From assembly GCA_026129095.1 (NCBI GenBank), contig JAHCIT010000001.1, positions 310,245 to 374,244 of the forward strand: a stretch of DNA of 64,000 bases. The letters run 5' to 3'. Both the position numbers and the translations under genes were made by a program. Origin of the DNA: Deltaproteobacteria bacterium. Lineage in GTDB: Bacteria; JAGRBM01; JAHCIT01. Shown piece after piece: positions 1 to 64,000 of the stretch (positions are counted from its first letter, which is position 1; each line of letters opens with the position of its first letter). The notes under the pieces were generated by a model that made no database searches, had not been told where the DNA came from, and saw only the letters and a list, made by a program, of their open reading frames with translations.

Positions 1-286
1 CCTCTGTATAGGACGGCCGACGACCCGTACGGGCGTCTCCCAGCAACGTGAACTGGGAAATCAGCAGTATGGCACCGCCCGTCTCGCGAATACTCAAATT
101 CGGCTTATCCTGCAGATCATTCAGTATCCGCAGGTTCAGCAGCTTCTCGCTCATCCATAGGGCATCCGCTTCTTTATCCTTTGTCGAAATCCCGATCAGG
201 ACACACAGCCCAGGGCCAATCTCCCCTGCCATTTCGCCATCCACACAGACACATGCCCTGCTGACACGCTGCACAACTGCCCGCAT
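1..286 (-). CDS. dtd: D-aminoacyl-tRNA deacylase, partial (3' end beyond window)
   Basis: Reading the complementary strand from the ATG at 286 gives an open frame of 95 codons that leaves the left edge. It begins MRAVVQRVSRACV, the usual start of D-aminoacyl-tRNA (D-Tyr-tRNA) deacylase. It carries the family signature LISQFTLLGD at about residues 75-84, including Gln78 of the active site, followed by ARTGRRPSY. The enzyme hydrolyses D-amino acids wrongly attached to tRNA, acting in the cytoplasm as a proofreading step. Family members are about 145-150 residues, so roughly one third is missing, including the conserved NxGP C-terminal motif. It is divergent from the hybrid kinase gene on the right, with about 85 bases between the two starts. 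Identification is from recognised motifs. Confidence 0.9.
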   Translation of the reverse strand, partial: MRAVVQRVSRACVCVDGEMAGEIGPGLCVLIGISTKDKEADALWMSEKLLNLRILNDLQDKPNLSIRETGGAILLISQFTLLGDARTGRRPSYTE

Positions 287-370
287 GAATGCCGTTACTC
301 CCCATTGTCACCCAATAGCCCTGCTTCCGCGTTCGTGCCACACTGGAAACGTACAGACCGTATTACTGCA

Positions 371-2524
371 ATGCTATCAGGCAGCCCTTCCATCCGCTCG
401 ATAGAACCCGTTCAGGTCCGTGAACTGACCGGAGTCGGGATCTTCGGACCCCTCGCCCGGGTATTTTTCATAGCCGTTATCCTAGGTGGTTCCTGGCTGA
501 CTTGGCGGCAACCGGCCGCAGGGCTCGGCCTCGCCTATAGTCCCGTGCTTGCCGGTTATGTCATGGCGGGCATGGCCTCAATCTATTATTTCCTGTGCTT
601 CGCTGTCCGGACATTCCGGAAAGTCCCGCTATCCCCTCGAGTCGATAACTGGCTTGAATATGTCCAGGCAGCCATCGATTCCGTACTGGTTCTGGCAACC
701 GTATACATTTCCGGCTCACAGACCACGAGTTGGGTGGTCCTGATCCTGGTACTTGCCGTCTACTATATGACCACGGCCGGCCCCCGGTTTGGAACCGGAC
801 TGTCGGTATTTCTGGGATTCGCCTATGCGGTCATCGTTTTTCTCGAAAGCCGGCACCTTATTCCTTACGCCCCGATCCACTCACAGCCGGTTTTTCACGA
901 GTATGTAAGTCTCGCTGTGGTCAATTTCGGGGCGGTCGGCTCGGTGGCTGGCGCCCTGATCATTGGCAACTTCGTAGGATGGGTCACTTTCCGTGCCCTC
1001 CAGCGCACACTGGAAACCGAGGTTCAGGTTTCCCGAAAATACGATGAACTGATCCACGGCATCTCGGACATCATCTGGGAATGCGGCCGTGACCAGAACT
1101 ATACCTTTGTCAGCGAAAGCGCCCGTGCCCTGCTCGGTTATGGGCCAGATGAACTGACCGGACGGAATTTCAGGTCGATCTGCAGCGCCGACGATCTGAC
1201 ACGTGTTGACGCATGGCTCAACGGAGGCAACCCAGAGAAAGGCGGGGTGCTCGACTATAGCGTCGTCGCGCGCGACCTTACACTCCACTGGATTTCAACA
1301 ACAGTCACGCCCATTTTGGATAGCGATGGACGGTTCGTGGGGTTCCGTGGAACCGCCCGCGATGTAACCAATGCGCGTATCGCCGAGGAGCGCCTGAGCC
1401 GGGCCCAGCGTTATGAGGCGGTCGCGGCACTGGCGAGCGGTATCGCCCACGACTTCAACAACCTGTTCAATGCCATCAACGGATTTGCCCAGCTGGAGCG
1501 TTTGAATGCAGCGGACGGCACAGAGCCCGCCGAAAATCTGGACGCCATCATCAAGGCTGCACGCCGGGGAACAGCCCTCACCAGCAATCTGCTCAATCTG
1601 AGCCGTCCCCAGCTTTTTCAGAAAGGGATGGTTAACCCTGCCGAGCTTCTGGAACATACCCGGCAGATCGCCCGGGCCAGCATGGGCGGGCGGATACTCA
1701 TAGACATCGATATCCGCACCCGCCGCCAGATTCTCGGAGATGAAAACCTGCTTTCCACCGTGATTCTGAACCTGTGCCTGAATGCGCGGGATGCCATTGG
1801 CTCCAGGGATGGGCGGATCCTGATGAGCGTCGACGAATCCAGGGATGGACGGCAGGTGATTATTGCGGTTGAGGATAACGGCACCGGTATCCCCCCTGAG
1901 CTGCATGAAAAGATTTTCCTCCCCTTTTACACCACCAAACCGCGCGGTTCCGGAACCGGACTGGGACTGGCCATGGCCCGCAAGATCGTCACCGAGCATG
2001 GAGGCTCACTGGAACCCGGGAGTTCCACACTCGGAGGCGCCGCATTTGTTCTGACCCTGCCTGCCGCCGACGGAATGCCTCATCCCAAACAAACGCCAGG
2101 AACCGCATCCGCATCAGCTGCGCCTGTCCGGCGGCTACGGGTAATGGTCGTTGATGACGAAGAGTCGAATCTTGTGCTGGTCGCCAAACTGCTTGAGCGC
2201 CGGGGCCATACCGTCATGCCGTTTTCCAGCGGCGTTGATGCCCTCCGCTGGATGGAACGTCTGGACAAGCCGGTAGATGTCGCAGTTCTCGACATGGTGA
2301 TGCCGGAGAAATCGGGCATCGAAACCTTCCACGAACTGCGTGCCATGCAGCCCGGATTACCGGTACTGTTCATTTCAGGCTATGCTGAGGCAGAACACCT
2401 GCGTTCGGTGCTGGCGGCATCCAAAACATGGTTTCTGCCGAAACCACTGGATCTCGACCGTTTTGCCGATACCTTGGAGAAAAGCGTTCATATCCCGGTT
2501 GCCTTGTCGGCTTCCGCCGGCTGA
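371..2524 (+). CDS. Membrane hybrid sensor histidine kinase (PAS-HisKA-HATPase-REC)
   Basis: Predicted 717-residue inner-membrane hybrid kinase. The first ~200 residues hold several hydrophobic helices with no large periplasmic domain, then a PAS domain (about 230-340). A HisKA domain has the phospho-acceptor in GIAHDFNN (His360). The HATPase domain shows an N box (LNLCLNARDA), a G1 box (EDNGTGIPPE) and a G2 box (GSGTGLGLA). A C-terminal receiver has its phospho-aspartate in AVLDMVMPEK (Asp641). The HDFNN form of the H box is typical of kinases that end in their own receiver. Phosphate would pass from His360 to Asp641 and then to an unknown partner; the signal is unknown. An in-frame TTG at 305 would add 22 residues; neither start has a good ribosome-binding site. 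The last 37 bases overlap the end of the convergent diguanylate cyclase gene. Confidence 0.9.
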   Translation: MLSGSPSIRSIEPVQVRELTGVGIFGPLARVFFIAVILGGSWLTWRQPAAGLGLAYSPVLAGYVMAGMASIYYFLCFAVRTFRKVPLSPRVDNWLEYVQAAIDSVLVLATVYISGSQTTSWVVLILVLAVYYMTTAGPRFGTGLSVFLGFAYAVIVFLESRHLIPYAPIHSQPVFHEYVSLAVVNFGAVGSVAGALIIGNFVGWVTFRALQRTLETEVQVSRKYDELIHGISDIIWECGRDQNYTFVSESARALLGYGPDELTGRNFRSICSADDLTRVDAWLNGGNPEKGGVLDYSVVARDLTLHWISTTVTPILDSDGRFVGFRGTARDVTNARIAEERLSRAQRYEAVAALASGIAHDFNNLFNAINGFAQLERLNAADGTEPAENLDAIIKAARRGTALTSNLLNLSRPQLFQKGMVNPAELLEHTRQIARASMGGRILIDIDIRTRRQILGDENLLSTVILNLCLNARDAIGSRDGRILMSVDESRDGRQVIIAVEDNGTGIPPELHEKIFLPFYTTKPRGSGTGLGLAMARKIVTEHGGSLEPGSSTLGGAAFVLTLPAADGMPHPKQTPGTASASAAPVRRLRVMVVDDEESNLVLVAKLLERRGHTVMPFSSGVDALRWMERLDKPVDVAVLDMVMPEKSGIETFHELRAMQPGLPVLFISGYAEAEHLRSVLAASKTWFLPKPLDLDRFADTLEKSVHIPVALSASAG

Positions 2525-3753
2525 TGCCGCCGCTCTTCCTCTATTACGAGCTGATCCCGTCCCGAACGCTTCGCCCGGTACAAACACTGGTCGGCTCGCT
2601 CCAGGCAATAGTCCAGATCAGCCGGGTTCGCGGCAGCCCAGACAGAAAAGGCTCCCAGACTGAGCGTCACGCTGAACGTCCCCGCTCCATCCACAAACCG
2701 GGTATCACGCACTTGATCAAGAATACGGAGGAGGATGGTCCGGGCACCGTCTCCGCCAGTATCGGTCAGCAGCAGCACGAATTCGTCCCCGCCGAACCTG
2801 AACGCGAAATCCATGCCCCGGCGCAAGGACCGGTCGAAAACACCGCCGACGGTTTTCAGCACCAGATCACCGGCGGCGTGCCCCCTGGAATCGTTCACCC
2901 GCTTGAAAAAATCGATATCCACGAGGGCGAACGTTACGGCCGTGCCGGTGCGGGCGGCGCGCTCCAGCTCCCTCATCGCACTCAGCTCAAAAACCCGGCG
3001 GTTATACAGGCCAGTAAGCGAATCCCGGCTGGCAGCTACTTCCAGTTCGTCCCGTTTTCGTGCCAGTTCTTCCAGCACTGCCAGGCCCACGGAATACACC
3101 ACAAAAATGCAGCACACATAAGAGGCAATGACGGGAAGCGCATGCCATCGCGACGTCTGCAAATTGACAAACTCAAGGGACCATTCGACATGGGGAATTA
3201 TTTCAAAGGTTTCCAGCAGGATGATACCTGTCAGCAGAACCGCATCAGCGATTGCCAGCAGGCGGATCCGGTAACGATCGAGCAGCAGAATGCCCATGAG
3301 GATCGGGACCAGCACAAACATGGAAACAAATGCCGTCCATGTTCCGGCTGACCAGACCAGCAGACACAGGAACAGGGAATCCCGAAGCAAAACCGAAAAA
3401 ACTGTCCGATGAAATTTTTCTTCCAGTGGACGGCCACGGGCATACCGGCCACACCAGATATAAAGCCGGCTCTGGATCGGCACGTAAACAAGGGTTACCA
3501 AGACAAGAAGCCAACCAGCCCCGGAGGGGGTTTTTTCGAGAAATACCGGTGCCCCTAGAAGCAGGATGATGGTGAAAGTCAGACCCGCAATCACCAGATA
3601 GGCACGGAATGTCCGAACCACAAACTCCGGGCGCATCGCAGTGGCGTGAGCCCCGGCGGGCGAATCAGGGAAACTCATCGATCTTGTAACAAGGTTAGCC
3701 TTTAATGATACCACAGGGCCAGTCACGGCCTGATTCACTGACTTTGACGTCAT
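2488..3753 (-). CDS. Membrane-bound diguanylate cyclase (GGDEF)
   Basis: A 421-residue protein with about six hydrophobic helices in the first ~220 residues and a C-terminal GGDEF domain. The catalytic motif is an intact GGDEF (residues 321-325). An RxxD inhibitory site (RGMD, about 312-315) lies exactly five residues before it, so this should be an active cyclase that makes cyclic di-GMP from two GTP and is product-inhibited. The domain also shows LTGLYNRR near its start and YRAKRSGRD near its end. The start at 3753 is favoured because GAGG lies just upstream of the ATG; an internal Met at 3678 is the alternative. It converges with the hybrid kinase and is divergent from the chemosensory operon. 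A link to either is only suggested by position. Confidence 0.9.
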
Positions 3754-3851
3754 TCTACCTCAGCCCGTATGACCGCCTGAAATGCTTGAGATTTTCGGCC
3801 AAACCGTGCAAAATACTTCCCGGTCCCACGGGAAAAGAGCATTCCGCCGAC

Positions 3852-5186
3852 ATGAACCGCAAACGGATCCCATTGGGTACGAGACTGCTTCTCGCCTCGG
3901 CAGGCGGAGCATTTCTCGCATCCTTCATTGTCGTGGGCTATGTCCAGCTATTCCCCGGACTTCCCTTCGCCACAATCGTCCTCGTCGCTGTAGCCGCCGC
4001 CGGCGTGCCGACCCTGTTCGTCCAATGGCGGGTAGTCCGCCCCCTGAGCGACGACATGGAAGGGCTGATTGACGCATCCAAGCGGGTTACCGCCGGCAAA
4101 CTCGACCAGCCGGTCGCCCTAGCCCCCGGTCGCCCGGACGACGAAATAACAGAAGTCGCTGAAGCGATTGACCGGCTGCGGGAGAATATCAAGGCACTGG
4201 TAAACCAGATTCAGGGGACTGCCCGGAGTCTTTCCACCTCGACACACAATCTGTCTGCGACGGCGGAACAGATGAGTTCGTCCACGGCCGAGATCGCATC
4301 GACCATGGCCGATATTTCCAGGGGCACTGAATCGCAGTCAGCACTGGTCGAGACCACCACAAAAAGCATGCGGGAGATGGTCGAAGCACTCAAGATGACC
4401 GACCGCAGCGCCCGCGATGGCGAGGCATCGGCAACGCTGGCGGCCAAGACCGCACGGGAATCGTCCGAACTTGCCCGGCAGGCGGTTGACAAGATGGCCG
4501 ATGTTTTCGCCCGGGTGGAAGCATCGGCCAAACTCGTTGTCGAATTCTCCAACAAGACCAAGCAGGTGAACAAGATCGTCGATGTGATCAGCGGTATCGC
4601 ACAGAAAACGACACTGCTGTCACTCAATGCAACCATCGAGGCGGCCCGTGCCGGTGAATATGGCCGCGGGTTCGCTGTTGTGGCGGATGAAATCCGGAAA
4701 CTGGCGGAGTCCACGACCACATCTGCCGAGGCCATTTCCGATCTGATCGAAGGCATCGATGCCGAGAGCCGGCGCGTGTTCGAATCGATGCAAACCTCGA
4801 TTACCATGATCGAGAAAGGCCGCGTGGACATCACCACGGTTGGCAACTCGCTGGAAGCAATTGTTGCCTCGGTGGCCGAATCCGAGAGTCTTGCCAAGCA
4901 GATTTCCGACTTTGCTACCGGCCAGACGGATCAGTCACAGCGAATGCTCAAGGCCATCGAGGATATCCAGAAGGTTGCCGAAAACGTCGCAGCAGCCACG
5001 ATGGAAATATCGGCATCCACACAGGAGCAAACGTCGTCAATGCAGCAGATGGCCAAATCGGCGCAGGATCTGTCCAGAATGGCCGAAACGCTGAAAATGC
5101 TGGCAAACCGGTTTCAGGTAAGCAGCGAGCCGGCGCTGCCCGGCACGGGACTTAGCCCGACGGATGATGAGGTATTGATCGGTTAA
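3852..5186 (+). CDS. Methyl-accepting chemotaxis protein lacking a periplasmic sensor domain
   Basis: A 444-residue transducer. Two hydrophobic helices (about residues 10-30 and 35-56) are separated by only a few residues, so there is essentially no periplasmic ligand-binding domain. A HAMP-like segment follows ([12 protein letters not shown] onward), then a long alpha-helical signalling domain whose conserved hairpin tip lies at about 247-285 ([20 protein letters not shown]). No CheR-binding pentapeptide is visible at the C-terminus. The Met at 3852 is preferred over an in-frame start at 3705 because the upstream codons read as non-coding and hydrophobicity begins right after MNRKRIPLG. It is first in an operon with cheW, cheY and cheA, so it probably signals to that CheA. 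The stimulus may be in the membrane or cytoplasm, or come from another protein. Confidence 0.88.
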
Positions 5187-5191
5187 CAGGC

Positions 5192-5647
5192 ATGGGCACG
5201 GCACCGTCCCAGTATGTGATTTTCCGTTGTGGGGCGGAACGGTACGCCATAGAACTGGCGCGCGTCCTGCAAGTGGTCGAAGAAAGAGAACACGAACTGG
5301 AGCCGGTACCGAGCGCGCCGGGGCCCTGCCTGGGCGTGTTTTCATACTATGGACGTCTGATTGCCGTCTTTGATAGCCTTCCTCTTTTGGGGGGCAGCCA
5401 GTCAGGAACGCCGGACCTGGAGGGCGAGAGCAAGGGGTTTCCGGTGTGGCTTGTCATGCGATCCGAAGAATATTCGGTCGCACTCCGGGTCGATGGGGTT
5501 GAATCCATTGTCGAAATTGGTGACGGATGGAATCGCCCTGAGGAGGCCCAGGACGGCCTTGTCGATGCCCTGTGGCAGGATCGGGGGACGGTAGTGAACC
5601 GGATCGATCCACAGGGCCTGTTGCACAGGATGGACTGCCTGTTTTAG
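5192..5647 (+). CDS. cheW: CheW-like chemotaxis coupling protein
   Basis: A 151-residue single CheW domain. It opens with QYVIFRCGAERYAIEL, the usual first strands of CheW, and later shows GVFSYYGRLIAVFDS, the pattern for the second subdomain. CheW bridges methyl-accepting proteins to the CheA kinase in the signalling array. The gene begins 5 bases after the transducer stop codon and precedes cheY and cheA, so it is almost certainly co-transcribed. The final codons lie inside one arm of a perfect 13-bp stem-loop described separately. The domain is rather divergent at its C-terminal half, but no alternative family fits better. Confidence 0.85.
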   Translation: MGTAPSQYVIFRCGAERYAIELARVLQVVEEREHELEPVPSAPGPCLGVFSYYGRLIAVFDSLPLLGGSQSGTPDLEGESKGFPVWLVMRSEEYSVALRVDGVESIVEIGDGWNRPEEAQDGLVDALWQDRGTVVNRIDPQGLLHRMDCLF

Positions 5648-5664
5648 CTTGAAACAGGCAGTCC
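5632..5664 (+). other. Perfect 13-bp stem-loop at the end of cheW
   Basis: The arms GGACTGCCTGTTT (5632-5644) and AAACAGGCAGTCC (5652-5664) are exact inverse complements around a 7-base loop. The cheW stop codon TAG (5645-5647) is the first three bases of the loop. No run of T follows, so it is not a standard intrinsic terminator. It lies inside the operon between cheW and cheY. It could be an RNA processing or stability element that sets the ratio of upstream to downstream products, a partial terminator, or a protein-binding site. The structure is seen in the sequence; the role is inference. Confidence 0.65.
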
Positions 5665-5696
5665 TATACTGGAAGGCATCAAGTTAGGGGTCAGGT

Positions 5697-6062
5697 ATGG
5701 CGATACGGATACTGATCGCGGATGACGCGGTATTCATGCGGAATATGATCCGCGATATTTTCTCCAGCGACGAGTTCGAAGTCGTAGGCGAGGCTGCCAA
5801 CGGTGTCGAGGCCGTGCAGCGGTACAATGAGCTCAAGCCGGAAATCGTCACGATGGATATTGTGATGCCAATGAAAAGCGGTATTGAGGCCGTCAAGGAA
5901 ATCTGCCAGATCGACAGCGCGGCAAAAATCATCATGTGCTCTGCGCTGGGTCAGGAATCGCTCGTAATGGAAGCCATTGAGGCCGGTGCCAGCGATTTCA
6001 TAGTCAAGCCGTTTACACCGGAAAAAGTCGTCGAGGTGGTCCGTAAGGTCGCTGCGCTCTAG
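5697..6062 (+). CDS. cheY: Chemotaxis response regulator CheY
   Basis: A 121-residue stand-alone receiver domain. All catalytic positions are present: the acidic pair Asp9/Asp10 (LIADDA), the phospho-acceptor Asp54 (VTMDIVMP), the Ser82 switch residue (IIMCSALG) and Lys104 (FIVKPF). The sequence is close to the CheY type that diffuses from CheA to an output such as the flagellar motor. Its place between cheW and cheA suggests that it is phosphorylated by the CheA encoded next. No output gene is nearby, so its target could equally be non-motility. Translation starts at an ATG preceded by AGGGGTC at a suitable distance. Confidence 0.93.
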   Translation: MAIRILIADDAVFMRNMIRDIFSSDEFEVVGEAANGVEAVQRYNELKPEIVTMDIVMPMKSGIEAVKEICQIDSAAKIIMCSALGQESLVMEAIEAGASDFIVKPFTPEKVVEVVRKVAAL

Positions 6063-6140
6063 GGCGCCAGACGATCTGCCCCAACTCCCGGGGTGCCGGA
6101 TCCTTATTCGGCCTGGACTGAAAGTAGAGGACCGGTCGCC

Positions 6141-8087
6141 ATGGACATGGGCAAATACCGCGCCCTGTTCGTGAACGAGGCGACTGACCAGCTTTCACAG
6201 ATGTCCACCCTGGCAGTGGATCTGGAAAAAGAGGACGTTTCCGAAACCGTCCAGTCACTTTTCCGTTTGTCTCATTCGATCAAAGGCATGGCGGCCTCCA
6301 TGGACTTTGGCGAAGTCGCATCGCTTGCCCATGCCATTGAAGACCTTTTCAGCCGCTATGACCGGGACAAGATGCGTCCTGAACCGGAATCAGTAGATCT
6401 GGTCCTGGAGACCATCGACCAGCTCCGATCCATGATCTCTGCCCGGGAGTCAGACAACCCGCTGCCGCCGGCCGACGCCCTGGTTGGCCGGATTCGTGAA
6501 CGGGCGGGATCAGTCCGCGGTGGTCCGTTGCCGGTCGCCCATGCCGCGTCAGCGGGCGTTGTCGCCGCACCCGAACCCCGGCAGGCGGAAGGACTGTCAT
6601 ACCGGGTCCGCGTAAGGATTGATGACAAGTGCCAGACACTCGGAGTCCGGGGATTCCTTGTCTGCAAAAAACTCCAGGAATCGGGCCCCGTCGCATCGCT
6701 CAACCACACCATGGATGAGATCAGGGCCGGAAAATTCGACAATCTCATAGAAGCGGTTCTCACCGTCAGTGATCCTGAGAAACTCGAAAAACAGCTGCGG
6801 GCGATCACCGATGTTGTACAGGTCGAGGTACAGGCACTGAAACCCGCCGAACCGGCCGTCAATATGGTGGAAGCCCGGTCTGTATCGCACAAGCGGGCAT
6901 TGGGAACCACTGTCCGCGTCAAGATTGAAACTCTCGACCAGCTCGTCAACATGGTTGGCGAGTTCATCCTGGCCCGCGCCCGAATCGAAAAGGCCACCTC
7001 ACATCTGGATGATCCGGCCCTTCGGTCAGCCGTCGATCGCCTGAATGCACTGGTACGCGACCTCTCGGATCAGGTCATGCGGGTCCGGCTGATGCCTCTT
7101 GATTCGGTAGCCGATCTCTTCCCTCGCGCGGTCCGTGAAGCAGCCCGTAAAAGCGGCCGGGATGTCGATTTCGAAATCGCAGGACGAGATCTGGAAACCG
7201 ACCGGGCCGTACTGGAAGCCGTCGTGGATCCCATAATCCATATTCTCAGGAACTGTGTCGACCACGGCATTGAATTGCCGGCGGACCGCGTTAAAGGCGG
7301 AAAACCCCAGCGCGGCCACATCCGGATGCTGGCCTACCGGGACCGGGACACGGCTATCATCCAGATTAGTGATGACGGGAAGGGCATTGACGAAAAGCGG
7401 GTCATTGCCAAGGCGGTCAAAGCCGGACAGCTGGCTGCAGACCGGGTCCCTCACCTCACCCGTGCCGAAGCGCTGATGCTGATATGCCTTCCGGGTGTTT
7501 CCACCGCATCCACGCTTACCGAAACCTCCGGACGGGGTGTGGGAATGTCCGCCGTCAAGACTGCTGTCGAGCAGATCGGCGGCACACTGGTGATTGATTC
7601 CGAACAGGGCCGAGGAACCACTTTTACACTCCAGCTGCCACGCTCCATAGCCATCACCAACGTGCTTCTGATACAGGCTGCAGGCCGGACATTCAGCATC
7701 CCGGTGAGCCGTGTTCACTCAACCATTGTACTGGAACCAAGGGAAGTGTTCACAAACCGCGGCAAGCAATTCTGTCAGTTCCGCGACGAAACCATCCCGC
7801 TCTTTTCACTGGAAAACCTGCTCAATCTCCAGACAGTCGTCGGATTGGAGCGGGCATCCGGTATCGGACGGCATGCTGTCATTATTCAGCCTGAAGGCCG
7901 GCATTCCGTGGCCATCGCTGTAGACCGTTTCCTTGGCCAGCAGGAGGTATTTGTCCGGCCGATCGGGAAGCCGCTTGAGCGGATTCCGGCTCTGGCAGGT
8001 GTCACCATACTGGGAGACGGGCGGCCAGTATTTGTGCTCGATCCTGCCCGGCTCGTGGAAACTACCGTGCGCGGAGCGGCTGCGTGA
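6141..8087 (+). CDS. cheA: Chemotaxis histidine kinase CheA
   Basis: A 648-residue CheA. The Hpt (P1) domain has the phospho-acceptor His45 in RLSHSIKGMAAS. A P2-like segment follows at about 150-240, then the P3 dimerisation helices, and a HATPase domain with HILRNCVDHGIE (N box), SDDGKGID (G1) and SGRGVGMSAV (G2). A C-terminal CheW-like P5 domain completes it. CheA autophosphorylates when coupled to transducers by CheW and passes phosphate to CheY. The start at 6141 is chosen over an in-frame Met at 6093 because AGAGGAC lies about 10 bases upstream and MDMGKYRALF matches the usual first helix. The stop codon overlaps the next gene's GTG by 4 bases. CheB, the methylesterase that CheA normally also phosphorylates, is not encoded in this window. 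Confidence 0.93.
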   Translation: MDMGKYRALFVNEATDQLSQMSTLAVDLEKEDVSETVQSLFRLSHSIKGMAASMDFGEVASLAHAIEDLFSRYDRDKMRPEPESVDLVLETIDQLRSMISARESDNPLPPADALVGRIRERAGSVRGGPLPVAHAASAGVVAAPEPRQAEGLSYRVRVRIDDKCQTLGVRGFLVCKKLQESGPVASLNHTMDEIRAGKFDNLIEAVLTVSDPEKLEKQLRAITDVVQVEVQALKPAEPAVNMVEARSVSHKRALGTTVRVKIETLDQLVNMVGEFILARARIEKATSHLDDPALRSAVDRLNALVRDLSDQVMRVRLMPLDSVADLFPRAVREAARKSGRDVDFEIAGRDLETDRAVLEAVVDPIIHILRNCVDHGIELPADRVKGGKPQRGHIRMLAYRDRDTAIIQISDDGKGIDEKRVIAKAVKAGQLAADRVPHLTRAEALMLICLPGVSTASTLTETSGRGVGMSAVKTAVEQIGGTLVIDSEQGRGTTFTLQLPRSIAITNVLLIQAAGRTFSIPVSRVHSTIVLEPREVFTNRGKQFCQFRDETIPLFSLENLLNLQTVVGLERASGIGRHAVIIQPEGRHSVAIAVDRFLGQQEVFVRPIGKPLERIPALAGVTILGDGRPVFVLDPARLVETTVRGAAA

Positions 8088-9610
8088 CACGCCCAGATCC
8101 GGCTGATTCACTCAGGGTTCTAGTCGTCGATGACGACCCGTCTGTTCTCGCTCTTCTGGAACAGTACCTCAGACGCTCCGGCTATTCGCCACTGACGGCC
8201 ATTAACGGCAGCGAGGCTCTCGCAAAAGTGCGGGATGAGGAACCTGACCTGATCCTGCTGGACATCATGCTTCCGGATATTTCCGGCCATGAAGTCTGTA
8301 CCCGTATCAGGGCAGAACGTTCTATCCGCCAGATTCCTATCGTCATGATGACCGCTCATGGCGACCGTGAGATCCTGGTACGCTGCCTCGAAAACGGGGC
8401 AGACGATTTTATCCGAAAGCCGATCGATCTCTCGGAACTGAAGGCACGGCTCCGTGCCCAGGCCAGATCACTGGAATTCCGCCAGTTCCACCGGGATTTC
8501 TTCGAATCGTTTCCGGCCCCACTGTTCATTCTCAAGGCTGATGGAACTATCGAAGGCAGCAATCACGCTGCCAGCGAGCTGCTGGGGCTCGCCGGCGATT
8601 CTACCAATGGCCACCTGCTGGTATCCTTCGTGGCAGCAGACGAAAGGGATGTCTTTGACCGTGCACTTCGTCTCGCACCGGAAAGTTCTGCTCCCGTGGT
8701 TATCCCCGAAATCCGCTTCCAGACCGGAACTTCTGGAGCCCGCAGCTGTGAACTTGAGATACAGAGTCTGACCAGAAACACGCGCCGGTTTCTGGTTACT
8801 GCCGTCGACCGGACTCATCGCCGTTACCTGGAGAGTGAGCTGTACAAGACGCGGGATTTTCTGGAATCCATCGTCCAGAGCTCGGTAGACGGGATCATAG
8901 CTGTAAACCGGAAAGGGACGATCGTCGTCTTCAATGAGGGAGCGCAGCGGGTCACCGGTTACCGCGTCGAAGACGTGGTTGGCCGAATGCATATCGCTGA
9001 ACTTTACACCGAAGGCGGGGAGCGCGATGTGATGCGCAAGCTCCGCTCCCCCGACTTTGGCGGCATCGGGAAACTGGAGACTTCATCTTATTTCATTGTC
9101 GGAAAGAACGGAGAACAAATTCCGGTCAATCTTTCCGCATCGCTCCTTCACGATGCATCTGGCCAGGAAGTCGGCTCCGTTGGAATATTTCAGGACCTTC
9201 GCGAACGGATCCGTATCGAGCAGGAACTGTCCGGGGCGCGTGAAAAGCTGATGGAGAGTGAAAAAACCCGGGCGATGCTCGCCACTGCCGGTACGATTGC
9301 GCATGAACTTAACCAGCCGCTCACTGCCATAACAGGTTTCACCCTGATGCTGAAGGAGCGAGGGAACCTGGACCAGATATCCCGCGATTTGCTGGAAAAA
9401 ATCGCCAATGAGGCAGAGCGGATGGCGGATACGATCAAGAAAATCACCAAAATGACAAAGTTCGAGACCAAGCAGTATTTGAACAATACCCAGATTGTTG
9501 ATCTGGAGCGTTCCTCCGAAGGTGGTGAGTCTGCGGCAACTCACAAAGCCGATACCTGGCCACAGCATAGGGCTCCGGGTAAACCCGGAACGAATACTGA
9601 AGATGGTTGA
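8084..9610 (+). CDS. REC-PAS-PAS-HisKA protein lacking a HATPase domain
   Basis: A 508-residue soluble protein. Its N-terminal receiver has the phospho-acceptor Asp60 (LILLDIMLPD). Two PAS-like domains follow (about 135-260 and 262-385), then a HisKA helix pair with an intact H box, TIAHELNQPL (His407). Only about 100 residues follow, reading KITKMTKFETKQYL, and no N, G1 or G2 box is present. No ATPase-domain remnant is visible before the next gene, so a frameshift is unlikely. I know of similar receiver/PAS proteins in deltaproteobacteria that stop after HisKA with a comparable tail. The GTG start overlaps the cheA stop (GTGA), implying coupled translation. The protein might receive phosphate from CheA on Asp60, and its HisKA could dimerise with or be phosphorylated by another kinase; this is inference. 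Confidence 0.85.
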   Translation: MTRPDPADSLRVLVVDDDPSVLALLEQYLRRSGYSPLTAINGSEALAKVRDEEPDLILLDIMLPDISGHEVCTRIRAERSIRQIPIVMMTAHGDREILVRCLENGADDFIRKPIDLSELKARLRAQARSLEFRQFHRDFFESFPAPLFILKADGTIEGSNHAASELLGLAGDSTNGHLLVSFVAADERDVFDRALRLAPESSAPVVIPEIRFQTGTSGARSCELEIQSLTRNTRRFLVTAVDRTHRRYLESELYKTRDFLESIVQSSVDGIIAVNRKGTIVVFNEGAQRVTGYRVEDVVGRMHIAELYTEGGERDVMRKLRSPDFGGIGKLETSSYFIVGKNGEQIPVNLSASLLHDASGQEVGSVGIFQDLRERIRIEQELSGAREKLMESEKTRAMLATAGTIAHELNQPLTAITGFTLMLKERGNLDQISRDLLEKIANEAERMADTIKKITKMTKFETKQYLNNTQIVDLERSSEGGESAATHKADTWPQHRAPGKPGTNTEDG

Positions 9611-11219
9611 GCGGAAACTCCCCTCAAGGAAGAAGACTGCCCGGAACGCCGGACTGGTTCAGGCGCTGACGCGCCTTAGCCAGTCGGTCTCGGCAGGACG
9701 GAACGGGGGTTCGATCGGCCGGGACTTCCGGGAACTGCTTGCCCGCCATTTCCCCGGCGTCCACATTGCCCTGATCATGCCGCAAGAGACGGCCGGCGTT
9801 GCGACGGTCGAATTCGGCTCTGGTCTGCTTCGCAAGGTGGAAGGAAAGCAGTTCCAAATTAACCAGATCGAGCGGACTTTTGGGCGCCCCCGTCCTGGTG
9901 ATGCCCCAAAGCTGATACGTGATCTGAGCTCTATCTCCCCTTATCGTCCTCTTACCCCTGATGCGAAGGCTCTTTGCATCATGGCGGTTGCGGGGCACTC
10001 GAGTCGTCTGGGTTATTTATGGGCTGAATTTTCAAATGATTCTTGGAAAGATACAGAACGTACAGGGGTTCTCCAACTCGCCGCCACCCAGTTCGCTGCC
10101 ATACAGAAGCTCCAGCGTCTTGGAACGGAGCGCGACCGGCTGAATGCCCGCCTCAACGGAATTATTCATAACACCAATGCTGCTATCGTTATTGTCGATG
10201 GCCAGCGCCGGGTGAAAATGATGAACCCAGTTGCCGAAAAGCTCACCGGTTACCGGGAATCCGAAGTTCTCGATACGGATGCCTTTGATATCGTGGTAGT
10301 GGATGCCCGGTATACCCGCTGGAGCAGGATTATTCATGAAGTCAGCAAAGGTTCCGCAGTTCCACCAGAGGAAGTGGACATTCTTGCGAAGGACGGATCC
10401 GTCCGGCGCTGGCTGGTAAACGCCGCACCAATTCCCGCAGCAGAAACCCGGAAAAAGGATATTGTGCTCGTCGCTATCGATATTACCGAGAAAGCGGATC
10501 TGGAGCGGCGAATGATCCAGTCGGAAAAGCTCGTAACGCTGGGGGAGATGGCCGCCGGCATTGTGCATGAACTGAATAATCCCCTCACGGTACTGAGTGG
10601 GGCGACCGACATGCTGCTTAAGCTGGTAGATTCGGTGGGCGGAGCGGAACTGGTAGCCCGGCCCGCACGGTTTGCGCGGGAATCGCTGGACCGTATCCAA
10701 CAGCTTGCACGGAACCTGATGAATTATGCCCGCCCCGGTGGCGACGAAGACCGGGAACTCGTGGATGTAAACCGGGCTATTGAAGCCGCCTTGTCGTTCA
10801 GCGAATACGAACTGTCCCGCGAGGGAGTGAAGATTGAGCCAAATCTCGGGAACCGGCTGCCACCAGTCCGGGGGTCGGGCAGCGAGTTACAGCAGATCAT
10901 TATCAATCTGCTTCAGAACGCCCGGCAGGCCATGCAAAGCCAGCCTGGTTCACGCAGGATCCGAGTCGAGACTGGCATGGAAGGCAACCAAGTCCGGATT
11001 ACGGTCTCTGATAGCGGCCCGGGAGTGCCCGAAAAACTTCAGCAACGGATTTTTGAGCCATTTTTTACCTCTCGCCGCAAGAGCGGAGGATCAGGGCTTG
11101 GGCTGTATATCGTGAAGAACATCGCCACCCGCCATGGCGGCGAAGTCCGGCTCGAGACACAAAGCCCCATCGGCGGTGCCGCATTCTCGGTTCTGCTTCC
11201 GGCAGAAGCCAAGGACTGA
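9603..11219 (+). CDS. GAF-PAS sensor histidine kinase
   Basis: A 538-residue kinase without clear membrane helices. A GAF-like region (about 20-165) is followed by a PAS domain (about 175-290), a HisKA domain with GIVHELNNPL (His322) and a HATPase domain with INLLQNARQAM, VSDSGPGVPEK and GSGLGLYIVK. There is no receiver, so it should phosphorylate a separate response regulator, perhaps the receiver of the preceding protein or CheY. An upstream in-frame Met at 9495 would overlap the previous gene by over 100 bases. The ATG at 9603 overlaps it by only 8 bases and is preferred. It is the last gene of the chemosensory run and ends just before the convergent purU. Confidence 0.88.
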   Translation: MVERKLPSRKKTARNAGLVQALTRLSQSVSAGRNGGSIGRDFRELLARHFPGVHIALIMPQETAGVATVEFGSGLLRKVEGKQFQINQIERTFGRPRPGDAPKLIRDLSSISPYRPLTPDAKALCIMAVAGHSSRLGYLWAEFSNDSWKDTERTGVLQLAATQFAAIQKLQRLGTERDRLNARLNGIIHNTNAAIVIVDGQRRVKMMNPVAEKLTGYRESEVLDTDAFDIVVVDARYTRWSRIIHEVSKGSAVPPEEVDILAKDGSVRRWLVNAAPIPAAETRKKDIVLVAIDITEKADLERRMIQSEKLVTLGEMAAGIVHELNNPLTVLSGATDMLLKLVDSVGGAELVARPARFARESLDRIQQLARNLMNYARPGGDEDRELVDVNRAIEAALSFSEYELSREGVKIEPNLGNRLPPVRGSGSELQQIIINLLQNARQAMQSQPGSRRIRVETGMEGNQVRITVSDSGPGVPEKLQQRIFEPFFTSRRKSGGSGLGLYIVKNIATRHGGEVRLETQSPIGGAAFSVLLPAEAKD

Positions 11220-11226
11220 GAGTCAG

Positions 11227-12087
11227 TTATTCTGAAAGTATTTCGACCTTGTTACGGACGATGCGCAAGCGGCCGGCAAGATGAAGCTGGACAGCCCGAA
11301 GCAGTGTTTCGCCTTCAAGAGCCTGCCCTCGACGGATGATGTCCTCTATTTTTTCCTGTCCGCTCGTTTCCACAGCAAAAGCACTCTGGGCAATCACCGG
11401 ACCACGGTCGAGATCCGTTGTGACGTAATGGGCAGTGCAGCCCACGATCCGCGCACCGAACTGATGGGCCTGCCGGTAGGCCGATGCCCCAGGAAAGCTG
11501 GGTAGAAGAGACGGATGCAGGTTGATAATCCGCGACAGATACCGGAGTACAAATTTCGGACTCAGTATGCGCATGTAGCGGGCCAGTACAACGAGATCGA
11601 TATTCGCCCCCGAGAGAATCTCGAGTATTTTTCCCTCGTTAACCGCCTGGTTGCCGGTTTCGACATGATGAAACTGCAATCCGGCGTCCATTGCCAGTGG
11701 TGCCAGCGCATCAGTGGTCCCGATTACTGTGACGATATCCCCGTTGAGCTGCCCTGATTTCTGGGCTGCCAGCAGCGCGTTCAGGCAGGCGGGTTCCCGT
11801 GTCACCAGCACCCCTACACGAGCCCGCCGGGGTTGGTCGTGGTGATAAACCCTGAGCTCCATCTGGAGATCTTCAGCGGCAATCCGAAGGGCCTGGTCGA
11901 ACTCGGCACGAGGGACTTTCAGATCAGAAGCGTCCACCTCAAGTGTCATGGCGAATACCTGGTCCTGGACATGCTGCTCCAGGTCCTCGATATTGCCACC
12001 CGCCTTGAAGATTTCGCCCGTAAACCGGGCGATGACGCCTCTCTTGTCGGTGCCGACGACATTGATCTGGATTAATGGTCTTGCCAT
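11227..12087 (-). CDS. purU: Formyltetrahydrofolate deformylase
   Basis: A 286-residue enzyme, the usual PurU length. An N-terminal ACT domain (VVGTDKRGVIARFTGEI) precedes a formyltransferase-type catalytic domain with NLHPSLLPSFPG and the later VTTDLDRGPVIAQ. It hydrolyses 10-formyltetrahydrofolate to formate and tetrahydrofolate, supplying formate for PurT or balancing one-carbon pools. The start at 12087 (MARPLIQINVVG) aligns with the ACT domain. An upstream in-frame start at 12129 would add 14 arginine-rich residues unlike the family. It is divergent from the radical SAM gene across an 83-base gap that holds a promoter-like sequence for that gene. Confidence 0.93.
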   Translation of the reverse strand: MARPLIQINVVGTDKRGVIARFTGEIFKAGGNIEDLEQHVQDQVFAMTLEVDASDLKVPRAEFDQALRIAAEDLQMELRVYHHDQPRRARVGVLVTREPACLNALLAAQKSGQLNGDIVTVIGTTDALAPLAMDAGLQFHHVETGNQAVNEGKILEILSGANIDLVVLARYMRILSPKFVLRYLSRIINLHPSLLPSFPGASAYRQAHQFGARIVGCTAHYVTTDLDRGPVIAQSAFAVETSGQEKIEDIIRRGQALEGETLLRAVQLHLAGRLRIVRNKVEILSE

Positions 12088-12136
12088 GACGAGCGGGTCC
12101 CTTAGCCGCTTCCGGCGCCGCAAGTCCACAAGCGGC

Positions 12137-12164
12137 TTGACTATACGGTTTATATACGTATCAT
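12137..12164 (+). promoter_or_regulatory. Candidate sigma-70 promoter of the radical SAM gene
   Basis: TTGACT (12137-12142) and TATCAT (12159-12164) are separated by 16 bases, close to the sigma-70 consensus. The A+T-rich spacer stands out in this G+C-rich region. Transcription would be expected to begin around 12170-12172, that is, at the ATG of the radical SAM gene at 12171, which would give a leaderless or nearly leaderless message. Seen by eye only. Confidence 0.45.
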
Positions 12165-12170
12165 GCTTTC

Positions 12171-13184
12171 ATGCTTCGCCACATTTCAAATCCTCCGAAT
12201 CCGTGGCGATCATCGGAAGTCGAATGGCTGGGGCCGCCACCGGTGTCGGAACTCCACGTCTACGAGGAAAACGCCCGTTCCATCCTGAGCGAAAACGAAA
12301 GCCCCGACGTGGGCTTCCGGTGGAGCGTCAACCCTTACCGGGGCTGCCAGCATGCCTGCTCATACTGCTATGCCAGACCCTATCACCAATACATAGATTT
12401 CGGGGCCGGAACCGACTTCGATACCAGAATAGTGGTGAAGACAAATGCGCCGGAACTTCTGGATCGTGCTTTGGCGAAAAAGTCCTGGCTGGGCGAGCCC
12501 ATCGCCTTCTCCGGAATCACCGACTGTTACCAGCCCCTGGAGGCAAATTACCGTTTGACACGCCGCTGCATGGAAGTCTGTCTGCGGTGGGCGAATCCCG
12601 CAGGCATCGTGACCAAAAGCCTCCTGGTGCGACGTGATGCCGAACTGCTTGCAGAGCTGAATCGCATTGCACCGGTCAAGGTATTCATCAGCATTGCCTT
12701 TGGCTTGGCCGAACTGGCGCGTCTCATGGATCCTGGAGCTCCTTCGCCAGAGCGGCGAATTGAAACAATCGGAATTCTCGCTGATGCCGGTGTCCCCGTC
12801 GGCGTGGCCTTTGCCCCGGTCATCCCGGGACTGAACGACGACCAGATTCCCGATGTGCTCGGCAGGGCCCGCAGGGCCGGAGCCCGATGGTCATTTATTA
12901 CCCCAATCAGGTTGTCCCGGGAGGTGCTTCCCGTCTTTACCGAACGCATTCAAGCACTGCTTCCAGAGGCCCGGGTCCGGAAAATCCTCTCTGCGATACG
13001 CGCAATACGGGGAGGAAGACTGAATGATCCGGCATTTGGCTCACGAATGGAGGGCCAGGGCGAACGCTGGAAAGTCATCGAAGACCTTTTCGAAACCACC
13101 TGCCGCCGTCTTGGCCTGAATGCCGAGACAACAAACGACATCACCTGCCGGCATCCCCGGCCGGTACAGGGCTCGTTTTTCTAG
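12171..13184 (+). CDS. Radical SAM protein of the PA0069 / SplB-like family
   Basis: A 337-residue protein with the radical SAM cluster motif CxxxCxxC at Cys59, Cys63 and Cys66 (GCQHACSYCYARPYHQY). The motif should bind a 4Fe-4S cluster that cleaves S-adenosylmethionine. The context NPYRGCQHACSYCYAR and the following ITDCYQPLE match the group annotated as PA0069-family radical SAM proteins, related to spore-photoproduct-lyase-like enzymes; the substrate is unknown. No ribosome-binding site is visible before the ATG, consistent with the promoter predicted immediately upstream. The stop codon shares the tetranucleotide CTAG (13181-13184) with the stop of the convergent metalloprotease-like gene. 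Confidence 0.85.
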   Translation: MLRHISNPPNPWRSSEVEWLGPPPVSELHVYEENARSILSENESPDVGFRWSVNPYRGCQHACSYCYARPYHQYIDFGAGTDFDTRIVVKTNAPELLDRALAKKSWLGEPIAFSGITDCYQPLEANYRLTRRCMEVCLRWANPAGIVTKSLLVRRDAELLAELNRIAPVKVFISIAFGLAELARLMDPGAPSPERRIETIGILADAGVPVGVAFAPVIPGLNDDQIPDVLGRARRAGARWSFITPIRLSREVLPVFTERIQALLPEARVRKILSAIRAIRGGRLNDPAFGSRMEGQGERWKVIEDLFETTCRRLGLNAETTNDITCRHPRPVQGSFF

Positions 13185-14434
13185 TACCGCTTCAGGACAG
13201 GGGGGGCCGGCTCGCACTTGCCATTGGCCTTGAGCGCACGGACCCATTTGGCGTAATCAATATCGGTAGCGGGAGTCATGACGCAGCCTTCCGGATATCC
13301 TGCCGGATGATCCCAGCGGCGGATCAGGTGTCCCAGCTCATGGGTCGTGTACCAGGCAAAATCATCAATGGCGGTAGCTTCCGGTGGGGATCCCCTCAGC
13401 TCATTGAATACGTCGTTATCCGCCACGAACGGATAAATACTCATCACCACCATGCCACCCAGCGGGCCTGGGCTCATGCTCGTGACACCGGTAGTAATGC
13501 CGCCGCGTAGTGATACAGGCCAGGTCGCCGTCATCTCGGCGCTGGCGACCGGAACATTGATGATTACCAGCTCATAGTCCTTCTGGCGGCGGGCAAGCCA
13601 GTCCCATGCTTCATACTGGAGATACTGATAGGCGCGAGCGAACACTTCCCGCCCATTCACATCGCGAATATCCAGTATCTTCTTTACCCAGTCCATGTGG
13701 TACTGAGCCACCAGTCGGACGCAGGTATCCTCATTCGTGCATTCCGAGCTTTTCAGTCCGAGACGCGGGTGGTCGCCAACGGCTTTCATCAGATCGGGCA
13801 GATCAACGGGTGGAACATTCGAGCGAAGCGCTTTCCGAAGCTTGTCCTCGGCGTCAAACTTGTCCTTGCGGAAATCATTGATCCGCTTCAGGCACCGGTC
13901 CGGATTGGTACACTGGGCAGCGATCTCTGCCGCATCTGCACCCGCCCGGACCTTTTCCATCATGGCGCTGACATCGGCCGGCTGCATATTGACCCTGAGT
14001 GCAACGGCAAGCGCATCGACAGAGCCTTCCTTGCGTGGATCAATGATCGTTTCCTGCTGGAGTTTCAGGAACTCATCCGCATAAATGTACCGCCGGAAAA
14101 AAATCTCCATCGGAACCCGGTCGGGTTCGGAAAACTGTATGTCAGCTTCCAGGTATGTCTTGGCCGTTTCCTTGAGGATTGCGAATATCCGGCGGACATC
14201 GCGATCAGACAGCACGGGCAAACCGGGAAGCTCGGCCAGCGCCACACGAATGTTCAGCGGGCGGCTGAGATCAAGCGGTCTCAGGTCCGGGAAACGGTCG
14301 ACGAATCCTCGCCGGTCCTGGACAGCGCATGCTGCGAAAACACCAGCGGCCACAAGTGCTGCCAGTGTCCAGGAAACCACGCTCCAGTGAATACGAAAGT
14401 CTTTCTCAGTCAGACGATGATACGATTTCTTCAA
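13181..14434 (-). CDS. Putative metzincin-like zinc metalloprotease, membrane-anchored or lipoprotein
   Basis: A 417-residue protein of unknown exact family. One hydrophobic segment (about 19-36) ends in VFAAC, a possible lipobox, so the rest is probably periplasmic or on the outer membrane. Near the C-terminus is HELGH (365-369), the HExxH zinc motif. An Asp at the metzincin third-ligand position (HELGHLIRRWD) is followed by His, and seven residues further comes GCVM, which resembles a Met-turn. The usual Gly of HExxHxxGxxH/D is Arg here. The middle is helical and charged, with several Cys residues. The gene starts at TTG, overlaps the upstream lipase gene by 29 bases and shares a stop tetranucleotide with the radical SAM gene. 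Peptidase activity is inference from the motif. Confidence 0.65.
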   Translation of the reverse strand: MKKSYHRLTEKDFRIHWSVVSWTLAALVAAGVFAACAVQDRRGFVDRFPDLRPLDLSRPLNIRVALAELPGLPVLSDRDVRRIFAILKETAKTYLEADIQFSEPDRVPMEIFFRRYIYADEFLKLQQETIIDPRKEGSVDALAVALRVNMQPADVSAMMEKVRAGADAAEIAAQCTNPDRCLKRINDFRKDKFDAEDKLRKALRSNVPPVDLPDLMKAVGDHPRLGLKSSECTNEDTCVRLVAQYHMDWVKKILDIRDVNGREVFARAYQYLQYEAWDWLARRQKDYELVIINVPVASAEMTATWPVSLRGGITTGVTSMSPGPLGGMVVMSIYPFVADNDVFNELRGSPPEATAIDDFAWYTTHELGHLIRRWDHPAGYPEGCVMTPATDIDYAKWVRALKANGKCEPAPPVLKRY

Positions 14435-15434
14435 TTTGCTGCCCCTGCCGTTCCAGCCGTTTCATGACCAGCACATCGCGGTCGATGAGCTTGCCAAAAT
14501 CCAGTCGCTCGCCGCGCCGGGTGAGGAGCAGCGTGCGCAATATCAGTTCGTAAACCTGCACATTATAGAGCACGGCCAGGTGGCCGATCTTTTTGAGCAG
14601 GATATTCTGTGCCTCCGAATAGGGCATCCGCGCATAGCTCGGCGGCCAGACCAGCGGATCGACATAACTGTACAGGCTTGTCCATGTAATGCCCGGAGGA
14701 AGCGGAAGCGCATTCAGTTCTCGCAGGAACCGCGATCCCGGAATCATCTGTATTCCGCTTTCACCAGCGATAGCAGGAAAGCCTGGCACCATACCCAATG
14801 CTGAAACCGCAATTTTATGTGCGTATCCGGCAACACCCGCATAACTGCCTTGATGAGGTGTCGCCAGAGTAATGACCTTTGATATTTTCCGCGTGATTCC
14901 CAGCTTCTGCGTCATGTAACGTGCCACCAGGCCGCCTTGCGAATGGCCGACGAGATAGACCTCCTCGGCATCCGTGTTTTTCATGACGTACTCAAAAATC
15001 TTCGCTTCATGCTCGGCTGAACGGCGGATATCCTGCGAGTACGGCTGATAGCCCCCTGAAACAGCAAAAACATCAAAAAGCGGGCTTTCGAGAAAATCCT
15101 CCAGACGCTCAAATCCCGCACGTGTCTGGAAGTAGCCATGATATAGAAAGGCTACACGCTTCTGGCCCTGATAGGCCTTAAGGCGGTTCTTCAGATATTT
15201 CTCTCCGAAGACAAACCGCTCGGTGAGCGCAACCGTGTGGTCCAGAACGTTCTTGGAAATATAATATCCCTCTCCAATAGTGCTGAGGAGCATCCGGACA
15301 TTGGAGAGCATGGGGCGCTGGTGTGTAAGCGGATTAACATCCTCGTTGGTCACCTGGACTTCAAACTGGATCAAGGTTTGTCTCCCGCAATTGACGCCCG
15401 GTTCGCAGATTAATTCCAGCAGCCGCGATGCCAA
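14406..15434 (-). CDS. Alpha/beta-hydrolase, lipase-like
   Basis: A 342-residue protein with the lipase nucleophile elbow GHSQG (163-167, Ser165) after strand EEVYLV. An upstream YHGYFQTRAGF supplies the oxyanion-hole strand, and TLATPHQGS after the nucleophile is typical of triacylglycerol-lipase-like esterases (PGAP1/LipA-like). There is no clear signal peptide, so the location is uncertain. The start is unsure: the frame opens with TTG at 15434, and an ATG at 15311 (MLSNVRMLL) would remove 41 residues without touching the catalytic domain. It lies upstream of the metzincin-like gene and overlaps it by 29 bases, suggesting a shared message and possibly a shared envelope role. Confidence 0.8.
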   Translation of the reverse strand: MASRLLELICEPGVNCGRQTLIQFEVQVTNEDVNPLTHQRPMLSNVRMLLSTIGEGYYISKNVLDHTVALTERFVFGEKYLKNRLKAYQGQKRVAFLYHGYFQTRAGFERLEDFLESPLFDVFAVSGGYQPYSQDIRRSAEHEAKIFEYVMKNTDAEEVYLVGHSQGGLVARYMTQKLGITRKISKVITLATPHQGSYAGVAGYAHKIAVSALGMVPGFPAIAGESGIQMIPGSRFLRELNALPLPPGITWTSLYSYVDPLVWPPSYARMPYSEAQNILLKKIGHLAVLYNVQVYELILRTLLLTRRGERLDFGKLIDRDVLVMKRLERQGQQIEEIVSSSD

Positions 15435-15722
15435 ATATGGAGGTAGTGTGGCACCCTGCGTTAAACTGCGTCAAACCCGTTTTGCCTCGAATAGCAGCGT
15501 ATTTAAACCAGCCCGCCAAAGGGGAGCCGGCCGGGAGGTTGTCCCAATACCCCGGCCTCAATGCCGCGATGCGCCTTGAAACCAGTTCACTCGTTCTGGC
15601 AAATTGAACCCATAATCGGAATACGCAGAGGCAGTCAGGCAGGGTGTGCGGGGAAGGCAGCCTTGGTCCACAAGGCCCCTTTGCCTTCCGATGGTCCAGG
15701 TAGTCGGGGGATTGAAGGCATC
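15435..15722. other. Intergenic region between lipase and small ORF
   Basis: About 290 bases between divergent genes. I see no convincing coding frame, tRNA or strong hairpin. A GCGTTAAACTGCGTCAAACC stretch near 15460-15480 has a direct repeat of GCGT(T/C)AAAC and could be a regulator site. The region presumably holds the promoters for the lipase operon and for the small rightward gene. Confidence 0.3.
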
Positions 15723-15950
15723 ATGACAGCATCAGACGGTGGAAATCCGTTCAAAAACCTATGGGAAAAACTGCCGGAAGGTTCTGCGTTTCGGGCAATT
15801 ATTGAACGTGCTGCCAGCTTCGTAACCGAACTGACTGAGGGCGCCGATCCCAGTTACGAGGAACCTGATACACCACCGACTGCCCCGGCGTCGAAGGACG
15901 ATCGCGGTGGGCCATCGTCCGGGCATGAGAGCCGCCGCTTTGGTGCCTGA
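15723..15950 (+). CDS. Small hypothetical protein
   Basis: A 75-residue frame starting MTASDGGNPFKNLWEKLP and continuing with an amphipathic helix (FRAIIERAASFVTELTEG) and a charged, proline-rich tail. GGGGATTGAAGG lies upstream as a plausible ribosome-binding site. An in-frame ATG at 15561 would extend it, but the added residues look like translated intergenic sequence. I recognise no family. It is convergent with the next gene, 16 bases away. It may be real because its composition is protein-like, but I cannot exclude a chance frame. Confidence 0.45.
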   Translation: MTASDGGNPFKNLWEKLPEGSAFRAIIERAASFVTELTEGADPSYEEPDTPPTAPASKDDRGGPSSGHESRRFGA

Positions 15951-15966
15951 TACAGGTACCGAATTC

Positions 15967-16419
15967 CTAATTGCCCCCGAGGTTGTTTAATAGAAATGCG
16001 GAAAGAAGCTCCTCGTCCGATTTGGACTCTTTAGGCGCTTCGACAACCTTTTCCTCGATCACCGGCGGAGGTTTTGCCGCTTCAACTTTGGCGCTCGCAC
16101 CGGATGCCAGCGGACGGCCCAAGTACCCCTGCTCTACGTCGTAAGCAATATCCTTGTATATGCACGAGTTCATGTAGGCTTCGGCACCCATCTGCTCAAG
16201 TTGCTTGACGGTTCTTACCTTGCCGATAAGCTGGTGCGGATCGGGTGAGCCGTCCGATGTCTTGACGAACCGGTACGCTTCATCGAGCATGAACTGGACG
16301 GTGACACCGGGCGCCTTGTTCACTGTCAGCACGTTTTCGGCGATGGCGATCTTCTTGCCTTCCGACCACGTATCAATGATCTGGTTGGAGAAAAATACCG
16401 GTTTGGCTGCTGTGGACAT
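15967..16419 (-). CDS. Conserved-looking hypothetical protein
   Basis: A 150-residue protein starting MSTAAKPVFFSNQIIDTW. Its first ~100 residues read as a compact alpha/beta domain (a small beta region to about 45, then YRFVKTSDGSPDPHQLIG). An Ala/Pro/Glu/Lys-rich linker follows, then a short conserved-looking tail, EELLSAFLLNNLGGN. That layout of domain, flexible linker and terminal peptide is typical of proteins that dock to a partner through the tail. No signal peptide or membrane helix is present. An upstream in-frame Met at 16473 exists but adds an unlikely segment. I do not recognise the family. Confidence 0.7.
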   Translation of the reverse strand: MSTAAKPVFFSNQIIDTWSEGKKIAIAENVLTVNKAPGVTVQFMLDEAYRFVKTSDGSPDPHQLIGKVRTVKQLEQMGAEAYMNSCIYKDIAYDVEQGYLGRPLASGASAKVEAAKPPPVIEEKVVEAPKESKSDEELLSAFLLNNLGGN

Positions 16420-16616
16420 GATTAGGGTTGGGCCAGCTAAACCAATGTAACTGCTGGACTTTCTCAGGAACATCTATCTCTGGCGTGGACACCGTGCCCC
16501 GCCGAACGTGCCCTGTAAAGCTACTGCATGGAGCCCAAAAGGTCCAGCCGGACACGCTCCACCTTGCCACCCCTCTTGACCGGTCAGCCCCAACATGGAT
16601 ACGCGATTGGATTAGC

Positions 16617-17423
16617 ATGCCCGATTCCCGCCCCATTGGTATTTTTGATTCCGGCGTCGGCGGCCTGACGGTGCTCAAGGCACTCCGTACCCGGCTGCCG
16701 TCGGAGAGCTTTGTATACCTAGGCGACACGGCACGCGTTCCCTACGGAACCAAAAGTCCGGCAACCGTGATCCGTTACAGCCGTGAACTGGCCGGTTTGC
16801 TGCGCGACCGGAAAATAAAAGCGCTTGTCGTTGCCTGCAATACGGCAAGCGCGACCGCCATGGAAGCCCTGCGACACGATTTTTCGCTGCCGATGACAGG
16901 CGTCATTGAACCTGGTGCCGCCGCCGCGGTTGAAAGCACGAGATCCAGGTCCGTTCTGGTGCTTGCCACTCAGGCTACTGTCCAGAGTGGTGCCTATCGA
17001 AACGCCATCGCCGCACGCGATCCGGCTATCCGGATCTGGGAGCGCGCCTGTCCCCTGTTTGTCCCGCTAGCCGAGGAAGGCTGGACAGATGAAGTTGTGA
17101 CACAACTTGTCGCTGAACGTTATATCGGGGATCTCAGGCGGGATCCCATAGACACTGTGGTGCTGGGCTGCACCCATTATCCGATTCTGCGCGGCATGAT
17201 CGAGAGGGCAGTAAGGCCGGGAACAGCCATCGTCGACTCGGCTGAAACGACCTCCCGCGCCGTTGAAAAACTCCTGCGGCTGAATGCACTCGATGCGCCG
17301 CCGGGATCCTTATCTGCATGCCGTTTTCTTGTTACCGACTCTCCTGAAAGGTTTCGTTCCGTTGGCGAACGGTTCCTCGGAACTCCGCTCGCCGAAGTCG
17401 AGGAAATCCGGGTGGGCGGCTGA
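16617..17423 (+). CDS. murI: Glutamate racemase
   Basis: A 268-residue enzyme of typical MurI length. It opens PIGIFDSGVGGLTVLKAL, the substrate-binding signature, and has both catalytic cysteines: Cys74 in VVACNTASATAM and Cys185 in VLGCTHYPIL. It converts L-glutamate to D-glutamate for peptidoglycan synthesis in the cytoplasm. The frame is open upstream to 16428, but MPDSRPIGIFDSG at 16617 is the family start. It is divergent from the hypothetical gene on its left and followed after 20 bases by a membrane-protein gene, possibly co-transcribed. Confidence 0.95.
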   Translation: MPDSRPIGIFDSGVGGLTVLKALRTRLPSESFVYLGDTARVPYGTKSPATVIRYSRELAGLLRDRKIKALVVACNTASATAMEALRHDFSLPMTGVIEPGAAAAVESTRSRSVLVLATQATVQSGAYRNAIAARDPAIRIWERACPLFVPLAEEGWTDEVVTQLVAERYIGDLRRDPIDTVVLGCTHYPILRGMIERAVRPGTAIVDSAETTSRAVEKLLRLNALDAPPGSLSACRFLVTDSPERFRSVGERFLGTPLAEVEEIRVGG

Positions 17424-17443
17424 AACGAAAGCCGGATGGCGCC

Positions 17444-19264
17444 ATGGGCAAGCCGCAAAATCGTGTCACCCTTTATGCCTTCATGGCCTTCATCGCTATC
17501 GTCATTGTCACTCATCTGTGGCCGCGATTATTCGTCGGCGTGACGAGCGGTAGCCTTATCCTGCCCCTGGGTCCCGCCGACGAAGGCTACTACCTGGCTC
17601 CCATCCACCAGATCAGCCTGGAACGGACGAACTTCAACCACTCCATCTATTACGAACTCCGGCACGAGGCCGACCTGCCGGCCATGGAGGCCAACATCAA
17701 GCTGTTCGCATGGCTTTCCAGCTTGGTGCCACTCACCCTCACCCAGTTCACAACCCTGATGTACGCCATCTGTGTTGTTGTTCTGGTCCTGCTTTTCAGC
17801 TGGCTTTACTATCGTCAGACAGCCAACAGTGTCTGGACTCTGGCTCTGGTGGCAGCAGCCATTTTCGCTCATGACTATTTGATACTACGCGCACATCCGC
17901 AGGAAACTTTTCTCCAGACGTTCGGTCTTTTCGCTGATCCATTTGTTCCAAGTGCCTACCTCCCCTATATGCGCCCGATGAACCCGCAGGCCTCCAGCAT
18001 CATCTTCCTGATGCTGGCCGGCCTGATGGCGGGTTTCCTTCCGGCCGCGCCCGGTGAACGCCCCCGGACCGCTCTGGCCGCATTCGTCTCGGTAGTAATC
18101 AGCCTTCTTGTAGCCGCCCTGACGGCACTCTCTATCCATACCTGGTATTTCCTCGGTATCTACTGTTTCTCGGTTGTCGGAGTGCTTCTGGCTCTGACCT
18201 TGTTTCAGCGTGAATTCCGGTATCTGGCTCCATCAATCGGATCGGGACTGCTTACCGGGCTCGCATTTTCGCTTCCATTCATCCTTACACTGATGGACCA
18301 GGTGACCGGCAACGCTGCTCTGGATCCAGCTGCATCCGTCAATGCTGTTCCCACTCGCATGCCGGTCATCACGGGTCCCGGTTTCGTCTGTCTGCTGGTG
18401 GCGGGCTACCTCTGGAAAGAAATCCACGCCGGGAACCATCGTGCCGTACTCCCGTTTGTACTGACTGCTGCCGTCCCGGTGGCTGAAAACACCCACGTCA
18501 CCACCGGCCTGATGATAGAGCCATTTCAGGTCGGCTGGCATTATGCCCCGCCCGCATTCCTAAGTGCCGTTGCCTGGTGGGTCGGCGGTCGTGCGAGTTT
18601 CCAGGAAGAGGGTTTCTGGGGAATACGATCAAGCATCTTTATTCTGGCGGCATCTCTGCTGCTAGGAATTATCCATTTGCGGTACAGTATGCAGAATGAT
18701 TTCACGCGGTTCGGCGAAGAAGCTGGACTGGCAGCGGTTTTTGCACGTACAGAACCGCTTTCCGATGGTGAATGCGTCGTAATGGCCGGCAGCCAGGTCT
18801 CTGATCTCGTGCGTCTCTATACTCCTTGCCGGGTATACGGCCAGCCAATCGGAGTCCGCGGCATTGGCCCATCCTCCCGCAACATTGATCGCTTGCAGAG
18901 AATAGCCTCCGTATTCGGAGTGACTTTCGATGGCGCCGACGCCCAGCGGCAGTTGGCCAGTCCGTGGACCGGGTGGGGCGGACGGGATGCCCCGTTCTAT
19001 CTGTTCGGATACCGGGCACGGGACTTCCTTTTTATGGGAAGGCGAATGCTCACCGCCGAGGAACTGTCTGGATACCGCCGCCAGTATGCCGATATTACTT
19101 CCCAATGCGTCGATTACCGGGATCCGTTCCGCGTGGACTACATTATCACACTGGGCGACGAAGACGCCTATCTCCGCCCTGCACGTCTGTGCCAAGAGCT
19201 GGAGCCGGTAACCCGCTCAGGCGTTGCACGGTTGTACCGGGTAACCGACCAGATCCGCCATTAG
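17444..19264 (+). CDS. Polytopic membrane protein, possibly GT-C glycosyltransferase-like
   Basis: A 606-residue inner-membrane protein. After a first helix (about 8-25), a loop contains GPADEGYYLAPIH. An acidic pair in this first external loop, followed by aromatic residues, recalls the catalytic loop of GT-C glycosyltransferases. About nine more hydrophobic helices follow to roughly residue 415, then a soluble C-terminal domain of about 190 residues containing several Cys and ending DLYRVTDQ-like residues. I do not recognise a specific family, and the GT-C suggestion rests only on topology and the DE motif. It follows murI in the same direction and ends 2 bases before the convergent receiver gene. 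Confidence 0.7.
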   Translation: MGKPQNRVTLYAFMAFIAIVIVTHLWPRLFVGVTSGSLILPLGPADEGYYLAPIHQISLERTNFNHSIYYELRHEADLPAMEANIKLFAWLSSLVPLTLTQFTTLMYAICVVVLVLLFSWLYYRQTANSVWTLALVAAAIFAHDYLILRAHPQETFLQTFGLFADPFVPSAYLPYMRPMNPQASSIIFLMLAGLMAGFLPAAPGERPRTALAAFVSVVISLLVAALTALSIHTWYFLGIYCFSVVGVLLALTLFQREFRYLAPSIGSGLLTGLAFSLPFILTLMDQVTGNAALDPAASVNAVPTRMPVITGPGFVCLLVAGYLWKEIHAGNHRAVLPFVLTAAVPVAENTHVTTGLMIEPFQVGWHYAPPAFLSAVAWWVGGRASFQEEGFWGIRSSIFILAASLLLGIIHLRYSMQNDFTRFGEEAGLAAVFARTEPLSDGECVVMAGSQVSDLVRLYTPCRVYGQPIGVRGIGPSSRNIDRLQRIASVFGVTFDGADAQRQLASPWTGWGGRDAPFYLFGYRARDFLFMGRRMLTAEELSGYRRQYADITSQCVDYRDPFRVDYIITLGDEDAYLRPARLCQELEPVTRSGVARLYRVTDQIRH

Positions 19265-19266
19265 AC

Positions 19267-19647
19267 CTATTCCAGCTTAAGATACTGGCTGATCGCGCTC
19301 CGGAGCTGTTCTACCGTGATCGGCTTTTTAAGACACTGTGTGAAACCGGCCGATTTCCCGCCGTATTCCTCCGGGCTTCGCCCGGACACCGCGATGATCC
19401 AGACATCTTTGAGTGCCGGGTCGTTTCTGATAAGCCGAGCGGCTTCCGTGCCATCCATTCGTGGCAGGTTAATATCCATCAAAATCAGGTCTGGACTGGT
19501 ATCACGTGCCCGGTCCACAGCTTCCTGCCCGTCATAAGCGAAAACCAGATTGAGGTTATAGGGCTTTAGCGCCATCGTGTAGAACGCCTTCACAAAAGTG
19601 TGGTCATCTACAACCAGAACGGTCTTTGCGGTTGGTTTGACTGACAT
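19267..19647 (-). CDS. Single-domain response regulator (receiver)
   Basis: A 126-residue receiver starting MSVKPTAKTVLVVDDHTFV. It has the acidic pair (VVDDH), the phospho-acceptor in LILMDINLPRMDG, the Ser switch position (IIAVSGRSPEEYGG) and the conserved Lys (CLKKPI). There is no output domain. It would act by protein contact or as a phosphorelay intermediate with an unlinked kinase. The frame opens at 19713, but the residues before 19647 do not fit the domain. No kinase is adjacent. Confidence 0.88.
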   Translation of the reverse strand: MSVKPTAKTVLVVDDHTFVKAFYTMALKPYNLNLVFAYDGQEAVDRARDTSPDLILMDINLPRMDGTEAARLIRNDPALKDVWIIAVSGRSPEEYGGKSAGFTQCLKKPITVEQLRSAISQYLKLE

Positions 19648-19803
19648 CCGGCGGATCCAGGCGCAAGTATCTGTTACGGATGGCCGGAACGCAAACACAC
19701 AGCCGCATGTCACGCTCCTTCGGGCCGTCGCCGCCGAACCGAAAACGGGCTACTCTGTGGAAGTCCGAACCATTTCCATCGCGGGGCCGGGAGGAGTTGG
19801 CCG

Positions 19804-21345
19804 ATGATCGAGTTCGTACCCAAAGACAAGATTATGGATTTTGCCCGAATCATGACGACATTTCTGGGCGCAGTCGCCGTGCCGCTCGCGATCCTGTTCC
19901 TGATCCTTCTGTTCTGGGCGATACACGACATTTTCTTTCAGCGGGAACATGCCATCCGCCACAATTTTCCCGTCATCGGGTCACTCCGCTACATTCTCGA
20001 ATCGGTCGGACCGGAACTGCGCCAGTATTTCTTTAGCGATGATACGGGTGATCGTCCGATCTCACGATATGTCCGGAACTGGATCTACCGGTCGGCCAAG
20101 GGCGCAGATTCAAGCCTGCCTTTCGGCACCAAACTGGATATCAGCCAGCCCGGAACCATCCTGTTCCGTCACAGCCCATTTCCGGGGCAGGACACCATCA
20201 AGCCGGACCGGGTGCTGATCGGTCCGGGCAGGCGGCATCCCTATGCCGCACAGCGGTTCAATGTATCGGCCATGAGTTACGGCTCGCTGGGCAGAAATGC
20301 CATTCTGGCGCTGTCAATGGGTGCCAAGACTGGCGGCTTCAGCATGAACACCGGCGAAGGTGGCATCTCGCCATATCACCTTCAGGGAGGCGCGGATCTG
20401 TGCTGGCAAATCGGCACCGGCAAGTTCGGGTGCCGTACCCAGGAGGGGAACTTCTACGTGGAGCTGTTTCAGGAAAACGCCCGCCGGCCGGAGGTAAAAC
20501 TGATCGAGATCAAGCTCTCCCAGGGAGCCAAACCCGGAAAGGGCGGTGTACTGCCGCAGGCAAAGATAACCGAAGAGATCGCCCGCATCCGGAATATACC
20601 CCGGGACCGTGACTGCATTTCCCCGCCGGCTCACCGGGAATGGAATGACGTCAAGGGCTTGCTCGATTTTATCTGGATGCTGCAGGAGGAATCGGGAAAG
20701 CCCGTCGGTATTAAAATGTGCGTCGGTGATCCGGCATTCGTTGGGGAACTGGCTGATGCAATCCGGACAACCGGCCGTTCGCCAGACTTCATTACCATTG
20801 ACGGAAAAGAGGGTGGCACTGGTGCCGCACCGCTCAGCTTCTCGGACCGTGTCGGCTATCCGCTCCGTGAAGCACTGATTCTGGTTGACGACACGTTCCG
20901 CACAAAGGGAGTACGGGACAAAATCCGGCTCATCGCCTCGGCCAAGATATTCACTGGCGCAGAGCTGGCGATGGCCATTGCCCTGGGTGCAGACATGGCC
21001 CAAAGCGCCCGGGGGTTCATGCTTTCAATCGGCTGCATCCACGCGCTCCGGTGTGCCCACAATACCTGCCCAGCTGGCGTCGCCACACACCACCCCTGGC
21101 TCCAGGCGGGCCTCGACCCGTACAACAAGGCGCCACGGGTCACACGGTACCAGGCGGCCGTCATCAAGGACATGCTGGAAATTGTCCGGGCATGCGGTCT
21201 CAAATCTCCATCGGAACTGGACCGGCATCACCTGATGATGGTGGCCGAGCATACGAAGATCGTCGGATTTGACGAACTCCACCCTTCTCGCGGCCCGCGC
21301 CCTGCGGCAGTAATGCCGGAGCCACTCACCGCCGTTTCCGCCTGA
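19804..21345 (+). CDS. FMN-binding glutamate-synthase-family protein, membrane-anchored
   Basis: A 513-residue protein related to the FMN/synthase domain of the glutamate synthase large subunit (GltB) but without the glutaminase domain. A hydrophobic helix (about 17-40) anchors it. The synthase domain shows SYGSLGRNAILALS, NTGEGGISPYHLQGG and GKEGGTGAAPLSF, and the Cys triplet C411, C417 and C422 (CIHALRCAHNTC) matches the 3Fe-4S ligands of GltB. It probably transfers electrons through FMN and the iron-sulfur cluster, but the substrate is unknown because ammonia is not made by this chain. GGGAGGAG precedes the ATG. The last 20 bases overlap the convergent aminotransferase gene. Confidence 0.85.
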   Translation: MIEFVPKDKIMDFARIMTTFLGAVAVPLAILFLILLFWAIHDIFFQREHAIRHNFPVIGSLRYILESVGPELRQYFFSDDTGDRPISRYVRNWIYRSAKGADSSLPFGTKLDISQPGTILFRHSPFPGQDTIKPDRVLIGPGRRHPYAAQRFNVSAMSYGSLGRNAILALSMGAKTGGFSMNTGEGGISPYHLQGGADLCWQIGTGKFGCRTQEGNFYVELFQENARRPEVKLIEIKLSQGAKPGKGGVLPQAKITEEIARIRNIPRDRDCISPPAHREWNDVKGLLDFIWMLQEESGKPVGIKMCVGDPAFVGELADAIRTTGRSPDFITIDGKEGGTGAAPLSFSDRVGYPLREALILVDDTFRTKGVRDKIRLIASAKIFTGAELAMAIALGADMAQSARGFMLSIGCIHALRCAHNTCPAGVATHHPWLQAGLDPYNKAPRVTRYQAAVIKDMLEIVRACGLKSPSELDRHHLMMVAEHTKIVGFDELHPSRGPRPAAVMPEPLTAVSA

Positions 21346-22213
21346 TATCCCGATCAGCCCGCAGGCGATACAGCTCCAGCAGCCGCCGCGTAACGGGACG
21401 TTTTGCGAAGTTTTTTACTTTCCTGCCATCAATTGTCCGCACCGGGTAAATTTCCGAGATACTGGCAGTGAAGAACACCTCGTCTGCATCGTACAGCTCT
21501 CGCCGGCCGAAGGTTTTTTCCTTTACTGCAAGACCTGCCATCGGAGCGATATCCAGCACGATCTGTCTGGTGATACCCGGCAAAAGACCCATGCTGAGTG
21601 GCGGCGTATGCAAGGTGCGGCCTTTCACGCAGAATATCGACGCAGTGGATCCCTCAGCCACCCGCCCCTTCTCATCGACGAAAATCGCATCATCGGATTT
21701 TTGGGCCCCTGCTTCACGGAGAGCCAGAAGACTCCGGGCATAGTTGGAGAACTTCACCTTCGCCGCTCCTGCAGTGTGAAGCCCCTCGACAGTTACCGTC
21801 GAAATACCGTTCTCCTGTTTTTCCGTCACACTGGTTCCGATTGCATAGGCAATCACCAGGACCGTCGGGCGGTCGCCATGAGCTGAAAGCCCCAGTTCCC
21901 GACCGGGCCCCCGGGATATCTGGATGCGGACGAATGCATCTTCGTCCATAAGACGATTTGCCTTCAGCAGCGAACTGATCCGGCCCTCCATGGACGGGAG
22001 CAAATGAACGGCCCTGATTCCAAGAAGGTCCAGTGACGAACGAATTCGCCCCATATGTTCGTCCAGAAATGGCAAGGCGCCCCGGTAGGCACGGATCGAC
22101 TCGAACACTCCATCCCCGTACAAAAATCCGCGATCCAGCGGAGATATTGCAGCCTGGCGGACTGGGACAAGTTTTCCGTTAAGATGAAGGTACCTGGTCT
22201 TTTGTGCCGTCAT
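21326..22213 (-). CDS. pabC: Class IV aminotransferase, probable aminodeoxychorismate lyase
   Basis: A 295-residue PLP enzyme of fold type IV. It starts with LNGKLVPVRQAAISPLDRG and FLYGDGVFESIRAY, the family opening, and has the PLP lysine region AGAAKVKFSNYARS and the cofactor loop VAEGSTASIFCV. The family also includes D-amino-acid and branched-chain aminotransferases. The 4-base overlap with the upstream pabB gene argues for 4-amino-4-deoxychorismate lyase, which releases pyruvate to give p-aminobenzoate for folate. The symbol rests on that context. The C-terminus overlaps the convergent glutamate-synthase-like gene by 20 bases. Confidence 0.82.
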   Translation of the reverse strand: MTAQKTRYLHLNGKLVPVRQAAISPLDRGFLYGDGVFESIRAYRGALPFLDEHMGRIRSSLDLLGIRAVHLLPSMEGRISSLLKANRLMDEDAFVRIQISRGPGRELGLSAHGDRPTVLVIAYAIGTSVTEKQENGISTVTVEGLHTAGAAKVKFSNYARSLLALREAGAQKSDDAIFVDEKGRVAEGSTASIFCVKGRTLHTPPLSMGLLPGITRQIVLDIAPMAGLAVKEKTFGRRELYDADEVFFTASISEIYPVRTIDGRKVKNFAKRPVTRRLLELYRLRADRDIRRKRR

Positions 22214-23571
22214 GATATCTTTCGCTCCGGTTTTTCCATACGTGCAAGGGTATTCTGCAATCCTTCGAGCTTGAGCATGACCTCCGCAGCCTCCGAGTGA
22301 GGATTGCTGTCAGCGACGATTCCACCACCCGATCCAGCCGTGATCCAGTTTCCCCTGCCCATCGCCATTGCCGTACGAATCAGCATGGCGGCCTCGAAGT
22401 TCCCGTCGCGGTCGATGGCAAAGAGCGCCCCGGTGTAGAAACCCCGCGCTGAAATTTCCGTGCGGTCTATCGCCTGAATTGCGGCGCGTTTGGGAGCCCC
22501 CGTTACAGAACCGCCGGGGAACAGCGCACGAACCACGGCGGGGAACATTGCCAATCCCTTTTCCGGGAGTCTGGCCCGGACGGCCGAAACAAGATGGAAA
22601 AGGCCCGGCAGGACTTCAATCCGCTCACGTACTGGAACTTCCACCGAACCAATCGCAGCAATCTTGCCAAGATCATTGCGTTCCAGATCAACAATCATCC
22701 GGTGCTCGGCCAGCTCTTTGGGGTCAGCGAGCAGCTCTGCGGCGGTTTTCTGGTCATTCGCCATATCGCCAGTACGTCGGCGTGTGCCCTTGATGGGAAA
22801 CGTCTCGATCCACGGTCCCCGGCACCGGGCAAAACATTCGGGTGAATTGATGAGAAGGTCCCCAAAACCAAGGCTGATGTACGCCCGGTAAGGCATCGGC
22901 TGGTCCAGCGCCCACCGTTTCCAGGCTGCTTCGGCAGAACCGGCACATCTGAACCTCGCCCGTTGCGACAGGTTCACGACATAATAATCGCCGCGATAGA
23001 TCCCTTTCCGGAGGCTATCGACTCGAGCGGCGTAGTCATTCTCATGCAACTCGTAACCGTCATTCGCAGCGAGAGCCATATATTCCGGTATTGGAAGGCC
23101 CGGAAAAACAAGCGGCGGGGTATCTTCAAATGAAATACCGGTAGATAGCCGGTGCCGGTGAACGGCATGCCCCGGCTGCACCGACTCATAAAAAAATGCG
23201 AGGAGCGATGGCGTTGCAGCAGTTTTTTGCTGAAGCACGACCCCTTCTGTCTGCTCCAGAAACTCGTAACTTACTGCAAGCAGACAGCAAGGAGCCGACA
23301 GCTCTGTGGAAAGCCGGACCGCCCCCACTCCTTCAACCCGTCGTCCCTCAATGATTTTCCTGACCGCCTCAAGCGGGTCTATATCGGGAGGCGGGAGTTC
23401 CGAACTGCCTTCAAAATACCGGGTCCGGCCAGCAAACAGGAGCACCGCCCTGGGGTTTCTGAACTCAAGTGTTGCAGGCCAACCCGGCGTTAATGTGCTG
23501 GCCCGTCCGCCGTGATCAAGCAGTATCGCGTGTCCGGGCGGATGGCGGACTGCCTGATAGAGCGAATCCAC
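22210..23571 (-). CDS. pabB: Aminodeoxychorismate synthase component I
   Basis: A 453-residue chorismate-binding enzyme. The C-terminal catalytic domain carries PIKGTRRR, the Lys-containing form found in PabB, as well as ELAEHRMIVDLERNDLG and GGSVTGAPKRAAIQ. PabB aminates chorismate to 4-amino-4-deoxychorismate, using ammonia from the PabA glutaminase. No pabA is in the window; many bacteria use TrpG for that step. It starts with GTG, 8 bases after the stop of the fibronectin-III lipoprotein gene, and overlaps pabC by 4 bases, so the three genes look co-transcribed. Confidence 0.92.
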   Translation of the reverse strand: MDSLYQAVRHPPGHAILLDHGGRASTLTPGWPATLEFRNPRAVLLFAGRTRYFEGSSELPPPDIDPLEAVRKIIEGRRVEGVGAVRLSTELSAPCCLLAVSYEFLEQTEGVVLQQKTAATPSLLAFFYESVQPGHAVHRHRLSTGISFEDTPPLVFPGLPIPEYMALAANDGYELHENDYAARVDSLRKGIYRGDYYVVNLSQRARFRCAGSAEAAWKRWALDQPMPYRAYISLGFGDLLINSPECFARCRGPWIETFPIKGTRRRTGDMANDQKTAAELLADPKELAEHRMIVDLERNDLGKIAAIGSVEVPVRERIEVLPGLFHLVSAVRARLPEKGLAMFPAVVRALFPGGSVTGAPKRAAIQAIDRTEISARGFYTGALFAIDRDGNFEAAMLIRTAMAMGRGNWITAGSGGGIVADSNPHSEAAEVMLKLEGLQNTLARMEKPERKIS

Positions 23572-23579
23572 GGGGATCC

Positions 23580-25001
23580 CTACTTCAGCACTACTTCCAC
23601 CGGATCACCCGGGGCCGACTGCTGGCCGGCATAGTCTACCGCGATCAGGCGGTACCGGTAGGTTTTGCTCTTTCCCGGCTCAATGCTCCGGTCAACGTAG
23701 TAAAGCGTTTCCACGCCTGAAACCAGTTCGCTCCATGCACCAACACCGGCAAACAGCGGGATCTGCCTCTGGATGATGAACGTGAGCTTCGGATTTGGCT
23801 CAAGGCCGCGAGCATTCCATTCGAGCCGAACCTGTCCGCCCTGTGCCGCTTCCACTGTCGCCCGGAGATTCGACGGCACGGGTGGAAGTGGCCGCGTACG
23901 GGTTTCCAGCGGTGTGCTGCGGGCACTCTGGAGCCCATCGTCATCAATGGCCGAAACCGAGTAATAGTATGCAGATCCCGGAGCAAGATCGACATCGATA
24001 AACTCGGTCTTGTCAGTCATGCCGATAGGCCGGGGTTCGCGGGCTGTCACTTCCGACCGCCAGATACGATATTTGTTCACGTCGATTTCAGTATTTTTCT
24101 TCCAGTTGATCCGTGCCTGCCGAATTCCGCCCGACGGAGCTTCGACGCCCACCGGTTGCAACGGTGGCGGCTTGGTCGTGGCCTGCACGGGGACGGAGGG
24201 CTGGCCGAATGTACCGAACCGGTCGATTGCCACCACCCGGTAATGATAGGTGGTAAGATCATCGAGCGAACCCAGATCACTGCCACGGGAACCGTCAATA
24301 AATCCGGTTGAAAACCGCCCGCTGGCCCTGCCCACTTCCCGGTAATCGCCATCGCGCAGTCCTGAGCGGAATACCACATATCCTGTCACCCGGCTGTCAC
24401 TGGCAGCCCGCCATGTGATCGGAATGACACGCGGAGCATTGGAATAGGCTTTAACATCTTCGACCACAGGCGGGACGGGTGCAGTGGTCGCAGATATCCA
24501 GTTGGAACAGGCACTTTCACTCTTGTCCTCACCAAAAGAACTGACACAATAAAAATAAGTAGTGTTGTAATCGACCTCGTTGAAGAAGGATTTCTGGTCC
24601 ACATAATAGGTGGCGTGCCGGCCATTATTGGTTCCGATCCGCACACCTCCCGGACGCGCCTTGTCCCGGCGGTAAATATGATATCCGCGCAGTGCTCCAC
24701 GGGTGACCGGCTCCCAACGGAGATAAACCATCCGTTCAAGTCCGGATGTGGCTGTCACTGCCTCTGGAGGCCGGATTGCCGCCGAGGGAACCGACGGGGG
24801 CTCCTTGGGTTCGACCCGTATAGCGTCAGCCTGGGGCTGCCCTTCAGCACCTGGCTGGCCTGTTACGCCACTGGTAGACGATGATGAAGACGCAGCACCT
24901 ATTCCCTGATTACCCGCTCCGCCAGCCTGGGGAAACTGCACGCATGAAACAGTCACCAGCGTCGCAATAATTGCGAAAATCCTGAAAATCAGCCTGGGCA
25001 T
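23580..25001 (-). CDS. Fibronectin type III repeat lipoprotein
   Basis: A 473-residue predicted lipoprotein. The signal peptide MPRLIFRIFAIIATLVTVSC ends at Cys20. A Ser/Gly/Gln-rich linker follows, then about four fibronectin type III repeats of roughly 95 residues. Recognisable core strands are VYLRWEPVTRGALRGYHIYR, ITWRAASDSRVTGYVVFR, INWKKNTEIDVNKYRIWR and VRLEWNARGLEPNP. Such repeats usually mediate protein or polysaccharide contact on the outer membrane. The frame is open to 25124 but only the Met at 25001 gives a signal peptide. It precedes pabB and pabC, an unexpected pairing with no clear functional sense. Confidence 0.85.
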   Translation of the reverse strand: MPRLIFRIFAIIATLVTVSCVQFPQAGGAGNQGIGAASSSSSTSGVTGQPGAEGQPQADAIRVEPKEPPSVPSAAIRPPEAVTATSGLERMVYLRWEPVTRGALRGYHIYRRDKARPGGVRIGTNNGRHATYYVDQKSFFNEVDYNTTYFYCVSSFGEDKSESACSNWISATTAPVPPVVEDVKAYSNAPRVIPITWRAASDSRVTGYVVFRSGLRDGDYREVGRASGRFSTGFIDGSRGSDLGSLDDLTTYHYRVVAIDRFGTFGQPSVPVQATTKPPPLQPVGVEAPSGGIRQARINWKKNTEIDVNKYRIWRSEVTAREPRPIGMTDKTEFIDVDLAPGSAYYYSVSAIDDDGLQSARSTPLETRTRPLPPVPSNLRATVEAAQGGQVRLEWNARGLEPNPKLTFIIQRQIPLFAGVGAWSELVSGVETLYYVDRSIEPGKSKTYRYRLIAVDYAGQQSAPGDPVEVVLK

Positions 25002-25167
25002 CAGTATGCTCTCTCCTGCAAGCCGCGGGGTGCTCCAGCCTTCGAAACGGCCGGGGTCCGTCCGAATAGCACGGCCGGGCGCGGGGACCAACCGGATGAG
25101 GATACCCCTATTTCCGTCCGCCATGCCTGCGTGTTACAGGTTTTTTAATAAGATGAGGGCCAGTTCC

Positions 25168-26004
25168 ATGAACAGTAACGGGAAAACGGTTCTTATTACG
25201 GGTGGAAACAGCGGTATCGGTGCTGCAGCAGCAAAGGCACTGGCCCTTCAGGGGTTTTCAGTTGTGATTGCCTGCCGGAACCAGGATAAAGCCACCCGCG
25301 TACGCGACGAGATCAACCGGGAAACCGGGAACGGGACGGTCAGTGTGCTGAAGCTGGATCTGGGTTCGTTCCGTTCGGTACGTGAATGTGCCAGCCAGTT
25401 CCATGCACAGCATCAGCGGCTTGACGTGCTGGTCAATAATGCCGGCCTTGCTCCACCCCGGAAGGCGCTAACCGAAGACGGTTTCGAACAGCAGTTCGGG
25501 GTCAACCACCTGGGGCATTACTTGCTGACCCGCCTTCTCATCGGTCTTCTGAAACAATCCGCCCCGGCACGGATCATCCACACCTCATCAATGATGCACT
25601 GGCTGGGATCGATCAATCCGGCAAGTTTCCGGGGAGAGACATTTTACAATCCGCTGGGTGCGTACGGTCAGTCAAAACTTGCCAATATCCTGTTCAGCAA
25701 CGAACTGGCCCGGCGGCTGAAAAATGACGGCGTCGTTTCCAATGCGTTCCATCCCGGAGGTGTGGACACAGGGATATACGATTCCTACCCCCGGCCGGTA
25801 TCGGCCATCATCAAGCGGTTCCTGATTCCGGCAGAAAAGGGTGCCGATACGGCGGTCTGGCTAGCCAGTGACCCGGCAGCGGCTGGCATTTCGGGCAGAT
25901 ATTTTATCAATCGCAAGGAGGCACGGACCTCCGCCAAAGCCCGGAACCCCGGCCTTGCTGCAGAACTCTGGGACGAGAGCGCCCGACTATGCGGTCTGGA
26001 TTAG
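25168..26004 (+). CDS. Short-chain dehydrogenase, retinol-dehydrogenase-like
   Basis: A 278-residue NAD(P)-dependent oxidoreductase. The Rossmann motif TGGNSGIG lies near the N-terminus, and NNAGLAPP, SSMMHW (catalytic Ser region) and YGQSK (YxxxK) follow in order. The CRNQDKATRVRDEI stretch after the second strand suggests NADP preference. The overall form resembles the retinol-dehydrogenase/WW-oxidoreductase branch; the substrate is unknown. The Met at 25168 has GAGGG about 8 bases upstream and is preferred to an upstream in-frame start overlapping the lipoprotein gene. It is divergent from that gene. Confidence 0.85.
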   Translation: MNSNGKTVLITGGNSGIGAAAAKALALQGFSVVIACRNQDKATRVRDEINRETGNGTVSVLKLDLGSFRSVRECASQFHAQHQRLDVLVNNAGLAPPRKALTEDGFEQQFGVNHLGHYLLTRLLIGLLKQSAPARIIHTSSMMHWLGSINPASFRGETFYNPLGAYGQSKLANILFSNELARRLKNDGVVSNAFHPGGVDTGIYDSYPRPVSAIIKRFLIPAEKGADTAVWLASDPAAAGISGRYFINRKEARTSAKARNPGLAAELWDESARLCGLD

Positions 26005-26110
26005 TTCGCGCAAAAAAGTGAACTGCTGGTAAATTTACTATCTGCACCCTGCAAAGGGAGTTGCCGGGAAGCACCCTTCAGGATAGCGTCCAACTTTAGA
26101 CAGATTCCAA

Positions 26111-26136
26111 ATCGCCCGGGTTATCCTGCGGGCGAT
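26111..26136 (+). promoter_or_regulatory. Inverted repeat in the peroxiredoxin leader
   Basis: ATCGCCCG (26111-26118) and CGGGCGAT (26129-26136) are exact inverse complements around 10 bases, ending 32 bases before the peroxiredoxin ATG. It may be an operator or an RNA hairpin in the leader. No regulator can be named from sequence. Confidence 0.4.
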
Positions 26137-26168
26137 GGACCTCAAGAACAGACTGGAGAAAAAGAACC

Positions 26169-26765
26169 ATGAGCGTACTCGTACAGAAACCCGCACCCGA
26201 TTTCACCACTACTGCCGTCATGCCTGACGGCTCATTCAAGGAAGTGAAGCTATCCAGCTTCAAGGGCAAGAACTACGTGTTGCTATTTTTCTACCCGCTC
26301 GACTTCACCTTCGTCTGCCCAACAGAAATCATCGCGTTCTCAGACCGGGCCAAGGAGTTCGAAAAGCTCGGCGTGCAGATACTCTCGTCCTCCATTGACA
26401 GCCAGTTCACACATCTCGCCTGGCAGGAACGCCCACGCAAGGACGGCGGTCTCGGCAAGATCAGCTACCCGATGCTGGCAGATGTGGGCGGAAAGATTGC
26501 CCAGTCCTACGGTGTACTGCTCGATTCGGGTGTGGCACTGCGTGGACTTTTCCTGATCGACAAGGCGGGCATTGTCCGTCATCAGGTTGTGAACGACCTG
26601 CCGCTTGGACGAAGCGTCTCCGAAGCCCTCCGCATGGTTGAAGCACTTCAGTTCTTCGAGAAAAACGGCGAGGTCTGCCCTGCTGACTGGGAAGAAGGCA
26701 AGCTGACAATCAAGCCAGATCCGAAGAACAGCAAAAAGTTCTTCGAGAAGGCTTACAAGAGCTAA
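26169..26765 (+). CDS. 2-Cys peroxiredoxin (AhpC/TSA family)
   Basis: A 198-residue typical 2-Cys peroxiredoxin. The peroxidatic cysteine is Cys50 in DFTFVCPTE and the resolving cysteine is Cys170 in EVCPADW. The C-terminal tail with KKFFEKAY is present, as in sensitive-type peroxiredoxins. It reduces hydrogen peroxide and organic hydroperoxides in the cytoplasm; no reductase gene (AhpF) is adjacent. TGGAG precedes the ATG at a normal distance. The stop overlaps the stop of the convergent gene (CTAA, 26762-26765), so both genes share the same four bases. Confidence 0.95.
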
Positions 26766-27730
26766 TCCCCCTGCTCTTCGCCTGAATCGCCGGCCTCTGT
26801 GGTATTCCGTTCCATCAGGGCGCGAAGCTCGTCGATGGACATGCCGCGGGGGCCGTCGAGGCGTTCCACACGTTCTTCCGAAGCAGTTCGCTTGTGGATA
26901 CCCTTTACATGCAGATCGGGATAGCCCCTTCGCTCCAGTTCAATCGTTGCGATACGGATGAGCGTGTGATCCTTGTGGTGAATCCGGACCAGTTCCATGA
27001 GATCCTGACGGGTGATTTCCTGGGCCAGTTCCCGGCGCACGCCGATTTCAAGCCGGCGGTTACGGAACAGCGCCCGCCGGACCGGATAACGGACCCCCCA
27101 TTCCGGATGCTTCAGCACCAGTTCCAGTGCCCGGAGTTCCCAGTCTCCCTGGGCAAGACCCACTTCGAGCACCCGTTCGTTCATCCGTGGATTGGCAAGT
27201 GCTGCCTCGACGACAAACCGGTGTGGTGAGCCCTTAAACAATATCTCCAGAATTCGCGGAGTGGCCTTACGAGCCATCGTGATCCGCTGACCGATTGGCA
27301 TCACCTTGAGCCGGTCCTGGAGGGTTCGTTCAATGACGATCAGGGTATCCCGGGTGATGTACGGGCTGTTGGCAATATCGCACAGATGGAATGCATCCAG
27401 CGATCGCACCACTGGATGCAAAATCGCCACCGGGATCCGGGGATTCTTGGCGGCTGCTACGCGGATGGATTGCGACTTCCACCAGTGATCCAGCGTATGA
27501 ATGCGCTGGAAAACCCGGGGGTTCAGATCCCTCCGTTCGATGAACTTGATCCGCTGGATGAGGGTAAGCTGCTCGTTTTCTACCAATGCCATTGCAACAT
27601 CGGGATCCCGGTTATGGACAAACACCCAGGCGGCATCGCCGCATACCGTGCGGGCGCGATCGAGAAGTCCGGCCTTCTGCGCCGGACTTTCGGTTGCAGG
27701 CTGAAGTGCAGGGTTGCTCATGGCTTCCAA
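26762..27730 (-). CDS. Hypothetical helical-repeat protein (HEAT/leucine-rich-variant-like)
   Basis: A 322-residue soluble protein without signal peptide or membrane helix. It is made of short helical repeats in which positions such as [36 protein letters not shown] and [17 protein letters not shown] recur every ~25-40 residues. A pattern of 'ALANPRxP' followed by a helix is typical of HEAT-like or leucine-rich-variant repeats. Such proteins serve as scaffolds; no catalytic motif is visible. A second Met three residues in could be the start. The function is unknown. Confidence 0.75.
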
Positions 27731-27795
27731 ACACGAAGAATATCACAGCCCCCCGCCAGAGACACCGGGCGGCTGTTTCGGCTAAACTGGAGACC

Positions 27796-28263
27796 ATGAG
27801 ATTAAGCCGGATTTATTTGGGTATCCCGCTGGTGCTGCTTTCCGTCTCTTGCGGCGGCTCAGGCGGCACGTTTGAGCTGGCCGTCAACCCTGATGTCGTG
27901 GAACTGGCTATCGAGCCTGGCTCAAGGGCTTATGTGAATGTCGAACTGGTCAGCGGGAATTTCAACGGACTGATCCAGGTGGGATTCGTCGATTCATCCC
28001 TGGGACAGCTTCCATCCGGTATCCGGGTGCTTTCTGTTTGTCCGAATTCAGGCCCCGTGGATGGTTGTGACCAGTTTGTCGACTCGATCATCAATACCAA
28101 CGCCGGTGAAACTGCAGCCACTCTGGCACTTGAAGTCACCGGTATCGAACTCGTGGCCGGAGATGAATACGAACTGCAGGTTGCTGGAGCACGGGCGGAA
28201 ATTGGCGGCACCAGAGCGGAAGCGTCATTTACGCTGAAGCTGGTGGAGCCGACCGAGGAATAG
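27796..28263 (+). CDS. Hypothetical lipoprotein
   Basis: A 155-residue predicted lipoprotein. The signal peptide MRLSRIYLGIPLVLLSVSC ends at Cys19, followed by a Gly/Ser spacer and a beta-rich domain (VVELAIEPGSRAYVNVELV, ALEVTGIELVAGDEYELQV) resembling an immunoglobulin-like fold. A longer open frame from 27586 lacks coding character. It is divergent from the helical-repeat gene and is followed 4 bases later by the next gene, probably in one message. Confidence 0.75.
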   Translation: MRLSRIYLGIPLVLLSVSCGGSGGTFELAVNPDVVELAIEPGSRAYVNVELVSGNFNGLIQVGFVDSSLGQLPSGIRVLSVCPNSGPVDGCDQFVDSIINTNAGETAATLALEVTGIELVAGDEYELQVAGARAEIGGTRAEASFTLKLVEPTEE

Positions 28264-28267
28264 ACTG

Positions 28268-28876
28268 ATGGCAACCGACAAATCCGGCATACTCATGATT
28301 GGAGGTGTCCTGACCGGGGCCTTGGCAACCGTGGGACTAGTTCTGGTTTTTTTTGGCGACACCGGAGAACCAGCCATTCCGGTGTCTCAACCGCCAGTTT
28401 CATCTGTAAAGTCAGCGCCGCTACGACCGCCCCCTGATAGTGCGGGTACCCCGACAGGAACAGCGCCGGCAGCCAGCCGTCTCCCAGCCTCGGCACCCAG
28501 TGATTACACCCCCGCTACACCTGGTGACGCGACGCCTGGAGCTGCTCCAGCGGCGACCTCACCACGGCCATCGGCTCCGGCAGCCGCTTCCAGTTACCAG
28601 GAATACAACCAGCAACGAAATGCCTATTCCATCGAATTTCAGGAAAAACTCAATGAGCTGTCGCACCGACGGGCTTTCGTTACGGCCGGTTTACCCATCG
28701 ACGGGGCACGCCTCGAAGCGGTCATCCATATGTACGAGGACGCCCTCGCCCGTATGCGCAAAGGTCAGGTCAACAATTTAAGCGAACTAAAGCGCAGCCT
28801 GCACGATGCAGAAAAGGAATATTTCCGGGGTTCACGGGATTCCGAGCTGGTCCGGGAACTTGAAGATTCGCGGTAA
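28268..28876 (+). CDS. Hypothetical membrane-anchored protein
   Basis: A 202-residue protein with one N-terminal transmembrane helix (about 9-29), a long Pro/Ala/Thr/Ser-rich linker (about 35-110) and a helical C-terminal domain of about 90 residues (YQEYNQQRNAYSIEFQEKLN onward) with a coiled-coil-like LSELKRSLHDAEKEYF. The layout fits a periplasmic domain tethered to the inner membrane by a flexible, low-complexity spacer. I recognise no family. It follows the lipoprotein gene by 4 bases and precedes feoA. Confidence 0.7.
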   Translation: MATDKSGILMIGGVLTGALATVGLVLVFFGDTGEPAIPVSQPPVSSVKSAPLRPPPDSAGTPTGTAPAASRLPASAPSDYTPATPGDATPGAAPAATSPRPSAPAAASSYQEYNQQRNAYSIEFQEKLNELSHRRAFVTAGLPIDGARLEAVIHMYEDALARMRKGQVNNLSELKRSLHDAEKEYFRGSRDSELVRELEDSR

Positions 28877-28917
28877 TCCAATTTGACTTTCGTTTTCAAA
28901 ATGTAAACCATCAGGTC

Positions 28918-29193
28918 ATGGGTGGTGAGCACATGCCCGCATCGGCCGCTGGATACCCGGAAACCCCCGCTGTACCGCTGGATACCCTTAAAAACGGCGA
29001 AAGGGCCTTCGTGGTTTCAGTAACCGGACAGGACCGGGACACGGTCCGCCTCATGGAACTGGGACTTGTGCCGGGCGTTCCGCTAACCATTCTCGGAGGA
29101 TCTGGCCCGATCCGGCGCCTCGCCCTCCACGGCAGCCGGTTCGGTCTCTCTCCCGACACCGCCAGAACAGTCCAGGTACGGCGGATTCCCTGA
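28918..29193 (+). CDS. feoA: Ferrous iron transport protein A
   Basis: A 91-residue protein with a FeoA SH3-like domain: LKNGERAFVVSVTGQDRDT, RLMELGLVPGVPLTIL and HGSRFGLSPDTARTVQV are in the usual order. FeoA is a small cytoplasmic partner of the FeoB ferrous iron transporter. It lies 33 bases before feoB and is certainly co-transcribed. A second Met a few codons in is a possible start. A 19-base TTTGA...TCAAA element upstream (28882-28900) is too imperfect to call a Fur site. Confidence 0.9.
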   Translation: MGGEHMPASAAGYPETPAVPLDTLKNGERAFVVSVTGQDRDTVRLMELGLVPGVPLTILGGSGPIRRLALHGSRFGLSPDTARTVQVRRIP

Positions 29194-29226
29194 ATTGTTC
29201 CCTTGGGTATGACCTGAATGTGAGTA

Positions 29227-31473
29227 ATGGATTCTTCATCCGCCTGCCATGACACCAGTATGCCATCGCCGGTAACAGGCAGTTCACCGGTCATCGTTAT
29301 TACGGGAAATCCGAACGTCGGGAAGACAACTCTCTTCAACGCGCTGACCGGCGCACGACAGAAAATAGCCAACTACCCAGGCGTTACAGTCGAGCGGAAG
29401 GAAGGGCATCTGATACTCGAAGGCGGACTTCGGGCAAGAATTATCGACATCCCCGGTGCCTACTCTCTCACCGCAAGATCGGACGACGAGCAGGTCGCCC
29501 ATGACGTTATTACCGGCAACCTGCATTCTGCCGGTATCCCTTCGCTCGCGATCTACGTCGCCGATGCGTCAAATCTAGAGCGGACCCTGTTCCTGTACAG
29601 CCAGATTCGTGACCTGGGCATTCCGGTACTGATCGCCCTGAACATGACTGACATCGCTGCCGCCCATGGAATCGTCATTGATGTGCCGAAACTGTCCCAG
29701 AATCTTGGGGTGTCTGTCATCCCGGTCGTCGGACACCGGAAAACCGGCATCAGGGAGCTACGGTCAGCCATAGCCGAGGCGATGATACATCCTGTGCTGC
29801 CCTCAAGCCGCCCCTGGCCGCTCCGGGCTGAAGTCGAACAAGAGGCACATGCCCTTGGCCAGTGGCTGAAGCCCAGACTACAGGGCCGGCCGGTTACCCC
29901 GGAGGCAGAAGCATTATGGCTCATGTCAGCGGTTGAGGACCCGCGTGCGAAGATCCGGCTGGATCCGGAAACCCGTGCCGAGGTGAAACGGCACCTCGAG
30001 CTGCTTTCAGCGAAGGGGATTGATGTCCGCACCGAAACCATCCAGGGCCGCTACGCCTGGCTTAACCAGCTCTCACAGGAGGTCCAGACAAGAACCGAAT
30101 CTGCAGGACCAATAATTCACGACCGGCTTGACATGGTGATTACACACCGCGTGGCCGGTCCACTCATCTTCCTTGTCGTGATGGCCGTAATGTTTCAGGC
30201 GGTATTTGCCTGGGCAGATCCGCTGATCGGACTGGTGGAAAATGCCGTCAGCTGGCTCTCCGAGCTGGCTTCCAGCCATCTCCCGGAAGGGCTTGTGACC
30301 GACATGCTGGTCGAAGGCGTTCTTGGTGGCGTCGGTAATGTGGTCGTATTCCTGCCACAGATCCTCATCTTGTTCTTTTTTATCAGTTTGCTGGAGGACG
30401 TGGGATACATGTCCCGTGCCGCGCTGGTGTCCCACCGCCTCATGTCCCGCATGGGCTTGCCCGGCAAGGCCTTCATCCCTCTCATGTCTTCATTTGCCTG
30501 TGCAATTCCGGGAATCATGTCGGCACGGACCATAGAGGACAGGCGCGACCGGCTCGTTACGATCTGCATTGCCCCGCTCATCAGCTGCAGCGCACGGCTT
30601 CCGGTTTATGCGCTGGTGATAGCCGCCATCTTTGAGGCCGACAGGCCGGTCTTCCTCTTTTTCACCGAAGGCGGCCTCGTCATGCTTTCCATGTACCTGC
30701 TTTCCATTGTCATGGCGGTAACGGCGGCGGCCATCATCAAGCGGACTGTACTCCCGGCCCCCCCTGCTGGATTCATAATGGAACTGCCTCCTTACCGCAT
30801 TCCCCGCTGGGGGGACACGCTGATCAATATGATCCAACGCTCAAAGGTGTTTCTGACCGAGGCCGGCACGATCATTCTGGGTGCAACCCTCATTCTCTGG
30901 CTCCTGCTCTCTTTCCCTCGAACCGGTCCTGAAATTGATGCGGCTGTGGCCGCACGGGATAGCCTGAAGGCCCAGGCCGGCGCTGATGCCAGACCGGGGC
31001 TGGACGATGAGATCGCCCTTGCCGAGCAGCATGTTGCCCGGGAACGGCTTCATCACAGCTATGCGGGCAGTCTGGGCCGCATTCTTGAGCCAGCCATTGA
31101 GCCACTCGGGTTCGACTGGAAAATCGGCATTGGCCTGGTGGGTTCGTTTGCCGCCCGTGAAGTGCTCGTCTCGACACTCGGCATCGTCTACGGGGCCGGC
31201 AGCGTGGATCCAGAAGACACACAACCGCTGCGCGACCGGATCCGGACCGAACGCGATCCGGCCACCGGAAAACCCGTATTCACACCGCTGGTAGGGATGT
31301 CTCTTATGGTCTTCTTCGTCCTTGCCTGCCAGTGCATGTCCACTCTGGCTATCATCAAGCGGGAGACAAACTCCTGGCGGTGGCCTGCCTTTGTATTCAC
31401 CTATATGACTGTACTGGCCTGGACCGGATCGTTTGTCGTCTATCAGGGCGGCAGGCTGCTGGGATTCGAGTAG
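29227..31473 (+). CDS. feoB: Ferrous iron transporter FeoB
   Basis: A 748-residue inner-membrane protein. An N-terminal G domain has GNPNVGKTT (27-35, G1), IDIPGAYSL (G3) and LNMTD (G4). A helical spacer follows, then the Gate-type membrane domain: EDVGYMSRAA, PLMSSFACAIPGIM with its conserved Cys, and FACQCMSTLA-type residues near the end. It imports Fe2+ with GTP hydrolysis gating transport. The length is typical. Its stop codon directly abuts the stop of the convergent helicase gene (31473/31474). No FeoC is present. Confidence 0.95.
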   Translation: MDSSSACHDTSMPSPVTGSSPVIVITGNPNVGKTTLFNALTGARQKIANYPGVTVERKEGHLILEGGLRARIIDIPGAYSLTARSDDEQVAHDVITGNLHSAGIPSLAIYVADASNLERTLFLYSQIRDLGIPVLIALNMTDIAAAHGIVIDVPKLSQNLGVSVIPVVGHRKTGIRELRSAIAEAMIHPVLPSSRPWPLRAEVEQEAHALGQWLKPRLQGRPVTPEAEALWLMSAVEDPRAKIRLDPETRAEVKRHLELLSAKGIDVRTETIQGRYAWLNQLSQEVQTRTESAGPIIHDRLDMVITHRVAGPLIFLVVMAVMFQAVFAWADPLIGLVENAVSWLSELASSHLPEGLVTDMLVEGVLGGVGNVVVFLPQILILFFFISLLEDVGYMSRAALVSHRLMSRMGLPGKAFIPLMSSFACAIPGIMSARTIEDRRDRLVTICIAPLISCSARLPVYALVIAAIFEADRPVFLFFTEGGLVMLSMYLLSIVMAVTAAAIIKRTVLPAPPAGFIMELPPYRIPRWGDTLINMIQRSKVFLTEAGTIILGATLILWLLLSFPRTGPEIDAAVAARDSLKAQAGADARPGLDDEIALAEQHVARERLHHSYAGSLGRILEPAIEPLGFDWKIGIGLVGSFAAREVLVSTLGIVYGAGSVDPEDTQPLRDRIRTERDPATGKPVFTPLVGMSLMVFFVLACQCMSTLAIIKRETNSWRWPAFVFTYMTVLAWTGSFVVYQGGRLLGFE

Positions 31474-33513
31474 CTATCTGCCGTCTGGCGGAACGGGCTG
31501 GCTGAACCGCCGGATCAGGTCGGCAGCGGCGGTTTTTCGTCTTTCATCGGCAATCTGGCGCATTTCGGCCCGGCGGTCGGCAACGAGAGCAGCAGGTATG
31601 TCGGCAAGAAACCGGCTGGCAACCGTTGGAAACACCTTGCCGTAACGTTCCCGTTCACAGGCCCGCGTGAGGACCAGCCGGTCCTTGGCGCGGGTAATGG
31701 CGACATAGAACAGGCGTCTTTCTTCGGCTGTATCGACATTCTGATGGTCAGACCTTACTCCGTCCCCTGCCTGTGTCGACTTGATGTGCGGTAGCAGCCC
31801 TTCCTCCACTCCGGCCAGAAAAACCACCGAGAACTCCAGTCCCTTGGCCGAATGAATCGACAGCAGCGTGACGCATCCCATCCGTCCGTCATCGGTGTCC
31901 TTTTTCTCGAGAGCGGTCTCCTCCAGAAGCCGGACAACCGCGTCCCGTGGATCTTCTCCCTCCGGAAGTGACTTAATCAGTTCATCGAGGACGTTATGCC
32001 GCACCTGCCGCTGGGCAGGATCCTTGTACTCACGGTCAATCTCCGACCGAAGACCCGATTCCATGAGCATTCTTTCCAGGACCGGAGCCACACGTTCCTT
32101 TCGATCAAACGCACTCCGCGCTCCGTCCAGTATCCCGAAAAACGACTGCAGTCCTGCCGACTGACCCGGAGTGAAGTTTCCAGATGCCAGCAGCCGCCGG
32201 GCAGCATCCTGATAGCATTCGCCTGTCCGGCCGGATTCTTCACGAATCAGGTCAAGCGCCTGCTTTCCCACCCCGCGTGCCGGATAGTTGACTACCCGCA
32301 GGAACGAGAGATTGTCCTTGGGACGGAGCGCACATTTCAGGTACCCAAGGGCATCCTTTACTTCCCGCCGCTCAAAGAAACTCTCGCCTCCGAGCACGCG
32401 ATACGGGATCCTGGACAGGCGCAACGACTGCTCCAAAGGACGGGACTGCTGGTTCGTCCGGTAGAGAACGGCGACTTCATGCGGCGGAGTTCCACGTGCG
32501 ATCGCCTGCTGTATTTCACTGGCAATCTGGTCTGCTTCAGCCTCCGCAGACGGGAACTCCAGAATTTCCACCGGGACGCCCGCCTCCCGAACGGTCCGCA
32601 GCTGTTTTTCATGCCGGTCCGGCAGGCGGCTGATAACTGCATTGGCGGCATCCAGTATATTTCGTGTAGACCGGTAATTCGATTCCAGCCGTACAATCTT
32701 TGCCCCAGGGAATTGCCGCTGGAATGACAGGATGTGCCCCACTTCCGCTCCGCGCCACCCATAGATCGACTGATCGTCGTCACCAACCACGCAGCAATTG
32801 CCGGTACGCTCAACCAGCCCCTTGAGCAGCCGGAACTGGCCTGAATTGGTATCCTGGTATTCGTCTACCAGAACGTAATCATACTTCTCGCGGATCCGGA
32901 GGCCGGCGTCTTCGTCGGACAGAAGCTGGACCGGAAGGAGCAGCAGGTCTTCAAAGTCGACCATCTCCTGGCCCCGAAGCGCATCGTCATAGTATTCCCA
33001 CAACTCCAGCGCCGCCCGGTCGTAATCACCGATCACTTTCTTGACATGCGCCGGTTTGCCATAAAGTCCCTTCCAGCGGCTGATCCGGCTCACCAGCTCA
33101 TATACATCCCATTTCCGGTGATCGAGCCCCTGTGAACGAACGAGCGCCCGGAGGATATCACACTGGTCACCCACATCGGCGATCCCGAAATCACGCTTGA
33201 GGCCCAGCGGTTTGCCATGATCACGCAGCAACCGCGCTCCCAATGCGTGAAATGTTGATAGCACCACCTGCCGGGCCCGACCCTCACCGGTCATCCGGGC
33301 GAGCCGCTCGCGCATTTCCCGGGCAGCCTTGTTGGTAAAGGTAACGCCAAGGATTTTCCGGGGGTCGACTCCGCGATCCAGAAGATGCGCTATCCGGTAT
33401 GTAATAACGCGGGTCTTGCCGGAACCAGCCCCTGCCAGGACCAGCAGCGGACCTTCCGTTGTTTCGGCAGCGAGGCGCTGCTCAGGGTTCAGGCTGGACA
33501 GATCAACCGGCAT
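31474..33513 (-). CDS. Rep/PcrA-family ATP-dependent DNA helicase
   Basis: A 679-residue superfamily 1A helicase. Motif I is GAGSGKT (28-34). The later motifs are VLVDEYQDTN (II), GDDDQSIYGWRGAE (III), LESNYRST (IV), LLSIHSAKGLEFSVVFLAG (V) and VAITRAKDRLVL (VI). It unwinds DNA 3' to 5' and would act in replication restart or repair. The length is nearer Rep (about 673) than UvrD or PcrA (about 720), and the long PcrA C-terminal tail is absent, but I would not assign rep, pcrA or uvrD without a phylogeny. Confidence 0.92.
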   Translation of the reverse strand: MPVDLSSLNPEQRLAAETTEGPLLVLAGAGSGKTRVITYRIAHLLDRGVDPRKILGVTFTNKAAREMRERLARMTGEGRARQVVLSTFHALGARLLRDHGKPLGLKRDFGIADVGDQCDILRALVRSQGLDHRKWDVYELVSRISRWKGLYGKPAHVKKVIGDYDRAALELWEYYDDALRGQEMVDFEDLLLLPVQLLSDEDAGLRIREKYDYVLVDEYQDTNSGQFRLLKGLVERTGNCCVVGDDDQSIYGWRGAEVGHILSFQRQFPGAKIVRLESNYRSTRNILDAANAVISRLPDRHEKQLRTVREAGVPVEILEFPSAEAEADQIASEIQQAIARGTPPHEVAVLYRTNQQSRPLEQSLRLSRIPYRVLGGESFFERREVKDALGYLKCALRPKDNLSFLRVVNYPARGVGKQALDLIREESGRTGECYQDAARRLLASGNFTPGQSAGLQSFFGILDGARSAFDRKERVAPVLERMLMESGLRSEIDREYKDPAQRQVRHNVLDELIKSLPEGEDPRDAVVRLLEETALEKKDTDDGRMGCVTLLSIHSAKGLEFSVVFLAGVEEGLLPHIKSTQAGDGVRSDHQNVDTAEERRLFYVAITRAKDRLVLTRACERERYGKVFPTVASRFLADIPAALVADRRAEMRQIADERRKTAAADLIRRFSQPVPPDGR

Positions 33514-33527
33514 GCGGGAAAGAACTA

Positions 33528-34019
33528 TTACATCCGCTCGGTTGCAATAGTGAAGTCGATCCCTTTCGCAGGCGGCTCGACCATGCCGCCCGGATAGTAG
33601 CCTTCCAGATCGCCAGGCGCGCCCAAGGCATCGCCGCTCCGGGATATTCGTGCGAACACTTTCATTGAACCGCTAAATGCAGTGCCTGGCTGGCGTATCA
33701 TCATGTCGTCAGCCGAAAGCTGATAACTGTAGGGAAACTGGAATTCGCCCGGCCCCAGCCGGCGTACCGCGGCCGGTGGTCCGCTATCGCCAGCGCGGGC
33801 GAATATATACAGGGTGTCCGTCGGCCTGAGCGTCGGTTTAAGGACTTCCGCCACATCAATGGTGCCGGTTACGGGACCGCCAGCGGAAGATTGTCCGCTG
33901 CCCGAAGTTTCGAGTGTCCCGGTACGCCGGATCTCGGCGCGGTCCTGGCAGCCCGGAATCAGTACAACCGCCACAAGGCACAGAGAGGAAAGAAAAACAG
34001 GCAGGACTGAACGCGGCAT
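33528..34019 (-). CDS. Lipoprotein resembling the C-terminal domain of CcmI/CycH
   Basis: A 163-residue predicted lipoprotein (MPRSVLPVFLSSLCLVAVVL then IPGC, Cys24). After a Gly/Ser spacer, the domain reads TLYIFARAGDSGPPAAVRRL, then FPYSYQLSADDMM, FSGSMKVFARISRSG and APGDLEG. This order closely matches the beta-domain at the end of the cytochrome c maturation factor CcmI/CycH, here without the membrane and TPR parts. No other ccm gene is in the window. A role in cytochrome c maturation is thus only a family-based suggestion. It is 11 bases downstream of the preceding minus-strand gene. Confidence 0.7.
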   Translation of the reverse strand: MPRSVLPVFLSSLCLVAVVLIPGCQDRAEIRRTGTLETSGSGQSSAGGPVTGTIDVAEVLKPTLRPTDTLYIFARAGDSGPPAAVRRLGPGEFQFPYSYQLSADDMMIRQPGTAFSGSMKVFARISRSGDALGAPGDLEGYYPGGMVEPPAKGIDFTIATERM

Positions 34020-34030
34020 CTTGAATACTC

Positions 34031-35059
34031 CTACAGCTCCCAGAGGGTGCGGCTGAATTTGCCCGTACCGGAATCCCAGCGGAATTCGGCCCACGGCGCG
34101 GTGGGTTCACTCGGATGGGGCCCGACAATAACAGTAACCGGACCGCCGGGCCGCCGCCGTTCCGGAAGTTTTCCAATCCAGTCGCAGAACTGCTCGAAAC
34201 CCTGCGGATACCGAACGGACCTGTCGTACACGGAAACCAGAAACAGGTCAGCCTTTATCTGGCCGAAATCGGCAATTGCGCTGCGTACCAGCGGAAACCG
34301 GTCAAAGTCGGCCACAACCGCAGCAACCCGGTCCGGCACACCGGGTTCAGGCACCGGGGCAAGCCAGCCCTGGGCAAAGCCAAACTTGCGGGGTTCGACG
34401 GCCGGATAAAATTTCCTGCCAACCTTTTCCCACAATCCGAACTCCTTCATGTGCGGGAGTGCGAGATTGCCGACCATGACCCGTTTCCAGTTCTCATCGT
34501 TCCTGTAAAGCGCCTTCCAGTTTTCGTACTCACGGCGAAACGCACCCATAACGGCGAAAAACTCGCGCGATACTTCTTCGGGCATCGGTACGGGAAGCGT
34601 ACTGCCCAGAAGCCGCAGGATCAGCCCCAACGGCATTACCTGCTTCCATCCGTCTTCGGCTCCGGCCTCAATCCGCCGGATGAAGTCGAGCGGTACCGGC
34701 TCGCCGCGGGCATCCGTAAGCTGTCCGGCGTCGAAGATGACGTATTCCAGCACGTCCTTGTAGGCTGCCAATGCAGGCGATGAACGAAGTGCTTCCGCCA
34801 GCGTATCCTCAATCCTTACCGACTCACCGGCCGTCAGGGGATCCTGTCCGTAAACCATTGGTAACGATTTGAAGAAATCGAGCGGCCGGTCAACCGGACT
34901 GATTTTCCGTTCGCCCAGTTCCACCGGCCTCGACAGCACGAAAATGGCATCGGACAACGCCTTGCCGGCGGCGTACAGCCGCCCATCGTCCAGGAATACC
35001 CGGAACAGCGGGACTTTCTGGTCTCCGTCAAAGCGCATGAATGGGATGGTTTCGATCAT
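34031..35059 (-). CDS. Hypothetical cytoplasmic protein
   Basis: A 342-residue soluble protein, starting MIETIPFMRFDGDQKVPLF and ending APWAEFRWDSGTGKFSRTLW. The last ~100 residues have alternating hydrophobic strands (VAAVVADFDRFPL, ADLFLVSVYDRS, GPVTVIVGPHP), suggesting an alpha/beta domain. The frame continues to a TTG at 35086, but the ATG at 35059 is preferred. I recognise no family. It precedes the CcmI-like lipoprotein gene by 11 bases, so the two are probably one transcription unit. Confidence 0.65.
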   Translation of the reverse strand: MIETIPFMRFDGDQKVPLFRVFLDDGRLYAAGKALSDAIFVLSRPVELGERKISPVDRPLDFFKSLPMVYGQDPLTAGESVRIEDTLAEALRSSPALAAYKDVLEYVIFDAGQLTDARGEPVPLDFIRRIEAGAEDGWKQVMPLGLILRLLGSTLPVPMPEEVSREFFAVMGAFRREYENWKALYRNDENWKRVMVGNLALPHMKEFGLWEKVGRKFYPAVEPRKFGFAQGWLAPVPEPGVPDRVAAVVADFDRFPLVRSAIADFGQIKADLFLVSVYDRSVRYPQGFEQFCDWIGKLPERRRPGGPVTVIVGPHPSEPTAPWAEFRWDSGTGKFSRTLWEL

Positions 35060-35478
35060 CGTGGCTTTGTTCGCCGGCAGACTCAATTGCCGGCGGCGGG
35101 CGTCACTATGAGGAGAAAATGCCGCAGTGGCAAATTGGCTGTGCAGGCAGCGGCGTTTATCTATCTAACTCATTGAAAAGACAACAGGTTTCACTGAACA
35201 CCACCGATTTTTATTCGGTGCATCATTGCCGTTGGTATCCGTCAAACTGCGTGCTAGGTAGGGAGGCCTTCCGGCACGGGGATGGGACGTTCACAGACGC
35301 CTGTCACCCAGGAACAGGGCCGCCGGATCGCATACAAAGCATGAGTTCGCTGTTCCTAAGTAGGACCGGAACTGGAGGCTCCAGAGTGCCCCGGTACCGG
35401 AAACCAAAAGACGGATACAGCAGCGAACTTCCGGCCCCGGCACATGGTCAGTAACCAAACCACCAGGGAGGAGAAGCG
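35060..35478. other. Intergenic region upstream of etfB
   Basis: About 420 bases between divergent genes without a convincing coding frame. Possible structures are a 6-bp inverted repeat CACCGA/TCGGTG (35202-35220) and a CTGGAGGCTCCAG palindrome near 35372. AACTCA at 35167 matches one arm of the 21-bp palindrome found near 61.4 kb, but a second arm is missing. The region should hold the etfB promoter and that of the hypothetical gene to the left. Confidence 0.35.
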
Positions 35479-36261
35479 ATGAAGATCGTCGTTCTCGTCA
35501 AGCAGACGCCTGACACAGAAACCAAGCCCAAGATTACCGCCGACAAGAAGCGGCTCGAGGAAGGCGAAATCAAGTTTGTCATGAACCCTTATGACGAATT
35601 CGCCGTCGAGGAAGCACTCAAGACCAAGGAAAAGATCGGCGGAGATTCGACCGTTACGGTTATCAGTCTTGGTCCGGACCGGGTGGTTGAAACCATCCGT
35701 ACGGCCCTTGCCATGGGTGCCGACACCGGCATTCACATCTCTGATCCGGCCCTGGACAGTGCTGACAGTTACGCTACTGCCGTGGCATTGGCCGCAGCAG
35801 CAAAAAAGGCCGGGTTCGATGTGATCTTCTGCGGCAAGCAGGCGATAGACGGTGATTTCGCGCAGGTGAACTCCCGTGTCGCAGAAACCCTGGATATTCC
35901 GCAAATCAACCTCACGACCAAGCTCGACCTTTCTGCCACTGGCGGCAAGGCCGAACGGCGTATTGAAGGCGGAGAGGAACTGATCGAGTTCCCGCTTCCG
36001 GCCCTGATTTCCTGCGAAAAGGGACTCAATGAACCCCGTTACGCATCCCTTCCCGGCATCATGAAAGCCAAGAAAAAGCCGCTAGACAAGCATGATCTGG
36101 CGGCTCTGGGCCTTTCGGCTGACGCGGTCAAGCCGCGGCTCCAGATCCAGGAAATCCGGATCCCCGAGCAGAAGCGCCGCGGTGTCAAGCTGACGGGCGA
36201 GGTGACCGAAACGGTTCCCAAGCTCGTGAAACTGCTCCGCGAAGAAGCCAAGGTCATCTGA
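35479..36261 (+). CDS. etfB: Electron transfer flavoprotein beta subunit
   Basis: A 260-residue protein starting KIVVLVKQTPDTETKPKI, the typical EtfB opening, followed by MNPYDEFAVEEAL and GADTGIHISD. It contains FCGKQAIDGDFAQV, the AMP/FAD-binding loop of EtfB. With EtfA it forms the heterodimer that takes electrons from acyl-CoA dehydrogenases and passes them to ETF-quinone oxidoreductase. AGGGAGGAG precedes the ATG. It is followed by etfA after 46 bases. Confidence 0.95.
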   Translation: MKIVVLVKQTPDTETKPKITADKKRLEEGEIKFVMNPYDEFAVEEALKTKEKIGGDSTVTVISLGPDRVVETIRTALAMGADTGIHISDPALDSADSYATAVALAAAAKKAGFDVIFCGKQAIDGDFAQVNSRVAETLDIPQINLTTKLDLSATGGKAERRIEGGEELIEFPLPALISCEKGLNEPRYASLPGIMKAKKKPLDKHDLAALGLSADAVKPRLQIQEIRIPEQKRRGVKLTGEVTETVPKLVKLLREEAKVI

Positions 36262-36307
36262 GCCGGGTCGAATGATCCCCCTCAACTAAACGGGAAGGAA
36301 ATACATC

Positions 36308-37300
36308 ATGGCAGAAAAAGACGTTCTGATTGTCGCCGAGCAGCGCGGTGGCACCATCCGGAAGATTAGTTACGAACTGGCCGGCATCGGTGGCCAGCTT
36401 GCCCAAAAAACCGGTGGCGAGCTTGTGGCCGTCCTCATCGGCGAGGGCGTACAGGGTGCGGCCGCCAGCCTTGGGAAATACGGCGTGAAGAAGGTGCTCG
36501 TCGCTGACGGCCCGGCCTTCAAGCTTTACTCGACCGAAGGCTACGTGACCGCGGCCGCCAAGGCCGTCGAAAAGGTGCAGCCAGGCATTGTGCTGACCGG
36601 CGCTTCGGCGCTGGGACGCGATCTTTCGGCCCGGCTCGCCCAGCGGCTCAAGACTGGCCTTGTGACAGACAGCGTAGGTCTCGATATTGTCGACGGGAAA
36701 CTGCAAGGCATCCGTCCGGCACTCTCGGGCAAGATCCAGCATGTGGTTACGATTCCTGAATCCAGACCACAGATCGCTTCCATACGGCCGAACGTGTTCA
36801 ATGTGCCTGAGGCAAATGGACCTGACGCATCAGTCGAGACGCTCGATCATGGCGTGGACGCAGGCAAGATCCGCGCCAAGGTGACCGAAGTGCGTGCCTC
36901 GGCCGGAGCCAAGGCAGACCTCACCGAGGCCGAACGAATCGTGTCCGGCGGACGCGCGCTCAAGGCAGCCGAAAACTTCAAGATCATGAACGATCTGGCT
37001 GACGTGATCGGCGCGACAGTTGGTGCTTCCCGTGCGGCGGTGGATTCGGGCTACGCCCCTCACGCCATGCAGATCGGCCAGACGGGCAAGGTTGTTAATC
37101 CGACCCTGTATCTGGGCTTTGGCATTTCGGGCGCCATCCAGCACCTTGCCGGCATGCGGACCTCGAAGGTTATCGTGGCGGTGAACAAGGATCCTGATGC
37201 ACCGATCTGGCAGATCGCTGACTACGGCATCGTTGATGACCTGTTCAAGGTCACCCCGGCGCTAATCGAGGAGTTCAAGAAGTTGCTCGCACAGGGCTGA
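36308..37300 (+). CDS. etfA: Electron transfer flavoprotein alpha subunit
   Basis: A 330-residue protein. The C-terminal FAD domain is unmistakable: [40 protein letters not shown] and [16 protein letters not shown]. The N-terminal domain opens with a short strand and is typical of short EtfA. It pairs with EtfB and feeds electrons from beta-oxidation into the respiratory chain. AAGGAAATAC lies upstream. A rho-independent terminator follows directly after the gene. Confidence 0.95.
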
Positions 37301-37321
37301 TTCAGTCCCCGGTTTCATCCG

Positions 37322-37362
37322 GAACGCCGGTCCTGCTGCAAGCGGGCCGGCGTTCTGTTTTT
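37322..37362 (+). terminator. Rho-independent terminator after etfA
   Basis: GAACGCCGG (37322-37330) pairs exactly with CCGGCGTTC (37347-37355), followed by a T-rich run TGTTTTTA. It closes the etfBA unit and separates it from the convergent acetyltransferase-like gene that starts at 37792. Confidence 0.8.
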
Positions 37363-37792
37363 ATCCGGCTTCTCCAGAGCCGCCTTCAAGCGGATCCAGC
37401 CATTCCTCCAGATCAAATGTCATCTGCATATGATGGATTTTCCGTCCCGACTCCGGCATGAACTGATCAATGCGCTCATCAATTACCAAGGCCCTGATCC
37501 CACGGTGCTGACAAATCCGGGCTGCCGCCAGCACGAATTGTCCGGTCATCTCGTCGCTATCCGAATAAAACTTCACGAGGTCGGCCCGGAGCAATTCTCG
37601 ATCGGCGAGCCTTATTTCGCAGAACCCTGCTACCTGACCGTCCCGCTCCGCAACCAGCATGATGGTATCCGGGATATGCAACTCTCTGGCAATCCGGCCT
37701 TGGACTTCGGCCGCAGCCATGGATGGTTTAAGGGAACAGTAAAGCCCTGTCAGTGACGCAATATCACTATCCATCGCATACCGGACCAGCAT
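37361..37792 (-). CDS. GNAT-like acetyltransferase (divergent)
   Basis: A 143-residue protein with the outline of a GNAT fold: an opening RYAMDSDIASLTGLYCSL, a central strand IMLVAERDGQVAGFCEIRL and then a helix AAARICQHRGIRALVI. The acetyl-CoA pyrophosphate loop (Q/RxxGxG/A) is poorly conserved, so catalysis is doubtful. It could be a degenerate acetyltransferase or a ligand-binding relative. It is convergent to etfA. The substrate is unknown. Confidence 0.6.
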   Translation of the reverse strand: MLVRYAMDSDIASLTGLYCSLKPSMAAAEVQGRIARELHIPDTIMLVAERDGQVAGFCEIRLADRELLRADLVKFYSDSDEMTGQFVLAAARICQHRGIRALVIDERIDQFMPESGRKIHHMQMTFDLEEWLDPLEGGSGEAG

Positions 37793-37874
37793 GACTGCAT
37801 ATTATCACAAATCGCCAAAACGGCGATCGTGCCCCCAGCCTGACTTTGACATGGTGCACGCTATGCTGCGGGAA

Positions 37875-39539
37875 ATGAAACCCGCTCGCCAATGGAGGAT
37901 TCTCCCTGCCGTTATCCTTTCTGGCCTCTTCATGGCAGGTTGCGATATTGCCGACCAGGACGCACCGCATCGGCTGAAATCCCGGCTTGCCGAAACCGGC
38001 TGGACAGATATCCAGACGGGCACCGCCGGCTGGCAAATCACGATCAGGGGAATTGAACGTCATTCGGAAGGTATCTCCGCCCGGCGGGAAACGGCCTTGG
38101 GTCAGGTGATCATCGCTGCAGGACGGTTCCGGGCACGGATTACCTGGGTAGAACTGTTAACCGGTGGCGGCGCGGATGTGTCCCTGACGGGTCTTGGTGC
38201 CATGTGGGAACCGGATGCATCAGGAATGCTGCGAACGTCCCCTTCCCTCCCGGACTGGCCTGAGCCCACGATACAGGCACTCGCAGGGGCATTTGCGGGC
38301 AAAATTCCCAAGGCCGCCGCCAGAAATATCCGCTCACTGACGATTTCCGGTAAAGCGGGAAAATATAGCGACCCCACCACCATTCAACTGGACTGGGACG
38401 GATCAGGACAAAAAGGTGCCATTTCGCTCCGCAGGGCCGACAGTTCCCTCACATTGCAGCTGAAATCACGGCCGGTTGAAGATGAAAGCATTGAGTGGAA
38501 TGTCATTCCCGATATTGGCAAACCCATCGGCCCAGTGCGGATCGCCCTTGACGGGAAAATCTCGCTTGCCGGGCCAGCCGACCTTTCACTGGTGACCAGC
38601 CTTTTCGTTCCGCAGGCGGTCCTGTCGCTGGATTCTGGTAGCTCAATAATGTTCACACCAGCTGGCTGGTCCTTGAGGCTTGAACACATGGAGGCCGGTC
38701 ACAGGGACGGCATCACAACCCAGCTCTCCGGTAGCTGGGAGAAATCAAAGACGGATCACGAAATAACACTGGAAACTGCCAAATCACGTTCCCGCTTCAA
38801 GTTTGCCAACAGCGATCTGGCTCTTCTGGAGGTAACAGGTGAACTTTCCTCCCTCCAGATACCGGGAGCAGCCACGGGAACTCTTGCACTCGGAGAGCTG
38901 TTTCCCGTTTCCTGGCAGGGGAAGCAGGTGAATCTGGACAGTTTCGTTTTCCGGGGCATTACCGGCAGCACCGGCAAGCACTCTTTCCGGCTCGAAAGTC
39001 CAACTGATCAACTGCCCGGCATCCGTTTCCGGCTGTCACATCCGCCCGGCGGCATGTCAGAGATCCAGTTCGATCTGAATGGCATACCGGCAGCGCCGTT
39101 CGTAAAGCCGCTCGGCTTGCCATCAGCAGTAGCTGCTGCCGTTATTCGTGCGGAAATCCGGGCAAATGATCGCTCGTCCAGCATCCGTATTCATGCTTCA
39201 GGAGTTGGACGCCCTCTTGGCGATCTTGTCCCGTTCCCGGCAGAAATGCGTGATGCACTTGTCGGACCGGAGTTCCGGTCCCTCTGGCAGGCAAGGCTGG
39301 ACAGTGGACTGTTCGGACTCGACTGGCAGGACGGTCGCTGGTCCCGGCGGGTCCATGTTTCTACTGACGCCTACCGTATTGAGGGCGAATACGATCTCGT
39401 CGAGGTCTCCCGCCGGGACCGCCGTGGTGAACCGATCCGTTTTATGCTCTCGGGGCCTCTTCTCAAGCCTAAAATTGACTTTGCCGACGCCGGCATGCGG
39501 GCAAAATTTCTGGGAGTCATCGGCGGCGGGGCAAAATAG
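37875..39539 (+). CDS. Lipoprotein with AsmA/GspN-like beta-rich domains
   Basis: A 554-residue predicted lipoprotein (MKPARQWRILPAVILSGLFM then AGC, Cys23). Nearly all of the rest is beta strand in a repeating 12-15-residue pattern (GKISLAGPADLSLVTSL and similar). The C-terminus reads FMLSGPLLKPKIDF, the 'GPLxxPKI' pattern familiar from AsmA-like and GspN-like periplasmic proteins. This suggests a role in outer-membrane lipid handling or secretion, but no specific family is certain. Starts at 37851 and 37863 would also give a signal peptide. It is divergent from the acetyltransferase-like gene. Confidence 0.6.
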   Translation: MKPARQWRILPAVILSGLFMAGCDIADQDAPHRLKSRLAETGWTDIQTGTAGWQITIRGIERHSEGISARRETALGQVIIAAGRFRARITWVELLTGGGADVSLTGLGAMWEPDASGMLRTSPSLPDWPEPTIQALAGAFAGKIPKAAARNIRSLTISGKAGKYSDPTTIQLDWDGSGQKGAISLRRADSSLTLQLKSRPVEDESIEWNVIPDIGKPIGPVRIALDGKISLAGPADLSLVTSLFVPQAVLSLDSGSSIMFTPAGWSLRLEHMEAGHRDGITTQLSGSWEKSKTDHEITLETAKSRSRFKFANSDLALLEVTGELSSLQIPGAATGTLALGELFPVSWQGKQVNLDSFVFRGITGSTGKHSFRLESPTDQLPGIRFRLSHPPGGMSEIQFDLNGIPAAPFVKPLGLPSAVAAAVIRAEIRANDRSSSIRIHASGVGRPLGDLVPFPAEMRDALVGPEFRSLWQARLDSGLFGLDWQDGRWSRRVHVSTDAYRIEGEYDLVEVSRRDRRGEPIRFMLSGPLLKPKIDFADAGMRAKFLGVIGGGAK

Positions 39540-39627
39540 CGTTATCGGCATGGTTGACCCTCGCCAGTACCGGCGGGTATCTGCGGAGGGCCTTAGGTCG
39601 GTCCCTGGGAGAAAGGCTGCGCGGCCC

Positions 39628-40716
39628 GTGACTGTCGAAACCGTTCGTCTCCGTAATGGCGTTCTGGAACTGATCGACCAGCGCCGACTGCCCTCAAAAG
39701 AGATCTGGATCAGGTGCCGTACGGCAGAGGATACCGCACGGGCCATCGAGACGATGGCCGTTCGCGGTGCGCCGGCAATCGGAGTCGCGGCCGCTTACGG
39801 GGTTGCTGCCGGGGCTGCAGCGCTGAAGGGACGCACGCCCTCTGCACTTCAGTTTGAACTGGAGCGGCACATCGAACGCCTCGCCCGGACCCGGCCAACA
39901 GCGGTCAACCTGTTCTGGGCCCTGGAGCGGATGCGGACCTGCGCCCGCACCCTGCTCGAAAATGGCGCGGACCGGGACCGGCTGGCCCGTGCCCTGCTGG
40001 ATGAGGCGGTCCGTATTCATGCCGAAGATCTCGCCGCTTCCCGTGCAATGGCCGATTACGGAGCACGGCTCATTCCCAAAGGTTCCAGAATCCTGACCCA
40101 TTGCAATGCCGGCGCCCTGGCAACGAGTGGAGCCTATGGGACGGCCCTCGGTGTCATCAAACGTGCACACGAGCAGGGAAAAAAGATCAGCGTGTGGGTC
40201 GATGAAACCCGGCCATTCCTTCAGGGAGCACGGCTTACCGCCTGGGAGTGCGTGAAGGAAGGCATACCGGCAACGCTGATTACCGACAATATGGCCGGGC
40301 ATTTCATGAAATCCGGGGACGTGGATTGCGTGATTGTCGGAGCCGACCGGATCGCCGCCAACGGCGATACAGCAAACAAGATCGGAACCTATACTCTTTC
40401 GGTACTTGCAAAGGAGCACAGGATTCCTTTCTATGTTGCGGCGCCGCTTTCGACAGTGGATCTCGCCACTCCCGACGGGAGCCAGATACCCATTGAGGAG
40501 CGGAGCCACGAGGAGATTCGCAGCTTCCGGCACATACGGCACGCACCAGAGAAGGTCAGCGCACGGCATCCGGCTTTTGATGTAACGCCAGCCTCCAGCG
40601 TGACGGCAATCATTACCGAGGCTGGAGTAGCCAAACCTCCCTACCGGCGTTCGCTAGGAGCGCTTTTCAAGGGACACCCAGTCATCCGCACAGAACGAAG
40701 GGAAAAACGGAAATGA
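39628..40716 (+). CDS. mtnA: S-methyl-5-thioribose-1-phosphate isomerase
   Basis: A 362-residue enzyme of the eIF-2B-alpha-like family. It has VRGAPAIGVAAAYGVA, ATSGAYGTALGV, WVDETRPFLQGARLTAWE and GADRIAANGDTANKIGT, all diagnostic of MtnA. It isomerises methylthioribose-1-phosphate to methylthioribulose-1-phosphate in methionine salvage. No other salvage gene is adjacent. The GTG at 39628 gives VTVETVRLRNGVLELIDQ, the usual family start; an in-frame ATG at 39550 would add 26 residues. The stop overlaps the next gene's ATG by 4 bases. Confidence 0.93.
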   Translation: MTVETVRLRNGVLELIDQRRLPSKEIWIRCRTAEDTARAIETMAVRGAPAIGVAAAYGVAAGAAALKGRTPSALQFELERHIERLARTRPTAVNLFWALERMRTCARTLLENGADRDRLARALLDEAVRIHAEDLAASRAMADYGARLIPKGSRILTHCNAGALATSGAYGTALGVIKRAHEQGKKISVWVDETRPFLQGARLTAWECVKEGIPATLITDNMAGHFMKSGDVDCVIVGADRIAANGDTANKIGTYTLSVLAKEHRIPFYVAAPLSTVDLATPDGSQIPIEERSHEEIRSFRHIRHAPEKVSARHPAFDVTPASSVTAIITEAGVAKPPYRRSLGALFKGHPVIRTERREKRK

Positions 40717-41627
40717 TGCTTCAGGGAAAAGTAGGAATCATTACAGGCTCAGGCCGTGGAATCGGCCGTGAAATTGCGCTGCTCATGGCCAGGCATGGCG
40801 CATCCGTGATTGTGAATGATCTTGGCGCCGCACCCGATGGCAGCACTACTGCCGAGCGGCCTGCCGAGGAAGTCGTCACCGAAATCAGGAAGGCTGGAGG
40901 CAGGGCTGCCCCAAACTTCGGATCCGTTGTCTCATGGGATGATGCCCATTCGATGGTAGCCCAGGCGGTCAAGGAGTTCGGCAAGATCGACTTCGTGGTA
41001 AACAATGCCGGAAACCTGCGCGACGTGATTTTTCACAAGATGACCGAGCAGGACTGGGACGCAGTAATCGCCGTTCATCTAAAGGGCAACTTCAACCTTT
41101 GCCGTGCTGCCGCAGAGCATTTCCGCAAGCAGCAGTCCGGCTCATTCATCAATTTCACTTCGACATCAGGACTTATCGGCAACTTTGGCCAGGCGAACTA
41201 TGCCGCCGCCAAACTCGGCATTATTGGCCTCACCCGTTCGATCGCGCTGGACATGAGCCGTTTCAATGTCCGGGCAAATGCCATCGCCCCGTTCGCATGG
41301 ACGCGCCTGACGGCGACAATTCCCGAAGGCGAGACCGATGCGCAGAAGGCCCGGGTGGAAAACCTCAAGAAGATGAAGGCGGAGCAAATCGCACCACTCG
41401 CCGTTTTCCTCGCTTCGGACCAGGCCAAGGACATCACTGGCCAGGTGTTTGCCGTCCGGGGTGGCGAGATCGTGCTGTTTTCGCTGCCGCGTCCGGTGCG
41501 TCACATTCATCACGCAGACGGCTGGACTGCCGAGGATATCGCTGCCGTGCTGCCGGGAGCACTCAAGACGAATTTCGTTCCGCTCCAGGTATCAGCAGAT
41601 ATCTTCCCTTACGACCCGCTGATATAA
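40713..41627 (+). CDS. SDR dehydrogenase resembling the MFE-2 hydroxyacyl-CoA dehydrogenase domain
   Basis: A 304-residue short-chain dehydrogenase with TGSGRGIG (cofactor), NDLGAAPDGSTTAERPAEEV, NNAGNLRD, SSTSGLIGNFGQANYAAAK-type catalytic residues (Ser, YxxxK) and GGEIVLFS. The insertion after the second strand and the C-terminal extension DGWTAEDIA match the N-terminal 3-hydroxyacyl-CoA dehydrogenase domain of multifunctional enzyme type 2. It would oxidise 3-hydroxyacyl-CoA in beta-oxidation, in line with the nearby ETF genes. It starts in the stop codon of mtnA and ends 5 bases before gatB on the other strand. Confidence 0.85.
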   Translation: MMLQGKVGIITGSGRGIGREIALLMARHGASVIVNDLGAAPDGSTTAERPAEEVVTEIRKAGGRAAPNFGSVVSWDDAHSMVAQAVKEFGKIDFVVNNAGNLRDVIFHKMTEQDWDAVIAVHLKGNFNLCRAAAEHFRKQQSGSFINFTSTSGLIGNFGQANYAAAKLGIIGLTRSIALDMSRFNVRANAIAPFAWTRLTATIPEGETDAQKARVENLKKMKAEQIAPLAVFLASDQAKDITGQVFAVRGGEIVLFSLPRPVRHIHHADGWTAEDIAAVLPGALKTNFVPLQVSADIFPYDPLI

Positions 41628-41632
41628 AGGGA

Positions 41633-43084
41633 CTACCCGAGTTTTTCCTTGAGCAGCCGGTTCACGACCGCGGGGTTGGCTTTGCCCTGCGTTGCCTTCA
41701 TGACGGCGCCGACAAAGAAACCAAAAACGCTCTGCTTTCCGCCCTTGTACTGCTCTACCTGTTTGGCATTGGCGGCAATTACATTGTCGATCACTTTTGC
41801 CAATTCACCCTCGTCCGAGACCTGAACGAGCCCCTTGGACTTGACGATCTCCTCCGGTTCCTTGCCGCTCGTCCACATATCGCCAAAAACATCCTTGGCG
41901 ATCTTTCCGGAAATCGTGCCCTTCTGGATGAGGGTAATCAGTGCGGCAAGCGTCTCGGGCGTTACTTTCGCTTTGGGGAGTTCCGTCTCGACATCCTTCA
42001 CCTCACAGAGGACTTCCGTCTGGATCCAGTTGGCTGCAACCTTGGCGTCGCCGCACAGCTTCGCGGTCTTTTCGAAAAATGACGCCAGCACCTTGTCGGA
42101 CGAAAGGATGCCAGCATCGTAGTCGGACAGGCTGTAATCGGATATGAACCGCTGCCGCTTTGCCTCGGGAAGTTCCGGCAGTCTGGCACTGATATCACTA
42201 ATCTGCGCCTCGCTTACGACGAGCGGCAGGAGGTCTGGCTCCGGGAAGTAGCGGTAGTCATGTGCTTCTTCCTTGGACCGCATGGACCGGGTTTCGCCCG
42301 TATTGGCGTCGAACAGGCGGGTTTCCTGCACAATCGTACCGCCAGTCGAGAGGATCATCTCCTGCCGCCGGATTTCGTACTCAATGGCCCGTTCCAGAAA
42401 CCGGAACGAATTGACGTTCTTCGTCTCGGTCCGGGTGCCCAGTTTTTCGGAACCTTTTGGCCGGAGCGAGACATTGGCGTCGCATCGCAGGGAACCCTCT
42501 TCCATGTTGCCGTCACAAACGCCGAGATACAGAAGCACCTGCCGGAGTTCCTTCAGATACGCGCTTGCCTCGCGGGCTGACCGGATATCAGGTTCGGAAA
42601 CGATTTCCATCAGGGGCGTGCAGGCACGATTCAAATCGATCAGCGATGAACGGATATCGCGTGAAGCTTCATGCAGGGATTTTCCGGCATCTTCTTCCAT
42701 GTGGATGCGGGTAATGCGGACTTCCTTCTCGTAGGCCACACGTCCATCGTCCCCCAGCACACGCGCTTTCAGGTTTCCACCTGAACAGAGCGGCAGGTCG
42801 TACTGGGAAATCTGATACCCCTTGGGAAGATCGGGATAGAAGTAGTTCTTCCGGGAAAAGACCGACTTGCCGTTGATCCTGCAGCCAAGCGCCAGCCCCG
42901 TCCGGATGGCGTATTCGACCGCCTGACGGTTCAACTTGGGAAGAACTCCCGGAAAACCCAGGCAGATGGGACACGTATTGGCATTCGGGTCATCCCCGAA
43001 GGAAGCCGAGCACGAACAGAAGAGCTTGGTCTTCGTGAGCATCTGGGCGTGGACTTCAAGCCCGATGACTGCTTCGTACTCCAT
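41633..43084 (-). CDS. gatB: Asp/Glu-tRNA(Asn/Gln) amidotransferase subunit B
   Basis: A 483-residue protein beginning [13 protein letters not shown], with [20 protein letters not shown] (zinc-binding cysteines), CPICLGFPG and [12 protein letters not shown]. It is the tRNA-binding, kinase-type subunit of GatCAB, which converts misacylated Glu-tRNA(Gln) or Asp-tRNA(Asn) to the amidated forms. The C-terminal YqeY-like helical domain ([32 protein letters not shown]) is intact. AAGGAG lies upstream of the ATG. It is the last of the three gat genes on this strand. Confidence 0.96.
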
Positions 43085-43120
43085 TGATATCCTGCTCCTT
43101 CAGAAATCCTGTACCTGCCG

Positions 43121-44587
43121 CTACAGCGCGGGCCGCCGCTTATGCCAGTCCGTAGCCCGTTCGTACGCGCCGCCCACCTGCACAAGCGTCTCTTCGGCGA
43201 AGTGTCGCGCCAGAACCTGAAGCCCCACCGGGAGGCTTTTCGACGTGAACCCGCACGGGACGCTGACTCCCGGCAGCCCGGCCAGGTTGCACGAAATGGT
43301 GAAAATATCCGACAGGTACATCTGGATCGGGTCGGCAGCCTTTTCACCAAAGCGGAAAGCAGCCGTCGGCGTTACCGGAGAAACGATGGCATCACAGGTC
43401 TTGAATGCTTCCAGGAAATCCTGCCGGATCAGCCACCTGAGTTGCTGTGCCTTCCGGTAATACGCATCATAGTAGCCGGAGGAAAGGCAGAATGTTCCGA
43501 GCATGATCCGGCGCTTCACCTCGGGACCAAACCCCTCACCACGGCTCCGGACATACAGGTCAAAAATGTCTTTGGGATCCTTTGCCCGGTGGCCAAACCG
43601 GACCCCGTCGTAGCGGGCAAGGTTGGATGATGCCTCGGCAGTCGCCACGATGTAATACGTGGCAACTGCGTATTTCGTGTGAGGCAGAGATACTTCAACG
43701 AGCTTTGCGCCCTGTTTTTCCAGTTCCGCCAGGGCACCGCGAACGGCCGCTTCCACCTCGGCATCCATCCCGTCAATGAAATATTCCTTCGGGACTCCAA
43801 GCCTCAGCCCTTTCACGCCACGATCCGCTGCAGCAGCATAGTTCGGCACCGGCCGGTCCACAGATGTCGAATCGAGGTCATCGAAACCACTCATGAATTC
43901 AAGCAGATGAGCCGCATCGGCCACCGTGCGGGCAAAAGGGCCGAGCTGGTCCAGGCTCGATGCGAACGCAATGACTCCGAAACGGCTTACCCGGCCGTAG
44001 GTAGGCTTGAGGCCAACCACACCGCAAAAGGCGGCCGGCTGGCGAATAGACCCGCCAGTATCTGAGCCGATGCTCACCGGACAGAATCCTGCCGCCACGG
44101 CGGCCGCACTGCCGCCGGATGATCCGCCGGGAACACAGTCCAGATCCCACGGATTCAGGGTCTTCTTAACCGATGAATTCTCAGTGGAAGAACCCATGGC
44201 AAACTCGTCCATGTTGAGCTTGCCAAAACAGACAGCCCCGGCGGCATGGAGCTTGCGGACCACCGTGGCATCATAGGTACCCTTGAATGCCGACAGTATC
44301 CGGCTTGCCGCCGTAGAAGGCGTTCCATCCATGACAATCACGTCTTTTATGCCGACCGGAATACCGGTAAGCGCCGTCACTCCACGGCCTCCATCAAGAA
44401 GTTCCTGTGCATGCCGGGCCTGCGCCATCGCCTGTTCGGCATTCACATGAAGAAATGCCCCGACCTTCGGGTCGAGAGTTTCCACCCGTTTCAGGTGTGC
44501 TTCAAGGACTTCCGATGCAGAGACCTTTTTCTCCCTGAGCAACGCACCCAGTTCGCCGATGGACAAATGGCAGAGATCGGCACCCAC
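43121..44587 (-). CDS. gatA: Asp/Glu-tRNA(Asn/Gln) amidotransferase subunit A
   Basis: A 488-residue amidase-signature enzyme. The Ser-cisSer-Lys triad is visible: Lys in GIPVGIKDVI, Ser in GGSSGGSAAAVAAG and Ser in GSDTGGSIRQPA. It releases ammonia from glutamine for the transamidation step. The GTG start shares one base with the gatC stop (TAGTG), so the two are translationally coupled. It is followed by gatB after 36 bases. Confidence 0.96.
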   Translation of the reverse strand: MGADLCHLSIGELGALLREKKVSASEVLEAHLKRVETLDPKVGAFLHVNAEQAMAQARHAQELLDGGRGVTALTGIPVGIKDVIVMDGTPSTAASRILSAFKGTYDATVVRKLHAAGAVCFGKLNMDEFAMGSSTENSSVKKTLNPWDLDCVPGGSSGGSAAAVAAGFCPVSIGSDTGGSIRQPAAFCGVVGLKPTYGRVSRFGVIAFASSLDQLGPFARTVADAAHLLEFMSGFDDLDSTSVDRPVPNYAAAADRGVKGLRLGVPKEYFIDGMDAEVEAAVRGALAELEKQGAKLVEVSLPHTKYAVATYYIVATAEASSNLARYDGVRFGHRAKDPKDIFDLYVRSRGEGFGPEVKRRIMLGTFCLSSGYYDAYYRKAQQLRWLIRQDFLEAFKTCDAIVSPVTPTAAFRFGEKAADPIQMYLSDIFTISCNLAGLPGVSVPCGFTSKSLPVGLQVLARHFAEETLVQVGGAYERATDWHKRRPAL

Positions 44588-44874
44588 TATTCCACCACCT
44601 TCGGCACGCGGAACATGTTGAGCTCGGCGGCCGGTGCATTTTCGAGCCCGCGGGACGCATCGAACTTCCGGACCGGCTCATCGTCACGGAGCGGCGTATC
44701 CATTTCGACCGCGTGCTCCAGCGGCGGCACTTTCGAGGTGTCCACTTCCGAAAGCTGGGCAACGTAATCCAGCATCCTGTTCATGTGGACAAGAAGCGCC
44801 TCGGTCTCGGCATCCGTCACCGACAGCCGGGCAAGCTGGGCAATTTTCCGCACATGTGCAGCGTCGAGTTTCAT
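44587..44874 (-). CDS. gatC: Asp/Glu-tRNA(Asn/Gln) amidotransferase subunit C
   Basis: A 95-residue protein with VRKIAQLARLSVTDAETEA, MNRMLDYVAQLSEVDTSKV and PLRDDEPVR, the GatC pattern. It stabilises GatA with GatB. It is the first gene of the gatCAB run and follows bamA after about 100 bases that contain a G+C-rich hairpin. Confidence 0.95.
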   Translation of the reverse strand: MKLDAAHVRKIAQLARLSVTDAETEALLVHMNRMLDYVAQLSEVDTSKVPPLEHAVEMDTPLRDDEPVRKFDASRGLENAPAAELNMFRVPKVVE

Positions 44875-44897
44875 GGCCGCCGTTCTTCAGGGTATTT

Positions 44898-44917
44898 CCG
44901 GACGGCCTACCGTCCGG
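44898..44917 (-). other. G+C-rich hairpin between bamA and gatC
   Basis: CCGGACGG and CCGTCCGG form a perfect 8-bp stem with a 4-base loop. On the transcribed (minus) strand no U-run follows, so this is not a normal intrinsic terminator. It may act as a partial terminator, pause or processing site between bamA and gatC. The role is inference. Confidence 0.5.
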
Positions 44918-44979
44918 GGGAGGCAATCTGCCACACAGGAAAGCCGTCAATCAATGGGGAGAAGACCCCCTGAAAACTG

Positions 44980-47385
44980 CTAGAAGAGCTGTCCTATCGT
45001 GAAATTGAACACAGGGGAGCCGAAGCGGGAGCCATCGGCTGTCAGGTAGCGGGGTTTTACCAGCGGGAATCCCAGCTCAAGGCGGATCGGGCCCACAGGC
45101 GAAAACCACCGGATACCGGCACCCCAGTCAGCAAGCCAGGGCGCTGAAAAAATCATCTGGTGATCGTTGTAGACGTTGCCAGCATCCATGAAGACTACCG
45201 CCTTCAGCCGTGCCGGCTTGTAGAGTGGAAATACCAGCTCGCCAGACAGATATCCTGCCTTGTCCCCGCCAATCCGTACCGGACGGCCATTGTTGCCGAT
45301 GTCGAATGGGCTCACCGAAAACGGATCATAGCCGCGAAGATTGGTAATGCCGCCCCCGTAATAGCGTTCTTCAATCAGCAGGAAGAAACTTTCGCGCCGC
45401 TGGAGAAAGCTCACCTGCCATTTTGCGACACCCACTACCTCCCAGAACAATTTCTTGAAATAGGTTCCGGAAAAGTCGTAGCTGTTGAAGTTCGACACGA
45501 CCGATGGGTCAATATCAAACAGGTTGAATGCTGTCCGGAAAGACGCCGTATGGCGGCTTCCGTCACTGGGATCGATCCGGTCATCGAGGCGATCCAGAAA
45601 CAGGTTGAAATCGAAACCGGTCTTGACCGTATCGCTCCGGATACGGTCACCCAGTGCTACGAGTTGCGGCGAGAAGCCTTTCAGCTTGTTACGGAAGCCG
45701 AACAGGCCAACCGATGCGGAAAACCCGTCAAAAAACGGGCTGATGGATGTAAAATCATAGCTCACAGAGAGCGAACCACCGACACGCAGGCTCTGGAAAT
45801 CGAACAGCTTCCGGTCAGAAGCCTCGCCCGTCACCCCATAGCCCCAGTAACTGTCATAGAATCTCGGATCCCGGTACTGAACCGATATCTGCTTCGCCCG
45901 CTTACCCAATGTACCGCTGAATCCGAGCGACTGCCCGCGTCCGAACAGGTTCTGCTGCTGGATCTGGGAGAAGACAAAAAGACCATCGAAAGACGAATAA
46001 CCGCCCCCGATGTTCAGAGATCCGGTAGACCGCTCGGTCACGGTGAACCGGATATCAACCTCGCCCGGCCGGCCCGGAACCCGTTCCTTGGTAAAGTCGA
46101 TTTCATCAAAAAATCCGAGTTGCCGGATCTTCTGGCGCGACCGTTCCAGCGCACTCGTGCTGAACTTGTCGCCCTCGGCAAGCCGGATTTCCCGTCGAAT
46201 CACGTTATCCCGGGTCCGGCTGTTTCCGCTGATATGGATGCGCCGGACGGTTACTGATGGGCCCTGATCAATACTGATTTCCAGGGCAATTTCGGGTTTT
46301 TCGGTTTCCACGTCCACAGGGCGTGGAATGATTGTCACGTTGGCGAATGCATACGACGCATCGCCATAAACCCGCTCGATCGCAGCCTGGTCTTCCAGCA
46401 GCCGCGACCTGGAAAACACCAGTCCCGGTTTCGACTGCATCCGGGCCAGCAGACTGTCTTCCGGCTCCAGCAGATCGCCGGCGATGCGGATTGACCTCAA
46501 GTGATACTGCTTGCCCTCGGTGACATGAAATGTGACGAAAAGCGCGTCCCGTCCCGATGTCAGCTCAACCACCGGATCGGAGATCTTCGCGTCCACATAG
46601 CCACGGTCCATGTAAAAATTCTTGAGCGCGATACTGTCGCGGAGCAGCATTTCACGCACGAAGTTGCCCCGGTCGGTAAACCAGGAGAAGGCGTGATGCT
46701 CCTTGGCGAGCATTTCTCCTTTTAGCTGGTCATCACTAAAGGCCTGATTGCCGATAAACCTGATCCGGCGGATACGAATCTTGTCCCCTTCATCCAGATG
46801 AAAAACAACCGCAATGGTATTTTGCCCCCGGGCAGGCCGGGTTTCGGCCCGGATACTGGCGAGGAAATAGCCGTCTTGCTCATACCGGCGCCGGATACGC
46901 TCAATGGTGCGATCCACCTGCACCGGCGAGTAGACAGAGTTCAGCTTGAACTGGAGATCTTCCCTGAGTTTTTCGTCATCGATGCCGCTGTTTCCTTCAA
47001 ACCGGATTTCACTCACGGTCGGACGCTCACGGATCACGTAAATGAGCCGGATTCCTCCGTCGGTCCGTTCCCACTCAATCCGGATGTCGTCAAACCAGCC
47101 GAGCTTCCAGAGCGTACGGATATCCTCGGCCAGCAGCTTGTGATCCATCCGCACACCCTGACGAATCCGGGTACGGGTACGTATCAGCTCCGGATCCAGC
47201 CGGACCTGGCCGCGAACCACGATTTCCGTCACAAGTTCACCGGCTGGAGCCTCTCCTGCCAGAACCGCCGCAGGGATGTCCGCCGAAGCGCCCTCAGATG
47301 GCGAGTTGCCGGTTACCTGTGCGGAAGCAATGGCTGGCCCGCACAGAAGACAGAAAAAAATCCACCGTCGGAAAGTCCGGATCAA
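44980..47385 (-). CDS. bamA: Outer membrane protein assembly factor BamA
   Basis: An 801-residue outer-membrane protein. The signal peptide is followed by five POTRA-type repeats (about 45-430), each with the usual VRGQxRLD or GxxSGxxD turn, then the C-terminal 16-strand barrel. The barrel ends in a phenylalanine (FNFTIGQLF), the expected C-terminal signal. It inserts beta-barrel proteins into the outer membrane. It overlaps lolD by 4 bases and so is coupled to the lipoprotein-release system. Confidence 0.93.
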   Translation of the reverse strand: MIRTFRRWIFFCLLCGPAIASAQVTGNSPSEGASADIPAAVLAGEAPAGELVTEIVVRGQVRLDPELIRTRTRIRQGVRMDHKLLAEDIRTLWKLGWFDDIRIEWERTDGGIRLIYVIRERPTVSEIRFEGNSGIDDEKLREDLQFKLNSVYSPVQVDRTIERIRRRYEQDGYFLASIRAETRPARGQNTIAVVFHLDEGDKIRIRRIRFIGNQAFSDDQLKGEMLAKEHHAFSWFTDRGNFVREMLLRDSIALKNFYMDRGYVDAKISDPVVELTSGRDALFVTFHVTEGKQYHLRSIRIAGDLLEPEDSLLARMQSKPGLVFSRSRLLEDQAAIERVYGDASYAFANVTIIPRPVDVETEKPEIALEISIDQGPSVTVRRIHISGNSRTRDNVIRREIRLAEGDKFSTSALERSRQKIRQLGFFDEIDFTKERVPGRPGEVDIRFTVTERSTGSLNIGGGYSSFDGLFVFSQIQQQNLFGRGQSLGFSGTLGKRAKQISVQYRDPRFYDSYWGYGVTGEASDRKLFDFQSLRVGGSLSVSYDFTSISPFFDGFSASVGLFGFRNKLKGFSPQLVALGDRIRSDTVKTGFDFNLFLDRLDDRIDPSDGSRHTASFRTAFNLFDIDPSVVSNFNSYDFSGTYFKKLFWEVVGVAKWQVSFLQRRESFFLLIEERYYGGGITNLRGYDPFSVSPFDIGNNGRPVRIGGDKAGYLSGELVFPLYKPARLKAVVFMDAGNVYNDHQMIFSAPWLADWGAGIRWFSPVGPIRLELGFPLVKPRYLTADGSRFGSPVFNFTIGQLF

Positions 47386-48068
47386 GAGCCGGCCTCCGCG
47401 ATGCGCCCATCTACCAGCGTAATCCGGCGGGTCATCAGGGCGGCCAGCGCCATTGAATGTGTCACGACAACGAACGTCGTCCCGTCCTCTTCGTTGAGGC
47501 GAACCAGAAGATCGTGAATTTCCTCGGCGGTATGGGTGTCAAGATTTCCGGTCGGTTCATCCGCGAATACAATCCGTGGCTTGAGCACGGTGGCGCGGGC
47601 GATAGCAACCCGCTGCTGCTCACCGCCCGACAGTTCCCGGGGACGGTGCTCATACCGGCCCGACAGGCCAAGCCGGTCGAGCAGGGCCCTGGCGGCAGGC
47701 TCAACCTGCGAGCGCCCTTTACCCGCAATCAGTCCCGGCATCATCACGTTTTCGAGTGCCGTGAATTCCGGAAGCAGGTGATGGAACTGGAACACGAAAC
47801 CGAAGTTCCTCGCCCGGAATGCCGGCAGGGAATGTTCGGCCAGCCCAGTCACATCAACACCGTTTACACGGAGCAGACCGCCGGAGGCCTTCTCCAGCGT
47901 GCCCAGAACGTGCAGAAGCGTGGTTTTTCCCACTCCGGAGACGCCTACAACACCCAGCCGTTCTCCGGGGCGAATATCGAGATCAATACCCCGGAGCACA
48001 TCGACCCGGCGATTATCCAGGTCGAAATGCTTTTCCAGCCCTTTCGCGGAGATCACCGGATCACTCAT
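47382..48068 (-). CDS. lolD: Lipoprotein-releasing system ATP-binding protein
   Basis: A 228-residue ABC ATPase with Walker [13 protein letters not shown]-loop region [19 protein letters not shown], the signature [14 protein letters not shown] and Walker [12 protein letters not shown]. The [15 protein letters not shown] segment is typical of LolD. It energises LolC/E for releasing lipoproteins from the inner membrane to the carrier LolA. It overlaps lolC by 8 bases and bamA by 4 bases, so the three are one unit. Confidence 0.94.
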
Positions 48069-49371
48069 TGCGTAGCGCCTCCGCAGGCGTCAGCCGGCCC
48101 GCCTGAAGCGAGGGAAACAGGGCCGCCAGTGTGGTGACAAAAATCGGTGCCGCCACAACCCAGATCACGTCTTCGATACGGACCAGCAGTGGAAGATGAT
48201 CCATCTGATAGACGGCCGGATCTATCGGAATCAGATGGAAGGTCGACTCGACCCAGCAGAGGCCCAGACCAAGCACAAGCCCGGACAACGTTCCCACCAG
48301 ACCGATAAACGCGCCCGTATAGAGGAATACCCGCATGGTCTCCCGGTTTGTGGCGCCCATCGCTTTCAGGATGGCAATGTCATGCACCTTCTCCCGCACC
48401 AGGACAATCATCGAGCCGGCGATGTTGAAGCTGGCAACGATCACGATAATCAGGACAACAATGAACAACCCGAGCTTTTCCAGGGCGAGCGCCTTGAACA
48501 GGTCGCCAAAACTCTCCTCCCAGCTACGTGCCCGGAGCTGTGGCTTTTTCCAGTCAAGAAAGGCCCGCCGCATGATTTCACCGGCAACAGCACGGGCATT
48601 TTCCACGTTATCCACTCTGACCTGGATACCGGTGACATACCGCTCCTCGTCTGTCAGACCCGGATCGAAAAAGTCCTGCGCCACCGGAAGATCCACAAAT
48701 GCCAGCGTCGAATCGAATTCGATGAAACCCAGCTTGAATATGCCGACAACCACGAACTTCCTGGGCCGGGCTGTAGGGCCCGTGGGACCAATTCCGCATA
48801 AAGGGCAGATGACCGTGATCTCGTCACCGGTACTGACAAACAGGTTTTCGGCGAGCACGCTTCCCAGCACGATACCGGGCAGATCCTTCCGGCTTTCTAT
48901 GGAACGCCCGGCTGCGACCGAAACATTCTCCGTTCCGGTGCCTGTCAGATTCCGCAACGATCCGCTCCTCATGCGCTCGCTGAACAGGGCGGTCCTGGCG
49001 GCCAGTTCGGGAACAATGCCGAAAAGCTGAATACCGGCCACTTCATCGCCATTGGTGAGCATCGCGTCACGCTGAAAAAACGGCGAAACAGCCACGACGC
49101 CCGGAACAGCTTCGACCAGTTTGCGGGTCTCGTCCCAGTCTGGAAGCTGCAGCCGACTGTATGAGGATTCATAGGAAACAAGCACATGCGGCCGGGCCCC
49201 CAGCATCAGATCGCGCAGGTTTTTCATGAAACCTGCCATGACGGCCTGAACGATCAGAAGGGCCGCCACTCCCAGCGCCACCGACAGGATTCCAACAGAT
49301 GTCTGAAACGAAAAAGCAGCCCGCGAACGGCCAACCAGATACCGCCGGGCCACCCACCAGGTCCAGCTCAT
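48061..49371 (-). CDS. lolC: Lipoprotein-releasing system transmembrane protein LolC/LolE
   Basis: A 436-residue inner-membrane permease. It starts WWVARRYLVGRSRAAFSF, the typical LolC/E opening, then has one transmembrane helix, a large periplasmic domain (about 45-270) and three more helices near the C-terminus, with AILKAMGATNRETMRVFL and [12 protein letters not shown]. Many proteobacteria have one copy of this family (called LolF or LolC/E) that works as a homodimer with LolD. It follows lysS with no gap and is co-transcribed with lolD. Confidence 0.93.
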   Translation of the reverse strand: MSWTWWVARRYLVGRSRAAFSFQTSVGILSVALGVAALLIVQAVMAGFMKNLRDLMLGARPHVLVSYESSYSRLQLPDWDETRKLVEAVPGVVAVSPFFQRDAMLTNGDEVAGIQLFGIVPELAARTALFSERMRSGSLRNLTGTGTENVSVAAGRSIESRKDLPGIVLGSVLAENLFVSTGDEITVICPLCGIGPTGPTARPRKFVVVGIFKLGFIEFDSTLAFVDLPVAQDFFDPGLTDEERYVTGIQVRVDNVENARAVAGEIMRRAFLDWKKPQLRARSWEESFGDLFKALALEKLGLFIVVLIIVIVASFNIAGSMIVLVREKVHDIAILKAMGATNRETMRVFLYTGAFIGLVGTLSGLVLGLGLCWVESTFHLIPIDPAVYQMDHLPLLVRIEDVIWVVAAPIFVTTLAALFPSLQAGRLTPAEALRNE

Positions 49372-50919
49372 TCAGATCTCCCGGCTTTTCAGCAACGGGA
49401 ACAGGATAACGTCGCGGATCGATGGCTGGCCGGTAAGCAGCATAACCAGCCGGTCCACTCCTATCCCTTCCCCCGCCGTGGGCGGCAATCCGTATTCCAG
49501 CGCCCGGATATAGTCAGCATCGTAGTCCATCGTCTCTTCGTCGCCGCCTTCGCGTGACTTCAGCTGGTCTTCGAACCGGGCCCGCTGATCGTCGGCATCG
49601 TTCAGTTCGCTGAACCCATTGGCGATTTCCCGGCCGGTAATAAACAGTTCGAACCGGTCGCTGATCTCCGGATTCCGGTCATTCCGGCGCGAGAGCGGTG
49701 AAATCGCGGTTGGATACCCAGTGACAAAAGTCGGCTGGACAAGTGTAGGCTCTACCAGTTCTTCAAATGCAGCGCAGAGGCGCTCGGCTGGTCCCCGGGC
49801 GAAACATTCGGCAGCAAGCTTGCGCATCTGGGCCCGTATATCGCCCGGATTCGCATCCGGGCAGTGTCGCAGGGCGGTGGTTTCAAGCATGGCGACAAAA
49901 TCCGCTTCGGAAATCGCCGCCAGTTCGGCCAGCCCCTTGCCAGTCACCTCGCGAACGGCCTCCTCCATACCGATCCGTTTCCACGGTCTTGCAAAGCTGA
50001 TTTCCCGGCCCTGGTAAGTCAGATTTGTCCCGCCGTGCAGCTTTTCCACGAGCCCGGTAATGAGATCCTCCGTCAGGTCAATCAGGTCTTCGTAGGTTGC
50101 CCACGCCTGATAGAACTCGATCATCGTGAATTCGGGATTGTGCTGGGTACTGATGCCCTCGTTGCGGAAATTGCGGTTGATTTCGAACACCCGGTCGAAA
50201 CCGCCCACCACGAGCCGTTTCAGGTGCAGCTCTGGGGCTATCCGCAGAACAAGGTCCATGTCGAGGGTATTGTGGTGAGTACGGAACGGACGGGCCTTGG
50301 CACCAGTGACGAGCGTGTGCATCATCGGCGTTTCAACTTCAAGATAGCCGCGATTGATGAAGAAGCTGCGGATCCCGGTGACGATTTCCGATCGCTTGCG
50401 GAATACTTCCCGCGCCTCGTCGTTCACCATCAGGTCCAGATACCGCTGGCGGTAACGGATTTCGACATCAGTAAGGCCGTGCCACTTGTCCGGAAGCGGT
50501 CTCAGGCACTTGACCAGCAGGTTCAAGGTCTTGGCGCGAACCGTCAGTTCCCCGGTCTTGCTACGGAACAGTTCGCCTTCGATACCGGCAATGTCGCCGA
50601 TATCGAGCGACCGGGCACGGGCAAAACCGTCCTCACCCAGACCGGAGAGATCGGCAAAAAGCTGAATCTGGCCAGATGAATCACTCAGTGTATAAAATCC
50701 GCCCTTGCCGAATAAACGGACAGCCCGAATCCGCCCGGCAACGCTCACCCGGACGGGTGCAGCCGCAAGGGTCTCACCGGTAACGTCACGAAAACGGTCC
50801 TGGAGTTCTCCAGCACGATTGGCGGGTACAAAGCCGTTTGGATAGGCAGGCGCGGGTCCCTCGCGAAGCTGGTCGAGCTTTCTTCGCCGCTCGCGTATCT
50901 GGTCATTGTCCTGATCCAT
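49372..50919 (-). CDS. lysS: Lysine-tRNA ligase (class II)
   Basis: A 515-residue class II lysyl-tRNA synthetase. The N-terminal OB-fold domain (VRVSVAGRIRAVRLFGKGGF) and the class II catalytic core are present: motif 1 around FFINRGYLEVETPM, motif 2 FRNEGISTQHNPEFT and motif 3 GIGVDRLVMLLT. It charges tRNA(Lys) in the cytoplasm. The lysS-lolC-lolD-bamA order is a common deltaproteobacterial arrangement and is the main taxonomic hint here. Confidence 0.96.
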   Translation of the reverse strand: MDQDNDQIRERRRKLDQLREGPAPAYPNGFVPANRAGELQDRFRDVTGETLAAAPVRVSVAGRIRAVRLFGKGGFYTLSDSSGQIQLFADLSGLGEDGFARARSLDIGDIAGIEGELFRSKTGELTVRAKTLNLLVKCLRPLPDKWHGLTDVEIRYRQRYLDLMVNDEAREVFRKRSEIVTGIRSFFINRGYLEVETPMMHTLVTGAKARPFRTHHNTLDMDLVLRIAPELHLKRLVVGGFDRVFEINRNFRNEGISTQHNPEFTMIEFYQAWATYEDLIDLTEDLITGLVEKLHGGTNLTYQGREISFARPWKRIGMEEAVREVTGKGLAELAAISEADFVAMLETTALRHCPDANPGDIRAQMRKLAAECFARGPAERLCAAFEELVEPTLVQPTFVTGYPTAISPLSRRNDRNPEISDRFELFITGREIANGFSELNDADDQRARFEDQLKSREGGDEETMDYDADYIRALEYGLPPTAGEGIGVDRLVMLLTGQPSIRDVILFPLLKSREI

Positions 50920-51066
50920 GAATAAACGCCCAAGGTCTCCAAAAAACCCAATTTTTTCCGCAGGTTGCCGGGACCGTAGACGGATAGCCCCGCCGGAAAG
51001 CGCGGACGTTATCCCTCACCCCCCAAGCGGTCAAGAACCCTTGAGAGCTGCGCCAAGGATGGCTAA
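50920..51066. other. Intergenic region between lysS and the thioredoxin-like gene
   Basis: About 150 bases between two divergent genes. It should hold the promoter for the long lysS-bamA run and that of the thioredoxin-like gene. No clear hairpin, tRNA or operator is visible. Confidence 0.3.
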
Positions 51067-51684
51067 ATGAAAGGCATGATCAGGCTCGAACTTCTTATCC
51101 CTGTTGTCGTGGCTCTTACTGGCTGCGGTCCATCCAACCCCAATCCCATCGATTTTGCCGCTCCACCAGACAAGACCATCCCGGTAAAGCTGGCCGCATC
51201 TCCAGCCGATTCCCAGACGTGGGCTGAACGCGACCTCACCCTTCCCGACGTCAGTGGCGGGAAATTCACGCTCTCGTCACTCAAGGGGAAATATGTACTG
51301 CTCGACTTCTGGGCGAGCTGGTGCGGGCCATGCATCAAGGCTATTCCACATCTGAACAAGCTGCAGGACCGCTTTCCCGGACAGCTTGAAGTCGTGGGAA
51401 TTTCGGTGGACGACGAGCCCCTGTCGTTCGTTCAAAAATTCGCACGTGACAACAAGATGAACTACCGGGTCCTTCACGGCGAGGACAAGCTCATCGACCG
51501 GTTTGGCCGCTCACGGGGCTTGCCTGTAGCTTTTCTGCTTGATCCCGAGGGCCGGGTGGTCCGCCGGTTCATTGGCGAGTATCCCGAGGACCGGCTTATC
51601 TCAGCCATTGCAGGTGTTATCCCGGCCAAGGAAGAGAAAAAGGATGAATCGGGTCCGCCCAGTGAAAGCCCCGACCCGCAATAA
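51067..51684 (+). CDS. TlpA/ResA-like thioredoxin-fold lipoprotein
   Basis: A 205-residue predicted lipoprotein (lipobox VALTGC, Cys20). A Ser/Pro spacer leads to a thioredoxin fold with the redox motif WCGPC (Cys86, Cys89) in DFWASWCGPCIKAIPHL, followed by VVGISVDDEPLSFV. It closely resembles TlpA/ResA-type reductases that keep cysteines reduced in the envelope, for example for cytochrome c maturation or copper-site assembly. The CcmI-like lipoprotein at 33.5 kb is a possible functional relation, but distance and evidence are weak. AAGGA lies upstream. Confidence 0.85.
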   Translation: MKGMIRLELLIPVVVALTGCGPSNPNPIDFAAPPDKTIPVKLAASPADSQTWAERDLTLPDVSGGKFTLSSLKGKYVLLDFWASWCGPCIKAIPHLNKLQDRFPGQLEVVGISVDDEPLSFVQKFARDNKMNYRVLHGEDKLIDRFGRSRGLPVAFLLDPEGRVVRRFIGEYPEDRLISAIAGVIPAKEEKKDESGPPSESPDPQ

Positions 51685-51770
51685 TCCGTTCCACTGGCCA
51701 CCTCCTCGCAGCAGGCAAAACTTATGCGGTGACCCACGCTGCATCATCCTGATACATCTGTTTTTTCGTG

Positions 51771-51799
51771 CTGACAGTCCACAAATGAAAAGATACTAT
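51771..51799 (+). promoter_or_regulatory. Candidate sigma-70 promoter of the second transducer gene
   Basis: CTGACA (51771-51776) and TACTAT (51794-51799) are separated by exactly 17 bases, each within one or two bases of the sigma-70 consensus. Transcription would start near 51806, only about 7 bases before the ATG at 51813, leaving no room for a normal ribosome-binding site. Observed by eye. Confidence 0.45.
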
Positions 51800-51812
51800 C
51801 CCGCTGTCTGCA

Positions 51813-53879
51813 ATGAATAGTGGTTCCATACGCAAGCGGGTAGAAGCGGCCGGGCGACAGTCGGTATTGTGGGGCTGTGTTGCAGCCATAATCCCGATTG
51901 GTTTTTCGCTGGCAGTCATCCTGACGCTTCATGGTTACGGCCTGCGTGAAACAGCCACCTCTATTCTCGCGGTAGCGGTGCTTTTCATCCTGTTCGCACC
52001 AATCAATCTGCGCAGACTTCACCGGGAAAACTCCGCACTGATCGGTACCCTCGAAACTCTGGGACGCGGAGAAACACCCTCGAATGAACTCGTCACCGAA
52101 GCCGTCCAGAAGGCTCGCTCGGCAGTCCTCCGGTTCCAGGTTCTTTCGACACTGGGCTGGCTCGCCGGGCTCGGGATTGGCTTCTGGCTGTTCCAGATGC
52201 AGGGGGATCTCACCCGGTTTTCCCTGACCATCTTCGTCTGCTGCTTCGCGGGCAGTTACCTGTTCACCCACGGACTGAGCTGGACGATCTACCGCCGCGC
52301 ATTTGCACCCTGCCTGTCAGAACTCGTCACCCATCTCGAGGAACAGGATGCAGCCCGGCTGGCCCCACTCACCGTTCGTATCAAAATTCTGATCGGTCTG
52401 CTGTCAGGACTCGGCATTTTCATTTCGGGCGCTGTCGCGCTGGTAGCCTACCACAGCCGGATAGAAACAGGATCAGTGGCGGCCACCGCACTCCGGCCCA
52501 CCGTAATGGCCGAGTCCGCCTGGCTCCAGTCAGGTGCCCTAGCGGCCGAAAGCCCATACCGCCCCCTGTGGCCAGACGCCAAATGGATCGTCATCGAACC
52601 CGACGGTTCTGCAAATCCCAAACCGGATTGGGATCGCATTGACCGCCGGCTTCGGGATAAAATCCTGGCTTCCAGCGGACAAACGGTTTTCAATACCGTT
52701 GTATTCAGGGAAATCGCAATCATGGCGCCGGCTGGACAGGGCCGCCGGGTGGCAGCGGTTTTGCCCCGGGGTAGCCTCAAATCAGACGCAACCTCCACCC
52801 AGGCAGCTTCCGGAGCCATCATTCTCCTCGTGATTCTGGCTGTTGGGTTTCATACCTTTGTCGTCATCCGCGACGTGACTGAGCCGTTCGGAAGCCTGCG
52901 CCGTCTCGCGGCCAGAATTGCGGCCGGCGATCTCCGGCCGGATCCGGTGCCCTATGCCGACGATGAAACCGGTATTCTGCTGGTCCAGTTTGATCGTGCC
53001 GCTCGCAAGCTTTCCGAAGCGATCGAGTCATCCCAGAATCTCGCACGATCGGTGGCAGCCGCAACGGAGGAGCTGGCCTCCACCGCTGTGACGTTTGTCA
53101 GCTGGAGCGAGGAGGTTCGTGGCCATTCATCAAGAGCCGGAGGAATGCTGGACCAGATCGCGGCGGGCTCGGCTGACGTCAGCACACTGGTGAAGTCCAC
53201 ACGCACAGAGACTGAAACCGCCGCCCGGGAAGCCGGTGGCAGCGAACAGGAACTCGAGGCAAGTTCCCAGGGCCTGATCCAGCTCGGACAGGCGCTGGCG
53301 CAGGTATTCTCCAGAATTGAGGATCTCTCGAACCGCAGCGCCCATATCTCCGGAATCGTTGATGTCATCCGCGAAATCACTGCACAGACGAACCTTCTCA
53401 GCCTGAACGCCGCCATTGAAGCGGCCCGGGCAGGCGAGCACGGCCGCGGATTTTCAGTCGTGGCGGACGAAATCAGGAAACTGGCTGACCGGGCCAGCAC
53501 CAGCGCCGCCGAGATCAACACCATTATCCAGCAGGTAACCGAAACCGGACAAACCGCATCCCGGCTGGTGCAAGGCGCCCGTGAAGATTTCTCTGGCCGG
53601 CAGGAGACCGTCCGGCAAACTGCTGACCGGTTTCATGGAATTACCCGGACATTCGTAGATGCCGGCCGGGCGTTCCAGAAACTGGATGATCTGGTAGCCG
53701 AGCATGTCAGGCTGTCGCTGGAGTCGGCTTCGGCCTTGCAGAATATCGTGCAAACCCAGGCCGAGCAGACCACGGCCGCCGAACAGCTCCGTGCCACAGC
53801 CACCGAACTCACACGGATGGCCGAAAACCTCTCCCGGCTTCTCATGGCCTTCCAGATCGGAACGAAAAAGAAACGGTAA
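51813..53879 (+). CDS. Methyl-accepting chemotaxis protein with multi-helix N-terminus
   Basis: A 688-residue transducer. The first ~220 residues hold about five hydrophobic helices, then a region of ~120 residues that may be a small external sensor (about 220-330), another helix (about 332-352), a HAMP segment ([19 protein letters not shown]) and the signalling domain with the conserved [20 protein letters not shown]. It would couple to CheA via CheW; the partner may be the CheA at 6-8 kb, but no che gene is beside it. No C-terminal CheR-tether peptide is seen. The promoter predicted upstream gives almost no leader. Confidence 0.88.
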
Positions 53880-53882
53880 CCC

Positions 53883-55799
53883 TTACCCGTCCTGCTCCAG
53901 ATACGTATAACCTGCCAGTCCGCGGTCATAATGGCTGATGAGTTGGCGGGCTTCCTCAAAAGTAATTCGGCCGTCCCTCAGGGCCATTTCGGTAGCATCA
54001 CGCATCATGTTAACCAGCTGGGACTTGTCGTACTCGACATAGGACAGAACGTCAGTCACGGAATCGCCCTGTACCACATGCCCGATGGTGTAGCTGGAAT
54101 CGTCATTCACCTTGACATGCACGGCATTAGTATCGCCGAAAAGATTGTGCAGATCGCCGAGTATCTCCTGATACGCACCTACGAGGAACACTCCCAGATA
54201 GTAAGGCTCACCAGGCTTGAAGCGGTGCAGTTCGAGGAAATGCTTGGTGTCGTGGGGATCGATAAACTCATCAATTTTCCCGTCAGAATCACAGGTAAGA
54301 TCTGCAATCGTTCCGCGCCGTGAGGGTTTCTCATTCAGCCGGTGGATAGGCATGATCGGGAAAAGCTGGTCCACAGCCCAGTGGTCCGGTATCGACTGGA
54401 AAATGGAGAAATTGCAGAAATAGGTATCCGTGAGCAGGTTTCTTACATTCTCCAGTTCGTCGGGAATCTTCTCCACCTCATCCAGAATCTTCAGGAACTT
54501 CTTCGTGCAGGAAGCCATGTACTGCTCTGCCAGCGCCCGGGTTTTCAGGTCGATCCGGCCGCGCGAGAAGTCGGTGGCGATGTCTTCTCTCAGCACCAGA
54601 AGATCGTTGTACAGTTCCTGGTAGTTCCGGTGAGAAAGGTTTTTCAGGATGTTCCACAGTTCCTGGATGGGAGCGGGGGCGTCCTTTGGCGGCTCAGGCT
54701 GCTCATCCGGTGGCTGGAGTTCATTCACTCCGAGCACATCGAACACCAGCATGGCATGGTGCGCCACCAGCGCACGGCCGGATTCGCTGAGCAGCGTGGG
54801 ATGCGGAACATGCCGCTCGTCGCAGTAGGTCCCTACTTCAGAAACGATATCGTTGGCATACTCCTGCAGGGAGTAGTTCTTGGATGAATGGAAATTCGAT
54901 CGTGAGCCGTCATAGTCGATAGCAAGTCCGCCGCCCACGTCCAGATACTTCAGATTGGCACCCATCTTGTGCAGGTCACAGAAGACAATCGATGCCTCGC
55001 GAACCGCATCCCGGATGGCGCGGATATGCGTGATCTGGCTGCCGATATGGAAATGAAGAAGCTGCAGGCAGTCGAGCATCTTCTCCTTTTCGAGCAGTTC
55101 CACCAGCTTCACCATTTCGCTGGCATTGAGACCGAACTTGGACCGCTCCCCGGTCGATTCATTCCACTTCCCCGCTCCGCGGGCATTCAGCTTTACCCGC
55201 GCACCGATCAGTGGCCGGACGCCGATCCGCCTGGAAACTGCGATCACCTCGGCTGCTTCGGCGAACCGGTCCAGAACGATGAATGGCTTTCTTCCCAGCT
55301 TTTGTGCCAGCAGGGCCGTCTCGATGTATTCGCTGTCCTTGTACCCATTGCAGACGATTACGGCCTCGGGATCGTTCATGAACGCCAGCACGATAAGCAG
55401 TTCCGGCTTGGAACCTGCCTCCAGTCCCAAATTGTACGGGCGGCCATACTGCACGAGTTCCTCAATCACATGCCGTTGCTGGTTCACTTTCACCGGCATG
55501 ATCGGCCGATAGCTGCTTTTGTAGTTATAGGTCTCGATCGATTTCTGGAATGCCCGGCTGAGACGGCTCACCCGGTCGTTCAGTACGTCCGAGAAACGGA
55601 GCAGAAGCGGTGTCGTCAGCCCCCGGCGGCTGATATCATCCGTCATGGCCCGAAGATCTGCCCGGGGGCCATTTGGTCCCCGCGGGTGTACGAAGAGATT
55701 CCCGTTATCACCGATGCTGAAGTAGCTGGCTCCCCAGTTCTCGACTCCGTAAAGTTCTGCGCTGTCACGCACCGTCCAGGGACGAAGGTCCTTGGCCAC
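53883..55799 (-). CDS. speA: Biosynthetic arginine decarboxylase
   Basis: A 638-residue PLP enzyme of the SpeA type (alanine-racemase-fold decarboxylase). It starts with a GTG preceded by AAGGAG. The PLP lysine is in the context RPIMPVKVNQQRHV. Later motifs include KFGLNASEM, FHIGSQITHIRAI and DVGGGLAIDYDG. It converts arginine to agmatine, the first step towards putrescine and spermidine. No speB or agmatine deiminase is in the window. It is convergent to the transducer gene with 3 bases between stops. Confidence 0.95.
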   Translation of the reverse strand: MAKDLRPWTVRDSAELYGVENWGASYFSIGDNGNLFVHPRGPNGPRADLRAMTDDISRRGLTTPLLLRFSDVLNDRVSRLSRAFQKSIETYNYKSSYRPIMPVKVNQQRHVIEELVQYGRPYNLGLEAGSKPELLIVLAFMNDPEAVIVCNGYKDSEYIETALLAQKLGRKPFIVLDRFAEAAEVIAVSRRIGVRPLIGARVKLNARGAGKWNESTGERSKFGLNASEMVKLVELLEKEKMLDCLQLLHFHIGSQITHIRAIRDAVREASIVFCDLHKMGANLKYLDVGGGLAIDYDGSRSNFHSSKNYSLQEYANDIVSEVGTYCDERHVPHPTLLSESGRALVAHHAMLVFDVLGVNELQPPDEQPEPPKDAPAPIQELWNILKNLSHRNYQELYNDLLVLREDIATDFSRGRIDLKTRALAEQYMASCTKKFLKILDEVEKIPDELENVRNLLTDTYFCNFSIFQSIPDHWAVDQLFPIMPIHRLNEKPSRRGTIADLTCDSDGKIDEFIDPHDTKHFLELHRFKPGEPYYLGVFLVGAYQEILGDLHNLFGDTNAVHVKVNDDSSYTIGHVVQGDSVTDVLSYVEYDKSQLVNMMRDATEMALRDGRITFEEARQLISHYDRGLAGYTYLEQDG

Positions 55800-56156
55800 C
55801 TTGTTCGCTCCTTTTCGGAACCACCCTAGTCCTTGAAGGATGGCCTTCCGGCCGGATGCTCAACGGGTCCGGCAAGCGCGTGATTGAATACGAAGCGAAG
55901 CAGCTAGGCAACAGGGGGTCCCCGTCCGGCGGGTCCTAGATATTTCCAAGAACAGCCGTCCAGTAATTTGTAAAAATCCCGTAAAACCCGGCCGAATGCC
56001 ACTATAAAGCCGAATTTGGCTTTTACAGAACTAGCACAGTCAGCCCATTTCAACCCCGCTATTATCTCTGGTCGCGGCCGCAGATTCTGGCCCAATACAA
56101 CGGGCCAGACCGGCGCAAACGCCTCACGGCATATGGAAAGAGAGCCAATTCGACCG
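55800..56156. other. Intergenic region between speA and the desaturase
   Basis: About 360 bases without a credible coding frame. It holds the promoters of speA and the desaturase and a palindrome (56006-56023) annotated separately. TGTAAAA near 55971 and TTTTACA at 56021-56027 are inverse complements about 45 bases apart, hinting at a second operator-like pair. Nothing RNA-like is visible. Confidence 0.4.
56006..56023 (+). promoter_or_regulatory. Near-perfect palindrome at the desaturase promoter
   Basis: AAAGCC (56006-56011) and GGCTTT (56018-56023) flank GAATTT; 16 of 18 bases obey the symmetry. It overlaps the end of TATAAA (56003-56008), a candidate -10 element for the desaturase gene, as a repressor site would. 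The regulator is unknown; fatty-acid desaturase genes are commonly controlled by TetR-type repressors. The function is inference. Confidence 0.4.
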
Positions 56157-57164
56157 ATGATCCCCGAAACCAGCACCACCCCGGCTTCCACATCCGGACA
56201 TACTCCTTCGCCTTCTTCTGCCGCCTCGAAAGCCACTCGCCCGGCCGTCAAGTCGCCGGCCTGGTTTCGCGGAAACCTGGCGGCTCACGCCATGATGGTT
56301 GTGCCCTTTGCAGCCATGCATCTCATCGCCATCTTCGGTGCCTGGCATGTAGGATTCCGCTGGGAATGGCTGGCTGTCGCCATAGGTTTTTTCTATCTGC
56401 GCATGTTTGGCATTACCGCCGGCTATCACCGCTACTTCTCGCACCGTTCCTTTGAAACCTCACGTTGGTTCGCGTTTGTACTCGCATTCCTGGGATCAAG
56501 CGCCGCACAAAAGGGCGTCATCTGGTGGGCAGGGCATCACCGCGACCACCACAAGTATTCCGACCAGACCGAAGACATCCATTCGCCGGTCCAGAAGGGT
56601 TTCTGGCAATCACATGTGGGATGGATCCTGGGCGCCGAATATGACGGCGTGAAATGGCACAACATGAAGGATTTCGCCCAGTATCCGGAAATCCGTTTTA
56701 TCCAGAACTACTGGCTCATTACGCCGGTTTCGTGGGGCGTTCTGTTTTTCTATATCGGCGGCTGGCCACTGCTCGTATGGGGACTCTTCGTGTCGACCGT
56801 GGCGCTTTACCACGCGACATTCACCATCAATTCGCTTTCACACGTTTTTGGCAAGCGCCGGTACAAGACAACCGACACCAGCCGGAACAACTGGATGCTG
56901 GCACTGCTTACCATGGGCGAAGGCTGGCACAACAACCACCACTACTACCAGGCCAGCGTCCGGCAGGGCTTCTACTGGTGGGAAATCGACATGTCCTACA
57001 TGATCCTGAAAGTACTTTCCTGGTTCGGGATCGTCTGGAACCTGAAGGTTCCGCCCGAGCGGGTTCTCAATCAGAACCGTTACACCGCTGATGAACTGGC
57101 CGCATGGCGACAGGATTCGGTCCTGACTGCTCCGGCCATACCCGCCCCGGTAGAAGCGAACTAG
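56157..57164 (+). CDS. Acyl-CoA / fatty acid desaturase (delta-9 type)
   Basis: A 335-residue membrane di-iron enzyme. All three histidine boxes are present: HRYFSH (91-96), HHRDHH (127-132) and HNNHH (258-262), with hydrophobic helices between them. It inserts a double bond into fatty acyl chains in the inner membrane, using electrons from an unlinked donor. The ATG at 56157 has GGAAAGAGAG upstream; an earlier Met at 56133 lies within that signal. A hairpin lies after the gene and before the Rieske oxygenase genes. Confidence 0.9.
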   Translation: MIPETSTTPASTSGHTPSPSSAASKATRPAVKSPAWFRGNLAAHAMMVVPFAAMHLIAIFGAWHVGFRWEWLAVAIGFFYLRMFGITAGYHRYFSHRSFETSRWFAFVLAFLGSSAAQKGVIWWAGHHRDHHKYSDQTEDIHSPVQKGFWQSHVGWILGAEYDGVKWHNMKDFAQYPEIRFIQNYWLITPVSWGVLFFYIGGWPLLVWGLFVSTVALYHATFTINSLSHVFGKRRYKTTDTSRNNWMLALLTMGEGWHNNHHYYQASVRQGFYWWEIDMSYMILKVLSWFGIVWNLKVPPERVLNQNRYTADELAAWRQDSVLTAPAIPAPVEAN

Positions 57165-57190
57165 AGCCAGGAACGCCGGAAAGGGCCCTG

Positions 57191-57228
57191 GAAACAGGAT
57201 CGCCCATCAGGAAGGGTGGTCCTGTTTC
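57191..57228 (+). terminator. Strong hairpin after the desaturase gene
   Basis: GAAACAGGA (57191-57199) pairs with TCCTGTTTC (57220-57228) and the inner bases TCGCCC/GGGTGG extend the stem to about 15 pairs (two G-U), with an 8-base loop. Only ATTG follows, so the U-tract is poor. It probably terminates or attenuates transcription between the desaturase and the oxygenase genes. Confidence 0.5.
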
Positions 57229-57281
57229 ATTGCCACTTGCTGTTTGCACCGGCCTTGCGAGGCGTTTATGAACAGGCCCCG

Positions 57282-58514
57282 ATGATCAGCACCGCTCCAG
57301 ACTACCGGTGGCCAGAGGCGGGTTCTTCCCGTATTCCATACTGGATCTATTCCGACCCGGCTATTTATGCCCGGGAGCAGGAACGCCTGTTCAGCGGTTC
57401 AAGCTGGAACTACATCGGCTTTGAAAGCGAGATCCCGGCCCCGGGCGACTTCAAACGGACCTTCGTCGGCGAGCGGTCTGTTGTCGCAGCCCGCGACCGG
57501 GACGGCCATATCCACGTTTTCCTCAACACATGTGCCCACCGGGGTGTCCAGTTCTGCCGCCACTCGCACGGTAACGCCAAAAGCTTCGTCTGCCCCTATC
57601 ACCAGTGGGTTTACGACCTGAAGGGCAACCTGGTGGGTGTCCCTTTTCGTAAGGGCGTGCAAGGACAGGGCGGAATGCCGGAAGATTTCGACCTCGCCAG
57701 CCATGGGCTCGTGAAGCTCAAGGCGGAAACCGTCAATGGAGCCATTTTCGCCACCTTTGACCAGCGGATGGTTCCATTCCGGGACTATCTGGGTGACTCC
57801 ATGTACCACTATTTCACGCGGGTATTCGACGGCCGAGGCATTCGTGTGCTTGGCTATGCCCGCCAGATCATCCCCTGCAACTGGAAACTGATGTTTGAGA
57901 ACATCAAGGATCCCTACCACGCCAGCCTGCTTCATGTGTTTCTGGTGACGTTCGGACTGTTCCGGGCTGACCAGAAATCGGACGTGAAACTGGACCCGAC
58001 CGGCCGCCATGCAGTTCTCGTCTCCCGCAAGGGCGAGCAGAAAGCCACCGAAGGCACTGCCGAGATGCGATCGTTCAAGGCGGACTACAAGCTGGAAGAC
58101 CCGCGCCTGCTGGATCCGGTAAAGGAGTTTCCCGACGATGCCACAGTGGTCATGCAGACACTTTTCCCGAACGTGATTGTCCAGCAGCAGTCCAACACGC
58201 TTGCCACCCGGCAGATCATTCCCAGGGGCCCGGACCGCTTCGAACTGGTCTGGACATATTTCGCCTATACCACCGATGACGAGGCAATGGTACGTCGCCG
58301 GCTGCGACAGGCCAATCTGATGGGACCGGCGGGACTTGTATCCGTTGATGATGGCGAGGTTCTGGAGTTCACCCAGGACGGCGTGAAGGCAAACCCCACT
58401 ATGAACGGCATTCTGGAAATGGGCGGGCGCGACCGGGCCGACACGGCCCACATGGTCACCGAAGCGGCCATACGGGGATTCTACGACTACTACCGGGAAG
58501 TGATGGGACTCTGA
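57282..58514 (+). CDS. Aromatic-ring-hydroxylating dioxygenase, alpha subunit
   Basis: A 410-residue Rieske non-heme iron oxygenase. The 2Fe-2S ligands are Cys84, His86, Cys104 and His107 (TCAHRG and CPYHQWVYD). The catalytic iron ligands His213 and His218 and the bridging Asp210 lie in ENIKDPYHASLLH. This form recalls the anthranilate dioxygenase / salicylate 5-hydroxylase group. The substrate cannot be fixed from sequence. The beta subunit is next; no ferredoxin or reductase gene is adjacent, so electrons must come from elsewhere. The frame opens at 57216 but MISTAPDYRWPEAGSS is the sensible start. Confidence 0.9.
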   Translation: MISTAPDYRWPEAGSSRIPYWIYSDPAIYAREQERLFSGSSWNYIGFESEIPAPGDFKRTFVGERSVVAARDRDGHIHVFLNTCAHRGVQFCRHSHGNAKSFVCPYHQWVYDLKGNLVGVPFRKGVQGQGGMPEDFDLASHGLVKLKAETVNGAIFATFDQRMVPFRDYLGDSMYHYFTRVFDGRGIRVLGYARQIIPCNWKLMFENIKDPYHASLLHVFLVTFGLFRADQKSDVKLDPTGRHAVLVSRKGEQKATEGTAEMRSFKADYKLEDPRLLDPVKEFPDDATVVMQTLFPNVIVQQQSNTLATRQIIPRGPDRFELVWTYFAYTTDDEAMVRRRLRQANLMGPAGLVSVDDGEVLEFTQDGVKANPTMNGILEMGGRDRADTAHMVTEAAIRGFYDYYREVMGL

Positions 58515-58515
58515 C

Positions 58516-59016
58516 GTGAACCCCGGCCTGGATCTTTCAAAGCTTACTCCGATAGAGCTGCGCCTTCAGGTCGAAGAGCTGCTTTATGCCTATGCTGACG
58601 TACTCGACAACGGCTTACTGGACGACTGGCCGCCATTCTTCACCTCCGACTGCCTGTACCAGATCATCGCCCGCGAGAATTACGACCGTGGTTTCCCCCT
58701 TGCCACCATGCTCTGCGAAAGCCAGGCGATGCTCCGGGACCGCGTGACGGCATACCGGCAGGCGAACGTCTATTCGCCCCGCTACTTTCGCCATCTCATC
58801 AGCACTGTTCGCATCGTTGGAATCGAAAGCGGTATTGTGTCCGCACGCTCCAATTTTGCCGTGCTCCAGACCCTCGTGGATGACAAAACCCGGGTTTTCC
58901 TTGCTGGCCGCTACGAAGACTGTATCGTCATTGACGAAGGCCGTCTACGTTTCCGGCAGAAGCTGTGCATCTATGACACGCTTCATGTGCCCAATTCGAT
59001 TGTTCATCCGGTTTGA
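58516..59016 (+). CDS. Aromatic-ring-hydroxylating dioxygenase, beta subunit
   Basis: A 166-residue SnoaL/NTF2-fold protein typical of oxygenase small subunits: ELLYAYADVLDNGLLDDWPPF, FTSDCLYQIIARENYDRGFP and SPRYFRHLISTVRIVG. It starts at GTG one base after the alpha-subunit stop, so the two are co-translated. Beta subunits stabilise the hexamer and are not catalytic. It is followed after 3 bases by the HAD phosphatase gene. Confidence 0.88.
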   Translation: MNPGLDLSKLTPIELRLQVEELLYAYADVLDNGLLDDWPPFFTSDCLYQIIARENYDRGFPLATMLCESQAMLRDRVTAYRQANVYSPRYFRHLISTVRIVGIESGIVSARSNFAVLQTLVDDKTRVFLAGRYEDCIVIDEGRLRFRQKLCIYDTLHVPNSIVHPV

Positions 59017-59019
59017 CCC

Positions 59020-59721
59020 ATGGCTGGAAAAACGAAGCTCATACTTTGGGATATTGACGGCACGCTGATCCGTTCTGGAGGTGCCGGGGCGCGAGCGCTC
59101 GACCGGGCCTTTGTTGATCTTTACGGTGTCCAGAATGCCTGCGAAACAATCGACTGGGGCGGCATGACTGACCCGCTGATTGTGAACGAACTGATCCGTT
59201 TCCATTTCCGTCGTGAAGCCACTCCCGAGGACCGGGAGCAGACGCTGCAGGGGTACCTGTCCTACCTTCCGGAAGAAATCGAAAGAGCGAGCGAATACCG
59301 GGTAATGCCCGGGGTGCGTGAGGCCGTTGAAGAAATGCACGAGCATCCTGAATATCATCAGGGGCTTGGCACCGGAAACCTGGAGCCGGGCGGCCGGATC
59401 AAGCTGGGCCGGTCAGACCTGGGCCGGTATTTCGAGTGGGGCGGCTTTGCATCCGACTCCGACCGCCGCGCCGAGCTGATCCGCATCGGCATCGAACGCG
59501 GCCGCCGCGCCGCAGGCGAACACGTTCCAGCCGAGCGTGTGGTGATTATCGGCGATACCCTGCGCGATATCGAGGCGGCCAGGGCCTGCGGGGCCCGCGT
59601 CATTGCCGTGGCAACCGGGGCAAAAACACTCGCCGAACTGGAGGCTGGCAAGCCTGATCTGCTTGTCGAAGATATTGCTGCCGGAGAAACGCGGTTCTGG
59701 GACTGGCTGAAGTCGCTTTAG
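59020..59721 (+). CDS. HAD-superfamily hydrolase, phosphoglycolate-phosphatase-like
   Basis: A 233-residue HAD hydrolase. Motif I is LWDIDGTLIRSGG (nucleophile Asp), motif II lies at LGTGNLEPG, motif III is the Lys in GRIKLGRS, and motif IV is IIGDTLRDIEAA. A helical cap follows motif I, as in phosphoglycolate phosphatase (Gph) or beta-phosphoglucomutase-like members. The substrate is unknown. It starts 3 bases after the oxygenase beta gene and is probably part of that operon, but a functional link is not obvious. Confidence 0.85.
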   Translation: MAGKTKLILWDIDGTLIRSGGAGARALDRAFVDLYGVQNACETIDWGGMTDPLIVNELIRFHFRREATPEDREQTLQGYLSYLPEEIERASEYRVMPGVREAVEEMHEHPEYHQGLGTGNLEPGGRIKLGRSDLGRYFEWGGFASDSDRRAELIRIGIERGRRAAGEHVPAERVVIIGDTLRDIEAARACGARVIAVATGAKTLAELEAGKPDLLVEDIAAGETRFWDWLKSL

Positions 59722-59724
59722 CCC

Positions 59725-60162
59725 CTATTCCACGCTTTTCACCGGTTTTGCTTCGCAGCCCTTGACCCATTCAACCGTGCCATCGGCAAAATACTCTTTC
59801 TTCCATATAGGGACGGTCTGTTTCAGGGTGTCGATAGCCCAGTGACAGGCGCGAATGGCATCAGCGCGGTGCGGCGAACTGACCGCAATGGCTACCGAAG
59901 CCTCGCCGATGGCCAGATCCCCCACGCGGTGCTCAATCCGGCAACGGGTGACAACAAACCTCCTGACGGTTTCCGCTTCGATCTCATCCATCACCTTTTC
60001 GGCCATGCCGGGCATCGATTCGTAGTAAAGCCTGAGAACACCCCGGCCTTCGTGGTGATTACGCACAACGCCCAGAAATGTCGCCACCGCACCGGCTTCC
60101 GGCGTCACAACTTCGGCCGCCAGCCGGTCAACAGATAGCGTATCTTTCAGAAGACGGCTCAC
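59725..60162 (-). CDS. moaE: Molybdopterin synthase catalytic subunit
   Basis: A 145-residue protein of the usual length. It has AVATFLGVVRNHHEGRGVLR, YYESMPGMAEKVMDEI, HRVGDLAIGEASVAIA and VPIWKKEYFADG, with the catalytic lysine pair near the C-terminus. MoaE takes sulfur from MoaD thiocarboxylate to turn precursor Z (cPMP) into molybdopterin. I prefer the GTG at 60162, which overlaps the moaD TGA (GTGA) and has GGAGG six bases upstream, over the in-frame GTG at 60168, which would lie directly against that site. Confidence 0.94.
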   Translation of the reverse strand: MSRLLKDTLSVDRLAAEVVTPEAGAVATFLGVVRNHHEGRGVLRLYYESMPGMAEKVMDEIEAETVRRFVVTRCRIEHRVGDLAIGEASVAIAVSSPHRADAIRACHWAIDTLKQTVPIWKKEYFADGTVEWVKGCEAKPVKSVE

Positions 60163-60410
60163 CGGCACCCTCCACTCACGGGCGGAATCAGAGCTATCTC
60201 CTCCCCCGGTTTCAGCTTATGCCCGGTGTCAATGTAACTTTCGCCGGAAACGACAGCGATGTGCTTGCGGCGGGCGGCAATATCCGGATGCCGCTCCCCC
60301 ACGGCTTCCAGAAGCATTCCTACCGATGAACCATCGGGCAGATCGAACAGTTCGCTGTCGGAACCTGCCAGATCCCTTAGCATGGCGAAATAGGCAACCC
60401 GAACCTGCAT
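60159..60410 (-). CDS. moaD: Molybdopterin synthase sulfur carrier subunit with C-terminal extension
   Basis: An 83-residue ubiquitin-like protein: VRVAYFAMLRDLAGSDSE, the SVGMLLEAVGERHP helix, then LKPGEEIALIPPVSGG. MoaD normally ends in Gly-Gly, whose C-terminal carboxylate is adenylated and thiolated by MoeB. Here Gly80-Gly81 is followed by Cys-Arg before the stop. The Gly-Gly codons (GGA GGG) also form the GGAGG ribosome-binding site for moaE. Either the tail is removed, or this MoaD is inactive, or the two residues are tolerated. The ATG at 60410 has GGAG six bases upstream and is preferred to the Met at 60422. Confidence 0.88.
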   Translation of the reverse strand: MQVRVAYFAMLRDLAGSDSELFDLPDGSSVGMLLEAVGERHPDIAARRKHIAVVSGESYIDTGHKLKPGEEIALIPPVSGGCR

Positions 60411-60481
60411 GAATGGCTCCATTCTCCGGTGGAAAATCTACCCGGAGAGTGGAGACCTGTCGAGCCGCTCAGGCCAGCTGG

Positions 60482-61276
60482 CTACATCCGGTCAGGGCCA
60501 AACGGCCGGAACAGCCACTGGCCGCCGTCGGCGACGATGATTGTACCTGTAATGTAGCTTGCGGCATCGGACGCGAGGAATACCGCCGTATTGGCCATCT
60601 CCTTAACGGTACCCATACGGCCGAGCGGAACACCCTTGTTGATAACCGTTTCAGGAACACCCATGCCGAGCCGTTTCATTCCCTCGGTGTCACGAATCGG
60701 CCCCGGAGCAATTCCGTTCACGCGGATGCCAAGAGGCCCCCATTCGACAGCGAGGATACGCGTCTGCGCATCCACCCCCGCCTTGGCGGAAGCGGCATGG
60801 ATCTGGAACGGCGTCCCAACGTACTGGAGTGTCGCCGTAATATTGATAATCGAGGCATTCCGGGTTTTCGCCAGATGCTCATGTGCTGCCTTGCACATGT
60901 TGAAGGTGCCGATCTGGTCGATTTCCACCACCGTCCGGTAGCCGTTATAGGAAAGTTGCGAAGCCGGACAGATGAAATTGCCGGCCGCTCCATTCACCAG
61001 GATATCGAGCTTACCGAACTTGTCTGCGGCTGCCTTGACGGCTGCTTCCACCTGTTCCGTGTTCCGGACATCGGCGGGAGTACACAACACGTCCACGCCG
61101 GTATTTTTCCTGATAGCCGCTGCCGCTTCAGCCAGTTTTTCCGCCTTGCGGCCCAGAATTGCCACTTGCGCGCCATGGGCAGCAAACTCCTCGGCAATGC
61201 CCTGGCAGATACCCGAACCGCCACCGGTCACCAGTGCCACCCGGCCTTTAAGAATGTCCTTTGAAAAAAATCCCAT
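60482..61276 (-). CDS. 2,4-dienoyl-CoA reductase-like SDR (DECR2 type)
   Basis: A 264-residue SDR. Motifs are GGGSGICQG (cofactor), LVNGAAGNFICPASQLSY and VEIDQIGTFNM, closely matching the peroxisomal dienoyl-CoA reductase branch. Where other SDRs have YxxxK it reads HAASAK (Lys165), as in that branch. It would reduce 2,4-dienoyl-CoA with NADPH, removing double bonds at even positions during beta-oxidation of unsaturated fats. AAGGAG precedes the ATG at 61276; the earlier in-frame start at 61294 includes that signal. A near-perfect 21-bp palindrome lies 81 bases upstream. Confidence 0.88.
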   Translation of the reverse strand: MGFFSKDILKGRVALVTGGGSGICQGIAEEFAAHGAQVAILGRKAEKLAEAAAAIRKNTGVDVLCTPADVRNTEQVEAAVKAAADKFGKLDILVNGAAGNFICPASQLSYNGYRTVVEIDQIGTFNMCKAAHEHLAKTRNASIINITATLQYVGTPFQIHAASAKAGVDAQTRILAVEWGPLGIRVNGIAPGPIRDTEGMKRLGMGVPETVINKGVPLGRMGTVKEMANTAVFLASDAASYITGTIIVADGGQWLFRPFGPDRM

Positions 61277-61356
61277 CGTCCCCTGCTCCTTCACTGCAAC
61301 TGTCCGGGCCGGAAAAGACCTGTCCCGTCATACGGGCTCAGGCTATCACACCCGGA

Positions 61357-61377
61357 AACTCAATTACTAAATGAGTT
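61357..61377 (-). promoter_or_regulatory. 21-bp palindromic operator candidate
   Basis: The arms AACTCA (61357-61362) and TGAGTT (61372-61377) enclose a 9-base centre, and 18 of 20 non-central bases obey two-fold symmetry. It lies in the upstream region of the dienoyl-CoA-reductase-like gene and near the end of the SGNH gene. Size and symmetry suit a TetR- or GntR-type dimer, classes that often control fatty-acid genes. The assignment to a regulator is inference. Confidence 0.55.
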
Positions 61378-61395
61378 AATCAGTTGCAACATTCA

Positions 61396-62943
61396 TCATT
61401 CGGGGTTTTCCAGCCGCGCCCGGACTTCCGGGATTTGCTCCAGATAGTCCGCCAGTCCCAGGCCAATCACCCGGTGTCCCGCAGCATTTGGATGAACCGG
61501 TTCGCTCATCAGATCCCAGTATCCGTAGACATAGACCGGTGACGTGTAGACATCCTCTGGGTCACAAGACCGCCGGTAACGGGACAGGTCTGCCGGAAAA
61601 GTATGGAAAAACCGGGCCGTCCAGTCCTCATGAAGGGTGACCGGCCAGAAACGGGGCACAGCTTCCTCCCTGATAAAAAAGAACCTCAGGGTTTCTCCCA
61701 CCGGAACATCCAGCATCAGCGAAAAAATCCCATCCCCTGCTTGATCGTCGCCCGCCCGTCCATCGTCGCGCATCGAATAAGGGGGAACGAGCCATGGAGC
61801 CTGCTGGACAGACTTGAAGGTATCCATCCCGAGACGCTGTATGGCTAGTCGGAAACCTTTTCCACCTTTCAGGCCCGGTGGAGCCATGACCCGCATCCGC
61901 AGTTTTGCCTGTTCTGACGCCGGAACTGATGGCGCGTACGGACAAACAGACGCCACCGGATCACGCTGCGACGACAGCTCGATCTCTTGATTCACCAAGA
62001 GATCGGCCGCCGGGAAAACCGGAACATCCAGTTCATGCGCCATTCGTTCACGTACCGGCCGGTAGTAACGGCGAGAAAATTCGCCATCGATAAATACCGG
62101 TAGCGCCCCACGCTGGCGCACCAAATCCACAAGCCTGGCCATCAGCTCGGCATACTCGGCACGGCTCGTGAATGGCGCCCACCGCCACGGACCGAACCGG
62201 CGGAAAGTCCCATCAAATACCGAGTCCAGATTGCCGGCAGGCGCCAGTTTCATGTCCGCCGTGGACGCCCCCGGCAGCCTGACTCTCCACAAATGGGCTG
62301 GTGTCACCGACAAATCGGGGAGATGGCTTCTCATCTCCAGGGGTTTTACACCCAAGTCGTTGAACGCCGAGGCAATCATCACAATGTCAGATTCCAAGTC
62401 TGAAAGACCCTGGTACAAATCCTCAATCCGGTTGAGTAAATATCCGGGGATCCCGAGATTGATAACTTCTATCTGCCGGTACGGATGACGCCGCAAGAGC
62501 TCCGCTTCCAGCACGACCGCAAATGTTTCATCAGGTTCAACAGGGATTCCATAGGCCGTTGAGTCGCCCAAAAGCACAACGCGGAACACTTCCAAAGGTT
62601 TTTTCAACCTGAACTCGCGGGTACGAAAACCCTGCGAGTTGGTGAATATCCGGAATGCGCGGCGAGGCCGTCCGGGGATCGTTTCCAGTCTTTCAATGCC
62701 AAACCACTGCGGGTGAAATCTTGCCTCGATATCAGGCTTCATCGGTGAAATGTCCGGAGCAGGGTCCGGCAGAAACATCCCATCGGCACTCATCACCTGG
62801 TTCAGGCTGGACGCATCGATCAGGAGCTTTCCATCCGGATTCCTCGAGACCGCAAGGCCCCGACCGGTAAACCTGTCACATGCTGCCGCTGGCAGCATCA
62901 TAAGAACCGATACTGGTAGTAAAACCAGAAACCTGGGGGTCAT
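61396..62943 (-). CDS. SGNH/GDSL hydrolase-family lipoprotein
   Basis: A 515-residue predicted lipoprotein (signal ends LPAAAC, Cys22). The hydrolase domain has GDST (126-129, Ser128 nucleophile), NLGIPGY (block II Gly), ASAFNDLG (block III Asn) and, near the C-terminus, EPVHPNAAGHRVIG (block V His). The usual Asp before the His is replaced by Glu-Pro-Val. Such lipoproteins deacylate or acylate sugars or lipids in the envelope. It overlaps the upstream HEAT-repeat lipoprotein gene by 4 bases, so the two are co-translated. Confidence 0.82.
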   Translation of the reverse strand: MTPRFLVLLPVSVLMMLPAAACDRFTGRGLAVSRNPDGKLLIDASSLNQVMSADGMFLPDPAPDISPMKPDIEARFHPQWFGIERLETIPGRPRRAFRIFTNSQGFRTREFRLKKPLEVFRVVLLGDSTAYGIPVEPDETFAVVLEAELLRRHPYRQIEVINLGIPGYLLNRIEDLYQGLSDLESDIVMIASAFNDLGVKPLEMRSHLPDLSVTPAHLWRVRLPGASTADMKLAPAGNLDSVFDGTFRRFGPWRWAPFTSRAEYAELMARLVDLVRQRGALPVFIDGEFSRRYYRPVRERMAHELDVPVFPAADLLVNQEIELSSQRDPVASVCPYAPSVPASEQAKLRMRVMAPPGLKGGKGFRLAIQRLGMDTFKSVQQAPWLVPPYSMRDDGRAGDDQAGDGIFSLMLDVPVGETLRFFFIREEAVPRFWPVTLHEDWTARFFHTFPADLSRYRRSCDPEDVYTSPVYVYGYWDLMSEPVHPNAAGHRVIGLGLADYLEQIPEVRARLENPE

Positions 62944-63722
62944 GGATTCAGCCCCGGCGTCCAGTGGACAATATACCGGATCATCCCCGCCTGTGTGGCG
63001 CTACCGTGCGCCTCCATGGCACGAAGCTCGGTAATCAGAGCCGGACGCCGCGGAATAATATCCATTATTGCCCAGGCCGCCCGGTACCGGACCCGTTCAT
63101 CGTCACTGCCTAGTTCCTTCAGAAGCGCACCGAAAATGTCGTCTACCGGTCCCGTATCACCGGTCACTGCCAGTCCTAAAAGCGCCTCCAGCCGATCATC
63201 GCCGTCAGTGGCCCCAAGCCGCTTCAGCCAGTCTGTGGCACCACGGCCGCGATACCAGACCTCCCCATCGGGTGCTATTTTTTTCAATGCGAGATGAGCA
63301 GCTTCACGAACTGACGGCTCGTAGTCATCAAGCAGGCCTGCTATCTCCGCCTGGTATTCGGTCGCAACCGCTCCCAAGTCGGAAATTGCCAATGCGGCTG
63401 TCGCCCTCACGTCTGGATGCCAATGGTTCAGAAGCAGTGAAAGTCCCGGCAAGGCTGATACCGGGGGCATCCCCAGGAGCGGCCTTATCTGGGCAACCTC
63501 AGCCGCCACCTCCCGCGATGGATCGGCCAGTAACTCCACGAAAATCCCGTATGACGATGGCTTTTGCCGAGACAAGCGGACCAATGCCTGTATCGCCGCC
63601 ATCCTGTCGGCAGGATCAGGATCGAAACGGGCGATCAGTTCCAGTCGCGTACTCTTGACATCGCAGGCAGCTAAAACGGCTCCGGATGCCATTATTGCAA
63701 CTATGAATTGAGCAAGTCTCAT
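62940..63722 (-). CDS. HEAT-repeat lipoprotein
   Basis: A 260-residue predicted lipoprotein (MRLAQFIVAIMASGAVLAAC, Cys20). About six helical repeats follow: ADRMAAIQALVRLS, PSREVAAEVAQIRPLL, PDVRATAALAISDLG, PSVREAAHLALKKIA, GDDRLEALLGLAVTG and DERVRYRAAWAIMDI. Each has the HEAT pattern of aliphatic positions. HEAT lipoproteins act as binding scaffolds. It precedes the SGNH lipoprotein gene with a 4-base overlap and is divergent from the alcohol dehydrogenase gene. A Met at 63761 is in frame but lacks a signal peptide. Confidence 0.82.
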   Translation of the reverse strand: MRLAQFIVAIMASGAVLAACDVKSTRLELIARFDPDPADRMAAIQALVRLSRQKPSSYGIFVELLADPSREVAAEVAQIRPLLGMPPVSALPGLSLLLNHWHPDVRATAALAISDLGAVATEYQAEIAGLLDDYEPSVREAAHLALKKIAPDGEVWYRGRGATDWLKRLGATDGDDRLEALLGLAVTGDTGPVDDIFGALLKELGSDDERVRYRAAWAIMDIIPRRPALITELRAMEAHGSATQAGMIRYIVHWTPGLNP

Positions 63723-63816
63723 TTCTTGTGAAACATTATCCCGCCTGACCGCCTGCGCCAATCCGGCCGTGCCTGCCGCTTTGTGCTAGGCTTCTGTTTC
63801 AAACGGAGATCACCGC

Positions 63817-64000
63817 ATGACCATTCACGCACAGGCTGCACTGAAGGCCAAGGGCCCCCTGGTTTCGTGGAGCTTCGAGGAGGGTCCACTCGGCCCCTTC
63901 GAGCTGGAAATCGACGTCACCCATTGCGGCATCTGCCATAGCGACGTGCATCTGGTGGACAACAACTGGGGTGTCAGCAGCTATCCGCTGGTCCCAGGTC
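63817..64000 (+). CDS. Zinc-dependent alcohol dehydrogenase, partial (3' end beyond window)
   Basis: The ATG at 63817, with GGAG 10 bases upstream, opens a frame of 61 visible codons reading MTIHAQAALKAKGPLV and then VTHCGICHSDVHLVDNNWG and YPLVPG. The Cys-Gly-x-Cys-His-Ser-Asp block supplies the first catalytic zinc ligand of medium-chain dehydrogenases, and the form matches the YahK/cinnamyl-alcohol-dehydrogenase branch that uses NADPH to interconvert aldehydes and alcohols. The remaining ~290 residues lie beyond the window. Confidence 0.9.
   Translation, partial: MTIHAQAALKAKGPLVSWSFEEGPLGPFELEIDVTHCGICHSDVHLVDNNWGVSSYPLVPG

Follow-up and report, generated by a model that had tools for sequence, protein, structure and literature searches.

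Short C-terminal tails on bacterial MoaD proteins and their co-occurrence with JAMM peptidases

Introduction

How can a MoaD protein function when its gene runs on past the essential C-terminal Gly-Gly, and does the start of the following gene force it to do so? The question is raised by a moaD gene in the window analyzed here (the whole stretch of 64,000 nucleotides from a deltaproteobacterial contig). In E. coli MoaD, deletion, insertion and substitution mutants have identified both the terminal and the penultimate glycine as essential (PMC4326299). An initial annotation proposed that the window MoaD carries a Cys-Arg tail because its Gly-Gly codons also form the moaE ribosome-binding site, an uncommon conflict between coding and regulatory sequence that would be resolved either by a protease or by tolerance of the tail.

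Anatomy of the moaD-moaE junction

Both genes lie on the minus strand, with moaD at 60159..60422 (87 codons if its first ATG is the start; another in-frame ATG, at 60410-60408, is a better fit to the starts of relatives) and moaE at 59725..60162. Read directly from the letters, the minus strand runs 5' to 3' from 60179 as GTG AGT GGA GGG TGC CGG TGA; with the two preceding codons, CCG CCC, this encodes PPVSGG followed by Cys-Arg and a stop, so that the product ends PPVSGGCR. The essential glycine codons occupy 60168..60173 (GGA 60173-60171, GGG 60170-60168). Within them lies GGAGG (60169-60173), which is probably the Shine-Dalgarno sequence of moaE and is separated by six bases (60168-60163) from the moaE GTG. 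The tail codons TGC CGG follow at 60162..60167 (TGC 60167-60165, CGG 60164-60162), and the moaD stop TGA (60161-60159) overlaps the moaE start GTG (60162-60160) in a GTGA (60159..60162), an arrangement that probably couples translation of the two genes. The moaE frame is already open from a GTG at 60168-60166, which abuts GGAGG with no spacer, making the GTG at 60162 the likelier start. The signal and overlap described in the initial annotation are thus present in the letters, and the encoded MoaD C-terminus is indeed blocked.

The window MoaD belongs to the ThiS/MoaD beta-grasp family (PF02597, 51.9 bits against a cut-off of 22.5). It scores narrowly above the cut-off of the MoaD family model TIGR01687 (49.7 against 49.5) and just below that of the moaD equivalog model TIGR01682 (60.5 against 66.15), and we therefore treat it as a moaE-linked member of the MoaD family and not as a TIGR01682 equivalog. 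The adjoining moaE product matches PF02391 with 128.4 bits, and the two proteins are encoded in separate frames, not as a MoaD-MoaE fusion (MoaX) of the DR2607 type. Gly-Gly is retained within PPVSGG and is followed by Cys-Arg; since 57 of the 133 MoaD genes surveyed below do not end at Gly-Gly, such an end is unusable as a mark of membership. The window protein also has VVSGESY at the place of AVN.EY in most relatives.

Extended MoaD C-termini are common

A profile built from 17 MoaD sequences matched 135 places in 130 of 386 genomes. Two places were dropped after reading, as the profile match fell short of the last column: in G161, which ends PPEGKC and has no JAMM, it stops early, and in G238 it stops at position 61 of a protein that appears fused, in a genome with JAMM. 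Of the remaining 133 genes, 76 stop exactly at Gly-Gly, 28 extend 1-10 residues beyond it and 29 continue into MoaE as fusions. At these frequencies the tail cannot be dismissed as an oddity or a mistake, and the description of it as uncommon does not hold. The last 18 places matched least well (E 1e-10 to 1e-13) and are mostly exact and without JAMM, which makes the first 115 the safer count; in 104 of these, fusions counted, MoaE lies on the same strand as MoaD.

The tail is not dictated by the ribosome-binding site

The single genome of the same order among the 386 searched (G001) reads GGA GGC TAG GC GTG: it has the same GGAGG and the same 6-nt spacing, and its MoaD ends exactly at Gly-Gly. 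A stop therefore fits inside the spacer, and the junction can satisfy both coding and initiation. A homologue with this end and this moaE start is what the initial annotation had named as refuting its causal claim, and the claim falls with it. Overlap as a forced conflict is likewise ruled out by the 32 of 60 exact-ending genes that have GGAGG within their Gly-Gly codons. The tail is the moaD reading frame continuing to the stop within the GTGA overlap.

GGA is the first glycine codon in 32/60 exact, 13/26 short-tailed and 8/29 fused genes; taking the fused genes as the comparison group, as they need no internal moaE start, the difference is 45/86 non-fused against 8/29 (Fisher p=0.03). As a baseline, 18 of 142 Gly-Gly pairs in the mechanically listed long ORFs of the window start with GGA. 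GGAGG in the Gly-Gly codons thus exceeds chance, and Shine-Dalgarno-like use of these codons is common in tailed and tail-free MoaD alike.

How little separates the two states is illustrated by a pair of Poribacteria loci, GGT CAA GATG in L209 (tail QDV) and GGT TAA GATG in L216 (tail-free), showing that a single spacer base can create or remove a tail. For the window gene itself, the 386 genomes contained no close relative in which conservation of the tail could be followed, and a single-protein scan found no relative.

Short tails co-occur with a JAMM peptidase

The 386 genomes were also searched for Prok-JAB (PF14464), a match at E<=1e-10 counting as presence. Across the 133 MoaD genes, JAMM was present in the genome for 27/28 short-tailed, 29/29 fused and 24/76 exact genes (short against exact, Fisher 7e-10 with relatedness ignored). 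The pattern was similar for genes with MoaE adjacent or fused (24/25 short, 29/29 fused, 18/50 exact) and for the first 115 places (25/26, 29/29 and 22/60). Counted by family in the latter set, JAMM accompanied 18/19 short, 20/20 fused and 20/47 exact cases (short against exact, p=7e-5). The best JAMM locus was read in 23 tailed genomes and in G001, and every one of them has an intact metal-site motif, H-S/T-H-x7-S-x2-D.

Relatedness was taken into account with a quick-method, midpoint-rooted MoaD+MoaE gene tree of 104 rows. Tail state and JAMM are both clustered on this tree, with at least 19 changes of tail state (9 for short against exact alone) and 19 of JAMM. When JAMM was simulated along the tree, JAMM-less tailed genes were as few as observed in none of 3000 runs when all tailed genes were counted, and in 1.2% of runs (P=0.012) when only short tails were. 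The tree supports only six independent pairs, which differed in the same direction in 2.6 of 6 on average and never in the opposite one (p=0.25). In the genomes surveyed, short tails occur almost only alongside JAMM.

A second sample, from a scan with closer sequences, comprised 80 named loci and is biased, 37 being from Poribacteria; it held 13 exact, 48 short-tailed and 19 fused genes. JAMM was searched in 50 of the 80 genomes (43 non-Poribacteria and 7 of the 37 Poribacteria). At 1e-5 it was found for 9/13 exact, 18/19 short and 17/18 fused genes (tailed against exact, p=0.03), and at 1e-10 the same comparison gave p=0.18, so that this sample agrees weakly in direction with the survey.

Poribacteria MoaD in the second sample almost always has a three-residue tail, xDV, arising from the moaE ATG context, with Cys the commonest first residue. 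In the survey, Cys directly follows Gly-Gly in 6/26 short tails and 0/29 fusions, and Trp never does. We rejected Cys at this position as proof of selection: TGC and TGT differ from the stop TGA by a single base, and Poribacteria account for 13 of the 14 Cys cases of the second sample.

Three tailed genes of both samples lacked a JAMM match: G032 (tail K, in a genome that is 86% complete), L196 (tail R) and L199 (a fusion). A second JAMM model, PF01398, gave nothing over its cut-off in these three. In G032 and L196 the tail is a single basic residue, a possible substrate for a carboxypeptidase, and the study of mycobacterial MoaX did not identify the protease that cuts it (PMC4326299). Removal of the tail by another peptidase such as a carboxypeptidase, with an indirect association of JAMM, can thus be envisaged. 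We consider it improbable, as a carboxypeptidase would act independently of JAMM and could not mature fusions, whereas JAMM accompanies 29/29 fusions and 27/28 short tails.

Carriers and JAMM in the host genome

The genome to which the window belongs is a 3.67-Mb draft, 96.65% complete. Its best match to Prok-JAB/JAMM lies at C7:33387-33734 (PF14464, 98.9 bits) and has an intact metal site, HSH-x7-S-x2-D; the search for a JAMM-type gene advised in the initial annotation was therefore productive. The nearest solved structures by sequence are 2kcq (2kcq_A, E=3e-23), 2kks and JAMM1 5lda, and its score against the desampylase model NF041370, 86.5 bits, is below the curated cut-off of 130. JAMM and moaD do not adjoin. 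A MoeB-like gene (C7:35013-35675) lies just downstream of this JAMM, with one gene between them that resembles, as judged by eye, a lipoate-ligase relative. At a third JAMM match (C15) the H-S/T-H-x7-S-x2-D motif was not found. An 831-codon open frame at C5:309342-310490 with ThiF and JAB matches is an E1-JAB fusion, resembling those in mobile ubiquitin-like or defence operons.

Four ThiS-family carriers are encoded: the window MoaD, ThiS (ending GGG), a SAMP1/MoaD-like carrier on C2 ending Gly-Gly and a SAMP1-like carrier on C9 (1477-1815, minus strand) ending AIAGG-SGTLQAA. The C9 carrier, with SGTLQAA past its Gly-Gly, is a possible second JAMM substrate, and the JAMM of this genome may serve carriers other than MoaD, such as this SAMP1-like one, or CysO-like chemistry. 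A genome search found one MoaE gene, that of the window, together with two MoaA matches and several molybdopterin oxidoreductases, from which the molybdopterin pathway is probably in use. With three other carriers at hand, one of them could feed MoaE, and the window MoaD would then be no working carrier and its tail harmless decay. This is still less probable than removal by another peptidase: only the window protein scores as MoaD-like (60.5 bits with TIGR01682, against 17.3 and 16.9), and it precedes the only moaE of the genome and keeps PPVSGG.

We regard it as very unlikely that the tail is simply tolerated, with MoaD-GGCR accepted by MoeB or MoaE, given that both terminal glycines are essential in E. 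coli MoaD and uncut MoaX is inactive (PMC4326299); tolerance would also not predict the observed JAMM distribution. An assembly or sequencing error within TGC CGG is just as improbable despite the 23 contigs of the draft, since GGAGG, 6 nt, an ATGA or GTGA overlap and a two-residue tail recur in the unrelated genomes G276, G139 and G181.

Proposed maturation of the tailed MoaD

The reading we prefer, and judge probable from sequence comparison, is that a JAMM peptidase trims the Cys-Arg tail from a MoaD pro-form and so frees Gly-Gly for MoeB. The moaD frame has no stop in the spacer, where relatives have one, and ends at the TGA of the GTGA overlap, adding Cys-Arg; its product would be the pro-form. 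The JAMM encoded elsewhere, at C7:33387-33734, would most likely cut after the second Gly, and the trimmed MoaD would then be adenylated by MoeB. We infer cleavage in this organism, the choice of the responsible JAMM and the loss of an older stop as the direction of change. Where JAMM is absent, selection would hold the stop exactly after Gly-Gly; in a JAMM-bearing genome every MoaD extended beyond Gly-Gly could be matured, leaving the stop position free to drift.

QbsE/QbsD of Pseudomonas comprises a sulfur carrier with a two-residue, Cys-first tail after Gly-Gly that is removed by a JAMM protein; it serves a siderophore pathway, unlike the molybdopterin carrier MoaD. Mec+, the peptidase that acts on the carrier CysO, is also a JAMM protein. 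CysO/Mec+ of Mycobacterium resembles the proposed reaction in that a peptidase detaches cysteine from the Gly terminus of its carrier, and differs in that the Cys on CysO is added by CysM and not encoded (PMC3227635).

The precedent in the molybdopterin pathway, which makes protease trimming the best-supported of the outcomes first envisaged, together with the intact JAMM of the host and the co-occurrence of tails and JAMM, is Deinococcus radiodurans. There DRJAMM (DR0402) cleaves the MoaD-MoaE protein DR2607 and thereby frees the Gly end of an extended MoaD, and its mutant accumulates cPMP; the extension is MoaE, unlike the two residues and separate MoaE found here (PMC8832034). Similarly, MoaX of Mycobacterium tuberculosis requires a cut after Gly82 of Gly81-Gly82 (Gly82/Ser83) for activity but, unlike the window MoaD, is a fusion (PMC4326299). 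Iyer et al. (2006) raised the idea that JAB might release ThiS or MoaD from fusions for sulfur transfer; the available text stresses the absence of JAB from molybdopterin operons and does not treat short tails (PMC1779556).

Implications

Tailed MoaD proteins are a common class, and the value of the present locus lies in the rule that tails and JAMM co-occur. A literature search that lay mostly outside subscription papers returned no statement matching this rule for short MoaD tails. We put forward, tentatively and with distinctly less confidence than the trimming of the window protein, that short MoaD propeptides form a widespread bacterial class, regained several times and licensed by a JAMM acting in trans, which would thereby become essential for Moco synthesis; MoaD-MoaE fusion would be the extreme form. 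In that case, the recurrent Cys after Gly-Gly would point to a peptidase with a second role in cysteine synthesis, where it cuts Gly-Gly-Cys, and the molybdopterin and cysteine pathways would be linked.

If tails are tolerated only with JAMM, genome comparison points to JAMM as the general maturase of extended MoaD, and candidates for the MoaX protease would follow. The rule would also predict that a cloned tailed MoaD fails in a JAMM-less host, as does MoaX in E. coli, where it is non-functional and the cleavage system 'seems to be missing' (PMC3227635). More generally, a processing enzyme can allow the exact end of a protein to shift, with a single base in the moaD-moaE spacer toggling the tail.
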